Shown here: piece by piece, positions 1 through 64,000 of the stretch | Layout: each line of letters begins with the position of its first letter | Numbering within the stretch: the first letter of the stretch is position 1 | Source: Paracoccaceae bacterium | GTDB taxonomy: Bacteria; Pseudomonadota; Alphaproteobacteria; Rhodobacterales; Rhodobacteraceae | NCBI GenBank assembly: GCA_026989055.1 | Contig: JALSKC010000061.1 | Span: 1 to 64,000 of the forward strand | Direction: 5' to 3' | DNA: 64,000 bases | The notes under the pieces: model-generated | Told to the model about the DNA's origin: nothing | The model's database searches: none | Seen by the model: the letters and a program-made list of their open reading frames with translations, nothing else | Translations under genes and position numbers: made by a program

Positions 1-215
1 TAGGCCACCGGCGGCTGGTTGCCGAAGCCCTCTCGCGCCAGCCGCTTCAGCACTTCGTAGGCGCCCAGCGCCCGGTGCTCCTCGAGCAGGATTTCCAGCG
101 CCCGGCGGCGCACCGGGGTCAGGCGCAGCCCGGACCGCGCGGCCAGCGCCTCGGCCCGCGCCATGACATCGCCCCGGCAGCGCCTGTGATCATGCCGTGC
201 AAAAGCCCTTGCCAT
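1..215 (-). CDS. zur: Zur zinc-uptake repressor, N-terminal part (runs off window start)
   Basis: This is the first 71 codons of a Fur-superfamily repressor, truncated by the window edge. The visible residues include an HDHxxC segment at residues 8-13, then the winged-helix sequence LRLTPVRRRALEILLEEH, then an AYEVLKRL helix ending in NQPPVA. This matches the alphaproteobacterial Zur subfamily. Zur binds DNA when loaded with Zn2+ and represses the high-affinity zinc importer. I chose the ATG at 213-215 because it includes the HDHxxC segment; an internal ATG at 162-164 would lose it. It is divergent from znuA with 83 bp between starts and a Zur-type palindrome in the gap. In relatives znuC and znuB usually follow zur, which is outside this window. 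The C-terminal metal sites cannot be seen. Confidence 0.85.
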   Translation of the reverse strand, partial: MARAFARHDHRRCRGDVMARAEALAARSGLRLTPVRRRALEILLEEHRALGAYEVLKRLAREGFGNQPPVA

Positions 216-252
216 CCGTCGCCCCCGCCTGCCTCTTGCTCCGGAGAAGAAT

Positions 253-272
253 GTTATGTTATACTATAACGG
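253..272. promoter_or_regulatory. Zur box (zinc-responsive operator)
   Basis: An AT-rich island in otherwise GC-rich DNA contains GTTATA-C-TATAAC (258-270), a perfect 6-bp inverted repeat around one base. It resembles the GTTATAxTATAAC-type Zur boxes of Gram-negative bacteria. It lies between the divergent zur and znuA starts, 28 bp before the znuA ATG, so it probably controls both genes. Identity is inferred from motif and position. Confidence 0.75.
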
Positions 273-298
273 AATTTCCCCGGAAGCAAGAAACCCCG

Positions 299-1198
299 AT
301 GCGCCTGATCCTGTCCGCCCTGCTCTGCCTCTGGCCGGCCAGCGCCGCAGCAGATCCGCCGCGCGTCCTGGCCGACATCGGCCCGGTTCACGCGCTCGTC
401 GCCTCGGTCACCGGCCAGAACACCGTACCCGGGCTTCTGGTCGCCGGCGGCTCCGACCCGCACCAGATGCAGCTGCGCCCCTCCCAGGCGCGGGCGCTGG
501 CGCGGGCCGATATCGTCTTCTGGGTTGGCCCAGCGCTGGCCCCGTGGCTGGAAGCACCGCTCGAGACCCTGGCGCCGGGGGCGCGGCGCATTGCCCTGCT
601 CGACCAGCTGCCCGCCCCCCGCCGCGGCGCCGACGCCAGCCCCGATCCCCATGCCTGGCTGGATCCGCGCAACGCCGCCGTCTGGCTTGACGCGATTGCC
701 GAAACCCTCGCCGGAGCAGACCCGGAAAACGCCTCCACCTACCGTGCGAACGCAACCGCCGGCCGGCAGGACATGCTGGCTCTGGAAGCAGAGCTGCGCG
801 CGCTTCTGGCGCCGGCGCGGGGCAGGCGTTTCGTTACCTGGCATGGCGCCTTCGGCTATTTCGCCGAAGCGTTCGGACTCGAGGTGGCCGCCACGGTAAC
901 GGACACCGATGCCGTCCCGCCCGGCCCGGCCCGGCTGCGGGAGATCCGCGCACTGCTCGGCTCCGGCGATATCGACTGCCTCGTTCTGGAACCGGAAACG
1001 CACCGGGCGCTGGCCGAAAGCCTGACCCGGGGCACCCGGGTCAGACGCGTCACGCTCGACCCTCTGGGCCGGGACCTGCCGGCCGGCCCGGACCTGCTCG
1101 CCGCGCTGCTGCGCCGGATCGCCGCCGGCCTTGCCGAATGCGCCTCCGGGCGGGGGCCGGGCCGGCAGGACGGGCTCAGCCTTCCGTCGCCGCCCTGA
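299..1198 (+). CDS. znuA: ZnuA periplasmic zinc-binding protein
   Basis: Predicted 299-aa solute-binding protein of the ZnuA/TroA (cluster 9) family that captures Zn2+ for the ZnuBC ABC importer. The ATG at 299 gives a signal peptide (MRLILSALLCLWPASAAA) cleaved near residue 18. Candidate zinc ligands sit at family positions: H31 (GPVHALV), H55 (GSDPHQ), H118 (DPHAWLDP) and H182 (TWHGAF). The His/Asp-rich flexible loop found in many ZnuA proteins is absent; the segment before H118 is short and Pro/Arg/Asp-containing. Control by Zur is likely from the operator just upstream. A manganese-binding paralogue is possible from sequence alone, but divergence from zur argues for zinc. Confidence 0.9.
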   Translation: MRLILSALLCLWPASAAADPPRVLADIGPVHALVASVTGQNTVPGLLVAGGSDPHQMQLRPSQARALARADIVFWVGPALAPWLEAPLETLAPGARRIALLDQLPAPRRGADASPDPHAWLDPRNAAVWLDAIAETLAGADPENASTYRANATAGRQDMLALEAELRALLAPARGRRFVTWHGAFGYFAEAFGLEVAATVTDTDAVPPGPARLREIRALLGSGDIDCLVLEPETHRALAESLTRGTRVRRVTLDPLGRDLPAGPDLLAALLRRIAAGLAECASGRGPGRQDGLSLPSPP

Positions 1199-2405
1199 AC
1201 CAGGCCGCGATCGCCGCCCGCTCCTCCGCCTCGATGAAGGAGACGTTCGCCGGCGGCATGGCAGTGCTCAGCCCGGCCTGCAGATAGATCTGCCGCGCCT
1301 GGCGGGCGACGTCCTCGGGGGTTTCCAGAACGACCCCCTTCGGCGGCCACTGCATGCCTTCCCAGCCCGGTTCGGCGGCGTGGCACATGGAGCAGCGCCC
1401 CAGCACGATGTCGGTGACTTCCTCGAAACCCTCGGCCCGGGCGAAGCGCATCGCCTGCGGCCCCAGCCTCGCCTCGTCCTCGCCGCCGCGCTGGAACATC
1501 GGGGCGGTGGACAGCCACATGATGGCGATGAACAGCAGCGCGGTGGCCGCCCAGGTCCACCAGGGGCGGCCCTTGCGGGCGTGCATGGTGTTGAAGAAAT
1601 GCCGGATCGTCACCCCCATCAGGAACACCAGCGATGCGATCAGCCAGTTGTATTCGCTGGCAAAGGCCAGCGGGTAGTGGTTCGACAGCATCAGGAAGAT
1701 CACCGGCAGCGTCAGATAGTTGTTATGCGTCGAGCGCTGCTTGGCGATACGCCCGTATTTCGCATCCGGCACCCGCCCGGCGATCAGGTCGGCAACCACG
1801 ATCTTCTGGTTCGGGATGATGATGAAGAACACGTTCGCCGTCATGATCGTGGCGGTGAACGCGCCCAGGTGCAACAGCGCCGCACGGCCCGAAAACACCT
1901 GCGTGTAGCCCCAGGCCATCGCCACAAGGATGACGTAGAGCAGCAGCATAAGCCGGGTGTTGTCCTCGCCGAAGCGCGACTTGCAGATCCGGTCATAGAC
2001 CAGCCAGCCAAAGCCCAGAGAGCCGAGCGAGACCAGCACCGCCTGCCAGAGCGCGATGTCGGCCACCGCCGGATCCACGAGGTAGAGCTCACCCCCCAGG
2101 TAATAGACGAGGATCAGCAGGGCGAAGCCGCTCAGCCAGGTGGAATAGCTTTCCCACTTGAACCAGATCAGATCGGAGGGCATCTGCGCCGGCGCCACCA
2201 GGTATTTCTGCACGTGGTAGAAGCCGCCCCCATGCACCTGCCATTCCTCGCCATCGGCGCCGCTTGCCAGGTTGCGGTCTCGATGCAGCCCCAGATCGAG
2301 CGCGATGAAATAGAAGGACGAGCCGATCCAGGCGATCGCGGTGATCACATGCACCCAGCGCACGGCAAACTCCAGCCAGGCCCCCATTGCCGCCAGATCA
2401 TACAT
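1176..2405 (-). CDS. puuD: Membrane-bound cytochrome c urate oxidase PuuD
   Basis: 409-aa integral membrane protein with about eight hydrophobic helices followed by a C-terminal cytochrome c domain. The heme motif CSMCH starts near residue 338 and a likely axial Met lies in STAMPPAN (about M383). This is the PuuD architecture, which oxidises urate to 5-hydroxyisourate and passes electrons to the respiratory chain. The ATG at 2403-2405 has a strong GGAGG upstream; an in-frame ATG further upstream would add about 21 non-hydrophobic residues. Its 3' end overlaps the end of convergent znuA by 23 bp. It is divergent from a LysR regulator that probably controls it. The other urate-degradation genes lie just beyond that regulator. 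Confidence 0.9.
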   Translation of the reverse strand: MYDLAAMGAWLEFAVRWVHVITAIAWIGSSFYFIALDLGLHRDRNLASGADGEEWQVHGGGFYHVQKYLVAPAQMPSDLIWFKWESYSTWLSGFALLILVYYLGGELYLVDPAVADIALWQAVLVSLGSLGFGWLVYDRICKSRFGEDNTRLMLLLYVILVAMAWGYTQVFSGRAALLHLGAFTATIMTANVFFIIIPNQKIVVADLIAGRVPDAKYGRIAKQRSTHNNYLTLPVIFLMLSNHYPLAFASEYNWLIASLVFLMGVTIRHFFNTMHARKGRPWWTWAATALLFIAIMWLSTAPMFQRGGEDEARLGPQAMRFARAEGFEEVTDIVLGRCSMCHAAEPGWEGMQWPPKGVVLETPEDVARQARQIYLQAGLSTAMPPANVSFIEAEERAAIAAWFRAATEG

Positions 2406-2460
2406 CGCATCCTCCGTTTCCGTTGCCCCGGCAGGGACTATACCGGCCGCCATTTTTTCG

Positions 2461-2471
2461 TGTATCATGCA
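2461..2471. promoter_or_regulatory. Putative LysR-type operator between puuD and the LysR gene
   Basis: TGTATCATGCA is a near-palindrome (TGTAT/ATGCA arms, one mismatch) in a locally AT-rich stretch of the 101-bp divergent gap. Position and form suit a LysR-type T-N11-A site, but such motifs are weak and chance occurrence is possible. Confidence 0.3.
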
Positions 2472-2506
2472 AATCCAGACAGACTTTCATGGGTTCCCGC
2501 ACAATC

Positions 2507-3532
2507 ATGGCCTATGTCCGAAACCTGCGCATGTTCGTCCGGGTCTACGAACTTGGCTCCATGAGCGCCGCCGCGCGCGATCAGCGCACCTCTCCTGCCG
2601 TCGCCTCCGCCCGGATCGCAGACCTGGAGCGCCACCTCGGGGTGCGCCTGTTCAACCGCACCACCCGCACCCTCAAGCCGACCGAGAACGGCACGCTGTT
2701 CTACAAGGGTGCCTGCCGGATTCTCGACGCCATCGCAGAGGCCGAAGCCGCCGTCGCTACCGCCGGGCGCCTCCCCCGGGGCACGCTCTTCGTTGCCGCG
2801 CCGCTGGGAATCGGACGCCGCTTCATCGCCCCGGCGGTGCCGCTGTTCAAGGATGCCTACCCGGAAATTGACGTGCGGCTCCGCCTGTCCGACCGGCAGA
2901 TCGACATCACCGCCGAAGGGCTCGACATGGCCTTCCATCTCGGGCTGCTCGAAGACAGCACGCTGAAGGTGCGCGTGATCGCCGACTGCCCGCGCGTGCT
3001 GTGCGCCGCGCCAGGCTACATCGCCCGGCGCGGCATGCCTGCCGACGGCATCGCGCTGCTGCGCGAGCGGCATGACTGCCTGCTCCTGCGCTTTCCCGGC
3101 GCGCGCGAATTCCGCTGGACGCTGCAGACCCCGGACGGCCCGCGCAGGTTCGCCGTCACCGGCCCCTTCGAAAGCGACGACGGCGACGTGCTCACCGCCT
3201 GGGCCCTGGCCGGGCGCGGCATCGTCATGAAACCCGAATTCGAGATCGCCGAGCATCTGGCAAGCGGCGCCCTGGTTCCGGTTGCCACCGACACCCCCCC
3301 GGTGCCGGTACAGCTGGCCTGCCTGACCCAGCATCGCCGCCTGAAGGATCCGAAGGTGCAGCTGTTCACCGACTTCATGATCGCCCATATCAAGGGGCAT
3401 CTGGCAGCGCCCGACCCCGACCGGGACCGCCAGCGGACAGACGAAAGCGGGCGGGCGCTCCGCACGCCCGCCCGCGCCGACGATCCGGCAGGTGCCGGCA
3501 CCGCCGCCGGCCCGGCACCCCGGCCGCGCTAG
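2507..3532 (+). CDS. LysR-family transcriptional regulator (urate/purine cluster)
   Basis: 341-aa LysR-type regulator. The N-terminal winged HTH spans roughly residues 3-62 (AYVRNLRMFVRVYELGSMSA, then RLFNRTTRTLKPTENG), followed by a periplasmic-binding-like effector domain. The last 35 or so residues form an Arg/Pro/Ala-rich tail not usual for the family. The start at 2507 is preferred; ATG 2489 is possible. It is divergent from puuD and convergent with the urate/xanthine permease: the two stop codons share the palindrome CTAG (3529-3532). Its position inside the ureide cluster suggests it senses urate or a downstream intermediate, which is inference. Confidence 0.85.
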   Translation: MAYVRNLRMFVRVYELGSMSAAARDQRTSPAVASARIADLERHLGVRLFNRTTRTLKPTENGTLFYKGACRILDAIAEAEAAVATAGRLPRGTLFVAAPLGIGRRFIAPAVPLFKDAYPEIDVRLRLSDRQIDITAEGLDMAFHLGLLEDSTLKVRVIADCPRVLCAAPGYIARRGMPADGIALLRERHDCLLLRFPGAREFRWTLQTPDGPRRFAVTGPFESDDGDVLTAWALAGRGIVMKPEFEIAEHLASGALVPVATDTPPVPVQLACLTQHRRLKDPKVQLFTDFMIAHIKGHLAAPDPDRDRQRTDESGRALRTPARADDPAGAGTAAGPAPRPR

Positions 3533-4887
3533 CCGTCCAGATCCTCCGGCAGCACCAGATTCAGCACGATGGCGATCGCTGCCGCGGGAAGCAGGCCCGA
3601 GGTCAGCAGGATCCGGGCCGTTCTGCCGGTGTGCTGCAGCGCTTCGGGCACCAGTTGCAGCCCGAGCCCGATCGAAAGCGCGGTGGCGAAGATCACCATG
3701 TTGCGCCGGTTCCAGGTGACATCGGACAGCATGTTCACGCCGGCGGCTGCCACCATGCCGAACATGATGATGACCCCGCCGCCCAGCACGTTGATCGGGA
3801 TGGTATTGATCACCGCCCCGACCTTGGGCACGAGCCCCGCGGCGATCAGGAACAGCGCGCCGATGGTGACGACATGGCGGCTCATCACCCCGGTCATCGC
3901 CACCAGCCCGACGTTCTGGCTGAACGAGGTGTTCGGCAGCCCGCCGAAGACGCCGGCCACCGCGGTGCCCAGACCGTCGGCGAAGGTGGCGCCCTGGATT
4001 TCCTTGTCGGTGGCTTCGCGCCCGGCGCCGCCCTTGGTGATGCCCGAGACGTCGCCCACGGTCTCGATGGCCGAGACGATGGCCATCAGGCACATGCCGA
4101 TGACGATCGCCCAGTTCAGCTCGAAGCCGTATTTGAAAGGCTGCGGCAGGGCGAAGGCGGCGGCCTTGCCGACATTGGCAAAGCTCACCTGCCCCATGAT
4201 CAGCGCCACCACGTAGCCGGCGACCAGCCCCAGCAGCACCGCGGCAACCGTCAGGAACCCGCGCGCGAAGAACTTGATCGCCAGGGTCACGGCGATCACC
4301 ACCAGCGCCGGAAACCACATGGCGAGCGTGCCGAATTCAGGCTTGCCGATCTTGGGCACCCCGCCGGCGGCATACTGGATGCCGACCTTGATCAGCGACA
4401 GCCCGATCATCAGCACGATCAGCCCGGTCACCAGCGGCGGCAGGGCGAAGCGGAACCGGCCGACGAAGAAGCCGAGGCAGAAATGGAAGATGCCGCCGAG
4501 CATCACCCCGGTCATCAGCCCGGCGAGCCCGGCCGTCTGCAGCCCGGCCACCGCCGGGATCATCACCGGCAGGAAGGCGAAACTTGTCCCCTGCACGATC
4601 GGCAGGCGCGCCCCGACCGGGCCAAGCCCGATGGTCTGAAAGAGCGTCGCCACGCCGGCGAAGAACATCGACATCTGGATCATGTAGCGCATGTCCGGGA
4701 AGCCGAGCGCCCCCTGGTCCGAGCCGAAGCCGATACCGGCGGCGCCGGCCACGATGATGGCGGGGGTCACGTTGCTGGCGAACATCGCCAGCACATGTTG
4801 CAGGCCAAGTGGCACGGCCTTGCCCAGGGGGGGCATGTAGTTGGGATCGCGGAGTTGCTCCGGCGTTCCGATTGATGCGTCCGTCAT
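3529..4887 (-). CDS. NCS2-family urate/xanthine permease
   Basis: 452-aa nucleobase:cation symporter-2 (NCS2/NAT) protein with about 12-14 hydrophobic segments. The family signature QNVGLVAMTGV is present in NTSFSQNVGLVAMTG, and the TM1 region reads GLQHVLAMFASNVTP. It likely imports urate or xanthine by proton symport to feed the catabolic enzymes encoded around it. The ATG at 4885-4887 has an AGGAG about 7 nt upstream. It is the last gene of the minus-strand run puuE-allE-allA-permease, 65 bp after allA. Substrate choice between urate, xanthine and uracil cannot be settled by eye; context favours urate/xanthine. Confidence 0.88.
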   Translation of the reverse strand: MTDASIGTPEQLRDPNYMPPLGKAVPLGLQHVLAMFASNVTPAIIVAGAAGIGFGSDQGALGFPDMRYMIQMSMFFAGVATLFQTIGLGPVGARLPIVQGTSFAFLPVMIPAVAGLQTAGLAGLMTGVMLGGIFHFCLGFFVGRFRFALPPLVTGLIVLMIGLSLIKVGIQYAAGGVPKIGKPEFGTLAMWFPALVVIAVTLAIKFFARGFLTVAAVLLGLVAGYVVALIMGQVSFANVGKAAAFALPQPFKYGFELNWAIVIGMCLMAIVSAIETVGDVSGITKGGAGREATDKEIQGATFADGLGTAVAGVFGGLPNTSFSQNVGLVAMTGVMSRHVVTIGALFLIAAGLVPKVGAVINTIPINVLGGGVIIMFGMVAAAGVNMLSDVTWNRRNMVIFATALSIGLGLQLVPEALQHTGRTARILLTSGLLPAAAIAIVLNLVLPEDLDG

Positions 4888-4952
4888 GACTGTCTCTCCT
4901 GTTCGACTGTGAGTGAATTCACCCGCCCCTCTTCTTCGCGGGGGGCGTGGCG

Positions 4953-5438
4953 TCAGGTTGTGATCTGGTAGGCTGTCCTGAAACGATGCTCCTGCAGGTT
5001 GGGGGTATCGCCGATCCGGTCGATGACCGCGAAGATACCGGGGGGATGAAGCGGGCTGAGCACGCCGTGCCATGTGCCGCGGTGAAGGTTGATGCCCTGA
5101 TACGGGGCCGTGAGAAACGCGCGCGGGGTGCCGGGGGTGCCGCCCCGATCGGGGGCGACCACCACGAGGAAGGGGTGTGCGTCCATCGGGATGAAGGCCT
5201 GGGAGCCGTCGGGGTGGCGCTCGACCATGGAAAGGGTGAGCGGCAGGCTGCGGGGTTCGGCCCGGAAGATCGAGATGCCGGGGCGCCCGCCGGGGCCGAA
5301 GTCGAGGCGGGCGCGGTCGTGGAAGCGGGCGCAGAGGCCTTCGTTGATCATCCTGTCGGGCGTGCCGGTGGCTTCGAGCACGTCGCCGAAGGGGACGAAG
5401 GCGGCGGCCGTCAGGGGCTCGGGGCGGATCGTGGTCAT
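4953..5438 (-). CDS. allA: Ureidoglycolate lyase
   Basis: 161-aa cupin-fold protein of the AllA family, which splits (S)-ureidoglycolate to glyoxylate and urea. Recognisable segments are FVPFGDVLEATG near the N-terminus, LTLSMVERHPDGSQAFIPM in the middle and GTWHGVLSPL near the C-terminus. Full length for the family (about 160-170 aa). It lies between the ureidoglycine aminohydrolase gene, which makes its substrate, and the permease. The 58-bp gap to the upstream gene carries a hairpin element discussed separately. Confidence 0.9.
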   Translation of the reverse strand: MTTIRPEPLTAAAFVPFGDVLEATGTPDRMINEGLCARFHDRARLDFGPGGRPGISIFRAEPRSLPLTLSMVERHPDGSQAFIPMDAHPFLVVVAPDRGGTPGTPRAFLTAPYQGINLHRGTWHGVLSPLHPPGIFAVIDRIGDTPNLQEHRFRTAYQITT

Positions 5439-5448
5439 GGAGCGCGCC

Positions 5449-5494
5449 GGGGGCGCTGCCCCCGGACCCCCGGAGTATTTTCGGCAAGATGAAG
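5449..5494 (+). repeat. Hairpin-bearing intergenic element inside the ureide operon
   Basis: Reading the plus strand, a perfect GGGGGC-GCT-GCCCCC hairpin (5449-5463) is followed by GGACCCCCGGAGTATTTT and then CGGCAAGATGAAG. From memory this composite resembles a short interspersed intergenic sequence seen repeatedly in Rhodobacteraceae genomes. I cannot confirm that by search, and I see only one copy here. It fills nearly the whole gap between allE and allA. In the minus-strand transcript the strong hairpin may act as a partial terminator or mRNA-stability element. Confidence 0.45.
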
Positions 5495-5496
5495 CA

Positions 5497-6318
5497 TCAT
5501 CGGGCGAGTTTCAGTTTCGGGTGGCGGTTGATGTCCTTGTAGAGCAGGTAGCGGAAGGGTTCGCTGCCGGTGGCCTCGCAGGCTTGCGGGCAGAAGGCGC
5601 GCAGCCAGAGGAAGTCGCCGGGGCCGACCTCGACCCAGTCGGTGTTGAGCAGGTAGCGCGCGGTGCCCTGCAGGATGTAGAGCCCGTGTTCCATGACATG
5701 GGTTTCGGCGAAGGGGATCACGCCGCCGGGCTGGAAGGTGACGATGTTCACCTGCATGTCGTGGCGCAGGTCGGCGGCGTCGGTGAAACGGGTGGTGGCC
5801 CATTTGTCGGTGCCGGGCATGGGTTCGTCGGGCACGGCATCGTCATGGGTGACGAGCGGCGGCGGCGGGGCGAGGCCCGGCACGGGTTCATACGCCTTGC
5901 GGATCCAGTGGAAGGTGGCGGTTTGCGCGCTGGTGTTGGCGATCGACCAGTTCTCGCCCGGCGGGATGTAGGCGAAGCTGCCGGGGGTGAGCGCGTGCTC
6001 GGTGCCGGCGAGCGTCAGCGCCGGGGTGCCGTCGGTGACAAAGAGCACGGCCTCGGCGCTCGGGTCGGGTTCGGGTTCGCTTGAGCCGCCGCCCGGCGCG
6101 ATTTCCACGATCAGCTGGGCGAAGGTTTCGGCGAAACCGGTCATCGGGCGGGCCAGCACCCAGGCGCGGGCGTCGTTCCAGCCCGGAAGGTTCGAGGTGA
6201 CGATATCGGTCATCGTGGCGGCCGGGATCACCGCGTAGGAGGGCGTGAAGGTGGCCGGGGCGTAGAGGCGTTCGGACTGTCCCGGCAGGCCGCCTTTCGG
6301 GGTGTGGTAGCGCCTCAT
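5497..6318 (-). CDS. allE: (S)-Ureidoglycine aminohydrolase, bicupin
   Basis: 273-aa protein of two cupin domains. The second cupin carries the expected metal-site pattern: E, H and H in ETHVMEHG and a Gln in FCPQACE. Family members convert (S)-ureidoglycine, the product of allantoate amidohydrolase, to (S)-ureidoglycolate plus ammonia using Mn2+. The start ATG (6316-6318) overlaps the stop of the upstream fusion gene (ATGA), so the two are translationally coupled. The reading frame is open further upstream but that part is antisense-like extension over the previous gene. Its product is the substrate of AllA, encoded next. Confidence 0.9.
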
Positions 6319-7721
6319 GGCAGGCGCTCCTTCAGCCGGTGCCAGGCGATGCGCTCGACCTGGCGGCAGGCCTCGGCAAATTCGCGGTCGCGGCCGTTTT
6401 CGAGGCGGGCCCTGAAGGCTTCGAGGATCGCCGGCTTGTCGTGGTCCTTGACCGCGATGATGAAAGGGAAGCCGAATTTTTCCGTGTAGCGCGCGTTCAA
6501 CTCGCTGAAGGCGGCGCGTTCCTGGTCGGTCAGCGCGTCCAGCCCGGCGGAAGCCTGTTCGGCGGTGCTGTCGGCGGTGAGCTTTTTCGCCGCCGCGAGC
6601 TTGCCCGCCAGGTCCGGGTGGGCGGTGAGCACCGCAAGGCGCTCCTTTTCGGATGCCGCACGGAAGGCGCGGCACAGGGCGTTGTGCACGCCGGCGGCGC
6701 AGTCATGGGCCGGGCCGAGTTCGAGCCGGTGGGCGCGTTCGGCCACCCAGGGGGAATGTTCGAAGACGGAGCCGAAAGCCTCGACAAAGCGTTCGCGGCT
6801 CATCTCCGAGGGGCGTTCGAAGGCTTGCGGCGGGTGGTGTTCGGCCCAGTGCCGGGCGATGTCGATGCGGCGGGGAAACCACACGGCTTCGTGGCCCTGG
6901 GCGTAGTCGATGAAGCGCTTGAGCGCCGCGGCACGGCCGGGCCGGCCGATCAGCCGGCAGTGCAGGCCGACGCTCATCATCCGCCCGCCCTCGGCATAGA
7001 GCGTGTCGAAGGCGTCCTTCAGGTAGCTCAAGAACTGGTCGCCAGAGTTGAAGCCCTGGGGCGTGGCAAAGCGCATGTCGTTGGTGTCCAGCGTGTAGGG
7101 GATGATCAGCTGGTCGCGGGAGCCGATGCGTTTCCAGTAGGGCAGGTCGTCGTCGTAGGCGTCCGAGACATATTCGAACCCGCCCTCCTCGGCCACGAGG
7201 CGCACGGTGTTCATCGAGCAGCGCCCGAGATACCAGCCGCGCGGGCGTTCCCCGGTGACTTCCGCGTGCAGGCGGATGGCCTCGGCCATGTGCGCGCGCT
7301 CCACCTCTTCGGGGCAGTCGCGGTATTCGATCCACTTCAGCCCGTGGGTGGCGATTTCCCAGCCGGCCTCCTGCATCGCGGCCACCTGTTCCGGCGCGCG
7401 GGCAAGGGCGGTGGCGACGCCGTAGACGGTGACGGGGATGTTTGCGTCGGTGAAGATCCGGTGCAGCCGCCAGAAGCCGGCGCGGGCGCCGTATTCGTAG
7501 ATCGACTCCATGTTCCAGTGGCGCATGCCCTCCCACGGGCTGGCGCCGACGATCTCCGAAAGGAAGGCCTCGGAGGCCGGATCTCCGTGCAGGATGTTGT
7601 TCTCGCCGCCCTCTTCGTAGTTGACGACGAACTGCACCGCCAGGCGTGCCCCTTCCGGCCACTTCGGGTCCGGAGGATTGGGGCCGTAGCCGCGCATGTC
7701 ACGGGGGTAACGTTCTGCCAT
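6315..7721 (-). CDS. puuE: Bifunctional allantoinase (PuuE) / OHCU decarboxylase (UraD) fusion
   Basis: 468-aa fusion. Residues about 1-300 are a PuuE-type, metal-independent allantoinase of the polysaccharide-deacetylase fold ([19 protein letters not shown] at the start, [31 protein letters not shown]). Residues about 300-468 are a UraD-type decarboxylase ([19 protein letters not shown], then [10 protein letters not shown] and [12 protein letters not shown]). UraD decarboxylates 2-oxo-4-hydroxy-4-carboxy-5-ureidoimidazoline to (S)-allantoin, and PuuE opens allantoin to allantoate, so one chain performs consecutive steps. The fusion is known in proteobacteria. The ATG at 7719-7721 follows GGAGG closely. 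It heads the minus-strand operon and is divergent from uraH across 237 bp. Confidence 0.92.
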
Positions 7722-7958
7722 TGCCTCCTCACCGCTCGCCCCGAAGGTTCTTCCGGAAATCGTTCTGGAGCCGGACTGTTCCTGAATATGCGAAAACCCG
7801 GCGCAGATCTTCAAAAAGACACAGAAACAGTTGTTGTCCGGAGCGGATCTCGATTCCGGCGCCGATTGCGGGCATGCTCGGGCGCAGGAGCCGCAGGGAG
7901 GCTGCCGGGGCGTTCCCGAAGCAGGGGCCTGCGGGAGATTTCGGGAGGATACGCAGCC

Positions 7959-8315
7959 ATGAGCCGGGGCTTTCTGACGACCCACGTCCTGGACACCGCG
8001 CGCGGCGTGCCGGCGGCGGGGATGCGGGTGGAGCTGTTGCGCATTGCGGCAACCCGCGAACCGCTCCGCGAGGCGGTGACCAACGCCGACGGGCGGACCG
8101 ACACGCCTATGCTGCCGACATCGGAGTTCCGGGCCGGGGTCTACGAGCTGGTCTTTCACGTGGGTGCCTATCTGGAGGCCACCGGCGCTCCGGCGGAGCG
8201 CCCGCGCTTCCTGGACATGGTGCCGATCCGCTTCGGGATCAGCGACGAGACGGCCCACTATCACGTACCGCTGCTCGTCTCGCCCTTCGGCTATTCCACC
8301 TACCGGGGGAGCTAG
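7959..8315 (+). CDS. uraH: 5-Hydroxyisourate hydrolase (transthyretin-related)
   Basis: 118-aa HIUase, the usual length. It has the N-terminal [11 protein letters not shown] (catalytic His), an Arg in NADGRTD, a His in [10 protein letters not shown] and the diagnostic C-terminal YRGS tetrapeptide. It hydrolyses 5-hydroxyisourate, made by PuuD, to OHCU, the substrate of the UraD domain encoded divergently. GGGAGG lies about 10 nt before the ATG. It is monocistronic here; the sulfotransferase gene follows after about 100 bp with its own ribosome-binding site. The 237-bp divergent gap upstream probably holds both promoters, but I could not assign them. Confidence 0.93.
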
Positions 8316-8413
8316 CTCGGCGCGACGGGAGAGACCGGCACGGCGGCTGCGTCAACCTTCGTTAACCCTTTCTTCACCATCCGCGTGTTTCCCCTGAAGG
8401 CAGGAGGAAACCC

Positions 8414-9412
8414 TTGGTCGCACAGATCGACAGACGATTCATCCAGGCCCGGCCGGCCAAGCTCTGGCCGCGGCTGCTCGCCTATGCGCTGTTCGAGGGC
8501 CGCCCGCTCACCACCCGCGGCCGCTGGATCAACCCGCTGGTCCTGGCCGGCTACCGCCTGTGGGGCGCGCTGCCGCAACGGCGCGCGGCAACGGATCCGA
8601 TCTTCATCCTCGGCCTCGGGCGGACCGGCACCACCGTGCTCGGCACCATCCTGGCGCTGCATCGCGACCTCGGCTATCTGAACGAGCCCAAGGCCCTGTG
8701 GCACGCCGCCCTGGGCGATGACGACCTGATCGGTTCCTACTCCGCCCGGCCCGGTCGCTACCGGATGGGGCGGCACGATGCCGACAGCGGCAAGCTGCGC
8801 CGGCTGCGCCGCTACCACGGGGCCTATCTGCGCCTTGCCGGGTGCCGGCGGGTGGTGGACAAATACCCCGAACTGCTGTTCCGTACCGGGCTGCTCGAAG
8901 CCGTCTTCCCCGAAGCCCGCCTGATCATCCTGATCCGCAACGGGAACGACACCTGCCAGTCGATCGAGCAATGGTCGGCCCGCAACGCCGCCGGCGCCGA
9001 CGACTGGTGGGGACGGGACCGGCGCAAGTGGCGGATCATGCTGGAAGAGCTCGTGGCGCCGGATCCGTATTTCGCCCGGGCGCTGACGGCGATCCGCCGC
9101 TTCGAACGGCACCGCGACATGGCCGCGCTGGAATGGATCGTGACCATGCGCGAGGCACTCCGGCTGCGCGCGTCCGCCACCCGGGGGCTGTTCTTCCTGC
9201 GCTACGAGGATCTCGCCCGAAAACCGCGGGAGCAGCTTGCGGCACTGTTCGACTTCTGCGCCCTGGAGCGGGACGAAACCGTGCTCGACTACGCCGCCGC
9301 CGTGCTGCGCCCGCGCCCGCCCTATCCGGCGATCGAGCTGCACCCGGCGCTGCAGCCGCTGTTCGACGAGACCATGCGCACGCTCGGCTACCGCCCCTCG
9401 GAGCCGGCATGA
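8414..9412 (+). CDS. Sulfotransferase-family protein
   Basis: 332-aa protein with a PAPS-binding 5'-phosphosulfate loop at residues about 65-76 (FILGLGRTGTTVLG) and a later region with Arg and Ser typical of the 3'-phosphate site (LIILIRNGNDTCQSIEQW). Family members transfer sulfate from PAPS to sugars, lipids or small molecules. The start is a TTG with AGGAGG 5 nt upstream; no ATG fits as well. Its stop overlaps the ATG of the following glycosyltransferase (ATGA). The pair probably builds a sulfated surface glycan or glycolipid. No transport, polymerase or other glycan genes are adjacent, so acceptor and product are unknown. Confidence 0.8.
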   Translation: MVAQIDRRFIQARPAKLWPRLLAYALFEGRPLTTRGRWINPLVLAGYRLWGALPQRRAATDPIFILGLGRTGTTVLGTILALHRDLGYLNEPKALWHAALGDDDLIGSYSARPGRYRMGRHDADSGKLRRLRRYHGAYLRLAGCRRVVDKYPELLFRTGLLEAVFPEARLIILIRNGNDTCQSIEQWSARNAAGADDWWGRDRRKWRIMLEELVAPDPYFARALTAIRRFERHRDMAALEWIVTMREALRLRASATRGLFFLRYEDLARKPREQLAALFDFCALERDETVLDYAAAVLRPRPPYPAIELHPALQPLFDETMRTLGYRPSEPA

Positions 9413-10647
9413 GGATCCTGCAGGTTAGCCACCGCAACTACATCGCCGGAGGCTCGGATGCCGTCTTCCTGGCCACCTGCCGGCTGCTGCGCGAAGCCGG
9501 GCACGAGGTCATCCCCTTCTGCATCGACCTGCCGGAAAACCGGCCCAGCCGCTGGTCGGCCCATTTTCCGAAGGCCGCCGACACCGCCCGGGCGCCCCTG
9601 CGCGACGGGTTGCGCTATTTCTACAACCGCGAGGCACGCATCAGGCTGGAACGGCTGCTCGAACAGGCCGGGCCGCTGGATGTGGCGCATCTGCATATCT
9701 ACCACGGCAAGCAGACGCCGGCGATCCTGTCGCCGCTGCGCCGGCGTGGCATTCCCGTGGTGCACACGCTGCATGAATACAAGCTCGCCTGCCCGGTCTA
9801 TACCCTGGAACGCGCCGGCCGCCCCTGCGAGGCCTGCGTTTCCGGCTCGGCGCTGAACTGCCTGCGCTACCGCTGCAAGGACGGCTCGCTGCTGCGCTCG
9901 GCGGTCATGCTGGCCGAAATGGCCAGCGCCCGCCTGCTGGGCGACGTGCGGCTCGTGGACCGTTTCATCTGCGTGAGCGACTTCCAGCGTCGGCTGATGG
10001 CCCGCGCCGGGCTGCCGGCGGAAAAGCTGCGCAGGCTGCACAACTTCCTGCCCGAACCCGCCGGCGCCGCCCCGGCGGGCCACGACGGATACTACCTGTA
10101 TTTCGGCCGGATCGAGGCTCTCAAGGGCATCGAAACCCTGCTCGATGCCTTTGCCGACGGCCGGCGCCGGCTCGTCATCGCCGGCGATGGCAGCTGGAGC
10201 GCCCGGCTGCGCGCCCGCATCGCCGGGCAACCCTGGGTGGACTACCGGGGTTTCCAGGGGGGTGGCGCCCTGCGGCGGCTGATCGGGCGCGCCAGGGCGG
10301 TGATCCTGCCCTCGGAATGGTACGAGAACTGTCCGATGAGCCTGATCGAGGCGAAGGCGCTGGGCCGGCCGGTAATCGGCGCCGACATCGGCGGAATCCC
10401 CGAGCTGGTGCGCGACGGCATCGACGGGGCCCTGTTCGCCCCGGGCGACCCCTTCGCCCTGCGCCGCGCCATGGAACGGCTGGAGGCCGCTGGGCACGAG
10501 GCCCTGTCCGAGGCCGCCTTCGCCGATGCCGCCGCCCGCTTCGGCCCGCAGCGCCACCTGGCCGCGCTGATGGGGATCTATGCCGAGGCCGGGGCACGCA
10601 CCCGCCCGCTGCCGGCCCGGGCCCCGGCCCGGGTCGGGGCGGGCTGA
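9409..10647 (+). CDS. GT4-type glycosyltransferase
   Basis: 412-aa GT-B fold glycosyltransferase. The N-terminal domain starts [21 protein letters not shown] Cys-rich insert ([19 protein letters not shown], then NCLRYRC) follows a HTLHEYKL segment and resembles one subgroup of exopolysaccharide transferases. The C-terminal nucleotide-sugar domain has [17 protein letters not shown] and the E-x7-E-like [18 protein letters not shown]. The last 25 or so residues are a Pro/Ala/Arg tail. It is translationally coupled to the sulfotransferase by a 4-bp overlap. It probably acts in the cytoplasm on a lipid-linked or free acceptor; donor and acceptor are unknown. Confidence 0.85.
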
Positions 10648-10677
10648 CCCGCCGCCGCCGCGCCGGCCGGCACCGAG

Positions 10678-10708
10678 TTGCATTGCCCCCTTCGCGCGGC
10701 CATATACT
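10678..10708 (+). promoter_or_regulatory. Putative sigma-70 promoter of accA
   Basis: TTGCAT (10678-10683) and CATATA (10701-10706) are separated by 17 bp and lie about 30 bp before the accA ATG. This is the only AT-rich spot in an 88-bp GC-rich gap. Assigned by eye. Confidence 0.45.
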
Positions 10709-10735
10709 GGCGCAGCTTTCAGTGCGGAGTCGTCG

Positions 10736-11698
10736 ATGAACAACTATCTCGAATTCGAGAAGCCCCTGGCCGAAATCGAAGGCAAGGCGGAAGAGCTGCG
10801 CGCGCTGGCGCGGGCGAACGAAGAGATGGATGTGGAAAAGGAGGCCGCGGCGCTGGATCGCAAGGCCGAGGCCCTGCTGCGCGACCTTTACGCGAATCTG
10901 TCCCCCTGGCGCAAATGCCAGGTCGCCCGCCACCCGGACCGGCCCCACTGCAAGGACTACATCGATGCCCTGTTCACCGAATTCACCTCACTCGCCGGCG
11001 ACCGCAACTTTGCCGACGACCTGGCGGTTATGGGCGGGCTGGCCCGCTTCGACGGCACCCCGGTGATGGTGATCGGCCACGAAAAGGGGCACAATACCAG
11101 AACCCGGATCGAGCGCAACTTCGGCATGGCCCGCCCCGAGGGCTACCGCAAGGCGATCCGGCTGATGGGGCTGGCGGACCGTTTCGGCCTGCCGATCATC
11201 TCGCTGGTCGATACCGTGGGTGCCTACCCCGGCAAGGGCGCCGAGGAACGCGGCCAGTCCGAGGCAATCGCGCGCTCCACCGAAAAATGCCTGCAGGTGA
11301 AGGTGCCGCTGATCTCGATCATCATCGGCGAGGGCGGCTCGGGCGGCGCGGTGGCCTTTGCCACGGCGAACCGGGTCGCGATGCTCGAACATTCCGTCTA
11401 CACCGTGATCAGCCCCGAAGGCTGCGCCTCGATCCTGTGGAAGGATGCCGAGAAGATGCGCGAGGCGGCCGAGGCGCTGCGTCTGACCGCCCAGGATCTG
11501 GAACGGCTCGGGGTGGCCGACATGGTGATCCCCGAACCCCTGGGCGGCGCCCAGCGCGACCGCGAGGCGACCATCCGCGCGGTCGGTGCGGCGATCGGCA
11601 GGATGCTGAAGGAGCTGCAGAAGAAGAAGCCCGAACAGCTGCTCAGGGAGCGGCGGCAGAAATATCTCGACATCGGCGCGGCCGGGCTTGCCGCCTGA
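10736..11698 (+). CDS. accA: Acetyl-CoA carboxylase carboxyltransferase subunit alpha
   Basis: 320-aa AccA, full length. It has the N-terminal helical region ([20 protein letters not shown]) followed by the crotonase-like carboxyltransferase core with [36 protein letters not shown] and the oxyanion-hole glycines in [13 protein letters not shown]. With AccD it transfers the carboxyl group from carboxybiotin to acetyl-CoA, the first committed step of fatty-acid synthesis. accD is not in the window. A small gene follows after 24 bp and may be cotranscribed. Confidence 0.97.
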
Positions 11699-11722
11699 GC
11701 CGCCCCCACCAGGAGCCACGGC

Positions 11723-11941
11723 ATGGATCTGCTCGAAACCGTTGCCGACCAGCTGGCCCGCAAGGCCCTCGAGCTGCCCGGAACGGCCGATGACAACACG
11801 CTGATCAACCAGATGGCCGAGGCAATGGGCGCCTCGTCGAGCACCCTGCAGGAGGCCTTCCTGACCGCGGTGCGCATCCGCCGCGCCGAGGCCCGGGCCG
11901 AACGGGCGCTGGAGGCCTACCGGCGCCGGCAGAACCTCTGA
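11723..11941 (+). CDS. Small hypothetical protein downstream of accA
   Basis: 72-aa acidic/helical protein with no signal peptide or membrane segment. It starts MDLLETVADQLARKALELPG and ends in an Ala/Arg-rich helix (RAEARAERALEAYRRRQNL). It has a good AGGAG 8 nt before the ATG and lies 24 bp after accA, so it is probably in the same transcript. I do not recognise the family. It looks like a helix-bundle adaptor, which is only a structural impression. Just after the stop, GGCCGC/GCGGCC arms (11955-11971) could form a hairpin without a T tract. Confidence 0.6.
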   Translation: MDLLETVADQLARKALELPGTADDNTLINQMAEAMGASSSTLQEAFLTAVRIRRAEARAERALEAYRRRQNL

Positions 11942-12037
11942 AGAACGGCCTGAGGGCCGCCCGGAGCGGCCGGCGCGGGGGAGAGTGCGTGCGGGCGCGA
12001 GACCGGGGCGCGGGGGGCGCGGCCGGCCCCCGCCCGC

Positions 12038-12778
12038 TCAACCCGGGCGGTGGAATCCGGCCTCGGCCATCAGCCGGTCGGAATTGCGCTCGATCGCCTC
12101 TTCGAGTTCGACCATGAAGCGCTCACGCGGCTTGCCGGCCGGGATCCGGGGCAGGAATTCGACCACCGCCAGCCCCGGCTTGCGGTAGATTCCGTGGCGC
12201 GGCCAGAACACGCCCACATTGGTCGCCGCGGGCACGCAATCTTCTTCCAGCTCCTCATACAGGACGGCAGTGCCGATCTTGTAGGGGCGGTAGGCACCGG
12301 CCGCCACCCGCGTGCCCTGCGGATAGATGATCAGCTGCCCCGGATCGTGCAGGTTGCGCCTGACCCCCTCCTTCATCTGGGCGATCGCCTGGGCCCGCTT
12401 GCCCCGGTCAACCGGCACGCAGCCGATACGCATCGCATACCACCCCAGGATCGGCGCCCATTTCAGCTGCTTCTTCATGATGAACTTCGGGCGCGGGCAG
12501 GCGCTGACGATGATGATGATGTCGAAGAAGCTCTGGTGCTTCGCCGCCACGATCACCTCGTCGGTGGGAACCTCGCCGCGCACCTCCGAACGCAGCCCCA
12601 CCATCCAGGCCGCCGACCAGCGCACATAGCGGCAGTAGCTGCGCACCGCCCGCACCGCCCAGTCGCGGGAAAGGACCGCAAGCGGGGTGAAGAAGATCGC
12701 CATCAACGGCATGGCGGCATACATCTGCAGGATGAACAGCACCGAGCGCAACCACTGCAGCGCTTCCTTCGTCCGCAT
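12038..12778 (-). CDS. plsC: 1-Acyl-sn-glycerol-3-phosphate acyltransferase
   Basis: 246-aa membrane-associated acyltransferase with one N-terminal hydrophobic segment. The catalytic HX4D block is KHQSFFD, the glycerol-phosphate-binding block is YPQGTR (in place of the common FPEGTR), and a KIGTAVLYEEL segment follows. It acylates lysophosphatidate to phosphatidate in phospholipid synthesis. The start ATG overlaps the ftsX stop (ATGA at 12777-12780 read on the minus strand), so it ends an ftsE-ftsX-plsC operon. This links cell-division and phospholipid genes in one transcript. Confidence 0.92.
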   Translation of the reverse strand: MRTKEALQWLRSVLFILQMYAAMPLMAIFFTPLAVLSRDWAVRAVRSYCRYVRWSAAWMVGLRSEVRGEVPTDEVIVAAKHQSFFDIIIIVSACPRPKFIMKKQLKWAPILGWYAMRIGCVPVDRGKRAQAIAQMKEGVRRNLHDPGQLIIYPQGTRVAAGAYRPYKIGTAVLYEELEEDCVPAATNVGVFWPRHGIYRKPGLAVVEFLPRIPAGKPRERFMVELEEAIERNSDRLMAEAGFHRPG

Positions 12779-13677
12779 CACGTGATCCCCCTGAGCGCCC
12801 GCAGGGCCGCCAGCCGGGTGGCCAGGAAGGCCACCAGGGCGGAAACCGGCGGAATCAGCAGATACCAGAACCATTCCGCGCCCTGCGGCTGCAGCCCGGT
12901 CAGGAAGCCGCCGCCCCCGGGGCCCGGCAGCAGCAGCACCGCGCTCATGCCCAGAAGGGTTCCCAGCAGCGCGCCCCCCAGCGTGCGCAGGGTGAAGCGA
13001 TGCACGAAGGCCCGGATGATATAGGAATCCCGCGCCCCGATCAGCCGCAGCACGCGGATCACCTCGCGGTTGGCCGCCAGCGCCGAATCCGCGGCCAGCG
13101 TGATCATCGCCCCGGTCGCGGCCGCGATCAGCAGTGCCGAGACCAGCCCGAGCATCCGCAACCGCGCTGCCGCTGCGACAAGCGGCTGCCGCCAACGGCT
13201 GTGATCGTCCAGCACCGCCCCCGGCGCCTCGGCCTGCAGCCGCAACCGCAGCCCGGTGGCGTCAAACCCCTCGGCACTCTCGATGATTTCGACCAGCTGC
13301 GGCACGGGCAGGCTCTCCAGCGACAGCCCCGGCCCCAGCCACGGCTCCAGCAGGGCCTGCTCGTCGGCAGCGCTCAGCACCCGCACCCGGGCCACTCCCG
13401 GCGTGGCCTCCAACACCCGGACAACCGCCTCGGTCTGGGCTTCCATCTGCCCGGCAGGCGCCGAAATGCGCACCGTCGCCGTCCGTGCAAGCTCCGAGGA
13501 CCAGCGCTCCGCCAGCCGCCCCGCCGCCAGCGAAAGCGCCAGGGCGAACACCGCCAGAAAGGCCATCGCCGCGGCCGTGAACTGGGTCAGCCGCGCGGTA
13601 AAGCCCGACGGCGGAACGACCCGGTCGGCGGCGCCCTTCAGCCGCCTGCCCCCGGTCATTGCCGCTGCCGCCCTCAC
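12778..13677 (-). CDS. ftsX: Cell-division protein FtsX
   Basis: 299-aa membrane protein. One TM helix lies near the N-terminus (about residues 32-52), followed by a periplasmic domain and three C-terminal TM helices (MLGLVSALLIAAATGAMITL, then LGGALLGTLLGMSAVLLLP, then a helix around LLIPPVSALVAFLA). FtsX is the membrane partner of FtsE and controls septal peptidoglycan hydrolases. The GTG start at 13675-13677 overlaps the ftsE stop (GTGA); an ATG at 13659 would shorten it by six residues. The periplasmic loop is divergent from enterobacterial FtsX, as is common in alphaproteobacteria. Confidence 0.88.
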   Translation of the reverse strand: MRAAAAMTGGRRLKGAADRVVPPSGFTARLTQFTAAAMAFLAVFALALSLAAGRLAERWSSELARTATVRISAPAGQMEAQTEAVVRVLEATPGVARVRVLSAADEQALLEPWLGPGLSLESLPVPQLVEIIESAEGFDATGLRLRLQAEAPGAVLDDHSRWRQPLVAAAARLRMLGLVSALLIAAATGAMITLAADSALAANREVIRVLRLIGARDSYIIRAFVHRFTLRTLGGALLGTLLGMSAVLLLPGPGGGGFLTGLQPQGAEWFWYLLIPPVSALVAFLATRLAALRALRGIT

Positions 13678-14345
13678 AGCTCGGCTCCGGCGGCCTGCAA
13701 CCGGCGATCGCGAATGCGCAGCACCCGGGCCGAAACCCGGGCCTTGGCCGCCCTGATCAGGTTCAGGTCATGGGTGGCGATCAGCACCGCCCTTCCCATC
13801 CGGTTCAGTTCGATCAGCAGTTCCAGCAGCCGCTCCGACATCTCCCAGTCGATGTTGCCCGTCGGTTCATCGGCGATGATCACCTCGGGCGACATGATCA
13901 CCGCGCGCGCCAGCGCCGCACGCTGGCGTTCCCCGCCCGAAAGCTCTGGCGGCAGGGCCTGCGCCCGCGCGCTCAGGCCGACCCAGGCGAGCAGCGCCTC
14001 GAGGTTCTCCGGCTCCGGCCTGCGCGCCGCCACCTCCAGCGGCAGGGCGATGTTCTCGATCACCGGCAGATGGTCGAGAAACCGGCAGTCCTGATGCACG
14101 ACCCCGATCCGCCGCCGGGCAGCGGCGATGTCGTCGCGGCTCATCGCGCCCACCTCGCGGCCGAAAACCGAAATCCGCCCGCCCGAGGGCATCAGATCCA
14201 TGTAGCACAGCCGCAGGAGTGTCGTCTTGCCCGCCCCCGACGGGCCGGTCAGGAAGTGGAACGAGCCCGGGCCGATCTCCATGGAAATACGCGAAAACAG
14301 CTCGCCGCCGTCATATCCGTAGGAAATATCCGTCAGTTCGATCAC
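13674..14345 (-). CDS. ftsE: Cell-division ATP-binding protein FtsE
   Basis: 223-aa ABC ATPase. Walker A is GPSGAGKTT, the signature is LSGGERQR, Walker B is VIIADEPTG and the switch His is in ATHDLNL. Length and the NIDWEMS segment after Walker B fit FtsE. The GTG at 14343-14345 has a GGAGG about 10 nt upstream and gives the canonical VIELTDISYGYDGG start. It partners FtsX in divisome activation. It is divergent from the zinc-ribbon gene, 195 bp away. Confidence 0.92.
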   Translation of the reverse strand: MIELTDISYGYDGGELFSRISMEIGPGSFHFLTGPSGAGKTTLLRLCYMDLMPSGGRISVFGREVGAMSRDDIAAARRRIGVVHQDCRFLDHLPVIENIALPLEVAARRPEPENLEALLAWVGLSARAQALPPELSGGERQRAALARAVIMSPEVIIADEPTGNIDWEMSERLLELLIELNRMGRAVLIATHDLNLIRAAKARVSARVLRIRDRRLQAAGAEL

Positions 14346-14422
14346 GCCGCGCCCGCCCTCCTGCCTGCCGCGACAGTTTTGCCTCAACCGCCGGGGCGTT
14401 TCAATCGCCGCCGCGCAAAAGC

Positions 14423-14451
14423 TTGGATTGTCGATGCGCCTTTGCTAATAA
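14423..14451 (+). promoter_or_regulatory. Putative promoter of the zinc-ribbon gene
   Basis: TTGGAT (14423-14428), a 17-bp spacer and TAATAA (14446-14451) lie about 90 bp before the ATG at 14541. It is one of the best sigma-70-like matches in the window, identified by eye. Confidence 0.5.
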
Positions 14452-14540
14452 CGCGAAAAACGTCGCCAGCCTCCGGAACGGGCCTCGGAACGGCTCCGGT
14501 CGGCGTGGGCGATCGACAAGGCGGTTTCGAGGTAGGCAGT

Positions 14541-15509
14541 ATGCGTTTGATTTGTCCCAATTGCGGTGCGCAATATGAAGTCGATCCGGATGTGATCCCC
14601 GAGGCCGGTCGCGATGTTCAGTGCTCGAACTGCGGCCACGGGTGGTTCCAGCGCCACGAGCGGAGCATGGAGCCCGGCGCCGACGGGCAGGGCGAGGCCC
14701 CGGCGGCGGGGTCGGAAACGCCGGGATCGGGAACGCCGGGGTCGGAGGCATCCGGCACGGCCGGCGCGGCTGCGGAGGCCGGGCCTGCGACCCGTCCGCC
14801 GGAACCGCAGGCGCAACCCTCTCCCGCCGGGGCAGGCACCGGGGCAGACTCCGGAACCGAGGCAGCCAAAGGGACCGAAGCAGCCAAAGGGGCCGAGGCA
14901 GCCAGACCCGCCGCCGCGGCGGCCGCCGAGGCGCCCCGCTCCGATGCCTCTGCGCAACAGCACCGGAGCCGGCTTGACGCCGAAGTCGCAAACATCCTGC
15001 GCGAGGAGGCGGAACGCGAAAGGCGCGTGCGCGAGGCCGAACGCGGCAGTCTCGAAACCCAGCCCGACCTGGGGCTGGAGCCGCCGGCCCAGGCTCCCGC
15101 CGCCCAGCCCTCCGCCCCGGCCGAGCATGTCGCCCGCCTCGCCCCCGAACCCGAGGAAGCCTCCGGCCTGCCGGGAACAGAGGCTGCCCGGAGCGCGCTC
15201 CTGCCCGACATCGAAGAGATCAACTCCACCCTCGATGCCGGCGACCAGCCGGAGGCCTCCCCGGAAACGAGCCGCCGGATCGGGTTCCGGCGCGGCTTTC
15301 TCGGCGCGGTGGTGCTGTTTCTCCTGCTGGCGCTGATCTACCTGCTCGCCCCGCGACTTGCAGAGGCGGTGCCGGCGGCAGCCGCGCCCCTCGAATCCTA
15401 TGTCGCCTGGGTGGACCGGCTGCGCGCCGGGGTGGACGATCTCATGCTGCAGGCGGTGGAACGGCTCACCGGCCTTCTGGAACGAATGAACGCAGAAGCG
15501 CCGGGCTGA
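14541..15509 (+). CDS. MJ0042-type zinc-ribbon membrane protein
   Basis: 322-aa protein. Residues 1-37 form a zinc ribbon (CPNCGAQYEVDPDVIP, then CSNCGHGWFQ) of the MJ0042/zf-ribbon type. About 200 residues of Pro/Ala/Glu/Gly low complexity follow, with tandem repeats (15-bp units encoding TPGSG/TPGSE and 18-bp units encoding TEAAKG). One TM helix (about 255-278, FLGAVVLFLLLALIYLLAP) precedes a short C-terminal region. The topology implies a cytoplasmic zinc ribbon anchored through a disordered linker. The gene is divergent from ftsE. The function is not known to me; position beside ftsEX hints at a cell-envelope role. Confidence 0.75.
   Translation: MRLICPNCGAQYEVDPDVIPEAGRDVQCSNCGHGWFQRHERSMEPGADGQGEAPAAGSETPGSGTPGSEASGTAGAAAEAGPATRPPEPQAQPSPAGAGTGADSGTEAAKGTEAAKGAEAARPAAAAAAEAPRSDASAQQHRSRLDAEVANILREEAERERRVREAERGSLETQPDLGLEPPAQAPAAQPSAPAEHVARLAPEPEEASGLPGTEAARSALLPDIEEINSTLDAGDQPEASPETSRRIGFRRGFLGAVVLFLLLALIYLLAPRLAEAVPAAAAPLESYVAWVDRLRAGVDDLMLQAVERLTGLLERMNAEAPG
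14856..14905 (+). repeat. 18-bp coding tandem repeat in the zinc-ribbon gene
   Basis: Nearly three copies of an ACCGAGGCAGCCAAAGGG unit (14856-14873, 14874-14891, 14892-14905) encode TEAAKG, TEAAKG and AEAAR. The unit length is a multiple of three, so copy-number change would keep the frame and alter linker length. Confidence 0.85.
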
Positions 15510-15566
15510 CGCAACCGGCGGGCAGCGGGCGCAGGCGCCGCAGGGGGTGACGGCACCGCAGGAAGC

Positions 15567-18266
15567 TCAGAACCGCTCGAGCAGGCGCCGCAGATAGTCC
15601 AGCTCGATCTTCGGGCGCGACGGATCGGCGGAACGGCGGCGGATCTCCTCCAGAAGCTCCCGGGCGCGACGGCGGATCTCCTCTCCCCGAAGCAGCTGCT
15701 CGTCGGTGCCGATCCGCCCGGCGGCACCGGCATTGCGCCCCAGCGGATCGCGCAGGGCATTTCCGGTGGCGCGCCCCGCCGCCTGGCCCTGCCGCCCGGC
15801 CTGTCCGGGAGGCTGGCCGGCCAGCTGATCGGCCAGGGAACGGATGCCTTCGCGCAACGCCTCCAGCGCTTCGGCCTGCCGGTCCAGGGCGCCGGGAAGG
15901 TCGCCCTCGCGCAGGGCTTGTTCGGCGCCTTCCATCGCCTCCTCGGCCCGGCCGAACGCCTCGCCTGCCCGGTTCTGGCCAGCCGCGCCCCCGCCCGGCA
16001 GCTCGCGCGCCTGTTCTTCGAGCCGGCGGCGCAACTCCCGCTGACGCTCCGCCAGCCCGCGTGCGGCCTCGCCGCCCGGTGCGCCGCCGTCGTCCCGCAG
16101 CCCCGGCGCCGCACCACCGCCTTCCGGCGCACCGGGGCCGGTCGGAGCGCCCATGTCCCCTTCTCTCTCCGCCGGCGGCACCCCTTCGCCTTCACCCGGC
16201 CCCGGCGAACGGCCGGCATCACCCGGCCCCCGGACACCCCGCCGCCCGTCTTCGCCCTGCCCGTCTTCGCCCTGCCCGCCATCACTGCGGGCGCCGTCGT
16301 CACCGAAACGGCGCTGCAGGTCGTAGAATGTCTCGTCGCTCAGCCCCTGCTGCTCGCGCAGCGTTTCCGCAAACCCTTCGAGCGCCTGCTGCCCCGATTC
16401 CCGGCCGCCCGACCCCTCGGTGACCCGCATGTTCTCCATCATCTCGTTCAGCTGCTCCAGGAGATCCTGCGCCTCGCGCATCCGGCCCTGTTCCATCAGT
16501 TCCTGCAGCCGGTCCATGAGCTGGCGGAGCTGCTCGTCGGTGATGATCTGCATTCCGTCACCGCCGTCGGCCAGTTCGTCCTGCCGGCCCCGCTGCTCCT
16601 GGGCGAGCTGCTCCATGTACTCGCGCATGGCCTCGCGCAACTCGTCCATGAGCCGGGCGATCTCTTCGTCGTTCGCACCGTCGCGCATGGCCTGGCGCAG
16701 GCGCTCCTGCGCCTCGCGCAGCCGGGCCCGGGCATCGGCAAGATCGCCCTCCTCGATATCCAGGGCGATGTCCCAGAGCGCCCGGGCCACCTCGTCGCGC
16801 CGCGCGGCATCAAGCGTTCCGCCGCGCATGCCCGCTTCCAGGCGGCGGATTGCCACCCGCAGCTTCAGGTAGGCGGACGCCGAATCGAACAGCCCCTGCG
16901 GCCGGTGGCTGATCGCCCGCAGGATGCGGGCCACCCGCGGGCCGTTCGTGCGATTCCAGAGCAGATCGCGCCGCTGCTCGACGATGGCCGCGGCCAACGG
17001 ATCGAAGAAGCGCCGCCCCGGCAGGACGGCCGCCAGCGGCTCCGAACTGCCGCGCTGGCCCAGCGCATCTTCCGCATACAGCGTCACCGTTACCGGAAGC
17101 CCTGCCCAGGGGTGGCGCTGGAGCCCCTCGACAAGGGTTTCCGTGAACTCCCGCCGGTCTCCGGTGAGGGGCATCGGCAACTCGAGCAGGATCGGGGGGC
17201 GCGATTCGGGAGGCGGACGCAGCCCGTGACGGCGCTGGAGTGCGCTCTGGTCGAGAACGATCTCGGCCCGGCCGGCGCGCACGCCGTAATCGTCGCGGGC
17301 GCTGAACGGCAGGCGCATCTCGCCATCGGCGCTGCGCTCGATCGGGCCGGCGACGGAGATTTCCGGCGCCCTGTCGGCGATGGCGACGATCTGCCAGCTC
17401 CGCCCGCCGGGGCCGTCGATCTGCAGCCGGCCCGAGCGCATGATCTCGAACTCCCGCTGCTCCGGAGCCCTGTCATCGCCCGCCCCATCGCCCGGCTCCC
17501 CGGCAGCGCCGGCAGGCCGCGCGCTGACCGTTTCGGACAGGACAACCGCCCCCTCCGCGCCGTAGAAGCGCAGGATCACGCGGCTGCCCCGGGGCAGTTC
17601 CAGGCTGCCGGCGGCAACCTCGGGAAGGTAGAGCGTCGGCAGGGAGGTATGCGGCGGCGGCCGCACCCAGCCTTCCCAGGCCGGCCCGAAAGCGACCCCG
17701 GCCACACTGCCCCCGCCCAGGGCCTCCGGCACCTCGGCAAGCCGCTCGGCGGAGCCGAACAGGAGCGCCATCACGAACCCCGTCAGCGCCACGTGGCGCA
17801 GCGCCCAGGTGTCGTGACGCGCCAGCTGCAACGCGGGGCGTGGGGCGCGGGCGCGCGCCGCCAGGCGGGCCATCCGCGCCACATGGGCTTCCCAGAGCGC
17901 GCGCGATGCCGGATCTTCCCGCCCGATCGCCTGCCGGTCCAGAAGGGCCCCGACCGGCTGCCCGGGGAGGGCGGCATCCAGGCGTGCCAGCGCCTCGGCG
18001 CGGCACGGCAGGCGGAACCGCCGCACTCCCGGCACCGCAAGCGCAGGCAGCAGCAGCAGAACCGCCCCCCCGGCCGGGCGCAGCATCTCCGGCCCCAGCC
18101 ATTCATGCAGCCCGAACATCAACGCGCTCAGCACCGCCAGCAGCGCGGAAAGCGGAGCCCAGAAGGCTCGCGCGAAACGCTCGACGAACAGGCCGGCCCA
18201 ACTCAGCCAGAGCTGCAGGCGCAGCCGGCGCAGGGCTGCCTCAGTGGTATCTTCCGCCTTTTTCAT
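15567..18266 (-). CDS. DUF4175 (TIGR02302-type) large membrane protein
   Basis: 899-aa protein. Three hydrophobic segments lie in the first 200 residues (around 40-60, 68-85 and 165-180). A long extracytoplasmic region contains a beta-rich stretch, then a helical Gln/Glu/Arg-rich region (RDGANDEEIARLMDELREAM and similar). A Gly/Asp/Glu-rich linker with short repeats (GQGEDGQGEDG) follows, and the helical C-terminus ends in LDYLRRLLERF. This matches the alphaproteobacterial DUF4175 family, whose biochemical role is not established. It lies 57 bp downstream of lysA on the same strand, an order I associate with Rhodobacteraceae, and is convergent with the zinc-ribbon gene. Confidence 0.8.
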   Translation of the reverse strand: MKKAEDTTEAALRRLRLQLWLSWAGLFVERFARAFWAPLSALLAVLSALMFGLHEWLGPEMLRPAGGAVLLLLPALAVPGVRRFRLPCRAEALARLDAALPGQPVGALLDRQAIGREDPASRALWEAHVARMARLAARARAPRPALQLARHDTWALRHVALTGFVMALLFGSAERLAEVPEALGGGSVAGVAFGPAWEGWVRPPPHTSLPTLYLPEVAAGSLELPRGSRVILRFYGAEGAVVLSETVSARPAGAAGEPGDGAGDDRAPEQREFEIMRSGRLQIDGPGGRSWQIVAIADRAPEISVAGPIERSADGEMRLPFSARDDYGVRAGRAEIVLDQSALQRRHGLRPPPESRPPILLELPMPLTGDRREFTETLVEGLQRHPWAGLPVTVTLYAEDALGQRGSSEPLAAVLPGRRFFDPLAAAIVEQRRDLLWNRTNGPRVARILRAISHRPQGLFDSASAYLKLRVAIRRLEAGMRGGTLDAARRDEVARALWDIALDIEEGDLADARARLREAQERLRQAMRDGANDEEIARLMDELREAMREYMEQLAQEQRGRQDELADGGDGMQIITDEQLRQLMDRLQELMEQGRMREAQDLLEQLNEMMENMRVTEGSGGRESGQQALEGFAETLREQQGLSDETFYDLQRRFGDDGARSDGGQGEDGQGEDGRRGVRGPGDAGRSPGPGEGEGVPPAEREGDMGAPTGPGAPEGGGAAPGLRDDGGAPGGEAARGLAERQRELRRRLEEQARELPGGGAAGQNRAGEAFGRAEEAMEGAEQALREGDLPGALDRQAEALEALREGIRSLADQLAGQPPGQAGRQGQAAGRATGNALRDPLGRNAGAAGRIGTDEQLLRGEEIRRRARELLEEIRRRSADPSRPKIELDYLRRLLERF

Positions 18267-18323
18267 CCATCGCTTTCATCGGGCCCCGCCCGAGCGGTCG
18301 GGCCGCCGGCGCTCCTGGCGCGC

Positions 18324-19589
18324 TCAGAGCCATGCCGGCAGCCTATCGCGTCCGATCATCTCGTCATAGCCCGGACGCGGCCGGATGACGGCAAATTCAT
18401 CCCCGCGGACCATGACTTCGGGAATCAGCGGGCGCGAATTGTATTCCGAGGCCATCACCGCACCATAGGCCCCGGCCGAGCGAAAGGCCACCAGATCGCC
18501 CGCCACCAGCGCCGGCAGCGGCCGGGCGCGGGCAAAGGTATCACCGGTTTCGCAGACCGGGCCGACCACGTCGTGCTCGTGCCGGGGCGCACCCGGCGCC
18601 GGCGCGACCACCGGGATGATGTCGTGATGCGCTTCATACAGCGCCGGGCGCACAAGATCGTTCATCGCCGCATCGAGGATCAGGAAACGGCGGTTCCCGC
18701 CCCGCTTCACATAAATCACCCGGGCAACCATGATCCCGGCGTTGCCGGCGATCAGCCGGCCCGGCTCGATCTCGATCTCGCAGCCCAGGTGCCCGACCGT
18801 GCGTTTGACCATCGCACCGTATTCGACCGGAAGCGGCGGCACGCTGTTGGAGCGCTCGTAGGGAATGCCCAACCCGCCGCCCAGGTCGAGCCGGCGGATG
18901 TCGTGGCCGTCGGCACGCAGCACGCCGGTCAGTTCGGCAAGCTTGCCATAGGCCTGCTCGAAGGGCGCCAACTCGGTCAGCTGGCTGCCGATATGCACGT
19001 CGATCCCGACCACCTCAAGCCCCGGCAAGCGGGCGGCCAGGGCATAGGCCTCGCGCGCCCGGGCCAGCGGGATGCCGAACTTGTTCTCCGCCTTTCCGGT
19101 GGCGATCTTCTCATGGGTGCGGGCATCCACATCCGGGTTGATGCGCAGCGCCACCGGCGCGATGCGCCCCAGCGATCGCGCCACCTCGTCCAGCGCCTCC
19201 ATCTCGGGCTCGCTCTCGACATTGAACTGGCGGATGCCGCCCTCCAGCGCGACGCGCATCTCCTCGCGGGTCTTGCCGACCCCGGAAAACACGATCCGCT
19301 CTCCGGGCACGCCGGCGGCGCGCGCGCGCAGGTATTCGCCGGCCGAGACCACGTCCATCCCGGCGCCGAGATCACCCAGGTGCTTCAGCACCGCGACATT
19401 GGAATTCGCCTTCACCGCGAAGCAGACCAGATGCTCGGTGCCGGAAAGCGCCTCGTCGAACAGAGCGAAATGGCGGCTCAGCGTAGCGGTGGAGTAGCAG
19501 TAGAACGGCGTGCCGACCTCTTCCGCGATCCGGTGGACCGGCACCTCCTCGGCGTGCAGTTCGCCGTTCCTGTAGTCGAAGTGGTCCAT
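18324..19589 (-). CDS. lysA: Diaminopimelate decarboxylase
   Basis: 421-aa PLP-dependent fold-III decarboxylase. The PLP lysine is in CFAVKANSN, the phosphate-binding glycines in LDLGGGLGIPY, and the active-site Cys/Glu region in GPVCETGD. It decarboxylates meso-diaminopimelate to L-lysine. It sits in the minus-strand run argH-lipoprotein-lysA-DUF4175. GGAAGAG precedes the ATG. Full length and intact. Confidence 0.96.
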   Translation of the reverse strand: MDHFDYRNGELHAEEVPVHRIAEEVGTPFYCYSTATLSRHFALFDEALSGTEHLVCFAVKANSNVAVLKHLGDLGAGMDVVSAGEYLRARAAGVPGERIVFSGVGKTREEMRVALEGGIRQFNVESEPEMEALDEVARSLGRIAPVALRINPDVDARTHEKIATGKAENKFGIPLARAREAYALAARLPGLEVVGIDVHIGSQLTELAPFEQAYGKLAELTGVLRADGHDIRRLDLGGGLGIPYERSNSVPPLPVEYGAMVKRTVGHLGCEIEIEPGRLIAGNAGIMVARVIYVKRGGNRRFLILDAAMNDLVRPALYEAHHDIIPVVAPAPGAPRHEHDVVGPVCETGDTFARARPLPALVAGDLVAFRSAGAYGAVMASEYNSRPLIPEVMVRGDEFAVIRPRPGYDEMIGRDRLPAWL

Positions 19590-19667
19590 CGCCGCTCTTC
19601 CATCCGCTCTGGCGGGCGGGCGGAAGCGCCCGGGCCGCGGTGGTGGTCTGCGGGCGCGCGGCGGCGT

Positions 19668-19828
19668 TCAGTTGCCGAAGCGCACCCCGATGCTCGTCTG
19701 GTTGAAGGGGCCGGTTCTCGAATTGTAGCCGATCGTGGTTTCGGCGCTGTAGCTGGGCTTCAGCGGTTCGCCATCCACACCGCAGGCGGCCAGAGCCAGC
19801 AGGACGAACAGCACGGGCATCGGACGTT

Positions 19829-19832
<4 letters not shown>
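19668..19832 (-). CDS. 54-aa lipoprotein between argH and lysA
   Basis: A 54-aa protein read directly from the sequence. The signal segment [17 protein letters not shown] ends in a lipobox LAAC with Cys17. The mature part is about 38 residues and contains [20 protein letters not shown] at the C-terminus. Its ATG overlaps the argH stop (ATGA), so it is translationally coupled to argH and expressed in the lysA operon. It should be anchored to a membrane by its lipidated Cys. The GxNxxTG...IGVRFG end resembles a beta-strand of an outer-membrane barrel. The function is unknown. Similar mini-lipoproteins at this locus are, from memory, common in Rhodobacteraceae. Confidence 0.8.
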
Positions 19833-21220
<1,388 letters not shown>

Positions 21221-21242
21221 TGGCTCACCCGGGAGGTTCCTC

Positions 21243-21809
21243 ATGCGCTGGTTTCGTCTCGCTGTCCTCTACACGGCCCTTGCCCTTGGTGCAAACGCTC
21301 CGGCCATCGGAGCAGAGGCCGATATCGCCGCGCTGGAGGCCCTGCGCGCGGGCACGATGAAGAAGCTGGTGTTCTCCGAACCGCGCGAGGTGGCGCAGCT
21401 TCCCTTCACCGATCCGCAGGGCAACGAATACCGGCTGGAGCAGTGGCGGGGCAAATACGTGCTGGTGAACTTCTGGGCCACATGGTGCGCCCCCTGCCGC
21501 AAGGAAATGCCGGGGCTGGAAGCGCTGCAGCGGGACTTCGGCGGCAAGCGCTTCGAGGTGCTGACCATCGCGACCACCCGCAATACCCTGCCGGCGATCC
21601 GGCGTCTCTTTGCCGAGACCGGAGTCAGCGCGCTGCCGATCCTGCTCGACGACGGATCGGCGCTGGCGCGGGCGATGGGCGTTCTCGGCCTGCCGACGAC
21701 GGTGCTGCTCGACCCCGCGGGCCGCGAGATCGCCCGCCTGCGGGGCGATGCCGACTGGAACGGCGAAAGCGCCCGATCGATCGTGGCGCTGCTGGCCGGA
21801 GACGGGTAG
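21243..21809 (+). CDS. TlpA-like periplasmic thiol:disulfide protein
   Basis: 188-aa thioredoxin-fold protein with an N-terminal signal segment (about residues 1-24). The active site is WCAPC in [16 protein letters not shown], and the cis-Pro is in GLPTTVLLD. TlpA/ResE-type proteins reduce disulfides in the periplasm, often for cytochrome c or copper-centre assembly. GGAGG lies 6 nt before the ATG. It starts 22 bp from the argH start on the other strand, so the promoters must overlap with coding sequence. Partner proteins cannot be inferred from the neighbours. Confidence 0.88.
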
Positions 21810-21864
21810 GCGCCCGCTGCCCGCCCGCGCGCCTGCCGGGGAATGCCCGCGCCTGCTTCCGGCG

Positions 21865-21918
21865 CGCACCCCTGCACCCGGCACGCATCCCTTGCACCAT
21901 CCCTTGCACCCGGCGCGG
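21865..21918 (+). repeat. Imperfect short tandem repeats before the MFS gene
   Basis: CCCTGCACCCGGC and CCCTTGCACCCGGC occur about 40 bp apart with a further CCCTTGCACCAT between them. This looks like decayed tandem duplication in the 148-bp gap between the TlpA-like gene and the MFS pump. Confidence 0.6.
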
Positions 21919-21957
21919 AATCGGGCATGGTCGGCCCGTGATCATGCAAGGCTCTTC

Positions 21958-23172
21958 ATGCCCCGCCGCCTGCCGCTCCTGTTCATCCTGCTGACCGTGC
22001 TCGTCGATTCGGCGGGCATCGGCATGATCATGCCGGTGATGCCGGAGCTGCTCGAGGAAATCACCGCCCGGCCGCCGGCCGAGGCCGCGCTCTGGGGGGG
22101 TGCGCTGGCCACCGCCTTTGCGGTAATGCAGTTCCTGTTCGGGCCGCTGCTGGGAAATCTCTCCGACCGGTTCGGGCGGCGGCCGGTGCTGCTGGCCTCG
22201 ATGTTCGTCGTCTTCCTCGACAACCTGCTCCTGGCGCTGGCCGGGTCGCTCGCGGTGCTTTTTGCGGCCCGGATCATCGGCGGCATCGCCTCTGCCACCC
22301 ATGCCACCGCCTCGGCTGCCCTGGCCGACATGTCGGCACCGGAGGATAAGGCCGCGAATTTCGGCCTGGTCGGAGCGGCGGCGGGGGCGGGATTCGTGCT
22401 CGGGCCGCTGGCCGGGGGGCTGCTGGGCGCCCACGGCCCGCGGGCACCTTTCGTCGCGGCGGCCCTGCTGGCGCTGGGGAGCTTCCTCCTCGGCCTGATC
22501 GTGCTTCCTGAAACCGTGAACGCGCGCACCCGCCGCCCCTTCGAATGGCGCCATGCCAACCCGCTGGCCGGCATCCGCCGGATCGGCCGGCTGCGGGGGC
22601 TGGGGCGCTACCTGGCGGCGACCTTCATCGCCGCGGTGGCCTTTTTCGTCTACCCGGCGATCTGGGCCTTCTTCGCCACCGAGCGATTTGGCTGGGACAG
22701 CACGACGATCGGCTATTCGCTGGCGCTTTACGGGCTCTCCTACACGCTGGTGCAGGCGCTTGCCGTCCGGCCTCTGGTGGCCCGGCTGGGCGAGCGGCGG
22801 GCGGTGATCGCCGGGCTGGGGCTCGACACCCTGTTCTTCGTCTTTCTCGGAATGGTCGGCAACGGCGGCCTGGCGTTCCTGCTCACCCCTCTGGCCGCGC
22901 TCGGCTCGGTGGCCGGGCCGGCGCTCCAGGGGCTTCTGTCGCGCGCGCTGGGCGATGGCCGGCAGGGAGAGCTGCAGGGCGTGCTGATGAGCCTCAACGC
23001 GCTGGCCACGATCGTCGCACCGCTGCTGATGACCCAGACCTTCTGGTTCTTCACCGGCGGGGCGGCACCGCTCCATCTTCCCGGCGCGCCCTTCCTGCTG
23101 TCGGCAATGCTGACCCTGGGCTGCATCGGGCTGATCCTGTGCGACGGAACGGGCGGGGACAGCAGATCTTGA
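21958..23172 (+). CDS. MFS drug-efflux transporter, TetA/TCR type
   Basis: 404-aa, 12-TM major facilitator protein. It opens with LLFILLTVLVDSAGIGMIMP and carries motif A as GNLSDRFGRRPVLL, matching the tetracycline-resistance (TCR/TetA) branch of 12-TM drug:H+ antiporters. Chromosomal members in environmental alphaproteobacteria are often only annotated as tetracycline-resistance-like, and the substrate is unproven. No tetR gene is adjacent. A weak AAGG precedes the ATG. It stands between the TlpA-like and alcohol dehydrogenase genes. Confidence 0.85.
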   Translation: MPRRLPLLFILLTVLVDSAGIGMIMPVMPELLEEITARPPAEAALWGGALATAFAVMQFLFGPLLGNLSDRFGRRPVLLASMFVVFLDNLLLALAGSLAVLFAARIIGGIASATHATASAALADMSAPEDKAANFGLVGAAAGAGFVLGPLAGGLLGAHGPRAPFVAAALLALGSFLLGLIVLPETVNARTRRPFEWRHANPLAGIRRIGRLRGLGRYLAATFIAAVAFFVYPAIWAFFATERFGWDSTTIGYSLALYGLSYTLVQALAVRPLVARLGERRAVIAGLGLDTLFFVFLGMVGNGGLAFLLTPLAALGSVAGPALQGLLSRALGDGRQGELQGVLMSLNALATIVAPLLMTQTFWFFTGGAAPLHLPGAPFLLSAMLTLGCIGLILCDGTGGDSRS

Positions 23173-23233
23173 TCCCGCCGCCCGACAGGCGCAGGCTGCA
23201 CGGTGTGACGGGAACGGAGAACGGGGAAAGACC

Positions 23234-24316
23234 ATGCAGCGAATCAGGGCCGCCGTCTGCCACGAATTCGGAAAACCGCTGCAGATCGAGGAAGTGCTGT
23301 TGCGCGCTCCGGGCCCCGGCGAGATCGAGGTGGCGATCCAGGCCTGCGCCATCTGCCATTCCGACATCTCCTATGCCGAAGGCGCCTGGGGCGGCCCCCT
23401 GCCGGCGGTTTACGGCCACGAGGCGGTCGGGCGGGTCAGCGCGCTCGGCCCCGGCATCGACGACATCGCCCCCGGAGACACGGTCCTGGTCACCCTGCTG
23501 CGCGCCTGCGGCGGCTGCCCGAGCTGCACCGCCGGTGCGCCGGCCTATTGCCAGGCGCCACCGCCGCCCGACGGCGGGCCGTTGCGCACCGCCGACGGCG
23601 GGCCGCTGGAGCAGGGCCTTCTCACCGGCGCCTTCGCCGAAAAGGTGGTCGTGGCCCGCTCGCAGGTTGCGCCGGTTCCCGACGACATGCCCCCCGAAGC
23701 CGCCTGCCTGCTGTCCTGCGGGGTGGCAACGGGCATGGGCGCGGTGATCAACACCGCCGGGGTGCGCCCGGGGCAGGTGGTGGTGGTGATCGGCGCAGGC
23801 GGGGTCGGGCTGAACGCGATCCAGGGCGCACGAATCGCCGGAGCGGCGCGAATCGTCGCAGTGGATCTGAGCCGGGAGAAACTTGCCGCAGCGCGCGATT
23901 TCGGCGCCACGGACGGTGTGCTCGCAACCGAACCGAAACCCTGGAAGGCTGCCCGCGAAGCCGCCGGAAGGGGAGCTGATGCGGTCTTCGTCAGCGTCGG
24001 CGCGGTGGCGGCCTATGACACGGCCCCGCGCTACCTCGCCCCACGCGGGCGCCTGTTCATGCTCGGGATGCCGCATTCGGGGGCATGCGCCACCTACGAG
24101 CCGGTGATCCTGGCCGCGCTCGGCCAGGGGATGATCGGCACCCGCATGGGTGATGTCGTTCTGGCGCGCGACATCCCCTGGATGGTCGATCTCTGGCGCC
24201 AGGGGCGGCTGAAGCTGGAGGAGCTGGTATCGGAGCGCTGGTCGCTCGAGCGGATCAACGATGCCATTGCCGACACCCGTTCCGGGGCGGCCCGGCGCAA
24301 CGTGATCCTGCCGTGA
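23234..24316 (+). CDS. Zinc-dependent alcohol dehydrogenase family protein
   Basis: 360-aa medium-chain dehydrogenase. Catalytic zinc ligands are likely C and H in CAICHSDI and YGHEAVG. The structural-zinc cysteines are in ACGGCPSCTAGAPAYC (four Cys). The NAD(P)-binding glycines are in VIGAGGVGLNA. The chain is close to the class III/AdhC-like branch, so it probably oxidises an alcohol, hydroxymethyl adduct or aldehyde hydrate. It is likely cytoplasmic. Substrate is not predictable from context. It lies 61 bp after the MFS gene. Confidence 0.85.
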   Translation: MQRIRAAVCHEFGKPLQIEEVLLRAPGPGEIEVAIQACAICHSDISYAEGAWGGPLPAVYGHEAVGRVSALGPGIDDIAPGDTVLVTLLRACGGCPSCTAGAPAYCQAPPPPDGGPLRTADGGPLEQGLLTGAFAEKVVVARSQVAPVPDDMPPEAACLLSCGVATGMGAVINTAGVRPGQVVVVIGAGGVGLNAIQGARIAGAARIVAVDLSREKLAAARDFGATDGVLATEPKPWKAAREAAGRGADAVFVSVGAVAAYDTAPRYLAPRGRLFMLGMPHSGACATYEPVILAALGQGMIGTRMGDVVLARDIPWMVDLWRQGRLKLEELVSERWSLERINDAIADTRSGAARRNVILP

Positions 24317-24667
24317 GCGCGCCGGCCGGGGCGGCCATGCCCGGAAAGCCGGCGTTGCGGCTGCCGCACCGGCTGCCGCGGAGAGCCGTCACGCAAACGT
24401 GAACCGGGTGCCTGATCGCGCTCATGTCTGCGACGTTCCGCCCGTGTATCATCCGGGGGCATCGGAACCGCCCGGACGCGGCGGCGGGGCAGGGAACGGG
24501 AAAGGCCGCGGGGAGGCCGCGTTCCCCGCGCTGCCTGTCGCTTGTCGTCCGCTCCTTGAGCGGCACTTGAAATGGCGTGGCGCGCGCCCGATCTCCGGCT
24601 GGGAAAAACGCCCGTTCCCCAGGCGTTTGCGAGGACCGAAGGAAGGATGCAACCGAAGGAGGATGCC
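24317..24667. other. 351-bp intergenic stretch with one hairpin
   Basis: I see no supportable gene here. AAACGCC (24606-24612) and GGCGTTT (24622-24628) form a 7-bp stem with a 9-base loop, about 40 bp before the SHOCT gene. It could be a transcription attenuator or the distal terminator of the alcohol dehydrogenase gene. The rest is GC-rich with no obvious promoter beyond a TTGAGC near 24558. Confidence 0.5.
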
Positions 24668-25000
24668 ATGAGGACTCTGACGATTCTGCCGGCGGCGCTG
24701 GCCGCTTTCCGGGCCGTTTCACCCACGGCGGCGCTGGCCGACCCCTCCGGCGGGAACTGGGGCTACATCCCGACGGGCGGCGGCCACATGGGCTATGGGG
24801 GCTGGCTGACGGGCTTTCTGATGATGGCGCTGTTCGTCGGCCTCGTGCTCGGCGCGATCGTGGTTGCGATCCGTCTGTTCGGCCAGCCACAGGCCGGCAG
24901 TACGCACCGCGATGCGCGCGCACTTCTGGACGAGCGCTTCGCCCGCGGCGAGATCGACCGGGCCGAATACGAAGACCGCCGCGCCGCCCTGGAAAGCTGA
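24668..25000 (+). CDS. SHOCT-domain small membrane protein
   Basis: 110-aa protein. A signal-like segment (about 1-22) is followed by a Gly-rich stretch (GGNWGYIPTGGGHMGYGG), one TM helix (LTGFLMMALFVGLVLGAIVV) and a C-terminal SHOCT domain (ARALLDERFARGEIDRAEYE). SHOCT is a short helical module found at C-termini of many small membrane proteins; its role is thought to be oligomerisation. AAGGAGG precedes the ATG at 24668. It is convergent with an Arg/Asp-rich periplasmic protein. Function unknown. Confidence 0.8.
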   Translation: MRTLTILPAALAAFRAVSPTAALADPSGGNWGYIPTGGGHMGYGGWLTGFLMMALFVGLVLGAIVVAIRLFGQPQAGSTHRDARALLDERFARGEIDRAEYEDRRAALES

Positions 25001-25034
25001 CCCGGCGAGATCAGCCGGCAGGATCGGGCGAAGG

Positions 25035-25054
25035 CCCCCGGCGGTTGCCGGGGG
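25035..25054. terminator. Hairpin between convergent genes
   Basis: CCCCCGGC (25035-25042), loop GGTT and GCCGGGGG (25047-25054) form a perfect 8-bp stem in the gap between the SHOCT gene and the convergent Arg/Asp-rich gene. There is no T tract, so termination efficiency is uncertain. Symmetry would let it work on both strands. Confidence 0.5.
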
Positions 25055-25105
25055 CGGGGTGGCGGGTGCAGCGCCGGCAGCGGCGGCCGGCCAGGCGGTT
25101 CCGGG

Positions 25106-25432
25106 TCAGCGGTCAGGTCCGGTGCATGCCGCGGGATCGAACCGGCGGCACCAGAACCGCCGCCAGGAACGCCGCTCCCACCGGTTCAGCCGGGGCGGGA
25201 CCGGAAGCCCGGCCCGGTCGCGCCGGTCTTCCCAGCGATCGATCCGGTCCTCCAGCCGGTCGCGCCGACCGCGGTCCCGCCGCGCGTCAAGGCGGTTTTC
25301 CAGCCGGTCGAGCCGGTCTTCGATGCGGTCCTTGGACCAGTGCCGGAAGTGATCCGCAGGCCCGGCGAACACGGGAGCGGAAACCGACAGGGCCAGAAGC
25401 CCTGTCATCAGAAGCGGTATCGGTCTGAGCAT
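25106..25432 (-). CDS. Arg/Asp-rich periplasmic hypothetical protein
   Basis: 108-aa protein with a clear signal peptide (about 1-23, ending SAPVFA). It is followed by a helical region built of repeated charged blocks (RIEDRLDRLENRLDARRD, then RRDRLEDRIDRWEDRRDR) and a basic tail with two Cys. The blocks suggest an amphipathic coiled coil or a charged single helix. I do not recognise the family. It is convergent with the SHOCT gene. Coding support comes from the signal peptide and regular heptad-like spacing. Confidence 0.55.
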   Translation of the reverse strand: MLRPIPLLMTGLLALSVSAPVFAGPADHFRHWSKDRIEDRLDRLENRLDARRDRGRRDRLEDRIDRWEDRRDRAGLPVPPRLNRWERRSWRRFWCRRFDPAACTGPDR

Positions 25433-25600
25433 CGGTGCCTCCCTGGATGTCTGTCTGCATCCTCTTCAACGGCACTCCCGGAGATTTCCGTCGCTCCGGA
25501 TTTCCGTCACTCCGACCGCCGGCACGAGCGACGCGCCCGAACCGGCCGACCGCGGCATCCGCAGGCGGCACCGCCCCGGCCCGCTCAGCGCACCACGTGC

Positions 25601-26008
25601 TCAGCGCACCACATGCACCGCGCAGCGGGCATGGCGCACCACCCGCGCCGCCGTCGAACCGAGGAAATAGTCGCTCAGCCCCGGCCGGTGCGAGGCGATG
25701 ACGATGCAGTCCACCCCATGCGCCGCAGCATATTCGGTGATCGCATGGCCCGCCGGGCCGCTGATCAGCTCGGCCTTCAGGTCGCCGGCCCCGCCGAGTT
25801 CGGCCCGGAGTGCGGCAAGCGCGGCGGTGCGCCCTTCCTCCAACACCTCCTCGGGCACGTAATGGGTCACATAGCCGGGCACGGGCTCGATGGCGTGAAC
25901 GGCGACGATCTCTCCGTCCGCATCCTTCAGGGTCCGCGCCACGGCCAGCGCCGTGGCGACGTTCGGACGGTGATCGAGCGCGACGGGAACGAGTATCTTC
26001 CTGTACAT
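25601..26008 (-). CDS. Universal stress protein, UspA family
   Basis: 135-aa single-domain UspA-fold protein. It begins MYRKILVPVALDHRPN and has the C-terminal nucleotide-binding-like stretch IVIASHRPGLSDYFLGSTA, so it may bind ATP. The ATG at 26006-26008 has a strong GGAGG upstream. Universal stress proteins of this type are often induced by low oxygen in proteobacteria, and an FNR-like box lies about 50 bp upstream. It follows the Zn/Cd ATPase gene on the same strand, 291 bp away. Confidence 0.88.
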   Translation of the reverse strand: MYRKILVPVALDHRPNVATALAVARTLKDADGEIVAVHAIEPVPGYVTHYVPEEVLEEGRTAALAALRAELGGAGDLKAELISGPAGHAITEYAAAHGVDCIVIASHRPGLSDYFLGSTAARVVRHARCAVHVVR

Positions 26009-26058
26009 GGCATCCTCCGTTTCCGGGCTCATCCTGCCACGGCCGGGATGCGCGCGCC

Positions 26059-26072
26059 TTGCGATGCATCAA
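26059..26072. promoter_or_regulatory. Putative FnrL/FNR box upstream of the universal stress gene
   Basis: TTGCGATGCATCAA fits the FNR form TTGAT-N4-ATCAA with an intact right half (ATCAA) and TTG in the left half. Its centre lies about 58 bp before the usp start codon, which would suit class II activation from a start site about 16 nt upstream of the ATG. Rhodobacter-type FnrL sites often show degenerate TTGCG arms, but chance occurrence is possible. Confidence 0.4.
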
Positions 26073-26278
26073 GCTGAGCGGCCTCGAGGCGCACCGCCAC
26101 CCGGGGCAGAACCACCCGGAGCAGACCGCGGCAGGCGAAATGCGCGGGCACCCCGGATGATCGGCAGGTGGCAGGATGGAACGGGGCGCGGGCGAAGGCA
26201 GCCCCCGGACGGGGAAGCGCGCAGGCCGGCAGGGCATCGGCCGCAACCTGCCGAAGGCCGGGCGCGGGCGCCCACACC

Positions 26279-26311
26279 GGAGCCCTCAGGCCGGAGCCCT
26301 CAGGCCGGAGC
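26279..26311. repeat. 14-bp tandem repeat across the zntA stop codon
   Basis: GGAGCCCTCAGGCC is repeated at 26279-26292 and 26293-26306, with a third partial copy (GGAGC). The zntA stop codon (26300-26302) lies inside the second unit. Confidence 0.85.
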
Positions 26312-28414
26312 GGGGCGCTCCAGGCCGGGGTGCTCGAAGCGGAGCAGCCGCAGCGCATTCATCGTGACCAGAACCGTTGCCCCCGTATCGGCCAGGATCG
26401 CCATCCACAGCGAAGTGACCCCCAGCAGCGTGGTGATCAGAAAGACCACCTTCAGCCCCAGCGCGATGGTGATGTTCTGGCGGATGTTGCGCATGGTCGT
26501 CCGCGACAGGGCCACCAGCGCCGGCACGTCGCCGACACGTTCGTGCAGCAGCGCCGCATCGGCGGTTTCCAGCGCCACGTCGGTGCCCCCGCCCATGGCG
26601 ATGCCCACATCCGCCGCCGCCAGCGCCGGCGCATCGTTGATGCCGTCTCCGACCATCGCGATGGTGCCGTTGCCGCGCAGCCGGGCGATCGCCTGCAGCT
26701 TCTGCTCCGGCAGCAGCTCGGCTTCCACCTCCATCCCCAGCGCCCGGGCCAGCGCCCGGCCGGTGCGCGCATTGTCGCCGGTCAGCATCACCGCCGAAAT
26801 TCCCATCTTGCGCAGCGCGGCAATGGCTGCCGGCGCATCCGGGCGCAATTCGTCGCGCAGCGCGACAAGCCCCGCCAGGCGAGCGTCTGCCAGCACCACC
26901 GCAACCGTCTTGCCTTCGGCCTCCAGGGCGGCGATCCCGCTCCGGACATCGGGGGGCAGCGCCACCAGCGTGCCGGCATGGCGCGGCGAGGCCACCACCA
27001 CCTCGCGCCCCTCGACGACCGCCCGCACGCCGCGCCCGTTCAGCGCCCGCGCACCTTCCGCCGCCGGCAGGTCCACCCCGCGCACCGCCGCCAGCGCCAC
27101 GATCGCCTGCGCCAGAGGATGTGACGAGCCCGCCTCTGCAGCGCCGGCCAGCCGCAGCAGCTCTTCTTCGTCGACACCGGAAAGCGGACGCAGGTCGGTC
27201 ACCTCCGGCCTGCCCCTGGTCAGGGTGCCGGTCTTGTCGAAGGCGATCCGGTGCACCCGGCCGATGGCCTCGAGCACCGCGCCTCCCTTCACCAGCAGCC
27301 CCTGGCGGGCCCCCGATGAAATGCCCGAGGTGATCGCCGCCGGCGTCGAGAGCACCAGCGCGCAGGGGCAACCGATCAGCAGAATCGCCAGCCCCTTGTA
27401 GACCCAGCTTTCCCAGGACGCTCCGCCCAGCAGCGGCGGCAGCACCGCGATCAACGCCGATACCGCGATCACGCCGGGGGTATAGTAGCGGCTGAAGGCA
27501 TCGATGAAGCGCTCGGTCGGCGCCCGGGCGGCCTCCGCCTCCTCGACCAGCTTCAGGATCCGGGCGATCATGTTGTCGCCCGCGGCCTTTTCCACCCTCA
27601 GGCGGATCACGCCCTCGGCATTGATCGACCCGGCGAACAGGCTGTCTCCTGCCACCTTGCGCCTGGGAACGGATTCTCCGGTGACCGCCGATTCGTCCAC
27701 CGAGGTCTCGCCCTGCACGATCACCCCGTCGGCAGGCACCCGCCCCCCCGGGCGCAGCTCGATCAGATCGCCCGGACGCAGGCTGTCGGCCGGCACCTCG
27801 CGCACGGCCTGCCCCTCGACGAGAAGAGCGGACCGCGGCACGAGATCGGCCAGCGCCTGCACCGAACGGCGCGCCCTTGCCGCGGCGATCATCTCCAGCA
27901 GTTCGCCGACCAGGAAGAAGAAGACCACAACCGCCGCTTCCGCCGATTCGTCGATGACGATCGCCCCGATCACCGCAATGCTCACCAGGGTCTCGATAGT
28001 AAATGGCTGCCCGGCACGCGCCCCCGCCCAGGCCTTGCGCGCCAGCGGCGCCAGGGCGATCAGCGCCACCGCGGAAAAGACATACCCCGCATATCCGGGC
28101 AGCAGGACGGAAAGCGCGAAGGCCAGCGCCAGCATCACGCCGGAAAGGATCACGAGCCGCCCCTTTCCGCTCCGCCACCATCCGGGCCCGGAACGGGGCG
28201 CATCGGAGAGCGAGCGCACCCTGTAGCCGAGCCGCTCCACCGCTGCGGTTGCCGCCGCGGCGCTATCGGCCCCGGCGTCGAAGCTCAGCTTCTGACTGGT
28301 GTAGTTCAGGCGGACATTCTCGACCCCGGGCAGCCTGCAGACCACCCCTTCTATCTTGTTGACGCAGCTGGGGCAGTCCATGCCCTCGACCACAAGTTCC
28401 GTTCGCGTGCGCAC
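26300..28414 (-). CDS. zntA: Zn2+/Cd2+/Pb2+ P1B-type ATPase
   Basis: 704-aa heavy-metal ATPase. It has an N-terminal HMA domain with GMDCPSC, eight predicted TM helices, the metal-site motif CPC in IGCPCALVLSTP, phosphorylation DKTGTLT, nucleotide-binding SSHP and hinge GDGINDAPAL. The last TM helix contains ADTGATVLVTMNALRLL, whose Asp-x-Gly marks P1B-2 pumps for Zn, Cd and Pb rather than copper. It exports metal from the cytoplasm. The promoter shows the 19-bp spacer used by MerR-family metal sensors, yet no merR-like gene is in the window. With znuA 25 kb away, the window encodes both zinc import and export. Confidence 0.93.
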   Translation of the reverse strand: MRTRTELVVEGMDCPSCVNKIEGVVCRLPGVENVRLNYTSQKLSFDAGADSAAAATAAVERLGYRVRSLSDAPRSGPGWWRSGKGRLVILSGVMLALAFALSVLLPGYAGYVFSAVALIALAPLARKAWAGARAGQPFTIETLVSIAVIGAIVIDESAEAAVVVFFFLVGELLEMIAAARARRSVQALADLVPRSALLVEGQAVREVPADSLRPGDLIELRPGGRVPADGVIVQGETSVDESAVTGESVPRRKVAGDSLFAGSINAEGVIRLRVEKAAGDNMIARILKLVEEAEAARAPTERFIDAFSRYYTPGVIAVSALIAVLPPLLGGASWESWVYKGLAILLIGCPCALVLSTPAAITSGISSGARQGLLVKGGAVLEAIGRVHRIAFDKTGTLTRGRPEVTDLRPLSGVDEEELLRLAGAAEAGSSHPLAQAIVALAAVRGVDLPAAEGARALNGRGVRAVVEGREVVVASPRHAGTLVALPPDVRSGIAALEAEGKTVAVVLADARLAGLVALRDELRPDAPAAIAALRKMGISAVMLTGDNARTGRALARALGMEVEAELLPEQKLQAIARLRGNGTIAMVGDGINDAPALAAADVGIAMGGGTDVALETADAALLHERVGDVPALVALSRTTMRNIRQNITIALGLKVVFLITTLLGVTSLWMAILADTGATVLVTMNALRLLRFEHPGLERPAPA

Positions 28415-28447
28415 GCCGTGTTCTCCGTTCCGGTTCGACCGGAAACG

Positions 28448-28478
28448 GGTATAGAATCTTCAGCAACTGTAGCTTCAA
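28448..28478 (-). promoter_or_regulatory. MerR-type promoter of zntA (19-bp spacer)
   Basis: On the minus strand TTGAAG (28478-28473) and TATACC (28453-28448) are separated by exactly 19 bp. The spacer CTACAGTTGCTGAAGATTC contains an imperfect dyad. The over-long spacer with an internal dyad is the hallmark of MerR-family promoters (ZntR, CadR, PbrR, CueR). The site is 34 bp before the zntA start. Confidence 0.65.
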
Positions 28479-28543
28479 GGAAAATCTTCGCCCCCGGCAT
28501 GGCGCTCCGGCACGGCCGGCGCGGCCGCGTTCCGCCACGGGGT

Positions 28544-28864
28544 TCAGCCGAAGGTGGCCACCACGTCATACATGACCGGTTCGAACCCCTTGCACATCTC
28601 GTTGATGACACGGTTGCGCTCGCGCATTTCCGGGGTGCGCAGCATCGCCATGAAATCCTCGCGGCGACGCCACTGCGAATAGCTGGCGATGCGGGTCTGC
28701 GCGTCGTTCAGATGGATCGCGGCGCTGATGAAGCCCGGCTGCCGGGAAATCACCTCGTCATAGGCATCGCGCAGGAGTTCGAGCACGTCCTGCGCCGTGC
28801 CCGGGGTGACCTCGAATGTGGTGATGACCGTCTGGTGGCTGCCGCCGGTCTCGATCTTCGGCAT
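28544..28864 (-). CDS. Antibiotic-biosynthesis-monooxygenase (ABM) domain protein
   Basis: 106-aa single-domain dimeric alpha/beta-barrel protein. It has the ABM pattern VITTFEVTPGTAQDVLELLR, then QPGFISAAIHLNDAQTRIAS and QWRRREDFMAML. Members include quinol monooxygenases and heme-degrading enzymes, but many have no assigned activity. GGGAGG precedes the ATG at 28862-28864. It is 129 bp upstream of zntA on the same strand and divergent from a HugZ-like gene. Both divergent products belong to fold families that include heme-related members. Confidence 0.75.
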   Translation of the reverse strand: MPKIETGGSHQTVITTFEVTPGTAQDVLELLRDAYDEVISRQPGFISAAIHLNDAQTRIASYSQWRRREDFMAMLRTPEMRERNRVINEMCKGFEPVMYDVVATFG

Positions 28865-28983
28865 CCTGACCTCCCGCCTTCTTCCGGCCTGCCGGAGTGT
28901 AACACGGCGGGAGGCCCGGCACGCAAGCGGTGTTTCCGTTTTCGCCGCTTTCCCCCGCAGCGGCGGAGCGCTAGTCTTGCCGC

Positions 28984-29484
28984 ATGCAGGAAAAGGCACG
29001 CGAGAGGCGGAAAGAAGAGCTTTACCGCGCCGCCGACGAGGCGGCGCGCGCCCAGGCCCGGCGCCTCCTCGCCGAGGCGCGCACGGCGGTGCTCGGGCTA
29101 AACGCGCCGGAAGGCGGTGCACCGCTGCTCGCCCGCATAGGCTTTGCCCGCGCGCCCGACGGCGCCCTGCTGTCGCTGATCTCGGCACTGGCCCGGCACC
29201 ATGCCGCGCTGCGCCGCAATCCGCTCTGCACGCTGCTGATCGGAGACCCCGCCCCCAGGGGAGATCCGCTTGCCGCCCCCCGTCTCCGGATCACCGCGCA
29301 GGCGGTCTTCATGCCACCCGAAGCCCGCCCTGCCCTGCGCGAAATCTGGCTGCACCGCCACCCCAAGGCGAAGCTCTACGTCGATTTCGCGGATTTCGGC
29401 TTTGTCCGCTTTCACCCCGAATCCGCCTTCCTGAACGGGGGGTTCGGCAAGGCCTTCCTGCTGAACGCCGCCGATCTGGAATGA
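28984..29484 (+). CDS. HugZ/pyridoxamine-5'-phosphate-oxidase-like protein
   Basis: 166-aa split-barrel FMN-binding-fold protein. Segments include TAVLGLNAPEGGAPLLARIG, LLSLISALARHHAALRRNPL, LRITAQAVFM and a C-terminal HPKAKLYVDFADFGFVRFHP. This matches the short HugZ-like branch, which includes heme-binding and heme-utilisation proteins, without the C-terminal DUF2470 domain. It is probably cytoplasmic. It ends 2 bp before a strong terminator hairpin. Confidence 0.78.
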   Translation: MQEKARERRKEELYRAADEAARAQARRLLAEARTAVLGLNAPEGGAPLLARIGFARAPDGALLSLISALARHHAALRRNPLCTLLIGDPAPRGDPLAAPRLRITAQAVFMPPEARPALREIWLHRHPKAKLYVDFADFGFVRFHPESAFLNGGFGKAFLLNAADLE

Positions 29485-29486
29485 AG

Positions 29487-29512
29487 GGCCGGGGCAGCGG
29501 ACCCCGGCCTTT
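29487..29512 (+). terminator. Rho-independent terminator after the HugZ-like gene
   Basis: GGCCGGGG (29487-29494), a 7-base loop and CCCCGGCC (29502-29509) form a perfect 8-bp GC stem followed by TTT. This is the cleanest intrinsic terminator in the window. It also separates the convergent 763-aa beta-helix gene. Confidence 0.75.
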
Positions 29513-29530
29513 CCCCGCCCTGAAAACGGT

Positions 29531-31822
29531 TCAGAACGGGTTGTCCATGCGTGTCGTCACCACCACGCGGCCCTTGCAGGGCTCGGGCCATGTCAGCTGC
29601 ACGAGGTTGGACGCGCTGCCCGCGTTCACCGTGACGTGCGGCTGCGCGAAGATCTGCGTCCCCGAGGCATTGGTGATCGCGCCCTCGGTCACGACCGCCG
29701 TGACATTGCGCGACCATCCACCGAAGGGCAGGTAGCCGGAAGGATCCAGCGTCCAGACGGCAGCCTCCGAGGCCTGGACGAATTCCAAGGTCACAGGGTT
29801 GATGGTATTCTGGGCCACCGCGTTGAAGGTATTGCCGGCAAACAGGACGTTTCGCATCCGGCCGTTGTCCAGGGGTGCAATCGAACTGTCCACCTCCTCG
29901 ATCCGGTCGATGCTGCCGTTGATCGCCTTGAAGCTGTTGCCGGTCACGCTGAGCCCCTGGATGAAATGGCCCGCCCCGTGGGGCTTGATCACGATCCAGC
30001 GGAACCAGCTGGCCACATCCGAGGCGGTAAAGATGTTGCCGGTGACGGTCAGCCCGCCGAAGGAATATTCCACCCCGAAATCCGGCGCGGCATCGTGCTC
30101 GTTGGTCCACTCGATGAAACAGTTGTCGATGTAGTTTCCGGTGATCACCGATTTCACGTTCGGATAGGTGAAGATCATTCCGCCAAGGCGCGGCGCGTCC
30201 ACCAGGTTGTCACCCTGGAACCAGTGGTTGCCGACGATCAGATGCCCGTTGCCGAACAGCACCCCGGTGTGGCGGAACCGTTCGAAGCGGTTGTCGCGGA
30301 TCTTGGCGTCATTGGCATTGACGTTGAAGGCAATGGACGTGCGCGCGGTGGCCGCTACCGACTGCTCTGACGACACGAAATGGCAGCGGTCGATCTGCAG
30401 ATCCTGGCAACCGATCCCGTGGCTGGTGATGCCGCGGTCGCGCGGCTTGGTCATGAAACTGTCCTTCAGGTGAAAGGTCTGCCCGTTGGGCGCCAGAAGG
30501 ATGCCGCTGGCATTGCCCGCACACTGGAACTCCACATCGGTGATGGTGAATTTCGACAGCTTGGTGAACCCGGAAAAGTCGAGAATGTACTTGAACCGGG
30601 TGAAGGTATAGCTCTGGCTTGCCGCCGCCCCGTAAAGTGGCTGGCTCAGCGTCAGCGTGCCGGCGCCGACGTTCCTGTCGGTCACATAGACTTCGCGCCC
30701 GACCCCGTTGCCGGTGACCAGCGAACCCACCTCGATATTGGCCACATTGGCGACGTTGAACAGGGTCTTCGGACTGGCAGGGTTGTAGTCGGCCTGCGAG
30801 ATGGCCACCGTCGGATCCCAGTTGGCCGAGGCCAGCGCGTTGAACTGGCCGTTGCGGATCACCCGGCGCACCTCGAAGGTGGTCTTGGTGCCCTCTGCCT
30901 GCTGCATGTCGATCGGCGCGTCCAGTTCGATCCGCCGCCCGTCCATGTCGAGCGACTCGTGATCCGAGAAGTTCAGCAGCGCCTGAAAGGCCTTCTTGAA
31001 GCCGAGCACCTCGTCGCCGAAGGCTTCTATATAGGGCGTCAGGCTGAAATTGCCCATCAGGATGAGGCGCTTGTCATTGGGCATGCTCACCGTGCCCTCG
31101 AAGCGCACCGGGTTGGTCATGGTCGTGTGATCGCCCAGGAAGTAGGTTCCCGCCGGCACCAGGACCGAGCGCCCCTGCGCAGCGGCGTCGGCAGCATCGA
31201 ACGCCGCCTTGTCGTCGCTCACCCCGTCGCCCACGGCACCGTAGTCGCGCACGTCCACCCAGTCCATCAGGTCGCGGTGGAAGGCGCTGGTGATGTCCTC
31301 GATCTCGATGTCGTCGATGCGGACCACGCCGCCGGTCGGGCCGGTGAAATCCAGCCCGAAATGGCCATAGACCGGAGTCGTGCCCCACACCATGTCGACC
31401 CCGCCGCGCAGGCCGGAACCGACGATGGCGCTGACCTCGACCACCTCTCCATAGGCGGAAAGCGACACGCTCGGCCCCACTTCGGTCAACCCGTTCACAT
31501 GAGCGTTGGAACCGTCGCCGGCCCAGGCCGCCACGCGCACCGAGGGCAGGTTGCCGCTGATCGCCTTGACCCGCGCGCGAATGCGCAGGTAGCAGCCGGG
31601 CAGGATCGGCGTCTGCCCCATGTAGCGCAGCTTCTGCGGATTGTTGACAACCTGCAGCTCCAGGCAGCTGCCGAAATCCTGATCTGCAGTGACGATGGAT
31701 GCATTGGGGTCGGTATCGTAGGTCGCCGAACCGGGAATCCCGTCTTCGCTGGACCACACGTCCAGACCGTTCGCAAATGCCGGCGGCATGAAGACCAAAC
31801 CATCCGTGATCGCCTTGTTCAT
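29531..31822 (-). CDS. Right-handed parallel beta-helix protein, GH28/pectate-lyase-like
   Basis: 763-aa protein. Residues about 1-185 look like a carbohydrate-binding beta-sandwich (ending GGVVRIDDIEIEDI). Then comes the pectate-lyase-superfamily entry VDVRDYGAVGDGVSDDKAAF and a long array of beta-helix rungs rich in Asn (GNHWFQGDNL, GNYIDNC, VTGNIFTAS, VTGNSFKA, FAGNTFNA), closed by a small beta-rich C-terminus. The fold is typical of polysaccharide lyases/hydrolases and tailspikes. There is no signal peptide, which is odd for an enzyme on extracellular polymers. It stands alone, with AGGG before the ATG. I recall similar orphan proteins in Rhodobacteraceae, but their function is unknown. 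Confidence 0.75.
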   Translation of the reverse strand: MNKAITDGLVFMPPAFANGLDVWSSEDGIPGSATYDTDPNASIVTADQDFGSCLELQVVNNPQKLRYMGQTPILPGCYLRIRARVKAISGNLPSVRVAAWAGDGSNAHVNGLTEVGPSVSLSAYGEVVEVSAIVGSGLRGGVDMVWGTTPVYGHFGLDFTGPTGGVVRIDDIEIEDITSAFHRDLMDWVDVRDYGAVGDGVSDDKAAFDAADAAAQGRSVLVPAGTYFLGDHTTMTNPVRFEGTVSMPNDKRLILMGNFSLTPYIEAFGDEVLGFKKAFQALLNFSDHESLDMDGRRIELDAPIDMQQAEGTKTTFEVRRVIRNGQFNALASANWDPTVAISQADYNPASPKTLFNVANVANIEVGSLVTGNGVGREVYVTDRNVGAGTLTLSQPLYGAAASQSYTFTRFKYILDFSGFTKLSKFTITDVEFQCAGNASGILLAPNGQTFHLKDSFMTKPRDRGITSHGIGCQDLQIDRCHFVSSEQSVAATARTSIAFNVNANDAKIRDNRFERFRHTGVLFGNGHLIVGNHWFQGDNLVDAPRLGGMIFTYPNVKSVITGNYIDNCFIEWTNEHDAAPDFGVEYSFGGLTVTGNIFTASDVASWFRWIVIKPHGAGHFIQGLSVTGNSFKAINGSIDRIEEVDSSIAPLDNGRMRNVLFAGNTFNAVAQNTINPVTLEFVQASEAAVWTLDPSGYLPFGGWSRNVTAVVTEGAITNASGTQIFAQPHVTVNAGSASNLVQLTWPEPCKGRVVVTTRMDNPF

Positions 31823-32009
31823 ACGAATCCCTTTCAGATACCGACAGCGCGAACAGACCGCGCGCGCCAGTGCGCGACGGGTTCGCTCAAATGTCCGCTT
31901 CGATGGTTGAAACCGGGTCAGTGCCCGACTGTGCGCAAAACTAGGCGCCGAAGGTTAACCGGGCGAAAACCATGCGTTCGGATGGCTGGCATGAGATGGC
32001 AGAACCGCC

Positions 32010-32744
32010 TCAGTTGGCCAATGCCCCACGAAACGCCCGGCGCAGTTCCCGTTCGCAATCGCGCTCGATGCAGCGCCCGTGGGCAACCACGATACGGGCA
32101 GGCTGCCATGCGATCATCCGCTCGACGCAGGCGCGCAATTGGGCGCGGTGGCGGCGAAACGTCAGCCACATGTCCGGTGGCATCTTTCCATCCGGATGGG
32201 CAACCCCGGCGATGCGGGCGACCAACCCCATGAAAAACGGCAGTTTGTCGGCTTCGAAATTTTCGATCAGGTCAGTCAGGATCAGCGTTTTCGACGCCTT
32301 GTGAAAGAACACGAATTCGCGGTGAACGGTGCTGCCGCGCACCAGCATCTGCGCGACGTCGCCGGCCCATGGCCCCGGCTTCCCATCCGACAGGTCCCGG
32401 TCAAAACGCACCGCCACCCCGTGCTTGCGCGCGCGCTCGCGCACCCCCGGCGCAGCCCAGGCCAGGGTGCCCGGCACTGCGTCCTGCCACTCTCCGATAT
32501 AGGCATAGTGGATCCAGTTGGGTGAAACCAGGTGCCGGATCGGCCCGAGTTTTTCGATCCCTGCGCGCAACGCCGGAACCAGTTTCGTCGGCGAATGCAG
32601 CATCATCCCGCCGTCCGACAGCCGGATCACCGTCATCCGGGTTGAAAACGGCAGCCCGTAGAACGAAATCTCCGGCCCATCGACGATCCAGATGTCATCC
32701 GCCAATGGTTTCAGCGTGTCGAGCGGTTGATACGGGCTGGTCAT
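32010..32744 (-). CDS. DUF4336 protein, metallo-beta-lactamase-like fold
   Basis: 244-aa DUF4336 protein. The opening LADDIWIVDGPEISFYGLPF and the central SPNWIHYAYIGEW correspond to the beta-lactamase-fold scaffold, but the HxHxDH zinc motif of that superfamily is absent. FVFFHKASKTLILTDLIENF and VVAHGRCIERD follow. The catalytic role is therefore unclear. A perfect 16-bp palindrome lies 20 bp before the start codon and suggests TetR-type repression. It is downstream of lysS on the same strand but separated by this operator. Confidence 0.8.
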   Translation of the reverse strand: MTSPYQPLDTLKPLADDIWIVDGPEISFYGLPFSTRMTVIRLSDGGMMLHSPTKLVPALRAGIEKLGPIRHLVSPNWIHYAYIGEWQDAVPGTLAWAAPGVRERARKHGVAVRFDRDLSDGKPGPWAGDVAQMLVRGSTVHREFVFFHKASKTLILTDLIENFEADKLPFFMGLVARIAGVAHPDGKMPPDMWLTFRRHRAQLRACVERMIAWQPARIVVAHGRCIERDCERELRRAFRGALAN

Positions 32745-32763
32745 GCGACAAGGCTAGCGCTTG

Positions 32764-32779
32764 TGGACCGATCGGTCCA
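32764..32779. promoter_or_regulatory. Perfect palindrome, TetR-type operator candidate
   Basis: TGGACCGATCGGTCCA is a perfect 16-bp palindrome located 20 bp upstream of the DUF4336 start and 9 bp from the lysS end. The GACCGNNCGGTC core is the form bound by many TetR-family repressors. No TetR gene is in the window, so the regulator would act in trans. Confidence 0.6.
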
Positions 32780-32787
32780 GAGATAGT

Positions 32788-34368
32788 TCAGCCCGCCAGG
32801 TCGCCCGCCAACGCCTTGTCGATCAATGCAACCGTTTCATCGACGCCAAACAGCGCGATGAACCCGCCGAACCGCGGGCCCTGGCTTGCGCCCAGCAGCA
32901 CCTCGTAAAGCGCCTTGAACCAGTCGCGCAGCGGTTCGAACCCGTGTTCCTTGCCGACCGCGAATACCAGCGATTGCAGCGCCTCGGCATCGAGCCCGCC
33001 GTCCCAGGCCTTCAGCCGGTCGCGCAGGTCTTCCAGCGCGGCGCGTTCCCTGTCATCGGGCAGGCGAAACAGGCGCTGCGGCTTCACGAAGTCATTGAAA
33101 TAGCGCACCGCATATTCGGCGGCCCGGTCCAGGTCCGGATGCGTCTCGGGGCTGGCCTCGGGGGCGTAGCGCCGGATGAAGCCCCACAACCTGTCCTTGT
33201 CCTCGGCCGCCGAAACCGACGCCAGGTTGAGCAGCATCGAGAACGGAACATCCAGCGTGCTCGACGGCACATCGTGGCCATGAATATGGAACACCGGGTT
33301 GTTCAGCCGCGCCGCCGTGTCCTGGCCCGCATAGGCACGCAACTGCTGGTGATACTCGTCCACCGCTTTCGGGATCACGTCGAAATACAGCCGCTTGGCG
33401 GTCTGCGGCTTCTGATACATGAAGTAGGACAGGCTTTCGGAACCGGCGTATTTCAGCCAGTCATCGATCGAGATGCCGTTGCCCGACGACTTGGAAATCT
33501 TCTGCCCGTTTTCGTCCAGGAACAGCTCGTAGGTGAACTGCTCGGGCGGACGCGCGCCCAGCACCCGGCAGATCTTGGAATAGATCTGCGCGTTGGTGCC
33601 GTGTTCCTTGCCGAACATCTCGAAATCCACCCCGAGCGCCGCCCAGCGAGCCCCGAAATCGGGCTTCCACTGGAACTTCACCCGCCCGCCGGTGACCGGC
33701 AGGGTCACTTCCGTGCCGTCCTCGTCATCGAAGGTGATCGTGCCCTCGGCGGCATTGACCGCCTTCATCGGCACATAGAGCACCCGCCCCGTGCTGGGCG
33801 AGATCGGCAGAAACGGGCTGTAGGTGGCGCGCCGTTCCTCGCGAAGCGTCGGCAGCATCACCGCCATCAGCTCGTCGTATTTTTCGACCGCGCGCAGCAG
33901 CGTTTCGTCGAAGGCACCCGAGCGGTAGAACTCGGTCGCCGACATGAAGTCGTATTCGAAGCCGAAGGTGTCCAGAAAGCGGCGCAGCATGGCGTTGTTG
34001 TGGGCTGCAAAGCTTTCGTATTCGCCGAACGGGTCGGGCACGGCGCTCAGAGGCTTCTGCAGATGTTCGGCCAGCACCTCGCGGTTGGGCACGTTGCCGG
34101 GCACCTTGCGCAGACCGTCCATGTCGTCGGAAAAGCAGATCAGCCTGGTGGGAATGTCCGACAGCACCTCGAAGGCGCGCCGCACCATGGTGGTGCGCGC
34201 CACCTCGCCAAAGGTGCCGATATGAGGCAGCCCGCTGGGGCCGTAGCCGGTCTCGAACAGCACGTAGCCCTTTTCGGGCGGCGCCTTGGCATAGCGTTTG
34301 ACCAGCCTGCGCGCTTCCTGGAACGGCCAGGCCCTGGACTTCATCGCAAGCTCACGCAGATCGGACAT
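32788..34368 (-). CDS. lysS: Lysyl-tRNA synthetase, class I
   Basis: 526-aa class I LysRS, the archaeal/alphaproteobacterial type, not the class II enzyme of E. coli. The HIGH-type motif is PSGLPHIGT and the KMSKS-type motif is KISKSSGN. It ligates lysine to tRNA-Lys. The N-terminus [19 protein letters not shown] is standard. It is divergent from a TerB-like gene. Confidence 0.96.
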
Positions 34369-34481
34369 TTCCCATCCCCCGGATCGGCCGGCATCGCGCC
34401 GGCAGGGTCTTCTCCCTATTGCTGCCGGCCCGGCGCGTCAATATTCTGCGCCCGCAGGTCGCATCCGGAGGATTCCCCGCA

Positions 34482-34901
34482 ATGGAGATCACCCATCCGC
34501 TCACCCCCGAGGACTGTCTGGTCGCCGTCATGGTGGCGGTTTCGGCCTCGGACGAGAACATCCGGACCGCCGAGCTTGTCACCATCGAGGCCATCGTCAA
34601 CCACCTGCCGGTTTTCGCCAGCTATGATGCCGACCGGCTGAGACGGGTATCGCAGACGGTATTCGACCTGTTCTCCGTAGAGGACGGGCTGGACGCACTG
34701 TTCGGCCTGATCCGCGAGAATCTGCCCGAAAGGCTGTTCGAAACCGCCTATGCGCTGGCCTGTGATGTGGCGGCAGCCGACGGAACGCTGCGCGAAGAAG
34801 AGCTGCGCCTGCTCGAAGAGATCCGCCACGAACTGGAGATCGACCGCCTGCACGCCGCCGCAATCGAGCGCGGAGCCCGGGCCCGCCACACGACCCTGTG
34901 A
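34482..34901 (+). CDS. TerB-family (tellurite-resistance-like) helical protein
   Basis: 139-aa all-helical TerB-fold protein. It has PEDCLVAVMVAVSASDENIR, a central VFDLFSVEDGLDALFGLIRE and AYALACDVAAADGTLREEEL, with the acidic ADG loop typical of TerB metal sites. TerB proteins bind divalent metal and are membrane-associated sensors. Chromosomal alphaproteobacterial copies usually stand alone, as here, and tellurite resistance is not implied. CGGAGG lies about 10 nt before the ATG. Confidence 0.82.
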   Translation: MEITHPLTPEDCLVAVMVAVSASDENIRTAELVTIEAIVNHLPVFASYDADRLRRVSQTVFDLFSVEDGLDALFGLIRENLPERLFETAYALACDVAAADGTLREEELRLLEEIRHELEIDRLHAAAIERGARARHTTL

Positions 34902-34953
34902 CCCCACCCTGCGCCCTCTCGGACACGCCCGGGCCTGCAGGGCAGGCGCGCAC

Positions 34954-34973
34954 GGAGATCCGGGGAGATCCGG
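34954..34973. repeat. 10-bp tandem duplication between TerB-like gene and yqgE
   Basis: GGAGATCCGG occurs twice head to tail (34954-34963, 34964-34973) in the 110-bp gap between two convergent genes. Confidence 0.8.
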
Positions 34974-35011
34974 GCGGGAACGCTTCCGCGGGCCAACCGC
35001 GCCCGGCGTTC

Positions 35012-35587
35012 TCAGGCATGGCCGGCCGAGGCCGAGAGCGTCACCGGATCCACTCCGATCGACTTCATGGCAGCCGCCCACTTGCCGTGGGAGTCGGCCC
35101 CGAAGACAAGCGCCGGATCGGCCTCGGCAACCAGCCACCCATTGGCCATGATCTCCCTCTCCAGCTGCCCGGCATCCCAGCCGGCATAGCCGAGCATCAG
35201 CATCGCATCGCGCGGCCCCTCGCCCCGGGCCAGGGCCTGCAGGATCTCCTGGGTCGCCGTCATGGCGAAACGCGCATCCACCCGCAGGGTTGCATCGGAA
35301 GTCGCATAGTCGGCCGAATGCAGCACGAAACCGCGCCCATGCTCCACCGGCCCGCCGAAATGCACCCTGATGTCGCGGCTGTCCGGCGTGCGGGCGATGC
35401 CCAGCTGCTCCAGCAGGTCGGCCAGCTTCAGGTCTGGGGTCGGCTTGTTCACGATCAGCCCCAGGGCGCCATCCGGCGAATGGGCACAGATGAACACAAC
35501 GCTGCGCGCAAAGCGCGGATCCCCCATGCCGGGCATGGCGATCAGCAGCTTGCCGCCGAGGTTCAGCTGGCCGTCATTTCCGCTCAT
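35012..35587 (-). CDS. YqgE/AlgH family protein (UPF0301)
   Basis: 191-aa protein of the YqgE/AlgH family. It opens with GGKLLIAMPGMGDPRFARSV and has GALGLIVNKPTPDL, HFGGPVEHGRGFVLH and LMLGYAGWDAGQLEREI. The fold is known but the function is not settled; AlgH was linked to alginate regulation in Pseudomonas. It is cytoplasmic and divergent from a DsbD-alpha-like gene. Confidence 0.9.
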   Translation of the reverse strand: MSGNDGQLNLGGKLLIAMPGMGDPRFARSVVFICAHSPDGALGLIVNKPTPDLKLADLLEQLGIARTPDSRDIRVHFGGPVEHGRGFVLHSADYATSDATLRVDARFAMTATQEILQALARGEGPRDAMLMLGYAGWDAGQLEREIMANGWLVAEADPALVFGADSHGKWAAAMKSIGVDPVTLSASAGHA

Positions 35588-35701
35588 GCCACGAACATGG
35601 GTTCGCAGCCGTCCCGACGCAAGTGATCAAGAGCCGGCCAGGCCGTTTGCCATCTCCCTTTTGTGACTTTCCCACCGCGGCGGATTCCCTATGTTCGGGG
35701 C

Positions 35702-36532
35702 ATGATGACACGCCCGATCCTCGCTCTTCTCCTCGCGCTCGCCGGCGCAGCCGGCGCTCCCCTCATGCCACAGAGCGCCACCGCACAGACCTTCACCTCG
35801 CTGAGCGACATCGCCAGGGTCACGGTGCTGCCCGGCTGGCGAACCGAAACCGGCAGACACATGGCCGGCCTGCGCATCGAGCTTGCCGATGGCTGGAAGA
35901 CCTACTGGCGCACGCCCGGCGAAACCGGAATCCCGCCGAGCCTTTCCTGGGAAGGCTCGGAAAACCTGGCCAAGGCCCGGCTGCTCTGGCCGGCGCCGAT
36001 CACCTTCGAGACCAGCGGCTTCCGCTCCATAGGATACCAGGGGGTGACGGTCATCCCGGTCGAGATCACGCCGGACCGGGCCGGCCCGATCACGCTGCGC
36101 GGCCGGATGGAATTCGGCATCTGCGAGGAAATCTGCATCCCGATGTCGGTGCCGCTCGAAGCCGAGCTTCCTGCCGGCGGCCGCCCCGACCCGGAAATCC
36201 GCGCCGGGCTGTCCCGGCAGGCGCGCCCGCCGGCCGAGGCCGGCATCACCACCGTGCGCTGCGTGATCGAGCCGACTGCGGACGGGCTGCGCCTGACGGC
36301 CCGGATCGCCCTGCCGCGCTCGGAACCCGTGGAAGCGGCGGTTGTCGAACTGTCCGACAGCAGCATCTGGATCGCCACCCCCGAGACCAGGCGGCGCGGC
36401 CGGACCCTGACCGCGACGACCGAGCTCGTGCCGCCTTCGGGGCAGCCGTTCCTGCTGGAGCGTTCCGACATCCGCATCACCCTGATCGGCGGTGGAAAGG
36501 CGGTCGATATCCGGGGCTGCCCGGCCGGCTGA
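35702..36532 (+). CDS. DsbD alpha-domain-like periplasmic protein
   Basis: 276-aa exported protein with a signal peptide (about 1-28). The core matches the N-terminal domain of thiol:disulfide interchange proteins DsbD/ScsB (GWKTYWRTPGETGIPPSLSW, then IGYQGVTVIPVEI). A C-x3-C pair occurs in GICEEICIP, the alpha-domain redox site. The membrane and thioredoxin domains of full DsbD are absent, so it may take electrons from a separate partner such as a CcdA-like protein. The ATGs at 35702 and 35705 are equivalent candidates. It ends 5 bp from the convergent moaB stop. Confidence 0.82.
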   Translation: MMTRPILALLLALAGAAGAPLMPQSATAQTFTSLSDIARVTVLPGWRTETGRHMAGLRIELADGWKTYWRTPGETGIPPSLSWEGSENLAKARLLWPAPITFETSGFRSIGYQGVTVIPVEITPDRAGPITLRGRMEFGICEEICIPMSVPLEAELPAGGRPDPEIRAGLSRQARPPAEAGITTVRCVIEPTADGLRLTARIALPRSEPVEAAVVELSDSSIWIATPETRRRGRTLTATTELVPPSGQPFLLERSDIRITLIGGGKAVDIRGCPAG

Positions 36533-36537
36533 AGCCG

Positions 36538-37080
36538 CTACTTGCGCCGCCGGTGCTCCTCCAGGCGCGGGAGGATCTCGACGAAATTGCAGGGCATGTG
36601 CCGATAGTCGAGCTGCAGGCTCAGAATCTCGTCCCAGGCATCCTTGCAGGCACCGGGGCTGCCGGGCAGGGCGAACAGATAGGTGCCGTTGGCCACGCCG
36701 CCGGTTGCCCGGCTCTGCACCGCCGAGGTGCCGATCTTCCGCATCGAGATCACGGCAAAGACCGTGCCGAATGCCTCGATCTCCTTTTCATAGACATCGC
36801 GATGCGCTTCCACCGTCACGTCGCGCCCGGTCAGCCCGGTGCCGCCGGTGCTGATCACCACGTCGATCTGCGGGTCGGCGCACCAGGCGCGCAGCCGGGC
36901 AGCGATCTCGGCGCGTTCGTCGCGGACCATCTCCCGTGCCGCCACCACATGGCCGGCGTCCTCGATCCGCTGCACCAGCACGCGGCCCGACCTGTCGTCT
37001 GCGAGGCTGCGCGTGTCGCTCACCGTCAGCACCGCAATGCGCACAGGGATGAATTCTCGCGTTTCGTCAATCCTGCCCAT
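36538..37080 (-). CDS. moaB: Molybdenum cofactor biosynthesis protein B
   Basis: 180-aa MoaB/Mog-fold protein. It has VRIAVLTVSDTRSLADDRSG, the MPT-binding ISTGGTGLTGRDVT and FALPGSPGACKDAWDEIL. MoaB-type proteins adenylylate molybdopterin before metal insertion. It overlaps the upstream metallophosphoesterase gene by 14 bp. moaD and moaE are 10 kb away in the same window. Confidence 0.93.
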   Translation of the reverse strand: MGRIDETREFIPVRIAVLTVSDTRSLADDRSGRVLVQRIEDAGHVVAAREMVRDERAEIAARLRAWCADPQIDVVISTGGTGLTGRDVTVEAHRDVYEKEIEAFGTVFAVISMRKIGTSAVQSRATGGVANGTYLFALPGSPGACKDAWDEILSLQLDYRHMPCNFVEILPRLEEHRRRK

Positions 37081-37702
37081 TGTCCTCCCCCGCCTTCGTT
37101 TCGAACCAGTTCACCGTCGGCCCCAGGTTGGCTATCTCGCTTGCCCCGATCCGCGCCCGCCGCCCCCAGGACGGATGCACATGGCCGCAGAGCACCAGTG
37201 CCGGGCGCGTTCGTTCCACCGCCGCGCGCACCGCCTCCGAACCGATCGCGCCATGCATGCCGAACAGCCCCTCCGGCCCCAGCATGTCCACCGTGTCACG
37301 CGGCGGCGAATGGCTGATCAGCACGTCCACCGCACCGATCCGCTCCAGCAGCTCCGCCGCCGTTTCCTCGGAAATGTCGAAGGACTGCCAGCCCGGATGC
37401 GGCATCGGCGGCACTGCTCCGCCGAGCCCTCCGATCCGCACCCCTGCCACCTCTGCCGTTTCGCCGTGCAGCACCACCGCACCGGTGCTTGCGCGCAGCG
37501 CGGCCTCGGTCTCGTTGTTGCCGGGCACGTAGATGGCCCTGGCGGCAATCGGCTCCAGCGCCTCCAGGGTTTCTTCGAGCCCCTGGTGCGCACGGGCGAA
37601 ATCGCCGGCACCGATCACCAGATCGGCATCAGCCGCTGCCGCGACGATCCGCGCGCAGGCTTCCAGATCGCAATGCAGGTCGGAAAAGGCGAGTATCCTC
37701 AT
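37067..37702 (-). CDS. Metallophosphoesterase
   Basis: 211-aa calcineurin-like phosphoesterase. Metal ligands can be seen in order: FSDLHCD, GAGDF, GNNE, SHSPP and GHVHPSWG. The set is complete, so a dinuclear metal site is expected. Substrate is unknown; relatives include cyclic-nucleotide and nucleotide phosphatases. It overlaps the UDG gene upstream by 4 bp and moaB downstream by 14 bp, so the three form one operon. Confidence 0.88.
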   Translation of the reverse strand: MRILAFSDLHCDLEACARIVAAAADADLVIGAGDFARAHQGLEETLEALEPIAARAIYVPGNNETEAALRASTGAVVLHGETAEVAGVRIGGLGGAVPPMPHPGWQSFDISEETAAELLERIGAVDVLISHSPPRDTVDMLGPEGLFGMHGAIGSEAVRAAVERTRPALVLCGHVHPSWGRRARIGASEIANLGPTVNWFETKAGEDNGQD

Positions 37703-38505
37703 TTCTCCTCCTTCAACCTGGCCTGCAGCATCAGCAGGTCGTTCCAGGCAGCGCGCTTGGCCGCCGGGTTGCGCAGAAGATAGGCCGGATGAAACATCGG
37801 AAGCGCCGGCCGGCCAAGGGCCTGCGCCCAGTTGCCACGCAACCGGGTGATCCCGCGCCGTCCCAGCAGCGCCTGACAGGAAATGTTGCCCATGAGCACC
37901 AGCATCCCGGGGGCGGCCAGTTCAACATGCCGCGTCACGAAAGGCAGCAGCAGCGCGATTTCCTCCGGTGTCGGGTCGCGGTTCTGGGGTGGCCTCCAGG
38001 GAAGGATGTTGGTGATGTAGAGAGCCGAGGCGCTGTCGGCGCTGTCGCGCGCCAGGCCGATGGCGGCAAACATCCGGTCCAGAAGCCGCCCGGCCCGGCC
38101 GACGAAAGGCCGGCCCCGGATGTCCTCGTCACGGCCTGGGGCCTCACCGATGATCATGACCCGCGCCGCCGGGTTTCCGTCTGCGAAGACCGTCGTCTTC
38201 GCGCCCCGCTTCAAAGGACAGTGCGCAAAGGTCCGAAGCGCTGTATCGAGCTCTTCCAGGCTGCCGGCCGCCGCAGCCGCCCGGCGGGCCTCGGCAACAG
38301 GATCGGCCGTCGCGGCGCTCTGCGCGCCTGCCGCCGCATCGCCTGCGACCCCCGCCTGACGTGGCCGGGCGGGGCTCTGCTGCGGTGTCAGACGCGCCGC
38401 GGCGAAGCGGTTCACCGGGGCCTCGCCGATCGCCTCGTCCGCCCCCAGCTCCAGCTGCCATTCCAGCAATGCCAGGGCGATGCGGTGATCAAGCTCCGAA
38501 TCCAT
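37699..38505 (-). CDS. Family 4-like uracil-DNA glycosylase, Fe-S ligands largely missing
   Basis: 268-aa protein. A low-complexity N-terminus of about 90 residues is followed by a UDG core with the catalytic block GEAPGRDED (about 120-127), [15 protein letters not shown] and the C-terminal HPAYLLR. Family 4 enzymes normally hold a [4Fe-4S] cluster with four Cys. Here only C96 (FAHCPL) remains; the others align to F93, W170 (in LPWRPP) and L186 (in EEIALLLPF). It should excise uracil from DNA without the cluster, if active. Relatives in this family group may share the loss. The start at 38503-38505 avoids an upstream Arg-rich extension. Confidence 0.85.
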
Positions 38506-38636
38506 GCACGCAGGGTAGCTGCCCCCGCCCCGGGTTGAAACCGCCTTTGCCCGCATCTGCCGCACCGGGCGGCAGCGCCCTTGCCTGCCCCGGCAGGCGG
38601 CCCTATAAGCCGGGGGATACCGGACGCAGGAGCGCC

Positions 38637-39587
38637 ATGACCTTCCGGCAGAAGCACCTACTCGGCATCAGCGGGCTGCACCCGGACGAGATCCGCACCA
38701 TCCTCGATCTGGCCGACGCCCATGCCGACCGAAACCGCGCCGGCACCCCGCACGAACAGGTGCTGGCCGGACTGACCCAGGTCAACATGTTCTTCGAAAA
38801 CTCGACCCGCACCCAGGCGAGCTTCGAGATCGCCGGCAAGCGGCTGGGCGCCAATGTCATGAACATGGCCATGCAGGCCAGTTCCATCAAGAAGGGCGAA
38901 ACCCTGATCGACACGGCCCTTACGCTCAATGCCATGCGGCCCGACCTGCTGGTGGTGCGCCATCCCCATTCAGGGGCGGTCAGGCTGCTGGCCGAAAAGG
39001 TGAACTGTGCGGTCCTGAACGCCGGCGACGGACGCCACGAGCACCCGACACAGGCGCTTCTGGATGCGCTCACCATCCGGCGCGAAAAGGGGAGGCTGCA
39101 CCGGCTGACCATCGCCATCTGCGGCGACATCGCCCACAGCCGGGTGGCGCGCTCCAACATCCACCTCCTTGGCAAGATGGGAAACCGCATCCGCCTGATC
39201 GGCCCGCCGACGCTGATTCCGCCCGGCGCTGCCGAGTGGGGCGTCGAGGTGTTCGACGACATGGCCGAGGGGCTGAAGGGGGCCGACGTGGTGATGATGC
39301 TGCGCCTGCAAAAGGAACGCATGGACGGGGCCTTCATCCCGTCGGAGCGGGAATACTACCACCGTTTCGGGCTCGATGCCGAAAAGCTGGCGCATGCGAA
39401 ACCCGACGCCATCGTGATGCACCCGGGGCCGATGAACCGCGGCGTGGAGATCGACGGAACCCTGGCCGACGACATCAACCGTTCGGTGATCCAGGAGCAG
39501 GTGGAAATGGGCGTCGCGGTGCGCATGGCGGCAATGGAACTGCTGGCACGCAACCGCGCCGATGCTCCGCCCGAGGTCTGGGCATGA
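38637..39587 (+). CDS. pyrB: Aspartate carbamoyltransferase catalytic subunit
   Basis: 316-aa ATCase. The carbamoyl-phosphate loop is [20 protein letters not shown] and the aspartate/CP site is [20 protein letters not shown] closes the chain. It makes carbamoyl-aspartate in pyrimidine synthesis. AGGAG precedes the ATG. It is followed with a 4-bp overlap by a degenerate dihydroorotase, an arrangement that in Pseudomonas supports a PyrB-PyrC' complex. Confidence 0.96.
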
Positions 39588-40867
39588 GCCTCCTGTTCAC
39601 CAACGCGCGCCTGATCGACCCCGAGGCGGACACGGATGGCCTCGGCTGGCTGCTTGTGGAAAAGGGCCGGGTCTCGGGCACCGGCACCGGCACGCCCCCC
39701 CCGAAGGGCAAGACGATCGACTGCGCCGGCAGATGCCTGGCGCCGGGGATCGTCGATATCGGCGTCAAGGTCAGCGAACCGGGCGAACGCCACAAGGAAA
39801 GCTTCCGCTCCGCCGGGCAGGCGGCAGCCGCCGGCGGGGTGACGACGATGGTCACGCGCCCCGACACGCTGCCGGCGATCGACAACCCGGAAACGCTGGA
39901 ATTCGTCACCCGCCGCGCGCGCGAGGTTTCACCGGTGCGCGTGCTGCCCATGTCGGCGCTGACGAAGGGCCGGCAGGGGCGCGAGATGGTGGAAATCGGC
40001 TTCATGCTCGATGCGGGCGCCGCGGCCTTCACCGATTGCGACAACGTGATCACCGACAACAGGGTGGCCAGCCGCTGTTTCACCTATGCCCGCGGCCTGG
40101 GCGCGCTGGTGATCGGCCATGTGCAGGATCCCTGCCTGTCGCGCGGGGCGGTGGCCACCAGCGGCAGGTTCGCATCGCTGCTCGGCCTGCCGTCGGTGTC
40201 ACCGATGGCCGAACGCATCGGGCTGGACCGCGACCTGGCGCTGGTGGAGATGACCGGCGTGCGCTACCACGCCGACCAGATCACCACCGCCCGCGCCCTG
40301 CCCCGGCTGGAACGCGCCAAGGCCGCCGGGCTGGACGTGAGCGCGGGCATCGGCATCCACCACCTGACGCTCAACGAGCTGGACGTGGGCGACTACCGGA
40401 CCTTCTTCAAGCTGAAACCCCCGCTGCGCTCGGAAGGCGATCGCATGGCGATGGCAGAGGCGGTGGCCACGGGGTTGATCGACGTCATCAGTTCGATGCA
40501 CACCCCGCAGGACGAAGAAAGCAAGCGCCTGCCATTCGAAGAAGCCGCCAGCGGTGCCGTGGCGCTGGAAACGCTGCTGCCGGCGGCGCTGCGGCTGTAT
40601 CATGCCGGCACGCTGAGCCTGCCGCAACTGTTCCGGGCGATGTCGCTGAACCCCGCGCGGCGGCTGGGGCTGGAAACCGGGCGGCTGTCGGTAGGGGCGC
40701 CGGCGGACCTGGTGCTCTTCGATCCTGATGCGCCTTTCGTCCTTGACCGCTTCAAGCTTCGCTCGAAATCGAAAAATACCCCCTTTGACGGAGCGCGAAT
40801 GCAGGGCAAGGTGCTGGGGACATGGGTTGGCGGAAAGCCGGTGTTCGGGGAAAGAAAAAGAAAATGA
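39584..40867 (+). CDS. pyrC: Dihydroorotase-like protein lacking metal ligands (PyrC'-type)
   Basis: 427-aa amidohydrolase-superfamily protein, clearly of class I dihydroorotase descent ([21 protein letters not shown] and [21 protein letters not shown]). The HxH metal motif of active enzymes is replaced by G60 and K62. The catalytic Asp of the DHAPH block is replaced (SSMHTPQ, M305). It is therefore probably inactive and structural, as in Pseudomonas PyrC', where a pseudo-dihydroorotase holds the ATCase complex together. An active dihydroorotase should be encoded elsewhere. Overlaps pyrB and plsY by 4 bp each (ATGA). Confidence 0.88.
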
Positions 40868-41445
40868 CATACCTGGTCGTGGCACTGGCGGCCTACATCC
40901 TGGGGTCGGTTCCGTTCGGGCTGATCATCGCACGGTTGTTCGGGCTGGGCGACGTGCGCCGGATCGGCTCGGGCAATATCGGCGCCACCAACGTTCTGCG
41001 CACCGGCAACAGGCTGGCAGCGTTTCTTACCCTGGTGCTCGATGCGGGCAAGGGCGCGGCTGCGGTTCTGATCGCCCGCCAGTTCGGCGGCGAAGCCCTG
41101 GCCGGCGTGGCCGGCCTGGCGGCGATGCTGGGGCATCTCTACCCGGTGTTCCTGCGCTTTCGCGGCGGCAAGGGCGTCGCCACCTTCCTGGGCACGCTGC
41201 TGGCGCTGGCCTTTCCTGTCGGGCTGGCGGCCTGCGCCACGTGGCTGGTGATCGCCGTCCTGTTCCGCTATTCCTCGCTGGCGGCACTGGTCGCCTCACT
41301 GCTGGCGCCCGTTTACATGTTTGCCTGGTATCATGCGCACACCGCGGCGCTGGTCCTGTTCATGGCGGCGCTGGTGGTTTACAAGCACGGCGCCAACATC
41401 CGCCGGTTGCTGGCCGGAAAGGAACCGAAGATCGGAAAGCCCTGA
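40864..41445 (+). CDS. plsY: Acyl-phosphate:glycerol-3-phosphate acyltransferase
   Basis: 193-aa, five- or six-TM PlsY. The family motifs are [28 protein letters not shown] and [10 protein letters not shown]. It acylates glycerol-3-phosphate using acyl-phosphate, the first step of phospholipid synthesis in most bacteria. It is translationally coupled to pyrC. With plsC and pgsA, three phospholipid genes lie in this window. Confidence 0.95.
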
Positions 41446-41470
41446 CCCCTGCCGCCCGGACGATTCCCGA

Positions 41471-42841
41471 TCAATAGCTGTATTCTTCGTATATCCGGTC
41501 CAGATCCCCGCCCCATTCACCGTGATACTTTTCCAGCAGCTCGTCGGCAGGCACCTTTGCCGATTCCACGGATTCCTGCAACGCGTTCAGGAAATGAGAT
41601 TCATCGGGCACCATCCCGCCGACGCCGGGCACGGCGCGCGCTTTCAGGCCGGCATCTGCGATCGCCACGGCTTCGCGCGCCAGATCGTGCAGCTTCACCC
41701 CGTTCGCCTCGCCCTGAAGCGCATCCACCGAAGCCGCCACCCGCAGCCCCTCGCGGGTTTCCGCATCGAGATGCTTTACCAGATCCCACGCCGCATCGAG
41801 CGCCGTCTGATCATACATCAGCCCCACCCAGAAGGCCGGCAGCGCGCACAGCCGCCGCCACGGTCCGCCATCGGCGCCGCGCATCTCGATGAACCGCTTG
41901 AGCCGGGCTTCGGGAAAGACCGTGGTCAGGTGGTCGGCCCAGTCCGACAGGGTTGGCTTTTCGCCGGGCAGGGCCGGCAGCCGCCCTTCCAGGAAATCGC
42001 GGAACGACTGGCCGAGCGCATCGATATAGCGGCCGTCGCGATAGACGAAATACATCGGCACATCCAGCACATAATCCACCCAGCGCTCGAAGCCGAAGCC
42101 GTCCTCGAAGACGAAGGGCAGCATGCCGGTGCGCGCCGGGTCCAGATCGCGCCAGATGCGCGAGCGCCAGGACTTGAAGCCGGTGGGCCTGCCCTCGAAG
42201 AAGGGCGAGTTCGCAAACAGCGCCGTGGCCACCGGCTGCAGCGCCAGCGCCACGCGCATCTTCTGCACCATGTCGGCCTCGGAACCGAAATCGAGATTCA
42301 CCTGCACCGTGCAGGTGCGATACATCATCTGCGTGCCGTGGGTGCCGACGGTTTCCATGTAGGGGGTCATCAGCTTGTAGCGGCCCTTGGGCATCATCGG
42401 CATCTGCTCGTGGGTCCAGATCGGGGCCGCCCCGAGGCCGATGAAGCCCACGCCCACCGTATCGGCAATCGCCTGGACATCCTTGAGGTGGTCGTTCACC
42501 TCGTCGCAGGTCTCGTGGATCGAGCGCAGCGGCGCGCCGGAAAGCTCCAGCTGGCCACCCGGTTCGAGGCTGACGTTGGCGCCGTTCTTTTCCAGCCCGA
42601 TGATCCTGCCGGCTTCATACAGGCCGTTCCAGCCCTGCCGATCGCGCATCGCTTCCAGAATCGCCCGGATCGAGCGCTCGCCGTCATAGGGCAGGGGCAG
42701 GTGAGTATCGCGGCAATAGGCGAACTTCTCGTGCTCGGTGCCGATGCGCCAGTCTTCCTTCGGCTTGCAGCCGGCCTCCAGGTATTCGGCAAGCTGCACA
42801 ACATCTTCGACCGGGCCGCCGCCGGATTGGGGAATGGACAT
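41471..42841 (-). CDS. gshA: Glutamate-cysteine ligase, plant/alphaproteobacterial type
   Basis: 456-aa class 3 glutamate-cysteine ligase. It has IGTEHEKFAY near the N-terminus, SLEPGGQLELSGAP and an HEQMPMMPKGRY segment. It makes gamma-glutamylcysteine, the committed step of glutathione synthesis. The ATG at 42839-42841 follows GGAG; an upstream in-frame ATG would add 16 Arg/Ala-rich residues. That GGAG lies in the 3' arm of a hairpin, which may control translation. It follows a 171-aa membrane protein gene by 60 bp. Confidence 0.94.
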   Translation of the reverse strand: MSIPQSGGGPVEDVVQLAEYLEAGCKPKEDWRIGTEHEKFAYCRDTHLPLPYDGERSIRAILEAMRDRQGWNGLYEAGRIIGLEKNGANVSLEPGGQLELSGAPLRSIHETCDEVNDHLKDVQAIADTVGVGFIGLGAAPIWTHEQMPMMPKGRYKLMTPYMETVGTHGTQMMYRTCTVQVNLDFGSEADMVQKMRVALALQPVATALFANSPFFEGRPTGFKSWRSRIWRDLDPARTGMLPFVFEDGFGFERWVDYVLDVPMYFVYRDGRYIDALGQSFRDFLEGRLPALPGEKPTLSDWADHLTTVFPEARLKRFIEMRGADGGPWRRLCALPAFWVGLMYDQTALDAAWDLVKHLDAETREGLRVAASVDALQGEANGVKLHDLAREAVAIADAGLKARAVPGVGGMVPDESHFLNALQESVESAKVPADELLEKYHGEWGGDLDRIYEEYSY

Positions 42842-42846
42842 GCGCG

Positions 42847-42885
42847 CTCCAGTTCTTCTGGCCTCGGACCGGGCCAGAATTGGAG
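42847..42885 (-). promoter_or_regulatory. Hairpin sequestering the gshA ribosome-binding site
   Basis: On the minus strand CTCCA and TTCTGGCC pair with GGCCAGAA and TGGAG across the loop CGGTCCGA, with a small internal bulge. The TGGAG arm contains the GGAG Shine-Dalgarno located 5 nt before the gshA ATG. In the folded form the ribosome-binding site is paired. Confidence 0.55.
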
Positions 42886-42901
42886 CCAATTTCCGGCGGT
42901 G

Positions 42902-43417
42902 TCAATGCAGCACGGCGCGCTCCGCCTGCCAGATCACGACCTGCCTTGCCTGCCGGTCGTTGATCGCCGAGAGCATCTTCTCGGTCTGCAGACCTTCGAG
43001 AGAGGTGAATACGTCGAACAGGGTCTCCGCCCCCTCGGCATCCACCGGAATCCGCAGCTCGATACCCTGCCTGTTCTTCAGGATCCACTCGCCCCGCGGG
43101 CGGGTGGTGGCATCGAAACGGACCTTCTCCAGCTCGTCTATGATGAGCGAGCCCCCCTCGAAAGGACCATAATAGGTGACCTGTCCTTCATCGACGCGGA
43201 CAACCCCCGGCCCCTCCGATCCCGAGCGGAAACGGCCGCGCTGGATCCCGGCGAATACCAGCAGTGCGCCGGCCACCGCGAGCGAGGTTCCGACGATCGC
43301 CATGAACCCGCTCGCGGCAAGAGCCCAGTAGATACCCAGCAGGGAAATCCCGACACCGATGATGGCATCGCGGAACCGCTCCACCGCTTGACGAATTTCC
43401 GGCCTGAAGAAAGCCAT
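42902..43417 (-). CDS. Conserved-looking 171-aa membrane protein upstream of gshA
   Basis: 171-aa protein with two adjacent TM helices near the N-terminus (IIGVGISLLGIYWALAASG and MAIVGTSLAVAGALLVFAGI). A cytoplasmic or periplasmic beta-rich domain follows (VVRVDEGQVTYYGPFEGGSL, then DELEKVRFDA). The domain looks like a PH-like or small beta-barrel fold, which is only an impression. Function unknown. It lies between rsmE and gshA on the same strand and may be cotranscribed with them. Confidence 0.7.
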   Translation of the reverse strand: MAFFRPEIRQAVERFRDAIIGVGISLLGIYWALAASGFMAIVGTSLAVAGALLVFAGIQRGRFRSGSEGPGVVRVDEGQVTYYGPFEGGSLIIDELEKVRFDATTRPRGEWILKNRQGIELRIPVDAEGAETLFDVFTSLEGLQTEKMLSAINDRQARQVVIWQAERAVLH

Positions 43418-43573
43418 CCGGATCGAACCTTTTCAAAACCGCGTTTCCGGGCCGGAGAAATCTTCCACGGCACCGCCACCAGCCTACCCCGAACATGGGC
43501 GATTTTGTGACCATTTCATCGGGTTTTCGTGTCGTGGCAGGCCGTCTGCCGCCGATCGGCAAGAGATGGCCGA

Positions 43574-44332
43574 TCAGCCCCCCTCGCCGCACCGCCAGTC
43601 GCCCAGCCGCAGCTGCCAGAGCGTCATCGCGGCAACGGCAGCGGTGTCGGCACGCAGGATACGCGGCCCGAGGCTGACGGCACGGGCCTGCGGCAGGGCG
43701 CGAATCCGGGCGCGTTCTGCCGGCGCAAAGCCCCCTTCCGGGCCGATCAGGATCGCCCAGGGCCCGGGTACCGCATCCTTCAGCGCATCTTCCTTCGGCG
43801 CATCTTCGCCACCGCCGGCCAGATCTTCGTCGCAGAACATCAGGCCACGCCCTGCCGGCCAGCCGTCCAGAAGATGGCCCAGATCCTGCAATTCGGTGAC
43901 CTCGGGCACGAAGGTGCCTCCGCACTGCTCGGCCGCCTCGATCGCATGGGCCTGCAGCCTCTCGCGACGGATCCGCCCGGCATTTGTGAAGGCGGTCTGC
44001 ACCGGCACGATCCGTGCCGCGCCCAGCTCGGTGGCCTTCTCGACGATGAAATCGGTGCGCGCCTTCCTGATCGGGGCGAAGAGCAGCCACAGGTCGGGCG
44101 GCACCTGCAACGGGCGGGTCCGGTGCCGGCACACAAGTTCGCCCGAGCGCTTGCCCGCCCGGGCCACCCGCGCCAGGAATTCCCCCTCGCAGCCGTTGAA
44201 TATCAGCAGCTCCGCCCCCGGCCCCAGCCGCATCACGGAAAAAAGATAATGCGCCTGCCCCCGGCCGAGCGGAACAGATTGCCCCGCCCCGAGCGGGTGA
44301 TCTACATAGAGTCTGACCTTCAGCTTCGCCAT
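43574..44332 (-). CDS. rsmE: 16S rRNA (uracil-1498-N3)-methyltransferase
   Basis: 252-aa SPOUT methyltransferase. The N-terminal PUA-like domain includes GQAHYLFSVMRLGPG. The knot motifs are ILIGPEGGFAPAE and LGPRILRADTA. It methylates U1498 of 16S rRNA. The region around residues 175-190 (EDAPKEDALKDAVPG) is a short insertion rich in charged residues. It is divergent from ubiA with 11 bp between starts. Confidence 0.93.
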   Translation of the reverse strand: MAKLKVRLYVDHPLGAGQSVPLGRGQAHYLFSVMRLGPGAELLIFNGCEGEFLARVARAGKRSGELVCRHRTRPLQVPPDLWLLFAPIRKARTDFIVEKATELGAARIVPVQTAFTNAGRIRRERLQAHAIEAAEQCGGTFVPEVTELQDLGHLLDGWPAGRGLMFCDEDLAGGGEDAPKEDALKDAVPGPWAILIGPEGGFAPAERARIRALPQARAVSLGPRILRADTAAVAAMTLWQLRLGDWRCGEGG

Positions 44333-44343
44333 GAGCCGATCCT

Positions 44344-45312
44344 ATGACCGAGACACCGCAGATGCCAGAACCCGGGGGGCGCGTTGCCGATGCCCCGAAG
44401 GGCAACTGGGTGGACAGGCTGGCGCCCGTCCGGGCCCGTCCCTACCTGCGCCTGTCGCGCGCCGACCGGCCGATCGGCACCTGGCTGCTGCTGATTCCGT
44501 GCTGGTGGGGGGCGCTTCTGGCCGCGGCGCATCAGGGCGGATTCGGCCTGCGCGAGGCCTGGGTCATGCTCGGCTGTGCCATCGGCGCCTTTCTCATGCG
44601 CGGGGCCGGCTGCACCTGGAACGACATCGCCGACCGCGACTTCGACGCACAGGTGGCACGCACCCGCTCGCGCCCGCTGCCCTCGGGGCAGATCAGCACC
44701 CGCCAGGCCGCCATCTGGATGATTCTCCAGATGCTTCTGGCGCTGGCGATCCTGCTGACCTTCGATCGCCTTGCAGTCGCCCTCGGCGCCGCCTCGCTGC
44801 TGCTGGTGGCCATATATCCCTTCGCCAAGCGTTTCACCTGGTGGCCGCAGCTCTTTCTCGGCCTGGCCTTCAACTGGGGGGCGCTTCTGGCCTGGGCGGC
44901 GGTTGCCGGAACCCTGCACCCTGCGGCGCTGGCGCTTTACGGAGCCGGTATCGCCTGGACGCTGTTCTACGACACCATCTACGCCCATCAGGACAAGGAG
45001 GACGACGCGCTGATCGGCGTGAAATCGACAGCCCGGCTGTTCGGCTCCGCCACCCGCCGCTGGCTGCGCCGGTTCCTGTTCGCGGCGGTGACGCTGATGG
45101 CCCTGGCCGTCATCCTCGCCCTGGTTCCGGGCAGCAGCCTGACGGCACTGGCCGTGGCCCTGGGCGGAGTCTGGGCCTTCGGCTGGCACCTGGCGTGGCA
45201 GAACACCCGGCTGGACATCGACGACCCGGAAACCTGCCTGCGGCTGTTCCGCGCCAACCGCGACGCCGGGCTGATCCCCGCGCTGTTTTTCGCCGCCGCA
45301 TCCTGGCTATGA
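44344..45312 (+). CDS. ubiA: 4-Hydroxybenzoate polyprenyltransferase
   Basis: 322-aa membrane prenyltransferase with about eight TM helices. Both Asp-rich motifs are seen: NDIADRDFD and DTIYAHQDKEDD. It attaches the polyprenyl tail to 4-hydroxybenzoate in ubiquinone synthesis. It opens with a soluble Pro-rich stretch of about 30 residues. It is followed closely by an OmpA-family gene. Confidence 0.94.
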   Translation: MTETPQMPEPGGRVADAPKGNWVDRLAPVRARPYLRLSRADRPIGTWLLLIPCWWGALLAAAHQGGFGLREAWVMLGCAIGAFLMRGAGCTWNDIADRDFDAQVARTRSRPLPSGQISTRQAAIWMILQMLLALAILLTFDRLAVALGAASLLLVAIYPFAKRFTWWPQLFLGLAFNWGALLAWAAVAGTLHPAALALYGAGIAWTLFYDTIYAHQDKEDDALIGVKSTARLFGSATRRWLRRFLFAAVTLMALAVILALVPGSSLTALAVALGGVWAFGWHLAWQNTRLDIDDPETCLRLFRANRDAGLIPALFFAAASWL

Positions 45313-45375
45313 TTGCGGCCGAGGCGGCGAATGCCTAGAAACGGCCGAGCCGCAGATTCTCGACCGGAAACGCCG

Positions 45376-47361
45376 ATGCGCCCTGCCCAGTTCATGCCCG
45401 CGATCGTCGCCCTGGTCCTGGCCGGGCTTCTCGCGCTGCTGGGCGCGCTGATCGCGGCCGACGCGATCGAGGAACGCTCCCGCGCCGATGTCGCCAGGAT
45501 CCTCGAACTGAACGGCCACGACTGGGCCGAGGTCACCGCCGACGGGCTGCAGGTCGTCCTGTCCGGCACGGCTCCCGACGAAGCCACCCGCTTCGACGCG
45601 CTCAAGGCGGCCGGCACGGTGATCGACACCGCCCGGATCATCGACCGCATGGATGTCACCGACCCGGATGCTCTGGAGCCGCCCCGCTACTCGATCGAGA
45701 TCCTGCGCAATGACGCCGGCATTTCCCTGGTCGGGCTGGTGCCCGGAGCGGAACGGCGCGCGGAACTGCTCGAAGCCGTCCGGGCCGTTGCCGAGGACGC
45801 TCCGGTGACCGACCTGCTGAATGTCGCCGCCGCCCCCCCGCCGGAGGGCTGGGGCCCGGCGCTGGCCTACGGGCTGGAAGCGCTGAGCCTGCTGCCGCGG
45901 GCCAAGATCTCGATCGCGGCCGACGCGATCGCGATCAAGGCGATCAGCGACAGCCCCGAAGAACGGCAGCGGCTGCAGACCCTGCTCCGGCGCCGGGCCC
46001 CGGCCGGGATTCCGCTGCACCTGGAGATCAGCGCGCCGCGGCCGGTGATATCCCCCTATACCCTGCGTTTCATCATCGACGGGAACGGCGCCCGTTTCGA
46101 TGCCTGCTCCACCTTCACCGCCGAGGGGCGCCGCAGGATCCTCGCCGCTGCGCGCGCGGCCGGGCTTCGCGGCGCGGCCGACTGCACGATCGGCCTCGGC
46201 ATGCCCAGCCCCGCCTGGGACGATGCGGTTGTCAGCGCGATTGCCCGGCTGGCAGAGCTGGGCGGGGGATCGGTCACCTTCAGCGACGCCGACATGACCC
46301 TGATCGCCCCGCCCGGCACGGCGCAAGGCTATTTCGATCGGGTGGTCGGAGACCTGAAGGCCGAACTGCCGGAAGCGTTCTCCCTGCATGCGCTTCTGCC
46401 CGCGCCCCCCGCCCCCGAGGGTTCCGACAAGGCCGCGGGGCCGCCCGAATTCACCGCCACCCTCAGCCCCGAAGGCGATGTCCGCCTCCACGGCCCGATT
46501 CCGGATGCACGCATCCGCACCGCTACCGAAAGCTTCGCCCGCGCCCGCTTCGGCAGCAAGGCGGTGCGCAGCGCCCTGCGAATCGACGAGGGGCTGCCGC
46601 ACGGCTGGACGCCCCGGGTGCTCGCCGCGCTGGAAGCCCTCGCACGGCTGAACAGCGGCTCGGTGGTGATGCAGCCCGGCATCGTCAGGATCCGCGGCCG
46701 CACCGGAGATCCCGACGCGCGGGCCGAGATCGCCCGCATACTTTCGGAAAAGCTGGGCGACTCCGAGGATTTCCGCATTTCCGTCACCTACGAGGAACGG
46801 CTCGACCCGCAGAAGGACATCCCCACCCCCGAGGAGTGCGTGGCCCGGATCAACCGGATTCTGGAGGTGCAGCAGATCACCTTTGCCCCCGGCTCGGCAG
46901 AGATCGACGAGGTTGCCCGGGCTTCGCTCGACAATATCGCCGAAGTCATGAAGCAGTGCCTGGATGTCCCGATGGAGGTGGGCGGCCACACCGACAGCCA
47001 GGGCCGCGAGGAGATGAACCTCGCGCTCAGCCAGGCCAGGGCCGAAGCGGTCATCAACGCGCTGCTCGCCCGCCGGGTGCTGACATCCGGCCTCACGGCG
47101 AAAGGCTATGGCGAAACCAGGCCGATCGCCGACAATTCCACCGAAGAGGGGCGCACGGCCAACCGGCGTATCGAATTCCGGCTGATCGAGGCCGGGCAGG
47201 AAACACGGGAAGCGGCGGGTGCCGGACCCGAAGCGGCCGGGACGCCCGACTCGGCGGCAACCTCGACGGCAACGGAGGCGGAGAGGACCGCGACCGACGG
47301 CACCGAGGCGCCCCACCCGCATCCGCAGCCGCAACCGGAGAACCACGATGAACAGAACTGA
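45376..47361 (+). CDS. OmpA-family peptidoglycan-binding protein with N-terminal anchor
   Basis: 661-aa protein. One N-terminal TM/signal helix (about 8-30, FMPAIVALVLAGLLALLGAL) is followed by several BON-like or SHSP-like alpha/beta repeats (LNGHDWAEVTADGLQVVLSG and SIEILRNDAGISLVGLV). The C-terminal OmpA-like domain (QQITFAPGSAEIDE, then GHTDSQGREEMNLALSQARA) binds peptidoglycan. A His/Pro/Gln-rich tail ends the chain. It is periplasmic, anchored at the inner membrane. The ATG at 45376 is chosen because it places the hydrophobic helix at the N-terminus. It overlaps a 108-aa coiled-coil protein by 14 bp, suggesting the two act together. Confidence 0.82.
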   Translation: MRPAQFMPAIVALVLAGLLALLGALIAADAIEERSRADVARILELNGHDWAEVTADGLQVVLSGTAPDEATRFDALKAAGTVIDTARIIDRMDVTDPDALEPPRYSIEILRNDAGISLVGLVPGAERRAELLEAVRAVAEDAPVTDLLNVAAAPPPEGWGPALAYGLEALSLLPRAKISIAADAIAIKAISDSPEERQRLQTLLRRRAPAGIPLHLEISAPRPVISPYTLRFIIDGNGARFDACSTFTAEGRRRILAAARAAGLRGAADCTIGLGMPSPAWDDAVVSAIARLAELGGGSVTFSDADMTLIAPPGTAQGYFDRVVGDLKAELPEAFSLHALLPAPPAPEGSDKAAGPPEFTATLSPEGDVRLHGPIPDARIRTATESFARARFGSKAVRSALRIDEGLPHGWTPRVLAALEALARLNSGSVVMQPGIVRIRGRTGDPDARAEIARILSEKLGDSEDFRISVTYEERLDPQKDIPTPEECVARINRILEVQQITFAPGSAEIDEVARASLDNIAEVMKQCLDVPMEVGGHTDSQGREEMNLALSQARAEAVINALLARRVLTSGLTAKGYGETRPIADNSTEEGRTANRRIEFRLIEAGQETREAAGAGPEAAGTPDSAATSTATEAERTATDGTEAPHPHPQPQPENHDEQN

Positions 47362-47674
47362 GCTCGTAATCGCTACCGCCATCGTGCTGTTCACGGCCTT
47401 CCTCGCCGGGTGGTTCGCCCATTGGCTGGCGGGCCGCTTCATGCGGGTCGGACAGACCGACATGAACGAGCTGGACCGGATGGCCCAGCAGCTGCACGAA
47501 GCCGAGGAGCAGCGCGATCAGGCGGTATCCTACTTCCGCCAGCGCGAGGCGGAGCTCGCCAACAAGCTTGCCCAGATGGAAGCCGAACTGTGCGCGGCGA
47601 TGGACGGGCTGCGCGAGGCGCGCCGCGAAACCGAGGAACTGCGCAGCCTTCACGGCGGAACCGGCGAATCCTGA
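47348..47674 (+). CDS. Membrane-anchored coiled-coil protein, partner of OmpA-family gene
   Basis: 108-aa protein with one N-terminal TM helix (LVIATAIVLFTAFLAGWFAH) and a predicted coiled coil over most of the rest (MNELDRMAQQLHEAEEQRDQ and LANKLAQMEAEL). It overlaps the OmpA-family gene by 14 bp, so the two are coupled. It is probably an inner-membrane scaffold. It is convergent with moaE, 5 bp away. Function unknown. Confidence 0.75.
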   Translation: MNRTELVIATAIVLFTAFLAGWFAHWLAGRFMRVGQTDMNELDRMAQQLHEAEEQRDQAVSYFRQREAELANKLAQMEAELCAAMDGLREARRETEELRSLHGGTGES

Positions 47675-47678
47675 GCGC

Positions 47679-48248
47679 TCACCAGCGCTTCAGCGCATCC
47701 TCGTCGGCATCCCGCGCCTCGACCCAGCGCGCCCCTTCGGCGGCAACCTCCTTCTTCCAGAAGGGGGCGCGGGATTTCAGATAATCCATCAGGAACTGCG
47801 CCGCCTCGAAAGCGGCCACCCGGTGCGGCGCGGCGGTAGCCACCATCATGATCCGTTCGCCCGGCTTCAGCCGGCCGTAGCGGTGGATGACGCGACAGGC
47901 TCCGAGCCGCCAGCGCCCGACGGCCTCGGCAACCATCGCCTCGATCGCCGGAGCCGTCATCGCCGGGTAATGCTCGATTTCCATGTAGTGCAGGGTGCCG
48001 GGCAAATCCCGCACCACCCCGGTGAAGCTGACCACGGCACCGATATCGGTTGCCCCGCGCGCAAGCATGTCGAGTTCCCGGCCCGGATCGAAATCCTCAC
48101 GCTGAACCCTGACTCTCTCCCCGGCCCCCTGTTCTTCACGGCCCCTGTTCTTCACGGCCTCCTGCATCCCGGCCCCCTGTTCTTCACGGCCTCCTGCAGC
48201 CCGGCCCCACCATCGCGGACCCCGGCCGCATGTTTCCCGGCGCCTCAT
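47679..48248 (-). CDS. moaE: Molybdopterin synthase catalytic subunit, extended N-terminus
   Basis: 189-aa MoaE. From VRVQREDFDPG on it matches the usual 145-150-aa protein: GAVVSFTGVVRD, HYMEIEHYPAM, HRYGRLKPGE and the catalytic Lys in KSRAPFWKKE (about 158-167). The first 45 or so residues are Arg/Gly/Glu-rich and encoded by 16/32-bp tandem repeats. No ATG or GTG sits immediately before VRVQRE. The best start is the ATG overlapping the moaD stop (ATGA at 48245-48248); an internal ATG at 48167 or GTG at 48155 would give a shorter extension. It transfers sulfur to precursor Z with MoaD. Confidence 0.85.
   Translation of the reverse strand: MRRRETCGRGPRWWGRAAGGREEQGAGMQEAVKNRGREEQGAGERVRVQREDFDPGRELDMLARGATDIGAVVSFTGVVRDLPGTLHYMEIEHYPAMTAPAIEAMVAEAVGRWRLGACRVIHRYGRLKPGERIMMVATAAPHRVAAFEAAQFLMDYLKSRAPFWKKEVAAEGARWVEARDADEDALKRW
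48121..48208. repeat. 16/32-bp tandem repeat in the moaE 5' region
   Basis: CCTGTTCTTCACGGC occurs three times at 48128-48142, 48144-48158 and 48176-48190. A larger 32-bp unit (48144-48175 and 48176-48207) repeats with one mismatch. Because 16 and 32 are not multiples of three, the copies are read in different frames (REEQ in one, VKNR in another). Confidence 0.9.
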
Positions 48249-48493
48249 CCCCCGGTCATCGGCGGAAAGAAGGCCACCTCGCGCGCACCCGCAAGGGAGG
48301 CATCGAAGCCTGTCAGCTCCTGGTCCACCGCAACCCGCAACGCGGACAGGTCGGAGAAGGCCAGCGCGTAGCGCTCCTCGCGAGCCTTCAACTCCTCGAC
48401 AAGCTCGGCCACGGTCCGCGCCGTTGTCTCGACACGCTCGCGCGGCAGGCCGATCCGCTCGCGCACCCAGGCGAAATAGACGACTTCTATCAT
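48245..48493 (-). CDS. moaD: Molybdopterin synthase sulfur-carrier subunit
   Basis: 82-aa ubiquitin-like protein ending in GG (PPMTGG), which is thiocarboxylated to carry sulfur for MoaE. It has IEVVYFAWVRERIGLP at the N-terminus and VAVDQEL in the middle. It overlaps pgsA upstream by 4 bp and moaE downstream by 4 bp. MoaD is activated by a MoeB-type E1 enzyme. The ThiF-like gene at 57.9 kb is a distant relative of MoeB, but context does not link them. Confidence 0.95.
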   Translation of the reverse strand: MIEVVYFAWVRERIGLPRERVETTARTVAELVEELKAREERYALAFSDLSALRVAVDQELTGFDASLAGAREVAFFPPMTGG

Positions 48494-49149
48494 GTCTCGT
48501 CCCTCAGGAATGGCAGCGATTTCCGTAAATAGTCAAGCCCGGTCAGCAGTGTCAGCACGGCCGCGCCCCACAGCAGGACGACCCCGCCCCACCAGGCCCA
48601 GGCCGCGCCGGCCGCCTTCCAGCGCAGCCCGAAGACATCTTCTTCCCGCCCGGCCATGATCTCGCGCAGCAGCGCCTCGTCCATGCCGTAGCTCTGCATC
48701 ACGAAGAAATGCTCGAACAGACCCTGGGAAAACAGCACCGCCAGCGCCAGCATCTGCGCCGTGGTCTTCCACTTCGCCAGCCGGGTCACCTTCAGCCTTC
48801 CCGCCGCCGCGCCCAGATACTCCCTCAGGCCGGAAACGAAAACCTCGCGAAACAGGATGATCGTCGCCGGAAGCAGGATCCAGGGGTTCATCCCCGAAAA
48901 CCCCGTCACCACCAGAAGCGCGATCACCACCATGGCCTTGTCGGCGATCGGGTCCAGCATCGCGCCGAACCGGCTTTCCTGCTGCCACAGGCGGGCGAGA
49001 TAGCCGTCGAACCAGTCGGTGACGGCCGCCAGCACGAACAGGACAAGCGCAAACCAGTCTGCCCAGGGCCGCGTGAAATACAGGAACATGATGGCGATAC
49101 CGGGGGCCGCCAGCAGGCGCAGGATGGTCAGGATGTTCGGTATCGTCAT
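48490..49149 (-). CDS. pgsA: CDP-diacylglycerol-glycerol-3-phosphate 3-phosphatidyltransferase
   Basis: 219-aa membrane protein with the CDP-alcohol phosphatidyltransferase signature spread over DWFDGYLAR, then G, then MLDPIADK. It makes phosphatidylglycerol phosphate. The start MTIPNILTILRLL at 49149 is preferred; an ATG two codons earlier (49155) is equally open. It heads pgsA-moaD-moaE after uvrC. Confidence 0.94.
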   Translation of the reverse strand: MTIPNILTILRLLAAPGIAIMFLYFTRPWADWFALVLFVLAAVTDWFDGYLARLWQQESRFGAMLDPIADKAMVVIALLVVTGFSGMNPWILLPATIILFREVFVSGLREYLGAAAGRLKVTRLAKWKTTAQMLALAVLFSQGLFEHFFVMQSYGMDEALLREIMAGREEDVFGLRWKAAGAAWAWWGGVVLLWGAAVLTLLTGLDYLRKSLPFLRDET

Positions 49150-49252
49150 GCGCATGAGCGCTTGGTAACGGTTTCCGCCGGGCAGGAAAAGCCGCAGCTT
49201 GCCGCCGGATGGCGGACCGGGCGCGCCGGCCCCGCCCCTTCGCCTTCTGCGC

Positions 49253-51109
49253 TCAGCCTTTTTCGCGAAAATGATGATAGATCGTTTCCGCCACCCGGTC
49301 CGAGATTCCGGCCACTGCCTTCAGATCGGCGAGCCCGGCGCGGCTGACCGCCCGGGCGCTGCCGAAATGGGCCAGAAGCGCCCGCTTCCGGGCGAGGCCC
49401 ACACCGGGGATCTCGTCCAGCCGGGTAGCCCCGATGGCCCGGGCGCGGCGGGCCCGGTGCGCCCCGAGCGCAAACCGATGCGCCTCGTCGCGCAGACGCT
49501 GCACGAAATAGAGCACCGGATCGTCATGTGCCAGGGCAAGGGGGCGGGCGCCGGGGCGGTGGAACTCTTCCCGACCCGCATTCCGCGCCGCCCCCTTGGC
49601 CACCCCGATGACGGGAATGTCGGACACCCCCTCCCCGGCCAGCACTTCGACAACGGCCGAAACCTGCCCCGCGCCGCCATCGATCAGCAGCAGGTCCGGC
49701 CAGGTGTCGGAACGCCGCTTCGGATCCTCCCCGCGCAACCTCCGGAAGCGCCGGCGCAGCACCTCCTTCATCATCGCGAAATCGTCGCCGGGCGTCAGAT
49801 CCGCATCGCGGATGTTGAACTTCCGATACTGGCTCCTGACAAAGCCCTCCGGGCCGGCCACGATCATCGCCCCGACCGCATGCGCGCCCTGGATGTGCGA
49901 ATTGTCATAGACCTCGATCCGCCGCGGCGGGGCATCCAGGCCGAACGCCTCGGCCAGGCCGGCCAGCAGCTTCGCCTGGGCGGCCCCTTCAGACAGCCGG
50001 CGCGCCAGGCTTTCACGCGCGTTGCGCAATGCCCCGGCAACGAGATCCGCCTTTTCGCCCCGCTGCGGCACGAGCAGACGCACCCGGCGCCCTGCCCTGT
50101 CGCTCAGGGTCTGCTCCATCAGCGCGCGATCCTCGATCCCATGACTCAGCAGAATGACCGCGGGCGGATCGTGCCGGGTGTAGAACTGGCCGACGAATCC
50201 GCGCAGCACCTCTGCCTCCCCGGCGCCGGACCCGGTGCGCGGGTAATGGTCCCGGTTGCCCCAGTTCTGATGCCCCCGGATAAAGAACACCTGCACGCAG
50301 GCCTGCCCGCCTTCCATGTGCAGCGCGATCACATCCGCATCGCGCACCGCGCGCGGATTGACGCCCTGCACCTGCTGCACCTCGGTCAGGGCGCGGATCC
50401 GGTCGCGCAGGGCCGCGGCGCGCTCGAATTCCAGCGCCGCGCTGGCAGCCTCCATCTGGCGGGCGAGATCTTCCTGGATCCGGGTGCTGCGCCCCTGCAG
50501 GAAGCGCTCCGCGTCAGCCACCAGCGCGGCGTAGTCCTGCCGCGATATCCTGCCCACGCAGGGGGCCGAGCAGCGCCGGATCTGGTAGAGCAGACAGGGG
50601 CGGGTGCGCCCCTCGAATACCGCATCCGAACAGTCCCGCAGCAGAAAGACCTTCTGCAGCTGGTTCAGCGTCCGGTTCACCGCCCCGGCACTGGCGAAGG
50701 GGCCGTAATAGTTCCCCGGTTCGCGCCGTGCTCCCCGATGTTTCCTGATCCGCGGAAACTCGTGCCCGGTGGAAACCAGGATGTTCGGGAAGCTCTTGTC
50801 GTCACGCAACTGGACATTGTATTTCGGCTTCAGCTGCTTGATCAGGTTCTGCTCCAGCAGCAACGCCTCTGCCTCGGTTTCCGTGGTCAGGAACATCATC
50901 GAGGCGGTTTCCGCGATCATGCGGGAAATCCGCGGGCCGTGCCCTCCCGGCTTGGCATAGCTGGCAACACGCTTCTTCAGGTTGCGCGCCTTGCCGACAT
51001 ACAGGACCGCCCCGCCGGCCGACAGCATCCGATAAACGCCCGGGGAGTTGCCGAGCGCATTCAGATAGCTCCTGATCCGCTCATGCCCGCTCTGCTGTCG
51101 TGCCGTCAT
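49253..51109 (-). CDS. uvrC: Excinuclease ABC subunit C
   Basis: 618-aa UvrC. The GIY-YIG domain is at the N-terminus ([20 protein letters not shown]), UvrB-binding UVR motif in the middle ([16 protein letters not shown]), RNase H-like endonuclease domain ([20 protein letters not shown] and [13 protein letters not shown]) and a C-terminal helix-hairpin-helix pair. It makes both incisions in nucleotide-excision repair. No LexA-type GTTC/GAAC pair was seen upstream. Confidence 0.96.
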
Positions 51110-51439
51110 CTGCCCTTACAGCCGCACAAGGAGCCCCGCCGATTCCCGGGCGCGCTGCACCCTAGCGCGCGCCGGCGCAAGTGGAAACATCTCCACCATG
51201 CCTGTGGACAACTCTGGTGACAACCCCGGGCCGTGACCGGCTTCTCGTTGATTTCATGCCGTTTCTCCGAATTGCCAAAATTTTAAGCATCTCTGCATGT
51301 GGTTGAAAATAAGGGGAAAAATATTGGCCTGCCTGCAAGCATGTGATTTCATTGCCAAAAAGGAACCCGTCCCGGCAAAAGCCGAGGCAGCGGTGCAAAA
51401 CTTCCGGACCGGAACCGCGCGCGACAGCGCCGAAACGGT
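51110..51439. other. 330-bp intergenic region with AT-rich repeats between SDR gene and uvrC
   Basis: No gene is supportable. From about 51240 to 51370 base composition drops sharply in GC. ATTGCCAAAA occurs at 51271-51280 and 51351-51360. TGATTTCAT followed by GCC or TGCC occurs at 51249 and 51344. GCATGTG occurs at 51295 and 51339. GTGGA/TCCAC arms (51181-51195) form a small hairpin. TGTGGACAA (51203-51211) differs at one position from a DnaA box. The stretch could hold promoters, an sRNA or a protein-binding array. Confidence 0.5.
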
Positions 51440-52225
51440 CTATTCCAGGCCCAGGACATCGGGCGTCTGCCAGCCCAGGTGCTGGCCGCCGTCTACACAG
51501 ATCAGCTGCCCCGTTACCGCTTTCGCGCCGATCAGATAAGCAAGCGCATCGGCCACATCCCCCGGGTCGGCGCCGCGGCCGAGCACCGTGCTGGTACGCT
51601 GCCGGGCGTAATTCTCCCGGCTCTGGTTGGCCCCGATCAGCGTCGGCCCCGGGCCGATCGCGTTCACCCGCACCCGGGCTCCGAGCGCCTGGGCCGCCGT
51701 GCGGGTGAAGGCCCACAGGCCCATCTTCGCGATCGTGTAGCTCATGAATTCCGGCGTCGGCTTGAGCACCCTCTGATCCAGCATGTTCACAACCATAGAT
51801 TGCGCAACCGGCTCGCTTCCGGCATCTTTCGCCGGCCCCGGAGCCTGGGCCGCGAAACGCTGGGTAAGCACGAAGGGCGCGCGCAGGTTCGACCCCAGAT
51901 GCCGTTCCCAGCTGTCCGCCGTGGCGCTTTCCAGATTGTCGTATTCGAAGATCGAGGCATTGTTGACAAGCAGGCTCAGCGGCCCGCCCAGCGCCTCTGC
52001 CGCCCGCCCGACCAGGTTCTGCCGCTGCTCCTCGTCCAGCAGATCCGCCTGCAGGGCCTCGGCCCGTCCACCGCCGGCGCGGATCCGCTCCGCCACCTCC
52101 CGGGCCCCGTCGGCCGAGGTGGCATAATGCACCGCCACGTCAAAACCCATCTCTCCCAGCCGGAGCGCCATGGCCCGGCCAAGGCGCTTGCCGGCTCCGG
52201 TCACGAGCGCGCGCTTCACCTTCAT
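51440..52225 (-). CDS. SDR-family oxidoreductase, FolM/pteridine-reductase-like
   Basis: 261-aa short-chain dehydrogenase. The cofactor motif is VTGAGKRLGRAMA, then LLVNNASIF and the catalytic YTIAK (YxxxK). The KRLG variant of the glycine motif, where Arg favours NADPH, is typical of FolM and pteridine reductase (PTR1). That suggests dihydromonapterin or dihydrofolate reduction, which is inference. The ATG at 52223-52225 is preferred; an upstream ATG inside a tandem repeat would add seven residues. It is separated from uvrC by 330 bp. Confidence 0.82.
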   Translation of the reverse strand: MKVKRALVTGAGKRLGRAMALRLGEMGFDVAVHYATSADGAREVAERIRAGGGRAEALQADLLDEEQRQNLVGRAAEALGGPLSLLVNNASIFEYDNLESATADSWERHLGSNLRAPFVLTQRFAAQAPGPAKDAGSEPVAQSMVVNMLDQRVLKPTPEFMSYTIAKMGLWAFTRTAAQALGARVRVNAIGPGPTLIGANQSRENYARQRTSTVLGRGADPGDVADALAYLIGAKAVTGQLICVDGGQHLGWQTPDVLGLE

Positions 52226-52238
52226 TTCCGTTCCCGCT

Positions 52239-52280
52239 CCGTGCATCTTTCCCCGTGCATCTTCCTCCGTGCAACGCCCA
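52239..52280. repeat. 14-bp tandem repeat upstream of the SDR gene
   Basis: Three units begin CCGTGCATC, CCGTGCATC and CCGTGCAAC at 52239, 52253 and 52267 (14-bp period). They fill most of the gap between the SDR gene and the CaCA exchanger. Confidence 0.85.
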
Positions 52281-52294
52281 TCCGGAGAGGCCGG

Positions 52295-53248
52295 TCACGA
52301 CAGGATCGCCACCAGATACCCGGCATAAAGTGCCGCAAAGGCCGCACCCCACCAACGCGATATGTTGACACGCCAGAGCACGAAGGGCGCCAGCAGCAGC
52401 GACGCGCCGATCATCACCAGAAGATCGAACTGCAGCACATCGCGCGAAACCGGGATCGCGCCGAACAGGCTGGCCATGCCGACGATGCCCAGCAGGTTCG
52501 CCATGTTCGAGCCGAGCACATTGCCCAGCGCGACATCGGTCTGCCGGCGCAATGCCGCGGCAATGGTCGTTGCCAGCTCCGGCAGCGAGGTGCCGACGGC
52601 CACCAGCGTCAGCCCGATCACCGTTTCGCTGACCCGGTAAGTCCGGGCGATGGCGGTGGCGCTTTCCACGAGGATGTCCGCCCCGAGCGGCAACCCCACG
52701 ACCCCGAGCATCAGATAGGCCATGATCCGCCACCAGGGCGCACCCAGTTCGGCGCCCTCGACCTCGATCAGCGCCTCGCGCGTTGCCGCCTCGGCCCGGC
52801 GGTGGCGGCGGGCGGCGCGAGCGGCATGCAGCATGAAGGCGACATAGACGGCCAGCAGGAGCAGCCCCTGCCCCCAGGAGATCGGGCCCAGCCAGGCCAG
52901 GAGCGTGAAGGCGGCCGTTCCGGCAAGCATCTGATAATAGCTGGTACGCGTCTCGCAGTCGCGCATCGGCAGCCCGGCCAGCATCGCCGGCAGCCCGAGC
53001 ACCAGCAGCACATTCGCCGTGTTCGAGCCGACGACATTGCCCACGGCAATTCCCGGCGCATCCTCCAGAACCGCGCTGACGGCCACCAGAAGTTCCGGCG
53101 CCGAGGTGCCTACCGCAACGATGGTCAGGCTGACGATCAGCGCCGGCACCCCCAGCCGCAGGCTGACGTTGACGGCTCCGCGCACCAGCATGTCACCGGC
53201 CAGCACCAGAATGCCCAGCCCGAGGAGGGCAAGAAGGAAATCCACCAT
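52295..53248 (-). CDS. Calcium/cation:proton-sodium exchanger, CaCA family
   Basis: 317-aa membrane protein with about ten TM helices and two inverted alpha repeats. Repeat 1 is VGTSAPELLVA followed by GNVVGSNTANVLLVLG. Repeat 2 is VGTSLPELATT followed by GNVLGSNMANLLGIVG. It exchanges Ca2+ (or another cation) for Na+ or H+ across the inner membrane, like YrbG. Full length for the short bacterial form. It lies between a small zinc-ribbon gene and the SDR gene on the same strand. Confidence 0.92.
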   Translation of the reverse strand: MVDFLLALLGLGILVLAGDMLVRGAVNVSLRLGVPALIVSLTIVAVGTSAPELLVAVSAVLEDAPGIAVGNVVGSNTANVLLVLGLPAMLAGLPMRDCETRTSYYQMLAGTAAFTLLAWLGPISWGQGLLLLAVYVAFMLHAARAARRHRRAEAATREALIEVEGAELGAPWWRIMAYLMLGVVGLPLGADILVESATAIARTYRVSETVIGLTLVAVGTSLPELATTIAAALRRQTDVALGNVLGSNMANLLGIVGMASLFGAIPVSRDVLQFDLLVMIGASLLLAPFVLWRVNISRWWGAAFAALYAGYLVAILS

Positions 53249-53254
53249 CGGCCG

Positions 53255-53416
53255 CTACTTTCCCTCACCGCACGCGCATGGCCCGCGGCCGATCCGGAAC
53301 CTGCCGCAGGAGGGGCATTTCGCCGCCGCCAGCCGCTTCTGCCCGGGAAACCGCAGCCGTCCGAACATGGCCAGCACGCCGATTCCGATCAGGAACAGGG
53401 AAACCACCTTGATCAT
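53255..53416 (-). CDS. 53-aa zinc-ribbon membrane protein
   Basis: A 53-aa protein read directly from the sequence, starting at the ATG at 53414-53416. One TM helix (MIKVVSLFLIGIGVLAMFG) is followed by a basic stretch and a four-cysteine zinc ribbon (C34, C37, C47, C49 in CPSCGRFRIGRGPCACG). It is 3 bp after the S49 protease gene and 6 bp before the CaCA gene, so it is almost certainly cotranscribed. Function unknown; it looks like a quality-control or assembly factor, which is a guess. Confidence 0.75.
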   Translation of the reverse strand: MIKVVSLFLIGIGVLAMFGRLRFPGQKRLAAAKCPSCGRFRIGRGPCACGEGK

Positions 53417-53419
53417 GCG

Positions 53420-54220
53420 CTACAATCCGAACCGCGCAAAGGCCGCCCGCTCCTCGATAGCTCCGGCCGTTTCCTCGACCAGCCGGGCACCGAACCGGGC
53501 GAGCAGGGGCCGCTTGCGGCTGAAATGGGCAAAGCGCACCTTGTCTCCGTACCGCTCCTTCATCTTCGGAACGAGATGGCCGATCCCGTCGGCCAGGCCC
53601 AGCGCCACCGCCTCTTCGCCGATCCAGAACTCGCCGCTGAAAAGATCCTTCCCCTCCGCCAGACGCGCCCCCCGCCGGGCCCTGACCTGGGCGATGAACG
53701 CCTCGTGGATCTGCCCCAGTACGGCTTTCAGCTTCTTCACCTCGGCTGCCTTTTCCGGGCGGAACGGGTCCAGCAGGCTCTTCGACCGGCCGGCAACATG
53801 AACCCGCCGCTCGATTCCGTGGCGGGAGATGAATTCCTGCAGCCCGAAACCGGCCATTATCACCCCGATCGAACCGACCACCGAGCTCCGGTCCAGCCAG
53901 ATCTCGTCGGCTGCGGTGGCCAGCCAGTATCCGCCCGAGGCCGCCACATCCTCGACAAAGGCATGAACCGGAATCTCCCTTTCCTCCGCCAGCCGCCTGA
54001 TCCTGCCCGCGATCAGCGAGGACTGCACCGGCGAGCCCCCGGGAGAATTGAGCAGAAGCGCAACCGCGGTCGGCTTTCCCTTCCGGAAGGCGCGTTCGAT
54101 CAGCGGCGCGAGCCCGACATCGTTGAGCCCCGGCATCCGCCCGCCCGATGCGATCATGCCATTGAGGTGAAGCACCGACACCAGAGGCGGGCGGTTCACG
54201 AAAGGGATCCTCGGTTTCAT
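53420..54220 (-). CDS. S49-family serine protease (SppA/SohB-like)
   Basis: 266-aa short signal-peptide-peptidase-A-like protein. It has LLLNSPGGSPVQSSLIAGRI, the catalytic Ser in VAASGGYWLATAADEI and the base Lys in VAGRSKSLLDPF. These form the S49 Ser-Lys dyad. It lacks the N-terminal TM helix of SppA and SohB, so it may be cytoplasmic or peripheral. The ATG at 54218-54220 is chosen; an in-frame upstream extension is Arg/Cys-rich and not protein-like. It heads an operon with the 53-aa protein and the CaCA exchanger. Confidence 0.88.
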   Translation of the reverse strand: MKPRIPFVNRPPLVSVLHLNGMIASGGRMPGLNDVGLAPLIERAFRKGKPTAVALLLNSPGGSPVQSSLIAGRIRRLAEEREIPVHAFVEDVAASGGYWLATAADEIWLDRSSVVGSIGVIMAGFGLQEFISRHGIERRVHVAGRSKSLLDPFRPEKAAEVKKLKAVLGQIHEAFIAQVRARRGARLAEGKDLFSGEFWIGEEAVALGLADGIGHLVPKMKERYGDKVRFAHFSRKRPLLARFGARLVEETAGAIEERAAFARFGL

Positions 54221-54483
54221 GGGGGATGATGTAGAGCCCTCGCAGCCGATGAACAAGGCATCACTGCATATCGCCGCACGCGACCGTCGGTGCGTCACCT
54301 TTCCGCGACAGCTTCCGCCGGTCGCCCCGGCCCCGGCCTCGCCCCGCCAGGAAGGCGCAATTTTCCCCGGATGCCGCAGCCGGGGCACAGTCCGGGCGCA
54401 TTTCCGACACACTCGCGCGGCAGCCTTCCGGGCAGCAGGGTCTGCCACCTGCCGACCTGTCCGTCTGCTCGATGGGGTGTGAA

Positions 54484-55146
54484 ATGTCTGCTGTCCGCTG
54501 CCTGAGAGGCGCCGCCGGAGCCCTGGCTCTTGCCGCCACGCTGCCTGTCCTGTCCGCCCTGCCGGCCTCGGCTTCCGCCGACTGCGCGCGCGCGCCTCTG
54601 CCGGCTGCCGCCTACCGGACGATCCCCGCCGTCGATCCCGATCAGGATCTGTTCAACCGGGCGATCGTGTCCGAGGTCAACTACTACCGCTGCACGGCGG
54701 GGCTGAAGCCGCTGCGCCTTGCCGACGGCCTTGCCAGGGTAGCCAGCACCCATGCCCGCTGGATGGCGGAGGCGGGAAAGCTCAGCCACCGCTCCACCGT
54801 TCCGGGGCTGTCCTCCGTGCAGGAGCGCGTGCTGGCATCCGGTCTGACGGTGCGGCTCGGTTCGGAGAACATCGGCTACCTGCCCCGTTACCGCTTCGGC
54901 GACAGCCGCAAGATCCGCATCCGCGACAAGGCACGCTGCGAATTCACCACGGCCGGCGGCAGGCGGATCGCACCGCACAGCTACGCCTCGCTCGCGGCCG
55001 ACATCGTGAAGCTGTGGATGCGCTCGCCCGCGCACCGGCAGAACCTGCTCGACAGGAGGGTCCGGGTCGTCGGCGCCGCGCTCGACTTCGACCCGCAGGG
55101 GATCCAGTGCGGCCAGTTCTACATGGCCCAGAACTTCGCCGGCTGA
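54484..55146 (+). CDS. CAP-domain (SCP/PR1-like) secreted protein
   Basis: 220-aa exported protein with a signal peptide (about 1-31). The CAP fold is shown by SEVNYYRCTAGLKPL, ASTHARWMAEAGKLSHRS, ENIGYLP, SPAHRQNLLDRRV and a C-terminal FYMAQNFAG. CAP proteins in bacteria are secreted and may bind cell wall or small ligands; activity is generally unknown. It contains several Cys that could form disulfides. It is followed after 92 bp by an outer-membrane barrel protein, so both are surface-directed. Confidence 0.85.
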   Translation: MSAVRCLRGAAGALALAATLPVLSALPASASADCARAPLPAAAYRTIPAVDPDQDLFNRAIVSEVNYYRCTAGLKPLRLADGLARVASTHARWMAEAGKLSHRSTVPGLSSVQERVLASGLTVRLGSENIGYLPRYRFGDSRKIRIRDKARCEFTTAGGRRIAPHSYASLAADIVKLWMRSPAHRQNLLDRRVRVVGAALDFDPQGIQCGQFYMAQNFAG

Positions 55147-55238
55147 TCCTGATGCCATTTGCTCTGGCAAACCGGCCCCGGATGGTATTTTCTTGAAACC
55201 GGGTTACTCATCCTGGATCGGTGCTCGGGGGGCTTGCC

Positions 55239-56381
55239 ATGATACCACACCACAGACTTCACCACAGGCTTCGTAATCGCACGGGGGCGTTCCTTCGCGC
55301 CGGAAGGCTCGCCGTCGTGCTCTGCGTCGCCACGTTCGGCATCGGCCTGTCGCCGGCCGCCGCCCTGGTGCCCTCTACCGGGGATGACTCCGATCCGCAG
55401 CCCGCCCCGCCGCCGCAGATCGGTCCCGGAACGCCCTATATCTCGGGCCGCTTCGCCGGTGCGGCGCCGGTCGTCTCTCCCCCCGCCGGCGCCGTGATCC
55501 CGGATGACTTCTGCCTGCCCGGCAAGCTGAACGACTGCGGCGACCATCTGCGCGATCAGCCGGCCACCGCTGCGGCCGCACCTCCCCCGGGCGGGGAAAG
55601 CGGCACTGAGGGAATCGTGTTCTTCGGCGACCCCGAGAACGCCTTCGCCCGAGCACGCAACAGCTTCTGGGCAGACGGGCGCTTCCGGCAGACCCGCCGC
55701 ACCGGGATCGGAGAAAGCACCGATTCCGCCATTTCCGGCATCGGCGGCGACCGGCGCTTCGGCGAACGATTCCTGCTCGGGATCATGGTGCTGCAAAGCG
55801 AAAGCACCCTTGCCCGCAGCGGGCCGGGCACGGTGGATCGCGGCAGCGGGCTGCTCTACGGGCCATATTTCGCAATCGAGCTGTCCGATACATGGTCGCT
55901 GGACGGCCGGCTGGCCATCGGAACCCGCGATCACACCGTCACCACGGGCGGAGTGCTCTCCGGCCAGTACCGGAGCCGGGAAACCTATGGCGCGCTTCGC
56001 CTTTCCGGCGACATTCCGCGCGGCAACTGGCGACTGAACCCGGCGTTCGAGGTGACGGTCCTGAACCGGGACGACGAAGCCTACATCGATGGCATTTCCG
56101 GCCCCGTCCCCGCGCAGAGCACGCAGCAGACATTCCTGACCGGCACGCTTCTGGGCTATTACGAGGGCCTGTCGCTGGCCGGCGGCGCGCTGACTCCCTA
56201 TGCCGGCCTCGAGGTCAGCCAGCTTGTCGGCTCGGGCGGCCCCTTCGGTGCGGTCCGCGTCGGGCTTGCGCTCAACTTCGACAACGGCGGCATGCTGAAC
56301 ATCGACTACGCCCACGGCGCCATCGGGCTGTCAGGGGTCAGCGACAGGCTGCTGACGGTTCGCCTGGAAATCCCGTTCTGA
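55239..56381 (+). CDS. Outer-membrane beta-barrel protein, autotransporter-like C-terminus
   Basis: 380-aa protein. An N-terminal hydrophobic signal segment (about 18-44) is followed by a Pro-rich stretch of about 60 residues and then a 250-residue C-terminal beta-barrel-like region. That region contains FAIELSDTWSLDGRLAIGTR, YGALRLSGDIPRGNWRLNPA and TLLGYYEGLSLAGGALTPYA. The chain ends LTVRLEIPF with the aromatic C-terminal residue expected for BAM-dependent insertion. The passenger region before the barrel is short, so a classic autotransporter is unlikely; it may be a stand-alone barrel or adhesin. Two Cys lie in the linker. Confidence 0.75.
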   Translation: MIPHHRLHHRLRNRTGAFLRAGRLAVVLCVATFGIGLSPAAALVPSTGDDSDPQPAPPPQIGPGTPYISGRFAGAAPVVSPPAGAVIPDDFCLPGKLNDCGDHLRDQPATAAAAPPPGGESGTEGIVFFGDPENAFARARNSFWADGRFRQTRRTGIGESTDSAISGIGGDRRFGERFLLGIMVLQSESTLARSGPGTVDRGSGLLYGPYFAIELSDTWSLDGRLAIGTRDHTVTTGGVLSGQYRSRETYGALRLSGDIPRGNWRLNPAFEVTVLNRDDEAYIDGISGPVPAQSTQQTFLTGTLLGYYEGLSLAGGALTPYAGLEVSQLVGSGGPFGAVRVGLALNFDNGGMLNIDYAHGAIGLSGVSDRLLTVRLEIPF

Positions 56382-56405
56382 CGGCAAACGGGCGCGAAGA
56401 CGGCT

Positions 56406-57530
56406 TCAGCCGAGCATATCCCGATAAAGCGCCTCGAAACCGGCATGCACGGCGTCCGGCGAAAAGCGGCGGCTGCGACTCAGCGCCAGCGCGTTCTGCC
56501 CCTGCTTCCGGCGCAGGCCCTCATCTTCGATGAGCCTCAGAAGCGCCCTGGCGATCGCCGCGCTGTCACCGACCGGAACCACTGCGCCAACCGCGGGATC
56601 GACAAGCTCCCGGACCCCGCCGCAATCGGTCGCCACCACCGGAAGCCCCTGCTGGAAGGCCTCGACGATGGAGATCGGCAGCGCTTCCCAGCGCGATGTC
56701 AGAAGATAGATATCGCTCGCGGCCAGAAGAGCGGGAATGTCGCCGACATGACCGAGGAAGGAAACATGGTCGGACACCCCGAGCACATCCGCCCAGCGCT
56801 GCACCAGCCCGTCAAGCGGCCCGCCTCCGGCAACCACGAAGCGGACATCCTCCCGTTGCGCGGCGATCTTGCGCGCGACCTCGATCATGATGTCGATGCC
56901 CTTCTGCTGATCGAGCCGCGACAGGCTACTTACAAGGATGCCCCCCTCACCGCTCCCCGGCAGGCCGCGGAGCAGCTTCTGGCGCACCCGGGCCACCCTT
57001 TCGGGGGGAATCGGCCCGGGCCGGTGCACGCCCAGGCCGATGACCCTCGTCCGCTCCTCCGGCAGGCCGTGGGCCACCAGCTTCCGCAGAGCCGTCCGGC
57101 TTGGTGAAACGGTCAGCGCGGCGCAACGCCGCGCCGTATGGGCAACGCTGGCTTCCCGTTCCGGGTCGGAGCCGTGATAGGTAAAGACGATCGGGATCCC
57201 CGACCGGGCCGCCGCCAGCCGGGCCACGATGACCGGCGCGGTTTCATGGGCATGGATGATCTGGATCCGGTGCCGGCGGAGGATCCGCCGCATGCGCCGG
57301 GCCACCGGAAGCAGGCGCGCAACCCGGCTGAAGACCGAGCCCCCCTCGGCCGCAACTCCGTCAAAATCCAGAAGTTCAAAGGGGGGATCATCGTTTTCGG
57401 GGCGCCATTCTCCCTCGCCTCCGCCCAGCACGACACCGTGCCCCCGGGAGCGCAGATACTCCGACAGGTCCAGAATGTGACGCTGAATTCCACCGATACG
57501 GAAATTGGTGGAAAGCTGAAGGATGCGCAT
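56406..57530 (-). CDS. GT4-type glycosyltransferase
   Basis: 374-aa GT-B fold glycosyltransferase. It begins MRILQLSTNFRIGGIQRHIL and carries the GT4 signature in the second domain: SSLSRLDQQKGIDIMIEVAR, then SRWEALPISIVEAFQQGLPV and TDCGGVRELVDP. It is likely cytoplasmic, adding a sugar to a lipid carrier or cell-surface glycan. The ATG at 57528-57530 is chosen because the protein begins with the canonical MRILQL; upstream ATGs add Arg/Pro-rich residues. It is convergent with the barrel gene and divergent from the ThiF-like gene. Confidence 0.85.
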   Translation of the reverse strand: MRILQLSTNFRIGGIQRHILDLSEYLRSRGHGVVLGGGEGEWRPENDDPPFELLDFDGVAAEGGSVFSRVARLLPVARRMRRILRRHRIQIIHAHETAPVIVARLAAARSGIPIVFTYHGSDPEREASVAHTARRCAALTVSPSRTALRKLVAHGLPEERTRVIGLGVHRPGPIPPERVARVRQKLLRGLPGSGEGGILVSSLSRLDQQKGIDIMIEVARKIAAQREDVRFVVAGGGPLDGLVQRWADVLGVSDHVSFLGHVGDIPALLAASDIYLLTSRWEALPISIVEAFQQGLPVVATDCGGVRELVDPAVGAVVPVGDSAAIARALLRLIEDEGLRRKQGQNALALSRSRRFSPDAVHAGFEALYRDMLG

Positions 57531-57905
57531 CCGGTCCGTTTCCTGCATTGGCGGGCCCGTGTCCGGACGGTCGGGCCGGCAAGGCCAGCTCGACACTAGG
57601 CTTTCCAGCGGCGACTGCAACCGGGAGGCTGGCGCGAAACGGCCGGCTGCCGAAATCCGGCAGGATTACGCGCAATTGTCCACCCGACGGGAACAATCCG
57701 TCGCCGAGCCGCCACCTGCCGACATCTTTGCGGAAATCCCCGGTTTCGCCCAGGAATTGCCAGAAAAATGCCCCGATCTCCAGCGGAGTTTCTCGCACAG
57801 GCCGGGCGAAGCCGCATGAGACGCAAAACCCGCGTGACCTGTGCACGGCAGCACGAAGACAGTCCCGGCCAACGGCCGGAGACAGCAGACCGCAGAAGGT
57901 GAAAC
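57531..57905. other. 375-bp divergent gap between glycosyltransferase and ThiF-like gene
   Basis: No confident gene. The gap should hold the promoters for both directions. A TTG-start open frame at 57676-57819 (47 residues, with AGGA 8 nt upstream) reads SVAEPPPADIFAEIPGFAQE and so on, and is the only protein-like short frame on the plus strand here. I do not call it a gene, but a search for conserved small peptides in this gap is worthwhile. Confidence 0.35.
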
Positions 57906-58850
57906 ATGCCGGATCAGCCGCAGCAGACGTCCCCCGCGCCGGCGGATTGCCCTTACGATTACGATCAGGCCTTTTCCCGCCACCGCGGCCTGATCGACGT
58001 CTCCGAACAGGAACGCCTGAAATGCACCCGTGTGGCCATCGCCGGCGTCGGCGGCATCGGCGGGCATCACGCCGCGACGCTGGCCCGCACCGGGCTGGGC
58101 CGCTTCGTACTGGCCGATTTCGACCACTACGAACTGCATAACATGAATCGGCAATACGGTGCCAGCATCGGCACGCTGGGGCGGAACAAGGCCGAGGTCA
58201 TGCGCGACATCCTGCACGGCATCAACCCCGAGGCAGAAGTGCGGCTGATGACGCGCCCCCTCGACAGGAACAGCATCGATCCCTTCCTGGAAGGGGCGGA
58301 TATCGTTATCGACGCGCTGGACATCATGGCCCAGACGGCGCGCCGTGCGCTTCTGGCCGCGGCCCGGGAACGGGGGATACCGGCATTTTCGGCCGCCCCG
58401 CTGGGGTTCGGCGGCGCCGTGTTCCACTACCACCCCGAGGGGATGAGCTACGACGAGTTCGCCGGCCTGGAAGACGGCATGAGCGAACGGCAGATGCTGC
58501 TGCACTTCCTGTGCGCGATCGGCGCGCAGGGGCCGCATCTGAAATACATGGACACCAGCGGAATCGGATGCGAAGGCGGCACGGCTCCTTCGCTCGGCCT
58601 GGCCTGCCAGATCGGCGCCTGCATGGTGGCCACCGATGTGGTGGCCCATCTGCTCGGGCGACGCACACCCAGATGGGTGCCGCGTTTCGCTCAGTTCGAC
58701 CCTTATGGGCGCAGCTACCGCGAGCGCTACCGCCCGTGGGGGGCGCGCAATCCGCTCCAGCGGCTGCGGATGGCCGTTCTCAGGCGCAGGCTGCCGGCGC
58801 TGGCCCAGGACCAGCCGGTCGCCGCCGCTCCCGCCGGCCAGGCGGGATGA
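57906..58850 (+). CDS. ThiF/MoeB-type E1-like adenylyltransferase
   Basis: 314-aa protein. It has the adenylating domain: GVGGIGG at 47-53, the D71/D73 pair followed by HNMNRQYG (N79-R82), and K95 in LGRNKAEVM. These are the ATP/Mg2+-binding features of ThiF, MoeB and UBA-type E1s. CxxC zinc motifs and a rhodanese domain are absent, as is a clear catalytic Cys. The C-terminal WVPRFAQFDPYGRSYRERYR is unlike MoeB. It is the first gene of a three-gene unit with an acyl-adenylate ligase and an MFS protein, so it probably activates a carboxylate or peptide in a biosynthetic pathway. Substrate unknown. Confidence 0.85.
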   Translation: MPDQPQQTSPAPADCPYDYDQAFSRHRGLIDVSEQERLKCTRVAIAGVGGIGGHHAATLARTGLGRFVLADFDHYELHNMNRQYGASIGTLGRNKAEVMRDILHGINPEAEVRLMTRPLDRNSIDPFLEGADIVIDALDIMAQTARRALLAAARERGIPAFSAAPLGFGGAVFHYHPEGMSYDEFAGLEDGMSERQMLLHFLCAIGAQGPHLKYMDTSGIGCEGGTAPSLGLACQIGACMVATDVVAHLLGRRTPRWVPRFAQFDPYGRSYRERYRPWGARNPLQRLRMAVLRRRLPALAQDQPVAAAPAGQAG

Positions 58851-58853
58851 TTC

Positions 58854-60440
58854 ATGTCTCTGCTGACCGAGCTCTTCCTGTCGCGGATCCGGGTGGCGCG
58901 TGACATACACCGCCACGCCTTCCGGTGCTACGGGACCCGGACGGCGCTGCTGTTTCCGGAGCGCGCGACGAGCTACCGGGAACTTCAGGAGCGCAGCTAC
59001 CGGCTTGCGCAGGCATGGCGGGCGCTGGGGCTGAAAAAGGGCGACATCGTCTTTGCGCAGGTCGATGCCGACCCCGCCTTCTTCGAGCTCCGCATCGCGG
59101 CGCTCGAAGCGGGCATCGTCCTGGCGAGCTTCCACCATCGCCATGCCCCCGATCTTCTGGCCCATGCCGCCCGCGCCGCGCCGCCGGCCCTCTATGTCGT
59201 CGATCCGGGCTACGCCCCGGGCTGCGCCGAAGCCGTGCGCACCGCCGCTCCCGGCACCGTTATCTGGCAGGACCCGGGCCGCCCCGGCGGCGATTACGAA
59301 ACCAGTCTCGCGACACGGGCCCCGCTGCAGTCCAGCGAAACCGTCCACCCGCGGGACCCGATGAGCCTGGGCTTCACCTCGGGAACGACCGGCCCCCCGA
59401 AAGGGTTGCTTTCCAGCAACGGGGCGGCCGTTGCAAGCCTCAAGCTGATCATCCGCAACCTGAACATCAGGCCCGACCGCAAGGCACGCAACGTCTCCCT
59501 TTCCGCGATCCCGCTGACGGGCGCCGGCTCCGGGCTGATCCTGCCCACGATGCTGAGCGGGGGAACCCTGGTGGTGATGCGGGAGCACTCGACAGCGGCG
59601 ATACTGGAAAGCATCTCCCGCCACCGGGTGACCCGGCTGTTCCTCACCCCGAGCCAGCTTGTGGACCTGCTCGACCTCCCCCCCGGAGAACGGGCCGCAA
59701 CCGATAGCCTGGAGCACATCATCTACGGCACGGCACCGATGCCCGCCGCCAGGCTGCGGGAGGCCATTGCCACCTTCGGGCCGATCCTGCAGCAGGGCTA
59801 CGGGCAGGCCGAAGTCCTGCCCCCCGTCAGCCTGCTGCGCCCACAGGATCACATGCGGGGCGACCGGCCGGCCCCGCGCAGGGTGCTGCGCTCCTGCGGG
59901 CGGGTCGTGAAGGGAGTGGAACTGCGCATTGCCGGCGCCCGCAGGGTTCCGGGGTGCCACGACGCGGTCGGTGCGATCCACGTCCGCACACCGACCCGTT
60001 TCAGCGGCTACCTGGAACCGGCCCGCAACGGCGGCGTCATCCTCGATGACGGGTATTTCGTGACCGGAGATCACGGCTTCATCGACGACGAGGGCTACCT
60101 GCACGTTCTCGGCCGCGAAGCCGAGATCATAGATTCTCCCGCCGGGCCGATCCATCCGCGGCTGGTCGAGGAGGAAGCCCACGAGCATCCGGCGGTGAAG
60201 GAGTGCTGTCTGGTCGAGCATGCCGGCAAGCGGGTGCTCTGCCTGGCGTTGCGCTCCCGGCACCGGCAGGGCCGGAAAGATGAAATCGCCGCCGAGGTCG
60301 GCGTCACGCTCAGGGCGGCCCTGCCGGAAGCGCTCCGGCCGGACAGGATAGTGATCTTCCCGGCGCTGCCACGCAGCTTTCTCTGCAAGATCGCACCCCG
60401 GGACATCAGGAGGAAGCTGGCCGATGAACACGCTGCCTGA
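58854..60440 (+). CDS. AMP-binding acyl-adenylate ligase
   Basis: 528-aa ANL-superfamily enzyme. Core motifs are complete: P-loop TSGTTGPPKG (175-184), YGQAE (about 320), the hinge block VTGDHGFIDDEGYLHVLGRE (about 402-422) and the catalytic Lys (K512) in SFLCKIAPRDIRRK. It should activate a carboxylic acid to the acyl-adenylate and transfer it to CoA or another thiol. No carrier protein, condensation or ketosynthase domain is present, so a stand-alone ligase is indicated. It starts 4 bp after the ThiF-like gene and overlaps the MFS gene by 17 bp, so the three are one operon. Confidence 0.88.
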   Translation: MSLLTELFLSRIRVARDIHRHAFRCYGTRTALLFPERATSYRELQERSYRLAQAWRALGLKKGDIVFAQVDADPAFFELRIAALEAGIVLASFHHRHAPDLLAHAARAAPPALYVVDPGYAPGCAEAVRTAAPGTVIWQDPGRPGGDYETSLATRAPLQSSETVHPRDPMSLGFTSGTTGPPKGLLSSNGAAVASLKLIIRNLNIRPDRKARNVSLSAIPLTGAGSGLILPTMLSGGTLVVMREHSTAAILESISRHRVTRLFLTPSQLVDLLDLPPGERAATDSLEHIIYGTAPMPAARLREAIATFGPILQQGYGQAEVLPPVSLLRPQDHMRGDRPAPRRVLRSCGRVVKGVELRIAGARRVPGCHDAVGAIHVRTPTRFSGYLEPARNGGVILDDGYFVTGDHGFIDDEGYLHVLGREAEIIDSPAGPIHPRLVEEEAHEHPAVKECCLVEHAGKRVLCLALRSRHRQGRKDEIAAEVGVTLRAALPEALRPDRIVIFPALPRSFLCKIAPRDIRRKLADEHAA

Positions 60441-61848
60441 AACCCCGACGGTCCGGCCGCTGCCGCTCGGCAGCAAGTTCAGCTACGGGCTGGGAGCGGT
60501 TGCCTATGCGCTTCCCTATCAGGTGATGGCCAGCTTCTTCCTGTTCTATACCACCGCAATCCTGAAGGTTGCCCCTGCGGTCGCCGGCTTCGTCATCGCG
60601 GTTTCCGTGCTCTGGGATGCAATCACCGATCCGTGGATCGGCCATGTCTCGGACCGGAGCCGCTCGGACCGGTTCGGCCGGCGGCACAAGTTCCTGCTGC
60701 TGGGCGGCATCGGAACCGCGATCGGGAGCATCCTGCTGTGGTCGATCCCTCCCGACATGAATGTCTCCGCCAAGATCGCGCTGCTTCTGGGCGCGCTCCT
60801 GTTCGTCAAGACGATGAACACGGTCTACGGCGCGCCGTATTACGCGCTGGGCGGCGCCATCAGCCAGGATTACGACGAACGCTCCTCCCTGCAGGGATGG
60901 CGGGCGGCGTTCCACGTCCTGGGCATGATCATGGCGCTGGTCGGCACCCAGGTCTTCATCTTCCGCTCGACGCCGGAATTTCCGCGCGGCCAGCTCGATC
61001 CGGCCGCCTATCCGAAGATCGGCGTGGCGGTGGCGCTCATCACCCTGGTCGTTGCCCTGATCGCCGTCCTGACGATCCCGAAGGACCACCGGCCGGGCGG
61101 CGGCGCAAGCAGGAGAGGGCTTGCCGCCCAGATCCGCGCCGCGCTGGCCGGGTCGAGCTTCCGGGCCATCGTCCTGGTGATCTTCCTGATCGAGGTCGCC
61201 TTTCAGATGATCGTCAGCATCAGCACCCATGTGAACACCTTCACCTACGGCCTGAACGGGCCGCAGATGGGCATTCTAGGGCTGGCCATACTGGGCATGT
61301 CGGTGCTTTCGCAGCCGTTCTGGGTGCTTCTGTGCCGCCGGTTCGAAAAGCGCGACGTGCTGATCCTGGGCATGGTCTTCGGGCTGATCGGGTTCGTCGG
61401 CATGCCCTGGGTGCATGTGGGGCTGGGGTGGTTGCCGATCGGAACCCCCGGCAGCCTGTGGACCCTTGCGCTCTTCAGCGCCGTGGCCGGAATCGGCAAC
61501 GGGGCCTTCATGAGCATTCCCTTCTCGATGGTGTCGGATGCCGCCGACGAGGGGCAGCTGACCAGCGCGCAACGCCAGGAAGGGCTGTATTTCGGGCTTT
61601 ACACCTTTGCCTACAAGCTCGGCATAGCGGTCAGCGTCCTGATCGGCGGAATCCTCCTGGACATGATCGGCTTCGTCGCCGGCGCCGACGAACAGAGCCC
61701 CGAAACCGCCTATCAGCTGGCCATGGCGCCCACCTGGCTGCTGGTCGGGATGACCCCGCTCATCCTGTGGGCCCTCCTGCACTACCGGATCGACCGGCGG
61801 GCCCATGCCCGCATCTCCTCCCGGCTTGCCGCGCAGGAGGCCGGCTGA
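60424..61848 (+). CDS. MFS transporter, GPH (glycoside-pentoside-hexuronide)-like
   Basis: 474-aa, 12-TM protein. It has KFSYGLGAVAYALPYQ, the motif DAITDPWIGHVSDRSRS in the first half, and the Arg-rich GRRHKFLLLG loop. These are typical of MFS_2/GPH symporters related to MelB and to some exporters and lipid transporters. Charged residues in the early helices suggest a cation-coupled mechanism. It probably moves the product or precursor of the ligase/ThiF pathway. It ends about 258 bp before rplB. Confidence 0.88.
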   Translation: MNTLPETPTVRPLPLGSKFSYGLGAVAYALPYQVMASFFLFYTTAILKVAPAVAGFVIAVSVLWDAITDPWIGHVSDRSRSDRFGRRHKFLLLGGIGTAIGSILLWSIPPDMNVSAKIALLLGALLFVKTMNTVYGAPYYALGGAISQDYDERSSLQGWRAAFHVLGMIMALVGTQVFIFRSTPEFPRGQLDPAAYPKIGVAVALITLVVALIAVLTIPKDHRPGGGASRRGLAAQIRAALAGSSFRAIVLVIFLIEVAFQMIVSISTHVNTFTYGLNGPQMGILGLAILGMSVLSQPFWVLLCRRFEKRDVLILGMVFGLIGFVGMPWVHVGLGWLPIGTPGSLWTLALFSAVAGIGNGAFMSIPFSMVSDAADEGQLTSAQRQEGLYFGLYTFAYKLGIAVSVLIGGILLDMIGFVAGADEQSPETAYQLAMAPTWLLVGMTPLILWALLHYRIDRRAHARISSRLAAQEAG

Positions 61849-62106
61849 AGGCATCCCGGCAACCTTGCCGGCGGCAGCGCGGCGGGCAGCGGAACGGGGT
61901 GGGGCGGCGGGACGGAGACGAAATCCGACACACCTATGGACAGGGCATTCCAAGCCCGCTATATCCGCCCAGTCCCGCGGCCCCGGATTCGCTCCGGGGC
62001 CCGTGATGTCTTGAATTCGGGGACCTTCGGAACCCTGCGCAATGGCCCGAACGGGCCCAAACATGGTGGGTCGCAAGACCCGCAAAGCTGACGGAAGACA
62101 GAAAGC
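61849..62106 (+). promoter_or_regulatory. rplB leader region with three hairpins
   Basis: Between the MFS stop and the rplB ATG, GGCCCCGG/CCGGGGCC (61979-62001) forms an 8-bp stem with a 7-base loop that could terminate the MFS transcript or fold in the leader. GGCCC-GAAC-GGGCC (62044-62057) and GGGTC-GCAA-GACCC (62068-62081, a GNRA-type loop) follow. The latter two sit just before the rplB ATG and resemble a ribosomal-protein-operon leader. No rplW remnant is visible. Confidence 0.45.
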
Positions 62107-62949
62107 ATGGCACTCAAGTCGTACAAGCCGACGACGCCGGGCCAGCGCGGGCTGGTGCTGATCGACCGTTCGGAGCTTTGGAAAGGCCGCCCGGTCAAGT
62201 CCCTCACCGAAGGGCTGACCAAGAAGGGCGGACGGAACAATACCGGACGGATCACGATGCGCCGCCGCGGTGGGGGGGCAAAACGCCTCTACCGGATCGT
62301 GGATTTCAAGCGCAACAAGTTCGACGTTCCGGCAACCGTGGAACGGATCGAATATGACCCGAACCGGACGGCCTTCATCGCGCTGATCAGGTATGAGGAC
62401 GGCGAACAGGCCTATATCCTTGCCCCGCAGCGGCTGGCCGTGGGCGACAGGGTGGTCGCCTCGGCAAAGGCCGATATCAAGCCCGGAAACGCGATGCCGT
62501 TTTCCGGCATGCCGATCGGCACCATTGTCCACAACATCGAGATGAAGCCCGGCAAGGGCGGCCAGATCGCACGCGCCGCGGGCACCTACGCCCAGTTCGT
62601 CGGTCGTGACGGCGGTTACGCGCAGATCCGCCTGTCCTCGGGCGAACTGCGGATGGTGCGCCAGGAATGCATGGCCACCGTCGGCGCGGTCTCGAACCCC
62701 GACAACTCCAACCAGAACCTCGGGAAAGCGGGGCGCAACCGTCACCTGGGCAAGCGCCCAAGCGTGCGCGGTGTGGTGATGAACCCGGTCGATCACCCGC
62801 ACGGCGGCGGCGAGGGCCGCACCTCGGGCGGCCGCCACCCGGTCACCCCCTGGGGCAAGCCGACAAAGGGTGCCAAGACCCGCAACAGGAAAAAAGCGTC
62901 CAGCAAGCTGATCATCCGCTCGCGGCACGCCAGGAAGAAGGGGCGCTAG
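62107..62949 (+). CDS. rplB: 50S ribosomal protein L2
   Basis: 280-aa L2, full length. It has [20 protein letters not shown] at the N-terminus, [12 protein letters not shown]-type (here [12 protein letters not shown]) and the peptidyl-transferase-associated [17 protein letters not shown]. It is followed by rpsS after 3 bp. In the usual S10 operon rplW precedes rplB; here an accessory MFS gene does. Confidence 0.98.
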
Positions 62950-62952
62950 ACC

Positions 62953-63231
62953 ATGGCACGTTCTGTCTGGAAAGGGCCGTTCGTCGACTCCTATGTTCTC
63001 AAGAAGGCCGAGAAGGCCCGGGAAAGCGGCCGCAACGAGGTCATCAAGATCTGGTCGCGCCGCTCGACGATCCTGCCTCAGTTCGTGGGGCTCACGTTTG
63101 GCGTCTACAACGGCCGCAAGCACATCCCCGTAAGCGTCACGGAAGAAATGATCGGCATGAAGTTCGGCGAATTCTCTCCGACCCGGACCTATTACGGACA
63201 TGCCGCCGACAAGAAAGCGAAGCGGAAATAG
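62953..63231 (+). CDS. rpsS: 30S ribosomal protein S19
   Basis: 92-aa S19, full length. It has [36 protein letters not shown] and [20 protein letters not shown] at the C-terminus. It starts 3 bp after rplB and ends 2 bp before the rplV ATG. Confidence 0.98.
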
Positions 63232-63233
63232 TC

Positions 63234-63614
63234 ATGGGCAAGGCAAAGAATCCCCGCCGCGTGGCCGAAAACGAAGCGATGGCGAAAACCCGCATGCTTC
63301 GCGTGAGCCCGCAGAAACTGAACCTGGTGGCCGCCATGATCCGCGGCAAGAAGGTGGACAAGGCGCTGACCGACCTGACGTTCTCGAAAAAGCGCATCGC
63401 GCAGGACGTCAAGAAATGCCTGCAGTCGGCGATCGCCAATGCCGAGAACAACCACGGGCTGGACGTGGACGAGCTGATCGTCGCCGAAGCCTGGGTCGGC
63501 AAGAACCTGGTCATGAAACGCGGCCGGCCGCGGGCCCGTGGCCGTTTCGGGCGGATCATGAAGCCGTTTTCGGAAATCACCATCAAGGTGCGGCAAGTCG
63601 AGGAGCAAGTCTGA
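63234..63614 (+). CDS. rplV: 50S ribosomal protein L22
   Basis: 126-aa L22, full length, with [20 protein letters not shown] and the extended beta-hairpin region [17 protein letters not shown]. Its stop overlaps the rpsC ATG (ATGA). Confidence 0.97.
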
Positions 63615-64000
63615 TGGGGCAGAAAATCAATCCGATCGGCATGCGCCTTCAGGTCAACCGCACCTGGGACAGCCGCTGGTATGCGAAGACCGCCGATTTC
63701 GGCGACCTGCTGCTTGAAGACATCCGCATGCGCGAATTCATCAACAGGGAATGCAGACAGGCAGGCGTGTCCAAGGTGATCATCGAGCGCCCGCACAAGA
63801 AGTGCCGCGTCACCATCCACACCGCGCGCCCCGGCGTCATCATCGGCAAGAAGGGCGCAGACATCGAAACCCTGCGCCGCAAGCTGGCGAAGATGACCGA
63901 CAGCGAACTGCACCTCAACATCGTCGAGGTGCGCAAGCCGGAAATGGACGCGCAGCTGGTGGCCGACAGCATCGCCCAGCAGCTCGAACGGCGGATCAGC
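63614..64000 (+). CDS. rpsC: 30S ribosomal protein S3 (N-terminal part, runs off window end)
   Basis: First 129 codons of S3, cut by the window edge. It starts [20 protein letters not shown] and includes the KH-domain core [20 protein letters not shown]. It overlaps rplV by 1 bp. The operon order rplB-rpsS-rplV-rpsC is standard. Confidence 0.97.

Follow-up and report, generated by a model that had tools for sequence, protein, structure and literature searches.

According to two reports (PMC10404671, PMC12856293), N-acyl oxazolones are produced by an N-acyltransferase, a ThiF-like cyclase and a flavin oxidase, the systems described being OxzAB of Pseudoalteromonas rubra and TyzACB and TrzAS of mycobacteria. 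A three-gene cassette in the window (the whole 64,000-nucleotide stretch analysed here), encoding a ThiF-like protein, an ANL ligase and a transporter, looks like a rearranged version of this recently reported route to cyclised molecules built from a fatty acid and an amino acid. The oxazolone pathways share with the cassette a ThiF-family carboxylate-adenylating enzyme, a short operon and an acyl-activating partner, and ThiF proteins related to that of the cassette are found beside acyltransferases of the N-acyl-amino-acid-synthase type, with flavin oxidases in 5 of 15 genomes. In contrast, the cassette has neither an N-acyltransferase nor a flavin oxidase; their place is taken by the ligase and by a transporter of the MFS_2 family. 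The putative link of the cassette to oxazolones rests on family and context. The TrzS-family profile NF005901 gives the window ThiF only 66 bits, fewer than the ThiF (97) or MoeB (86) profiles. The gene set had been predicted to be undescribed: a literature search gave no paper on it, although ThiF enzymes of a related type have been published.

The ThiF-like gene (57906..58850, 314 aa; PF00899, E=6.5e-45; NF006077 (PRK08223) subfamily), the ANL ligase gene (58854..60440, 528 aa; PF00501, E=2.6e-53, and PF13193, E=1.6e-5) and the GPH/MFS_2 transporter gene (60424..61848, 474 aa; PF13347 MFS_2, E=3.2e-65) lie side by side on the forward strand, where the original prediction had placed them. It was also right about the 17-nt overlap of the ligase and transporter genes (60424-60440), the divergent glycosyltransferase gene (56406-57620) and the adjacent ribosomal genes, rplB starting 258 nt downstream; the gap between the ThiF and ligase genes is 3 nt (58851-58853) rather than the 4 bp claimed. 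The cassette is a single operon-like unit, as had been proposed. AGAAGG precedes the ThiF ATG by 6 nt, and AGGAGG lies 10 nt before the transporter ATG, inside the ligase gene. In a codon model whose training set excluded the cassette genes, the forward frames of all three score 43, 86 and 133, and long antisense open reading frames over the cassette, such as 57666-60476 (936 aa), score at most 1. The three genes are real. The cassette promoter is expected in the intergenic region that separates it from the glycosyltransferase gene (57621..57905), in which a consensus scan detected no sigma-70-like site. Between the cassette and rplB, a perfect G+C-rich hairpin with a 9-bp stem but no T-run (61979..62001, forward strand) is a possible terminator or attenuator. 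Its stem forms in the predicted fold, the surrounding stretch folds no better than shuffled sequences (z=-0.80), and the output of a terminator scan did not include it.

The order ThiF-ligase-transporter was found in at least nine genomes, namely that of the window, four other MAGs of Rhodobacteraceae type and four from Methylophaga; relatives were collected by scanning contigs with two short ligase peptides, so that genome counts are lower bounds. The three proteins diverge in parallel, ThiF and ligase distances being correlated with r=0.97 over seven cassettes. A restriction to close relatives with independent gene histories, which would have spoken against a system, is thus not what we observed: the order spans Alphaproteobacteria and Gammaproteobacteria, and the cassette is a rare unit conserved in distant marine bacteria. 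At least four further genomes (L075-L078), two of them labelled as Actinomycetota MAGs, contain the ligase and the transporter without a cassette-type ThiF, so the pair does not depend on ThiF. Additional conserved neighbours exist locally, in three Methylophaga and two Rhodobacteraceae-type loci, but not beyond. The latter two carry an ECF sigma/anti-sigma-like pair, and an upstream block is common to the flanking regions of G002 and L079. Three of the Methylophaga cassette genomes have two or three tandem ThiF copies, the fourth locus (L074) ending early. Cassette G+C ranges from 0.40 to 0.68 and lies within about 3 points of that of its own locus in 11 of 12 loci, L069 being 5 points below; the yardstick is the available locus sequence, and on short contigs this consists largely of the cassette. 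Recent plasmid transfer was rejected, as the plasmid collection contained no close ligase (32% for the best match listed) and its ThiF matches did not exceed 45%.

We then compared the ThiF-like protein with its relatives. It scores 331 bits against NF006077, above the cut-off of 266, which the full-length ThiFs from the cassettes of G457, G458, G464 and G466 pass as well. The GxGGxG motif and residues D71/D73, R82, K95, D136 and D139 are all present; these adenylation residues are common to all E1-like enzymes and thus do not single out cyclases. We predict that the protein is an ATP-dependent carboxylate-activating cyclase. Its AlphaFold model is poor (mean pLDDT 52.9), and the fold search was made with the ligase model only (mean pLDDT 80.6). 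In the tree, cassette-type ThiFs form one clade (97/100) within a 100/99 group that also holds acyltransferase- and oxidase-linked ThiFs, including L054 and L055, whose synthases are of the FeeM type; this group stands apart from MoeB and TcdA. This tree leaves out the partial ThiFs L069 and L074, the fragment L071:7279-7716, L010, and L006, which has a branch length of 4.2 and whose inclusion broke the cassette clade (2 changes). Compared with the NF006077/PRK08223 ThiFs near TIGR03694 acyltransferases and the PRK14852 FeeM-ThiF-nitroreductase fusion, the cassette ThiFs share the family, above cut-off, with 35-45% identity, and a PS motif in the C-terminal half; they differ in forming their own clade without an acyltransferase.

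The genomic context of these relatives was surveyed in 398 sampled genomes, 15 of which carry NF006077 proteins besides the cassette genomes. A TIGR03694 acyltransferase above cut-off lies within 5 kb of the ThiF gene in 13 of the 15, and a FeeM-type synthase is found just upstream of it in the remaining two. A nitroreductase-type oxidase adjoins or is fused to ThiF in five, all five calls being below the family cut-off and judged by position and E-value. On a Nitratidesulfovibrio plasmid, FeeM, ThiF and nitroreductase are joined in a single protein of 989 aa; its ThiF portion and the window ThiF are 45% identical. These data suggest that 'hypothetical' PRK08223 proteins are partners of PEP-CTERM/exosortase-associated acyltransferases. 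The suggestion that an acyl-conjugate product is possible fits such links of the ThiF clade to enzymes of the N-acyl-amino-acid-synthase type. In the nine cassette genomes, TIGR03694 was never found above cut-off; FeeM was above it in two, weakly (29-31 bits) and on other contigs, and the four Methylophaga genomes lacked matches to either, at thresholds of E<=0.001 for TIGR03694 and E<=0.01 for FeeM. No nitroreductase-type oxidase was detected in the nine beyond short matches of at most 23 bits, the source genome having two small nitroreductases on other contigs. Two thirds of the oxazolone pathway are therefore missing, as no N-acyl synthase or flavin oxidase is linked to the cassette in these genomes.

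The ligase is an acyl/aryl adenylate ligase, either a CoA ligase or an amide-bond synthetase. It has the ANL fold with a C-terminal Lys, a feature common to both classes; this residue, K512, is invariant in 14/14 cassette-family ligases and is presumably the catalytic Lys. Its closest PDB relative by sequence is FadD8 (8ivi, 236 bits), 47 bits ahead of McbA (6sq8), and the ligase model most resembles the aryl-adenylate ligase PchD, with ShABS and McbA at ranks 2 and 3. The lead of FadD8, a CoA ligase, and the top rank of PchD count against the cyclisation module preferred below. The FadD8-type fatty acyl-CoA ligases, which include this best single relative of known structure, differ from the cassette ligases at two positions: the A8-region Lys of three aligned CoA ligases is missing in all 14, as in McbA, and the A8-loop Gly is replaced in 9 and retained in 5. 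The amide-bond synthetases McbA and ShABS (PMC6282839, PMC10804368) rank high among both fold and sequence relatives, but their identity is about 25%, and the loop in which CoA ligases have Gly gives a mixed picture: McbA has an acidic residue at the amine entrance there, E400, where only 6/14 cassette-family ligases have Asp and that of the window has Pro, the site being equated by its spacing to Y402.

Among solved structures, the transporter is closer by profile to the sodium-dependent lysophosphatidylcholine symporter MFSD2A (108 bits, still a distant relationship) than to MelB (59 bits), and it reaches 167 bits against TIGR00792 gph, below the 231-bit cut-off. The motif W64-D65-A66-x-T68-D69-P70 is invariant, as in MFSD2A, and we take it to be the cation site. 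MFS_2 transporters are mostly importers.

Our tentative preference is that the cassette is a variant acyl-amide activation and cyclisation module whose acylated substrate is provided by the ligase. The ThiF clade and its genomic context, the high rank of McbA and ShABS among relatives of the ligase, the missing A8-region Lys, the resemblance of the transporter to a lysolipid symporter and the conserved order of the three genes speak for it. The lack of a linked synthase and oxidase, the FadD8 and PchD matches, the A8-loop Gly retained in 5/14 ligases and the Pro of the window ligase, the ligase-transporter pairs without ThiF, the prevalence of importers among MFS_2 transporters and the low NF005901 score speak against it. 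From families and context, we infer the following scheme, including its substrates and the direction of transport. The ligase would adenylate a fatty or aryl acid and pass the acyl group to an amine, probably an amino acid, or to CoA, an acyl-transfer step assigned to the N-acyltransferase in related loci. The PRK08223-type ThiF would adenylate the carboxylate that is still free in the N-acylated product. Attack by the amide oxygen as internal nucleophile may then expel AMP and close the ring, yielding an oxazolone-like product. The MFSD2A-like transporter would carry this amphiphile across the inner membrane. A more specific version, which we consider unlikely, has an ANL amide-bond synthetase in place of the oxazolone N-acyltransferase, a ThiF that cyclises without a desaturase and a transporter that moves a saturated azlactone-type product; in Methylophaga, a ThiF with D139 would pair with a D139E paralogue, so that the E1-like cyclase would be an asymmetric heterodimer.

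Almost as likely as this cyclisation module is an uptake-and-activation pathway, in which the MFSD2A-like symporter, with a TonB receptor where present, would take up an acid that is amphiphilic or aromatic, the ligase would convert it to a CoA thioester for catabolism, and ThiF would use ATP to close a ring or transfer an acyl group on some of these substrates. The MFSD2A-like motif of the transporter, FadD8 as top sequence match of the ligase and the ligase-transporter pairs of L075-L078 all point this way. So does a TonB-dependent receptor gene directly upstream of the ThiF genes, on the same strand, in 3/3 Methylophaga loci with enough flank (a Pfam match on L071, 66-81% identical in L073 and L081). 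However, this receptor is unmatched in the other 10 loci compared, some of which end at contig ends, and it is siderophore-receptor-like with a score below cut-off. Moreover, no catabolic gene family is common to the Rhodobacteraceae-type, Methylophaga and Actinomycetota flanks, which are linked only by generic ABC, response-regulator and SDR matches at 24-27%, and this pathway leaves unexplained why the ThiF clade is otherwise tied to enzymes of the N-acyl-amino-acid-synthase type.

It is improbable that an N-acyl amino acid or signal molecule made by other bacteria is imported as such and then activated by ThiF, the cassette thereby modifying or inactivating a foreign compound. The lack of TIGR03694 and FeeM matches in the four Methylophaga genomes would suit such a role, as would the tandem ThiF copies together with the TonB receptor in three of them, but no hydrolase or sensor gene is common to cassette flanks across lineages.

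We give very little credence to a sulfur-carrier E1 of the MoeB/ThiF type, or an MccB-like peptide-modifying enzyme, with incidental neighbours. The general PF00899 fold is compatible with it, and among single PDB sequences E. coli ThiF and MoeB match the shared adenylation domain best. The original prediction had noted no ubiquitin-like partner nearby, which holds for the cassette itself, but moaD (48245-48493) and moaE (47679-48248) lie about 9 kb upstream. On the other hand, all sulfur-carrier profiles score below cut-off (PRK08644 97/159, adenyl_thiF 90/275, PRK05690 86/266 and moeB 78/377 bits), and a separate MoeB is encoded on another contig of the source genome (PRK05690, 300.6 bits, cut-off 266). 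The zinc-binding CxxC pairs typical of MoeB/ThiF are absent: no CxxC occurs in the window ThiF or in the 11 cassette ThiF rows of alignment A3, where 4/7 acyltransferase-linked rows have one. The PS motif and a Tyr in the C-terminal half are shared with acyltransferase-linked ThiFs and absent from MoeB rows. The comparison with MccB and peptide modification finds no support, as the match is partial (44 bits, residues 28-112 only). The conservation of the three cassette genes as a set speaks against incidental neighbours. A defence-type E1 system is the least credible, since the PADLOC E1-E2 models that match the ThiF domain (best 64 bits) cover only the common E1 core, the ligase and transporter have no PADLOC match, and no E2, cyclase or protease partner is found among the ten window genes scanned.

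If the cyclisation module is correct, carboxylate-activating ThiF cyclases also pair with partners other than N-acyltransferases, and searches that demand an acyltransferase beside ThiF would miss such clusters. The cassette would then be a compact three-gene system in which a cyclase that stands alone is combined with a possibly amide-forming ligase and a bacterial symporter of lipid type. The survey of PRK08223 proteins and acyltransferases also provides a concrete hypothesis for the PEP-CTERM/exosortase-associated acyltransferase loci.

The cassette consists of three genes on the forward strand: a ThiF-like ORF (57906-58850; PF00899, 6.5e-45), an ANL ligase ORF (58854-60440; AMP-binding domain, 2.6e-53, and C-terminal domain, 1.6e-5) and a transporter ORF (60424-61848; MFS_2, 3.2e-65). 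ThiF and ligase genes are separated by 3 nt, ligase and transporter genes overlap by 17 nt, and the transporter ATG is preceded by AGGAGG. When the cassette genes were left out of the training set of a codon score, their + frames reached 43, 86 and 133, against at most 1 for long overlapping ORFs in other frames. The G+C content of the cassette equals that of the window (0.676 versus 0.681). The window is contig 61 in an assembly of 2.77 Mb and 99% completeness. Ribosomal genes come after the cassette: from 62107 to 64000 and on (the contig runs to about 64747) only rplB-rpsS-rplV-rpsC-rplP are found, the names other than rplB being assigned by eye. Within the window no rplW was seen upstream of rplB, which points to a split S10 cluster with the cassette at its 5' edge. 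About 9 kb upstream of the cassette, on the other strand, 47679-49155 carries a moaE-like gene, moaD (over the TIGR01682 cut-off) and a pgsA-like gene, the last recognized by eye; MoeB of this genome is encoded on contig 4.

Within the genus of the window, two genomes (G002 and G003) hold the cassette, and no cassette-type ThiF was found in the third, 99% complete (best match 52 bits versus the 266-bit cut-off). The ligase alignment, used as query against a species-level collection of genomes, yielded 15 loci, 13 with close ligase relatives (48-57% identity) and two with ordinary distant ANL enzymes (30% and 22%). The transporter gene lies directly downstream of the ligase in 12 of the 13 close-relative loci and the ThiF gene directly upstream in 8; contig ends cut the ThiF gene in L069 and L074 and the transporter gene in L072 and L074. 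The ThiF-ligase-transporter order is thereby found in 9 cassettes including the window, 5 of Rhodobacteraceae type and 4 from Methylophaga. At L075-L078 (L075 and L077 labelled as Actinomycetota MAGs, L076 as Cognatishimia, L078 as uncultured Rhodobacteraceae), ligase and transporter occur with no ThiF of the cassette family over cut-off (best 54-83 bits). At L080 no transporter stands beside the ligase within the 13.9-kb contig, and a cassette-clade ThiF is present on another contig of that genome; this ligase gene (L080:5686-7299) lies between an ornithine-cyclodeaminase-family gene and, as read by eye, a tryptophan 2,3-dioxygenase-like gene. At E<=1e-100 the ligase was found in only 3 of 394 sampled genomes of the window's family, the window included.

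Pairwise distances of ThiF are correlated with those of the ligase (r=0.97 over 7 cassettes, p=0.002 by permutation) and of the transporter (r=0.88); for ligase and transporter r is 0.86 (12 loci, p=0.001). Cassette G+C ranges from 0.40 to 0.68 across loci and stays near that of its own locus, except in L069 (0.58 versus 0.63). Given the recurring order, the correlated distances and the locus-like G+C, the cassette is a long-standing unit of patchy spread and not a chance neighbourhood. It is real, rare and conserved. A literature search, with most subscription papers outside its reach, gave no publication that describes these three genes together.

In G002 the cassette is preceded by genes for a sigma factor and an anti-sigma-like protein; in G003 it is followed by those for a copper chaperone and for an ABC transporter. 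We also compared the ORFs within 10 kb over 13 loci. The locus of G002 (L034) and L079 have an upstream block in common, made of a divergent gene (48% identity) beside ECF sigma (56%) and anti-sigma-like (about 40%) genes, the latter pair on the ThiF strand directly upstream of it (L034:1598-2883, L079:4739-6045). The block stops 150-170 nt before ThiF, and the pair is possibly a local regulator of the cassette at these two loci. L079 also has the ABC-transporter region in common with G003. Flanks are fully common among three Methylophaga loci and between the two Actinomycetota loci, as expected of close kin; across the Rhodobacteraceae-type, Methylophaga and Actinomycetota groups, only generic ABC, response-regulator and SDR matches were found (24-27%). 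A fused hydantoinase/5-oxoprolinase A-B gene (L069:4243-7908), convergent with the cassette, was seen in L069 alone.

The window ThiF is over the cut-off of a single NCBIfam model, NF006077/PRK08223 (331 versus 266 bits), followed by PRK14851 (260 bits) and PRK14852 (230 bits); it scores 65-97 bits with the ThiF, MoeB and TcdA profiles and 66 bits with the TrzS-family profile. In the reported tree, which leaves out the long-branched L006, a single clade (97/100) unites the 12 cassette-type ThiFs; with L006 included, the cassette label needs two changes. The clade nests in a 29-row group (100/99) with acyltransferase-linked ThiFs, apart from TcdA and MoeB. The E1 adenylation positions compared are present in the window ThiF and likewise in the MoeB rows. 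In its C-terminal half the 29-row group is distinguished by a PS motif and a Tyr (Phe in a single row), neither of which the MoeB rows have. CxxC is absent from the cassette rows of the ThiF alignment and present in 4 of its 7 acyltransferase-linked rows.

NF006077 is over cut-off in 16 of 398 sampled genomes of the phylum, the window's included, and we took the surroundings of the gene in the other 15. Scans of representative neighbours (10 proteins and 9 proteins) identified TIGR03694 (PEP-CTERM/exosortase-associated) acyltransferases, a PrsT-type TPR protein and PEP-CTERM proteins. Genome searches placed a TIGR03694 protein scoring over cut-off no more than 5 kb from ThiF in 13 of the 15 genomes, and the other two (G408, G352) have a FeeM-type synthase just upstream of ThiF. 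The nearness of TIGR03694 acyltransferases to ThiF at L056-L068 suggests that ThiF there cyclises N-acyl amino acids formed by the exosortase-associated enzyme. An oxidase adjoins or is fused to ThiF in five genomes (G067, G406, G408, G433, G452), each oxidase scoring below its own family cut-off. At L054, FeeM, ThiF and a nitroreductase-type oxidase make up a three-gene operon; L061 has a ThiF-oxidase fusion. A Nitratidesulfovibrio vulgaris plasmid encodes a FeeM-ThiF-nitroreductase triple fusion of 989 aa (L099:8068-11037) in an XrtA/PEP-CTERM polysaccharide locus. The ThiF portion of this protein shares 44.9% identity with the window ThiF. A long TPR protein, PrsT-type in the one scanned, is encoded in 10 of the 17 NF006077 loci examined, and often accompanies the ThiF genes near TIGR03694 acyltransferases at L056-L068.

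In the nine cassette genomes, TIGR03694 was never over cut-off. FeeM was over cut-off in two (G456, G464; 29-31 bits), as a 230-aa frame on a contig other than that of the cassette, and gave no match in the four Methylophaga genomes even at E<=0.01; the flavin oxidase family gave only short matches of at most 23 bits in the nine. The acyltransferase-like genes of the window genome are two encoding PF13444 proteins, one of which, with the acyltransferase-like ORF after it, was read by eye as an ornithine-lipid pair. Since several assemblies are MAGs, a missing synthase or oxidase is not proof of absence.

The closest PDB sequence relatives of the ligase are FadD8 (236 bits) and McbA (189), then feruloyl- and 4-coumaroyl-CoA ligases, and the first fold matches of its model (pLDDT 80.6) are PchD, ShABS and McbA. 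PMC6282839 and PMC10804368 describe McbA and ShABS as converting an acid, ATP and an amine directly to an amide. In the A8 region, DRxK(D/E), the three CoA ligases aligned have Lys, whereas McbA has Gln; in all 14 ligases of the cassette family the residue is Ala, Pro or Gly, so that they lack the Lys as McbA does. The Gly of the loop after this stretch is lost in 9 of the 14. McbA E400 is, according to PMC6282839, one of three entrance carboxylates that may favour amines; the position equated with it by spacing to Y402 is Asp in 6 of the 14, whereas the window ligase has Pro there. The A8 residues hint at what may be an amide-type ligase; the loop residues are mixed.

The transporter is closer by profile to MFSD2A, a sodium-coupled lysolipid symporter, than to MelB (108 versus 59 bits), which favours a putatively amphiphilic substrate. 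The motif WDAxTDP is invariant in the alignment, and we take both of its Asp residues to bind the cation. Transporters of this family habitually import, and the same direction would be favoured here. A possible reading of the cassette is an uptake route: an acid would enter through the transporter and be converted to its CoA ester by the ligase.

In all three Methylophaga loci with enough flank, a same-strand TonB-dependent receptor gene (identified by Pfam on L071, by 66-81% identity on the others) is followed by two or three ThiF genes in tandem and then by the ligase and transporter genes. Copy a has D139, presumably the catalytic Asp by analogy with MoeB, and copy b has E139 at all three loci (L071, L073, L081). 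G464, a Marinosulfonomonas, has a lone type-a ThiF and a separate cassette ThiF. The first ThiF copy of L071, a 145-aa fragment, and a transposase-like fragment (seen by eye) in L073 suggest duplication and decay of the paralogues.

PMC10404671 and PMC12856293 describe a ThiF-like enzyme that cyclises N-acyl amino acids with ATP and a flavin oxidase that desaturates them, and PMC12479983 deals with gene sets. By analogy, and because the other sampled members of its subfamily all lie near N-acyl-synthase-type genes, the cassette ThiF would close a ring on an acylated carboxylate, the ligase would supply or activate the acyl part and the transporter would move the amphiphile. We favour this ring-closure reading tentatively; the uptake route is nearly as likely. 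As the TrzS-family score is low and the tree has no published cyclase among its rows, the link to oxazolones runs via PRK14852-like fusions and gene context. The cassette differs from the oxazolone pathways in that their synthase and flavin oxidase lack a clear counterpart in the nine cassette genomes. It is a variant of an already known kind of enzyme set, in a new arrangement.
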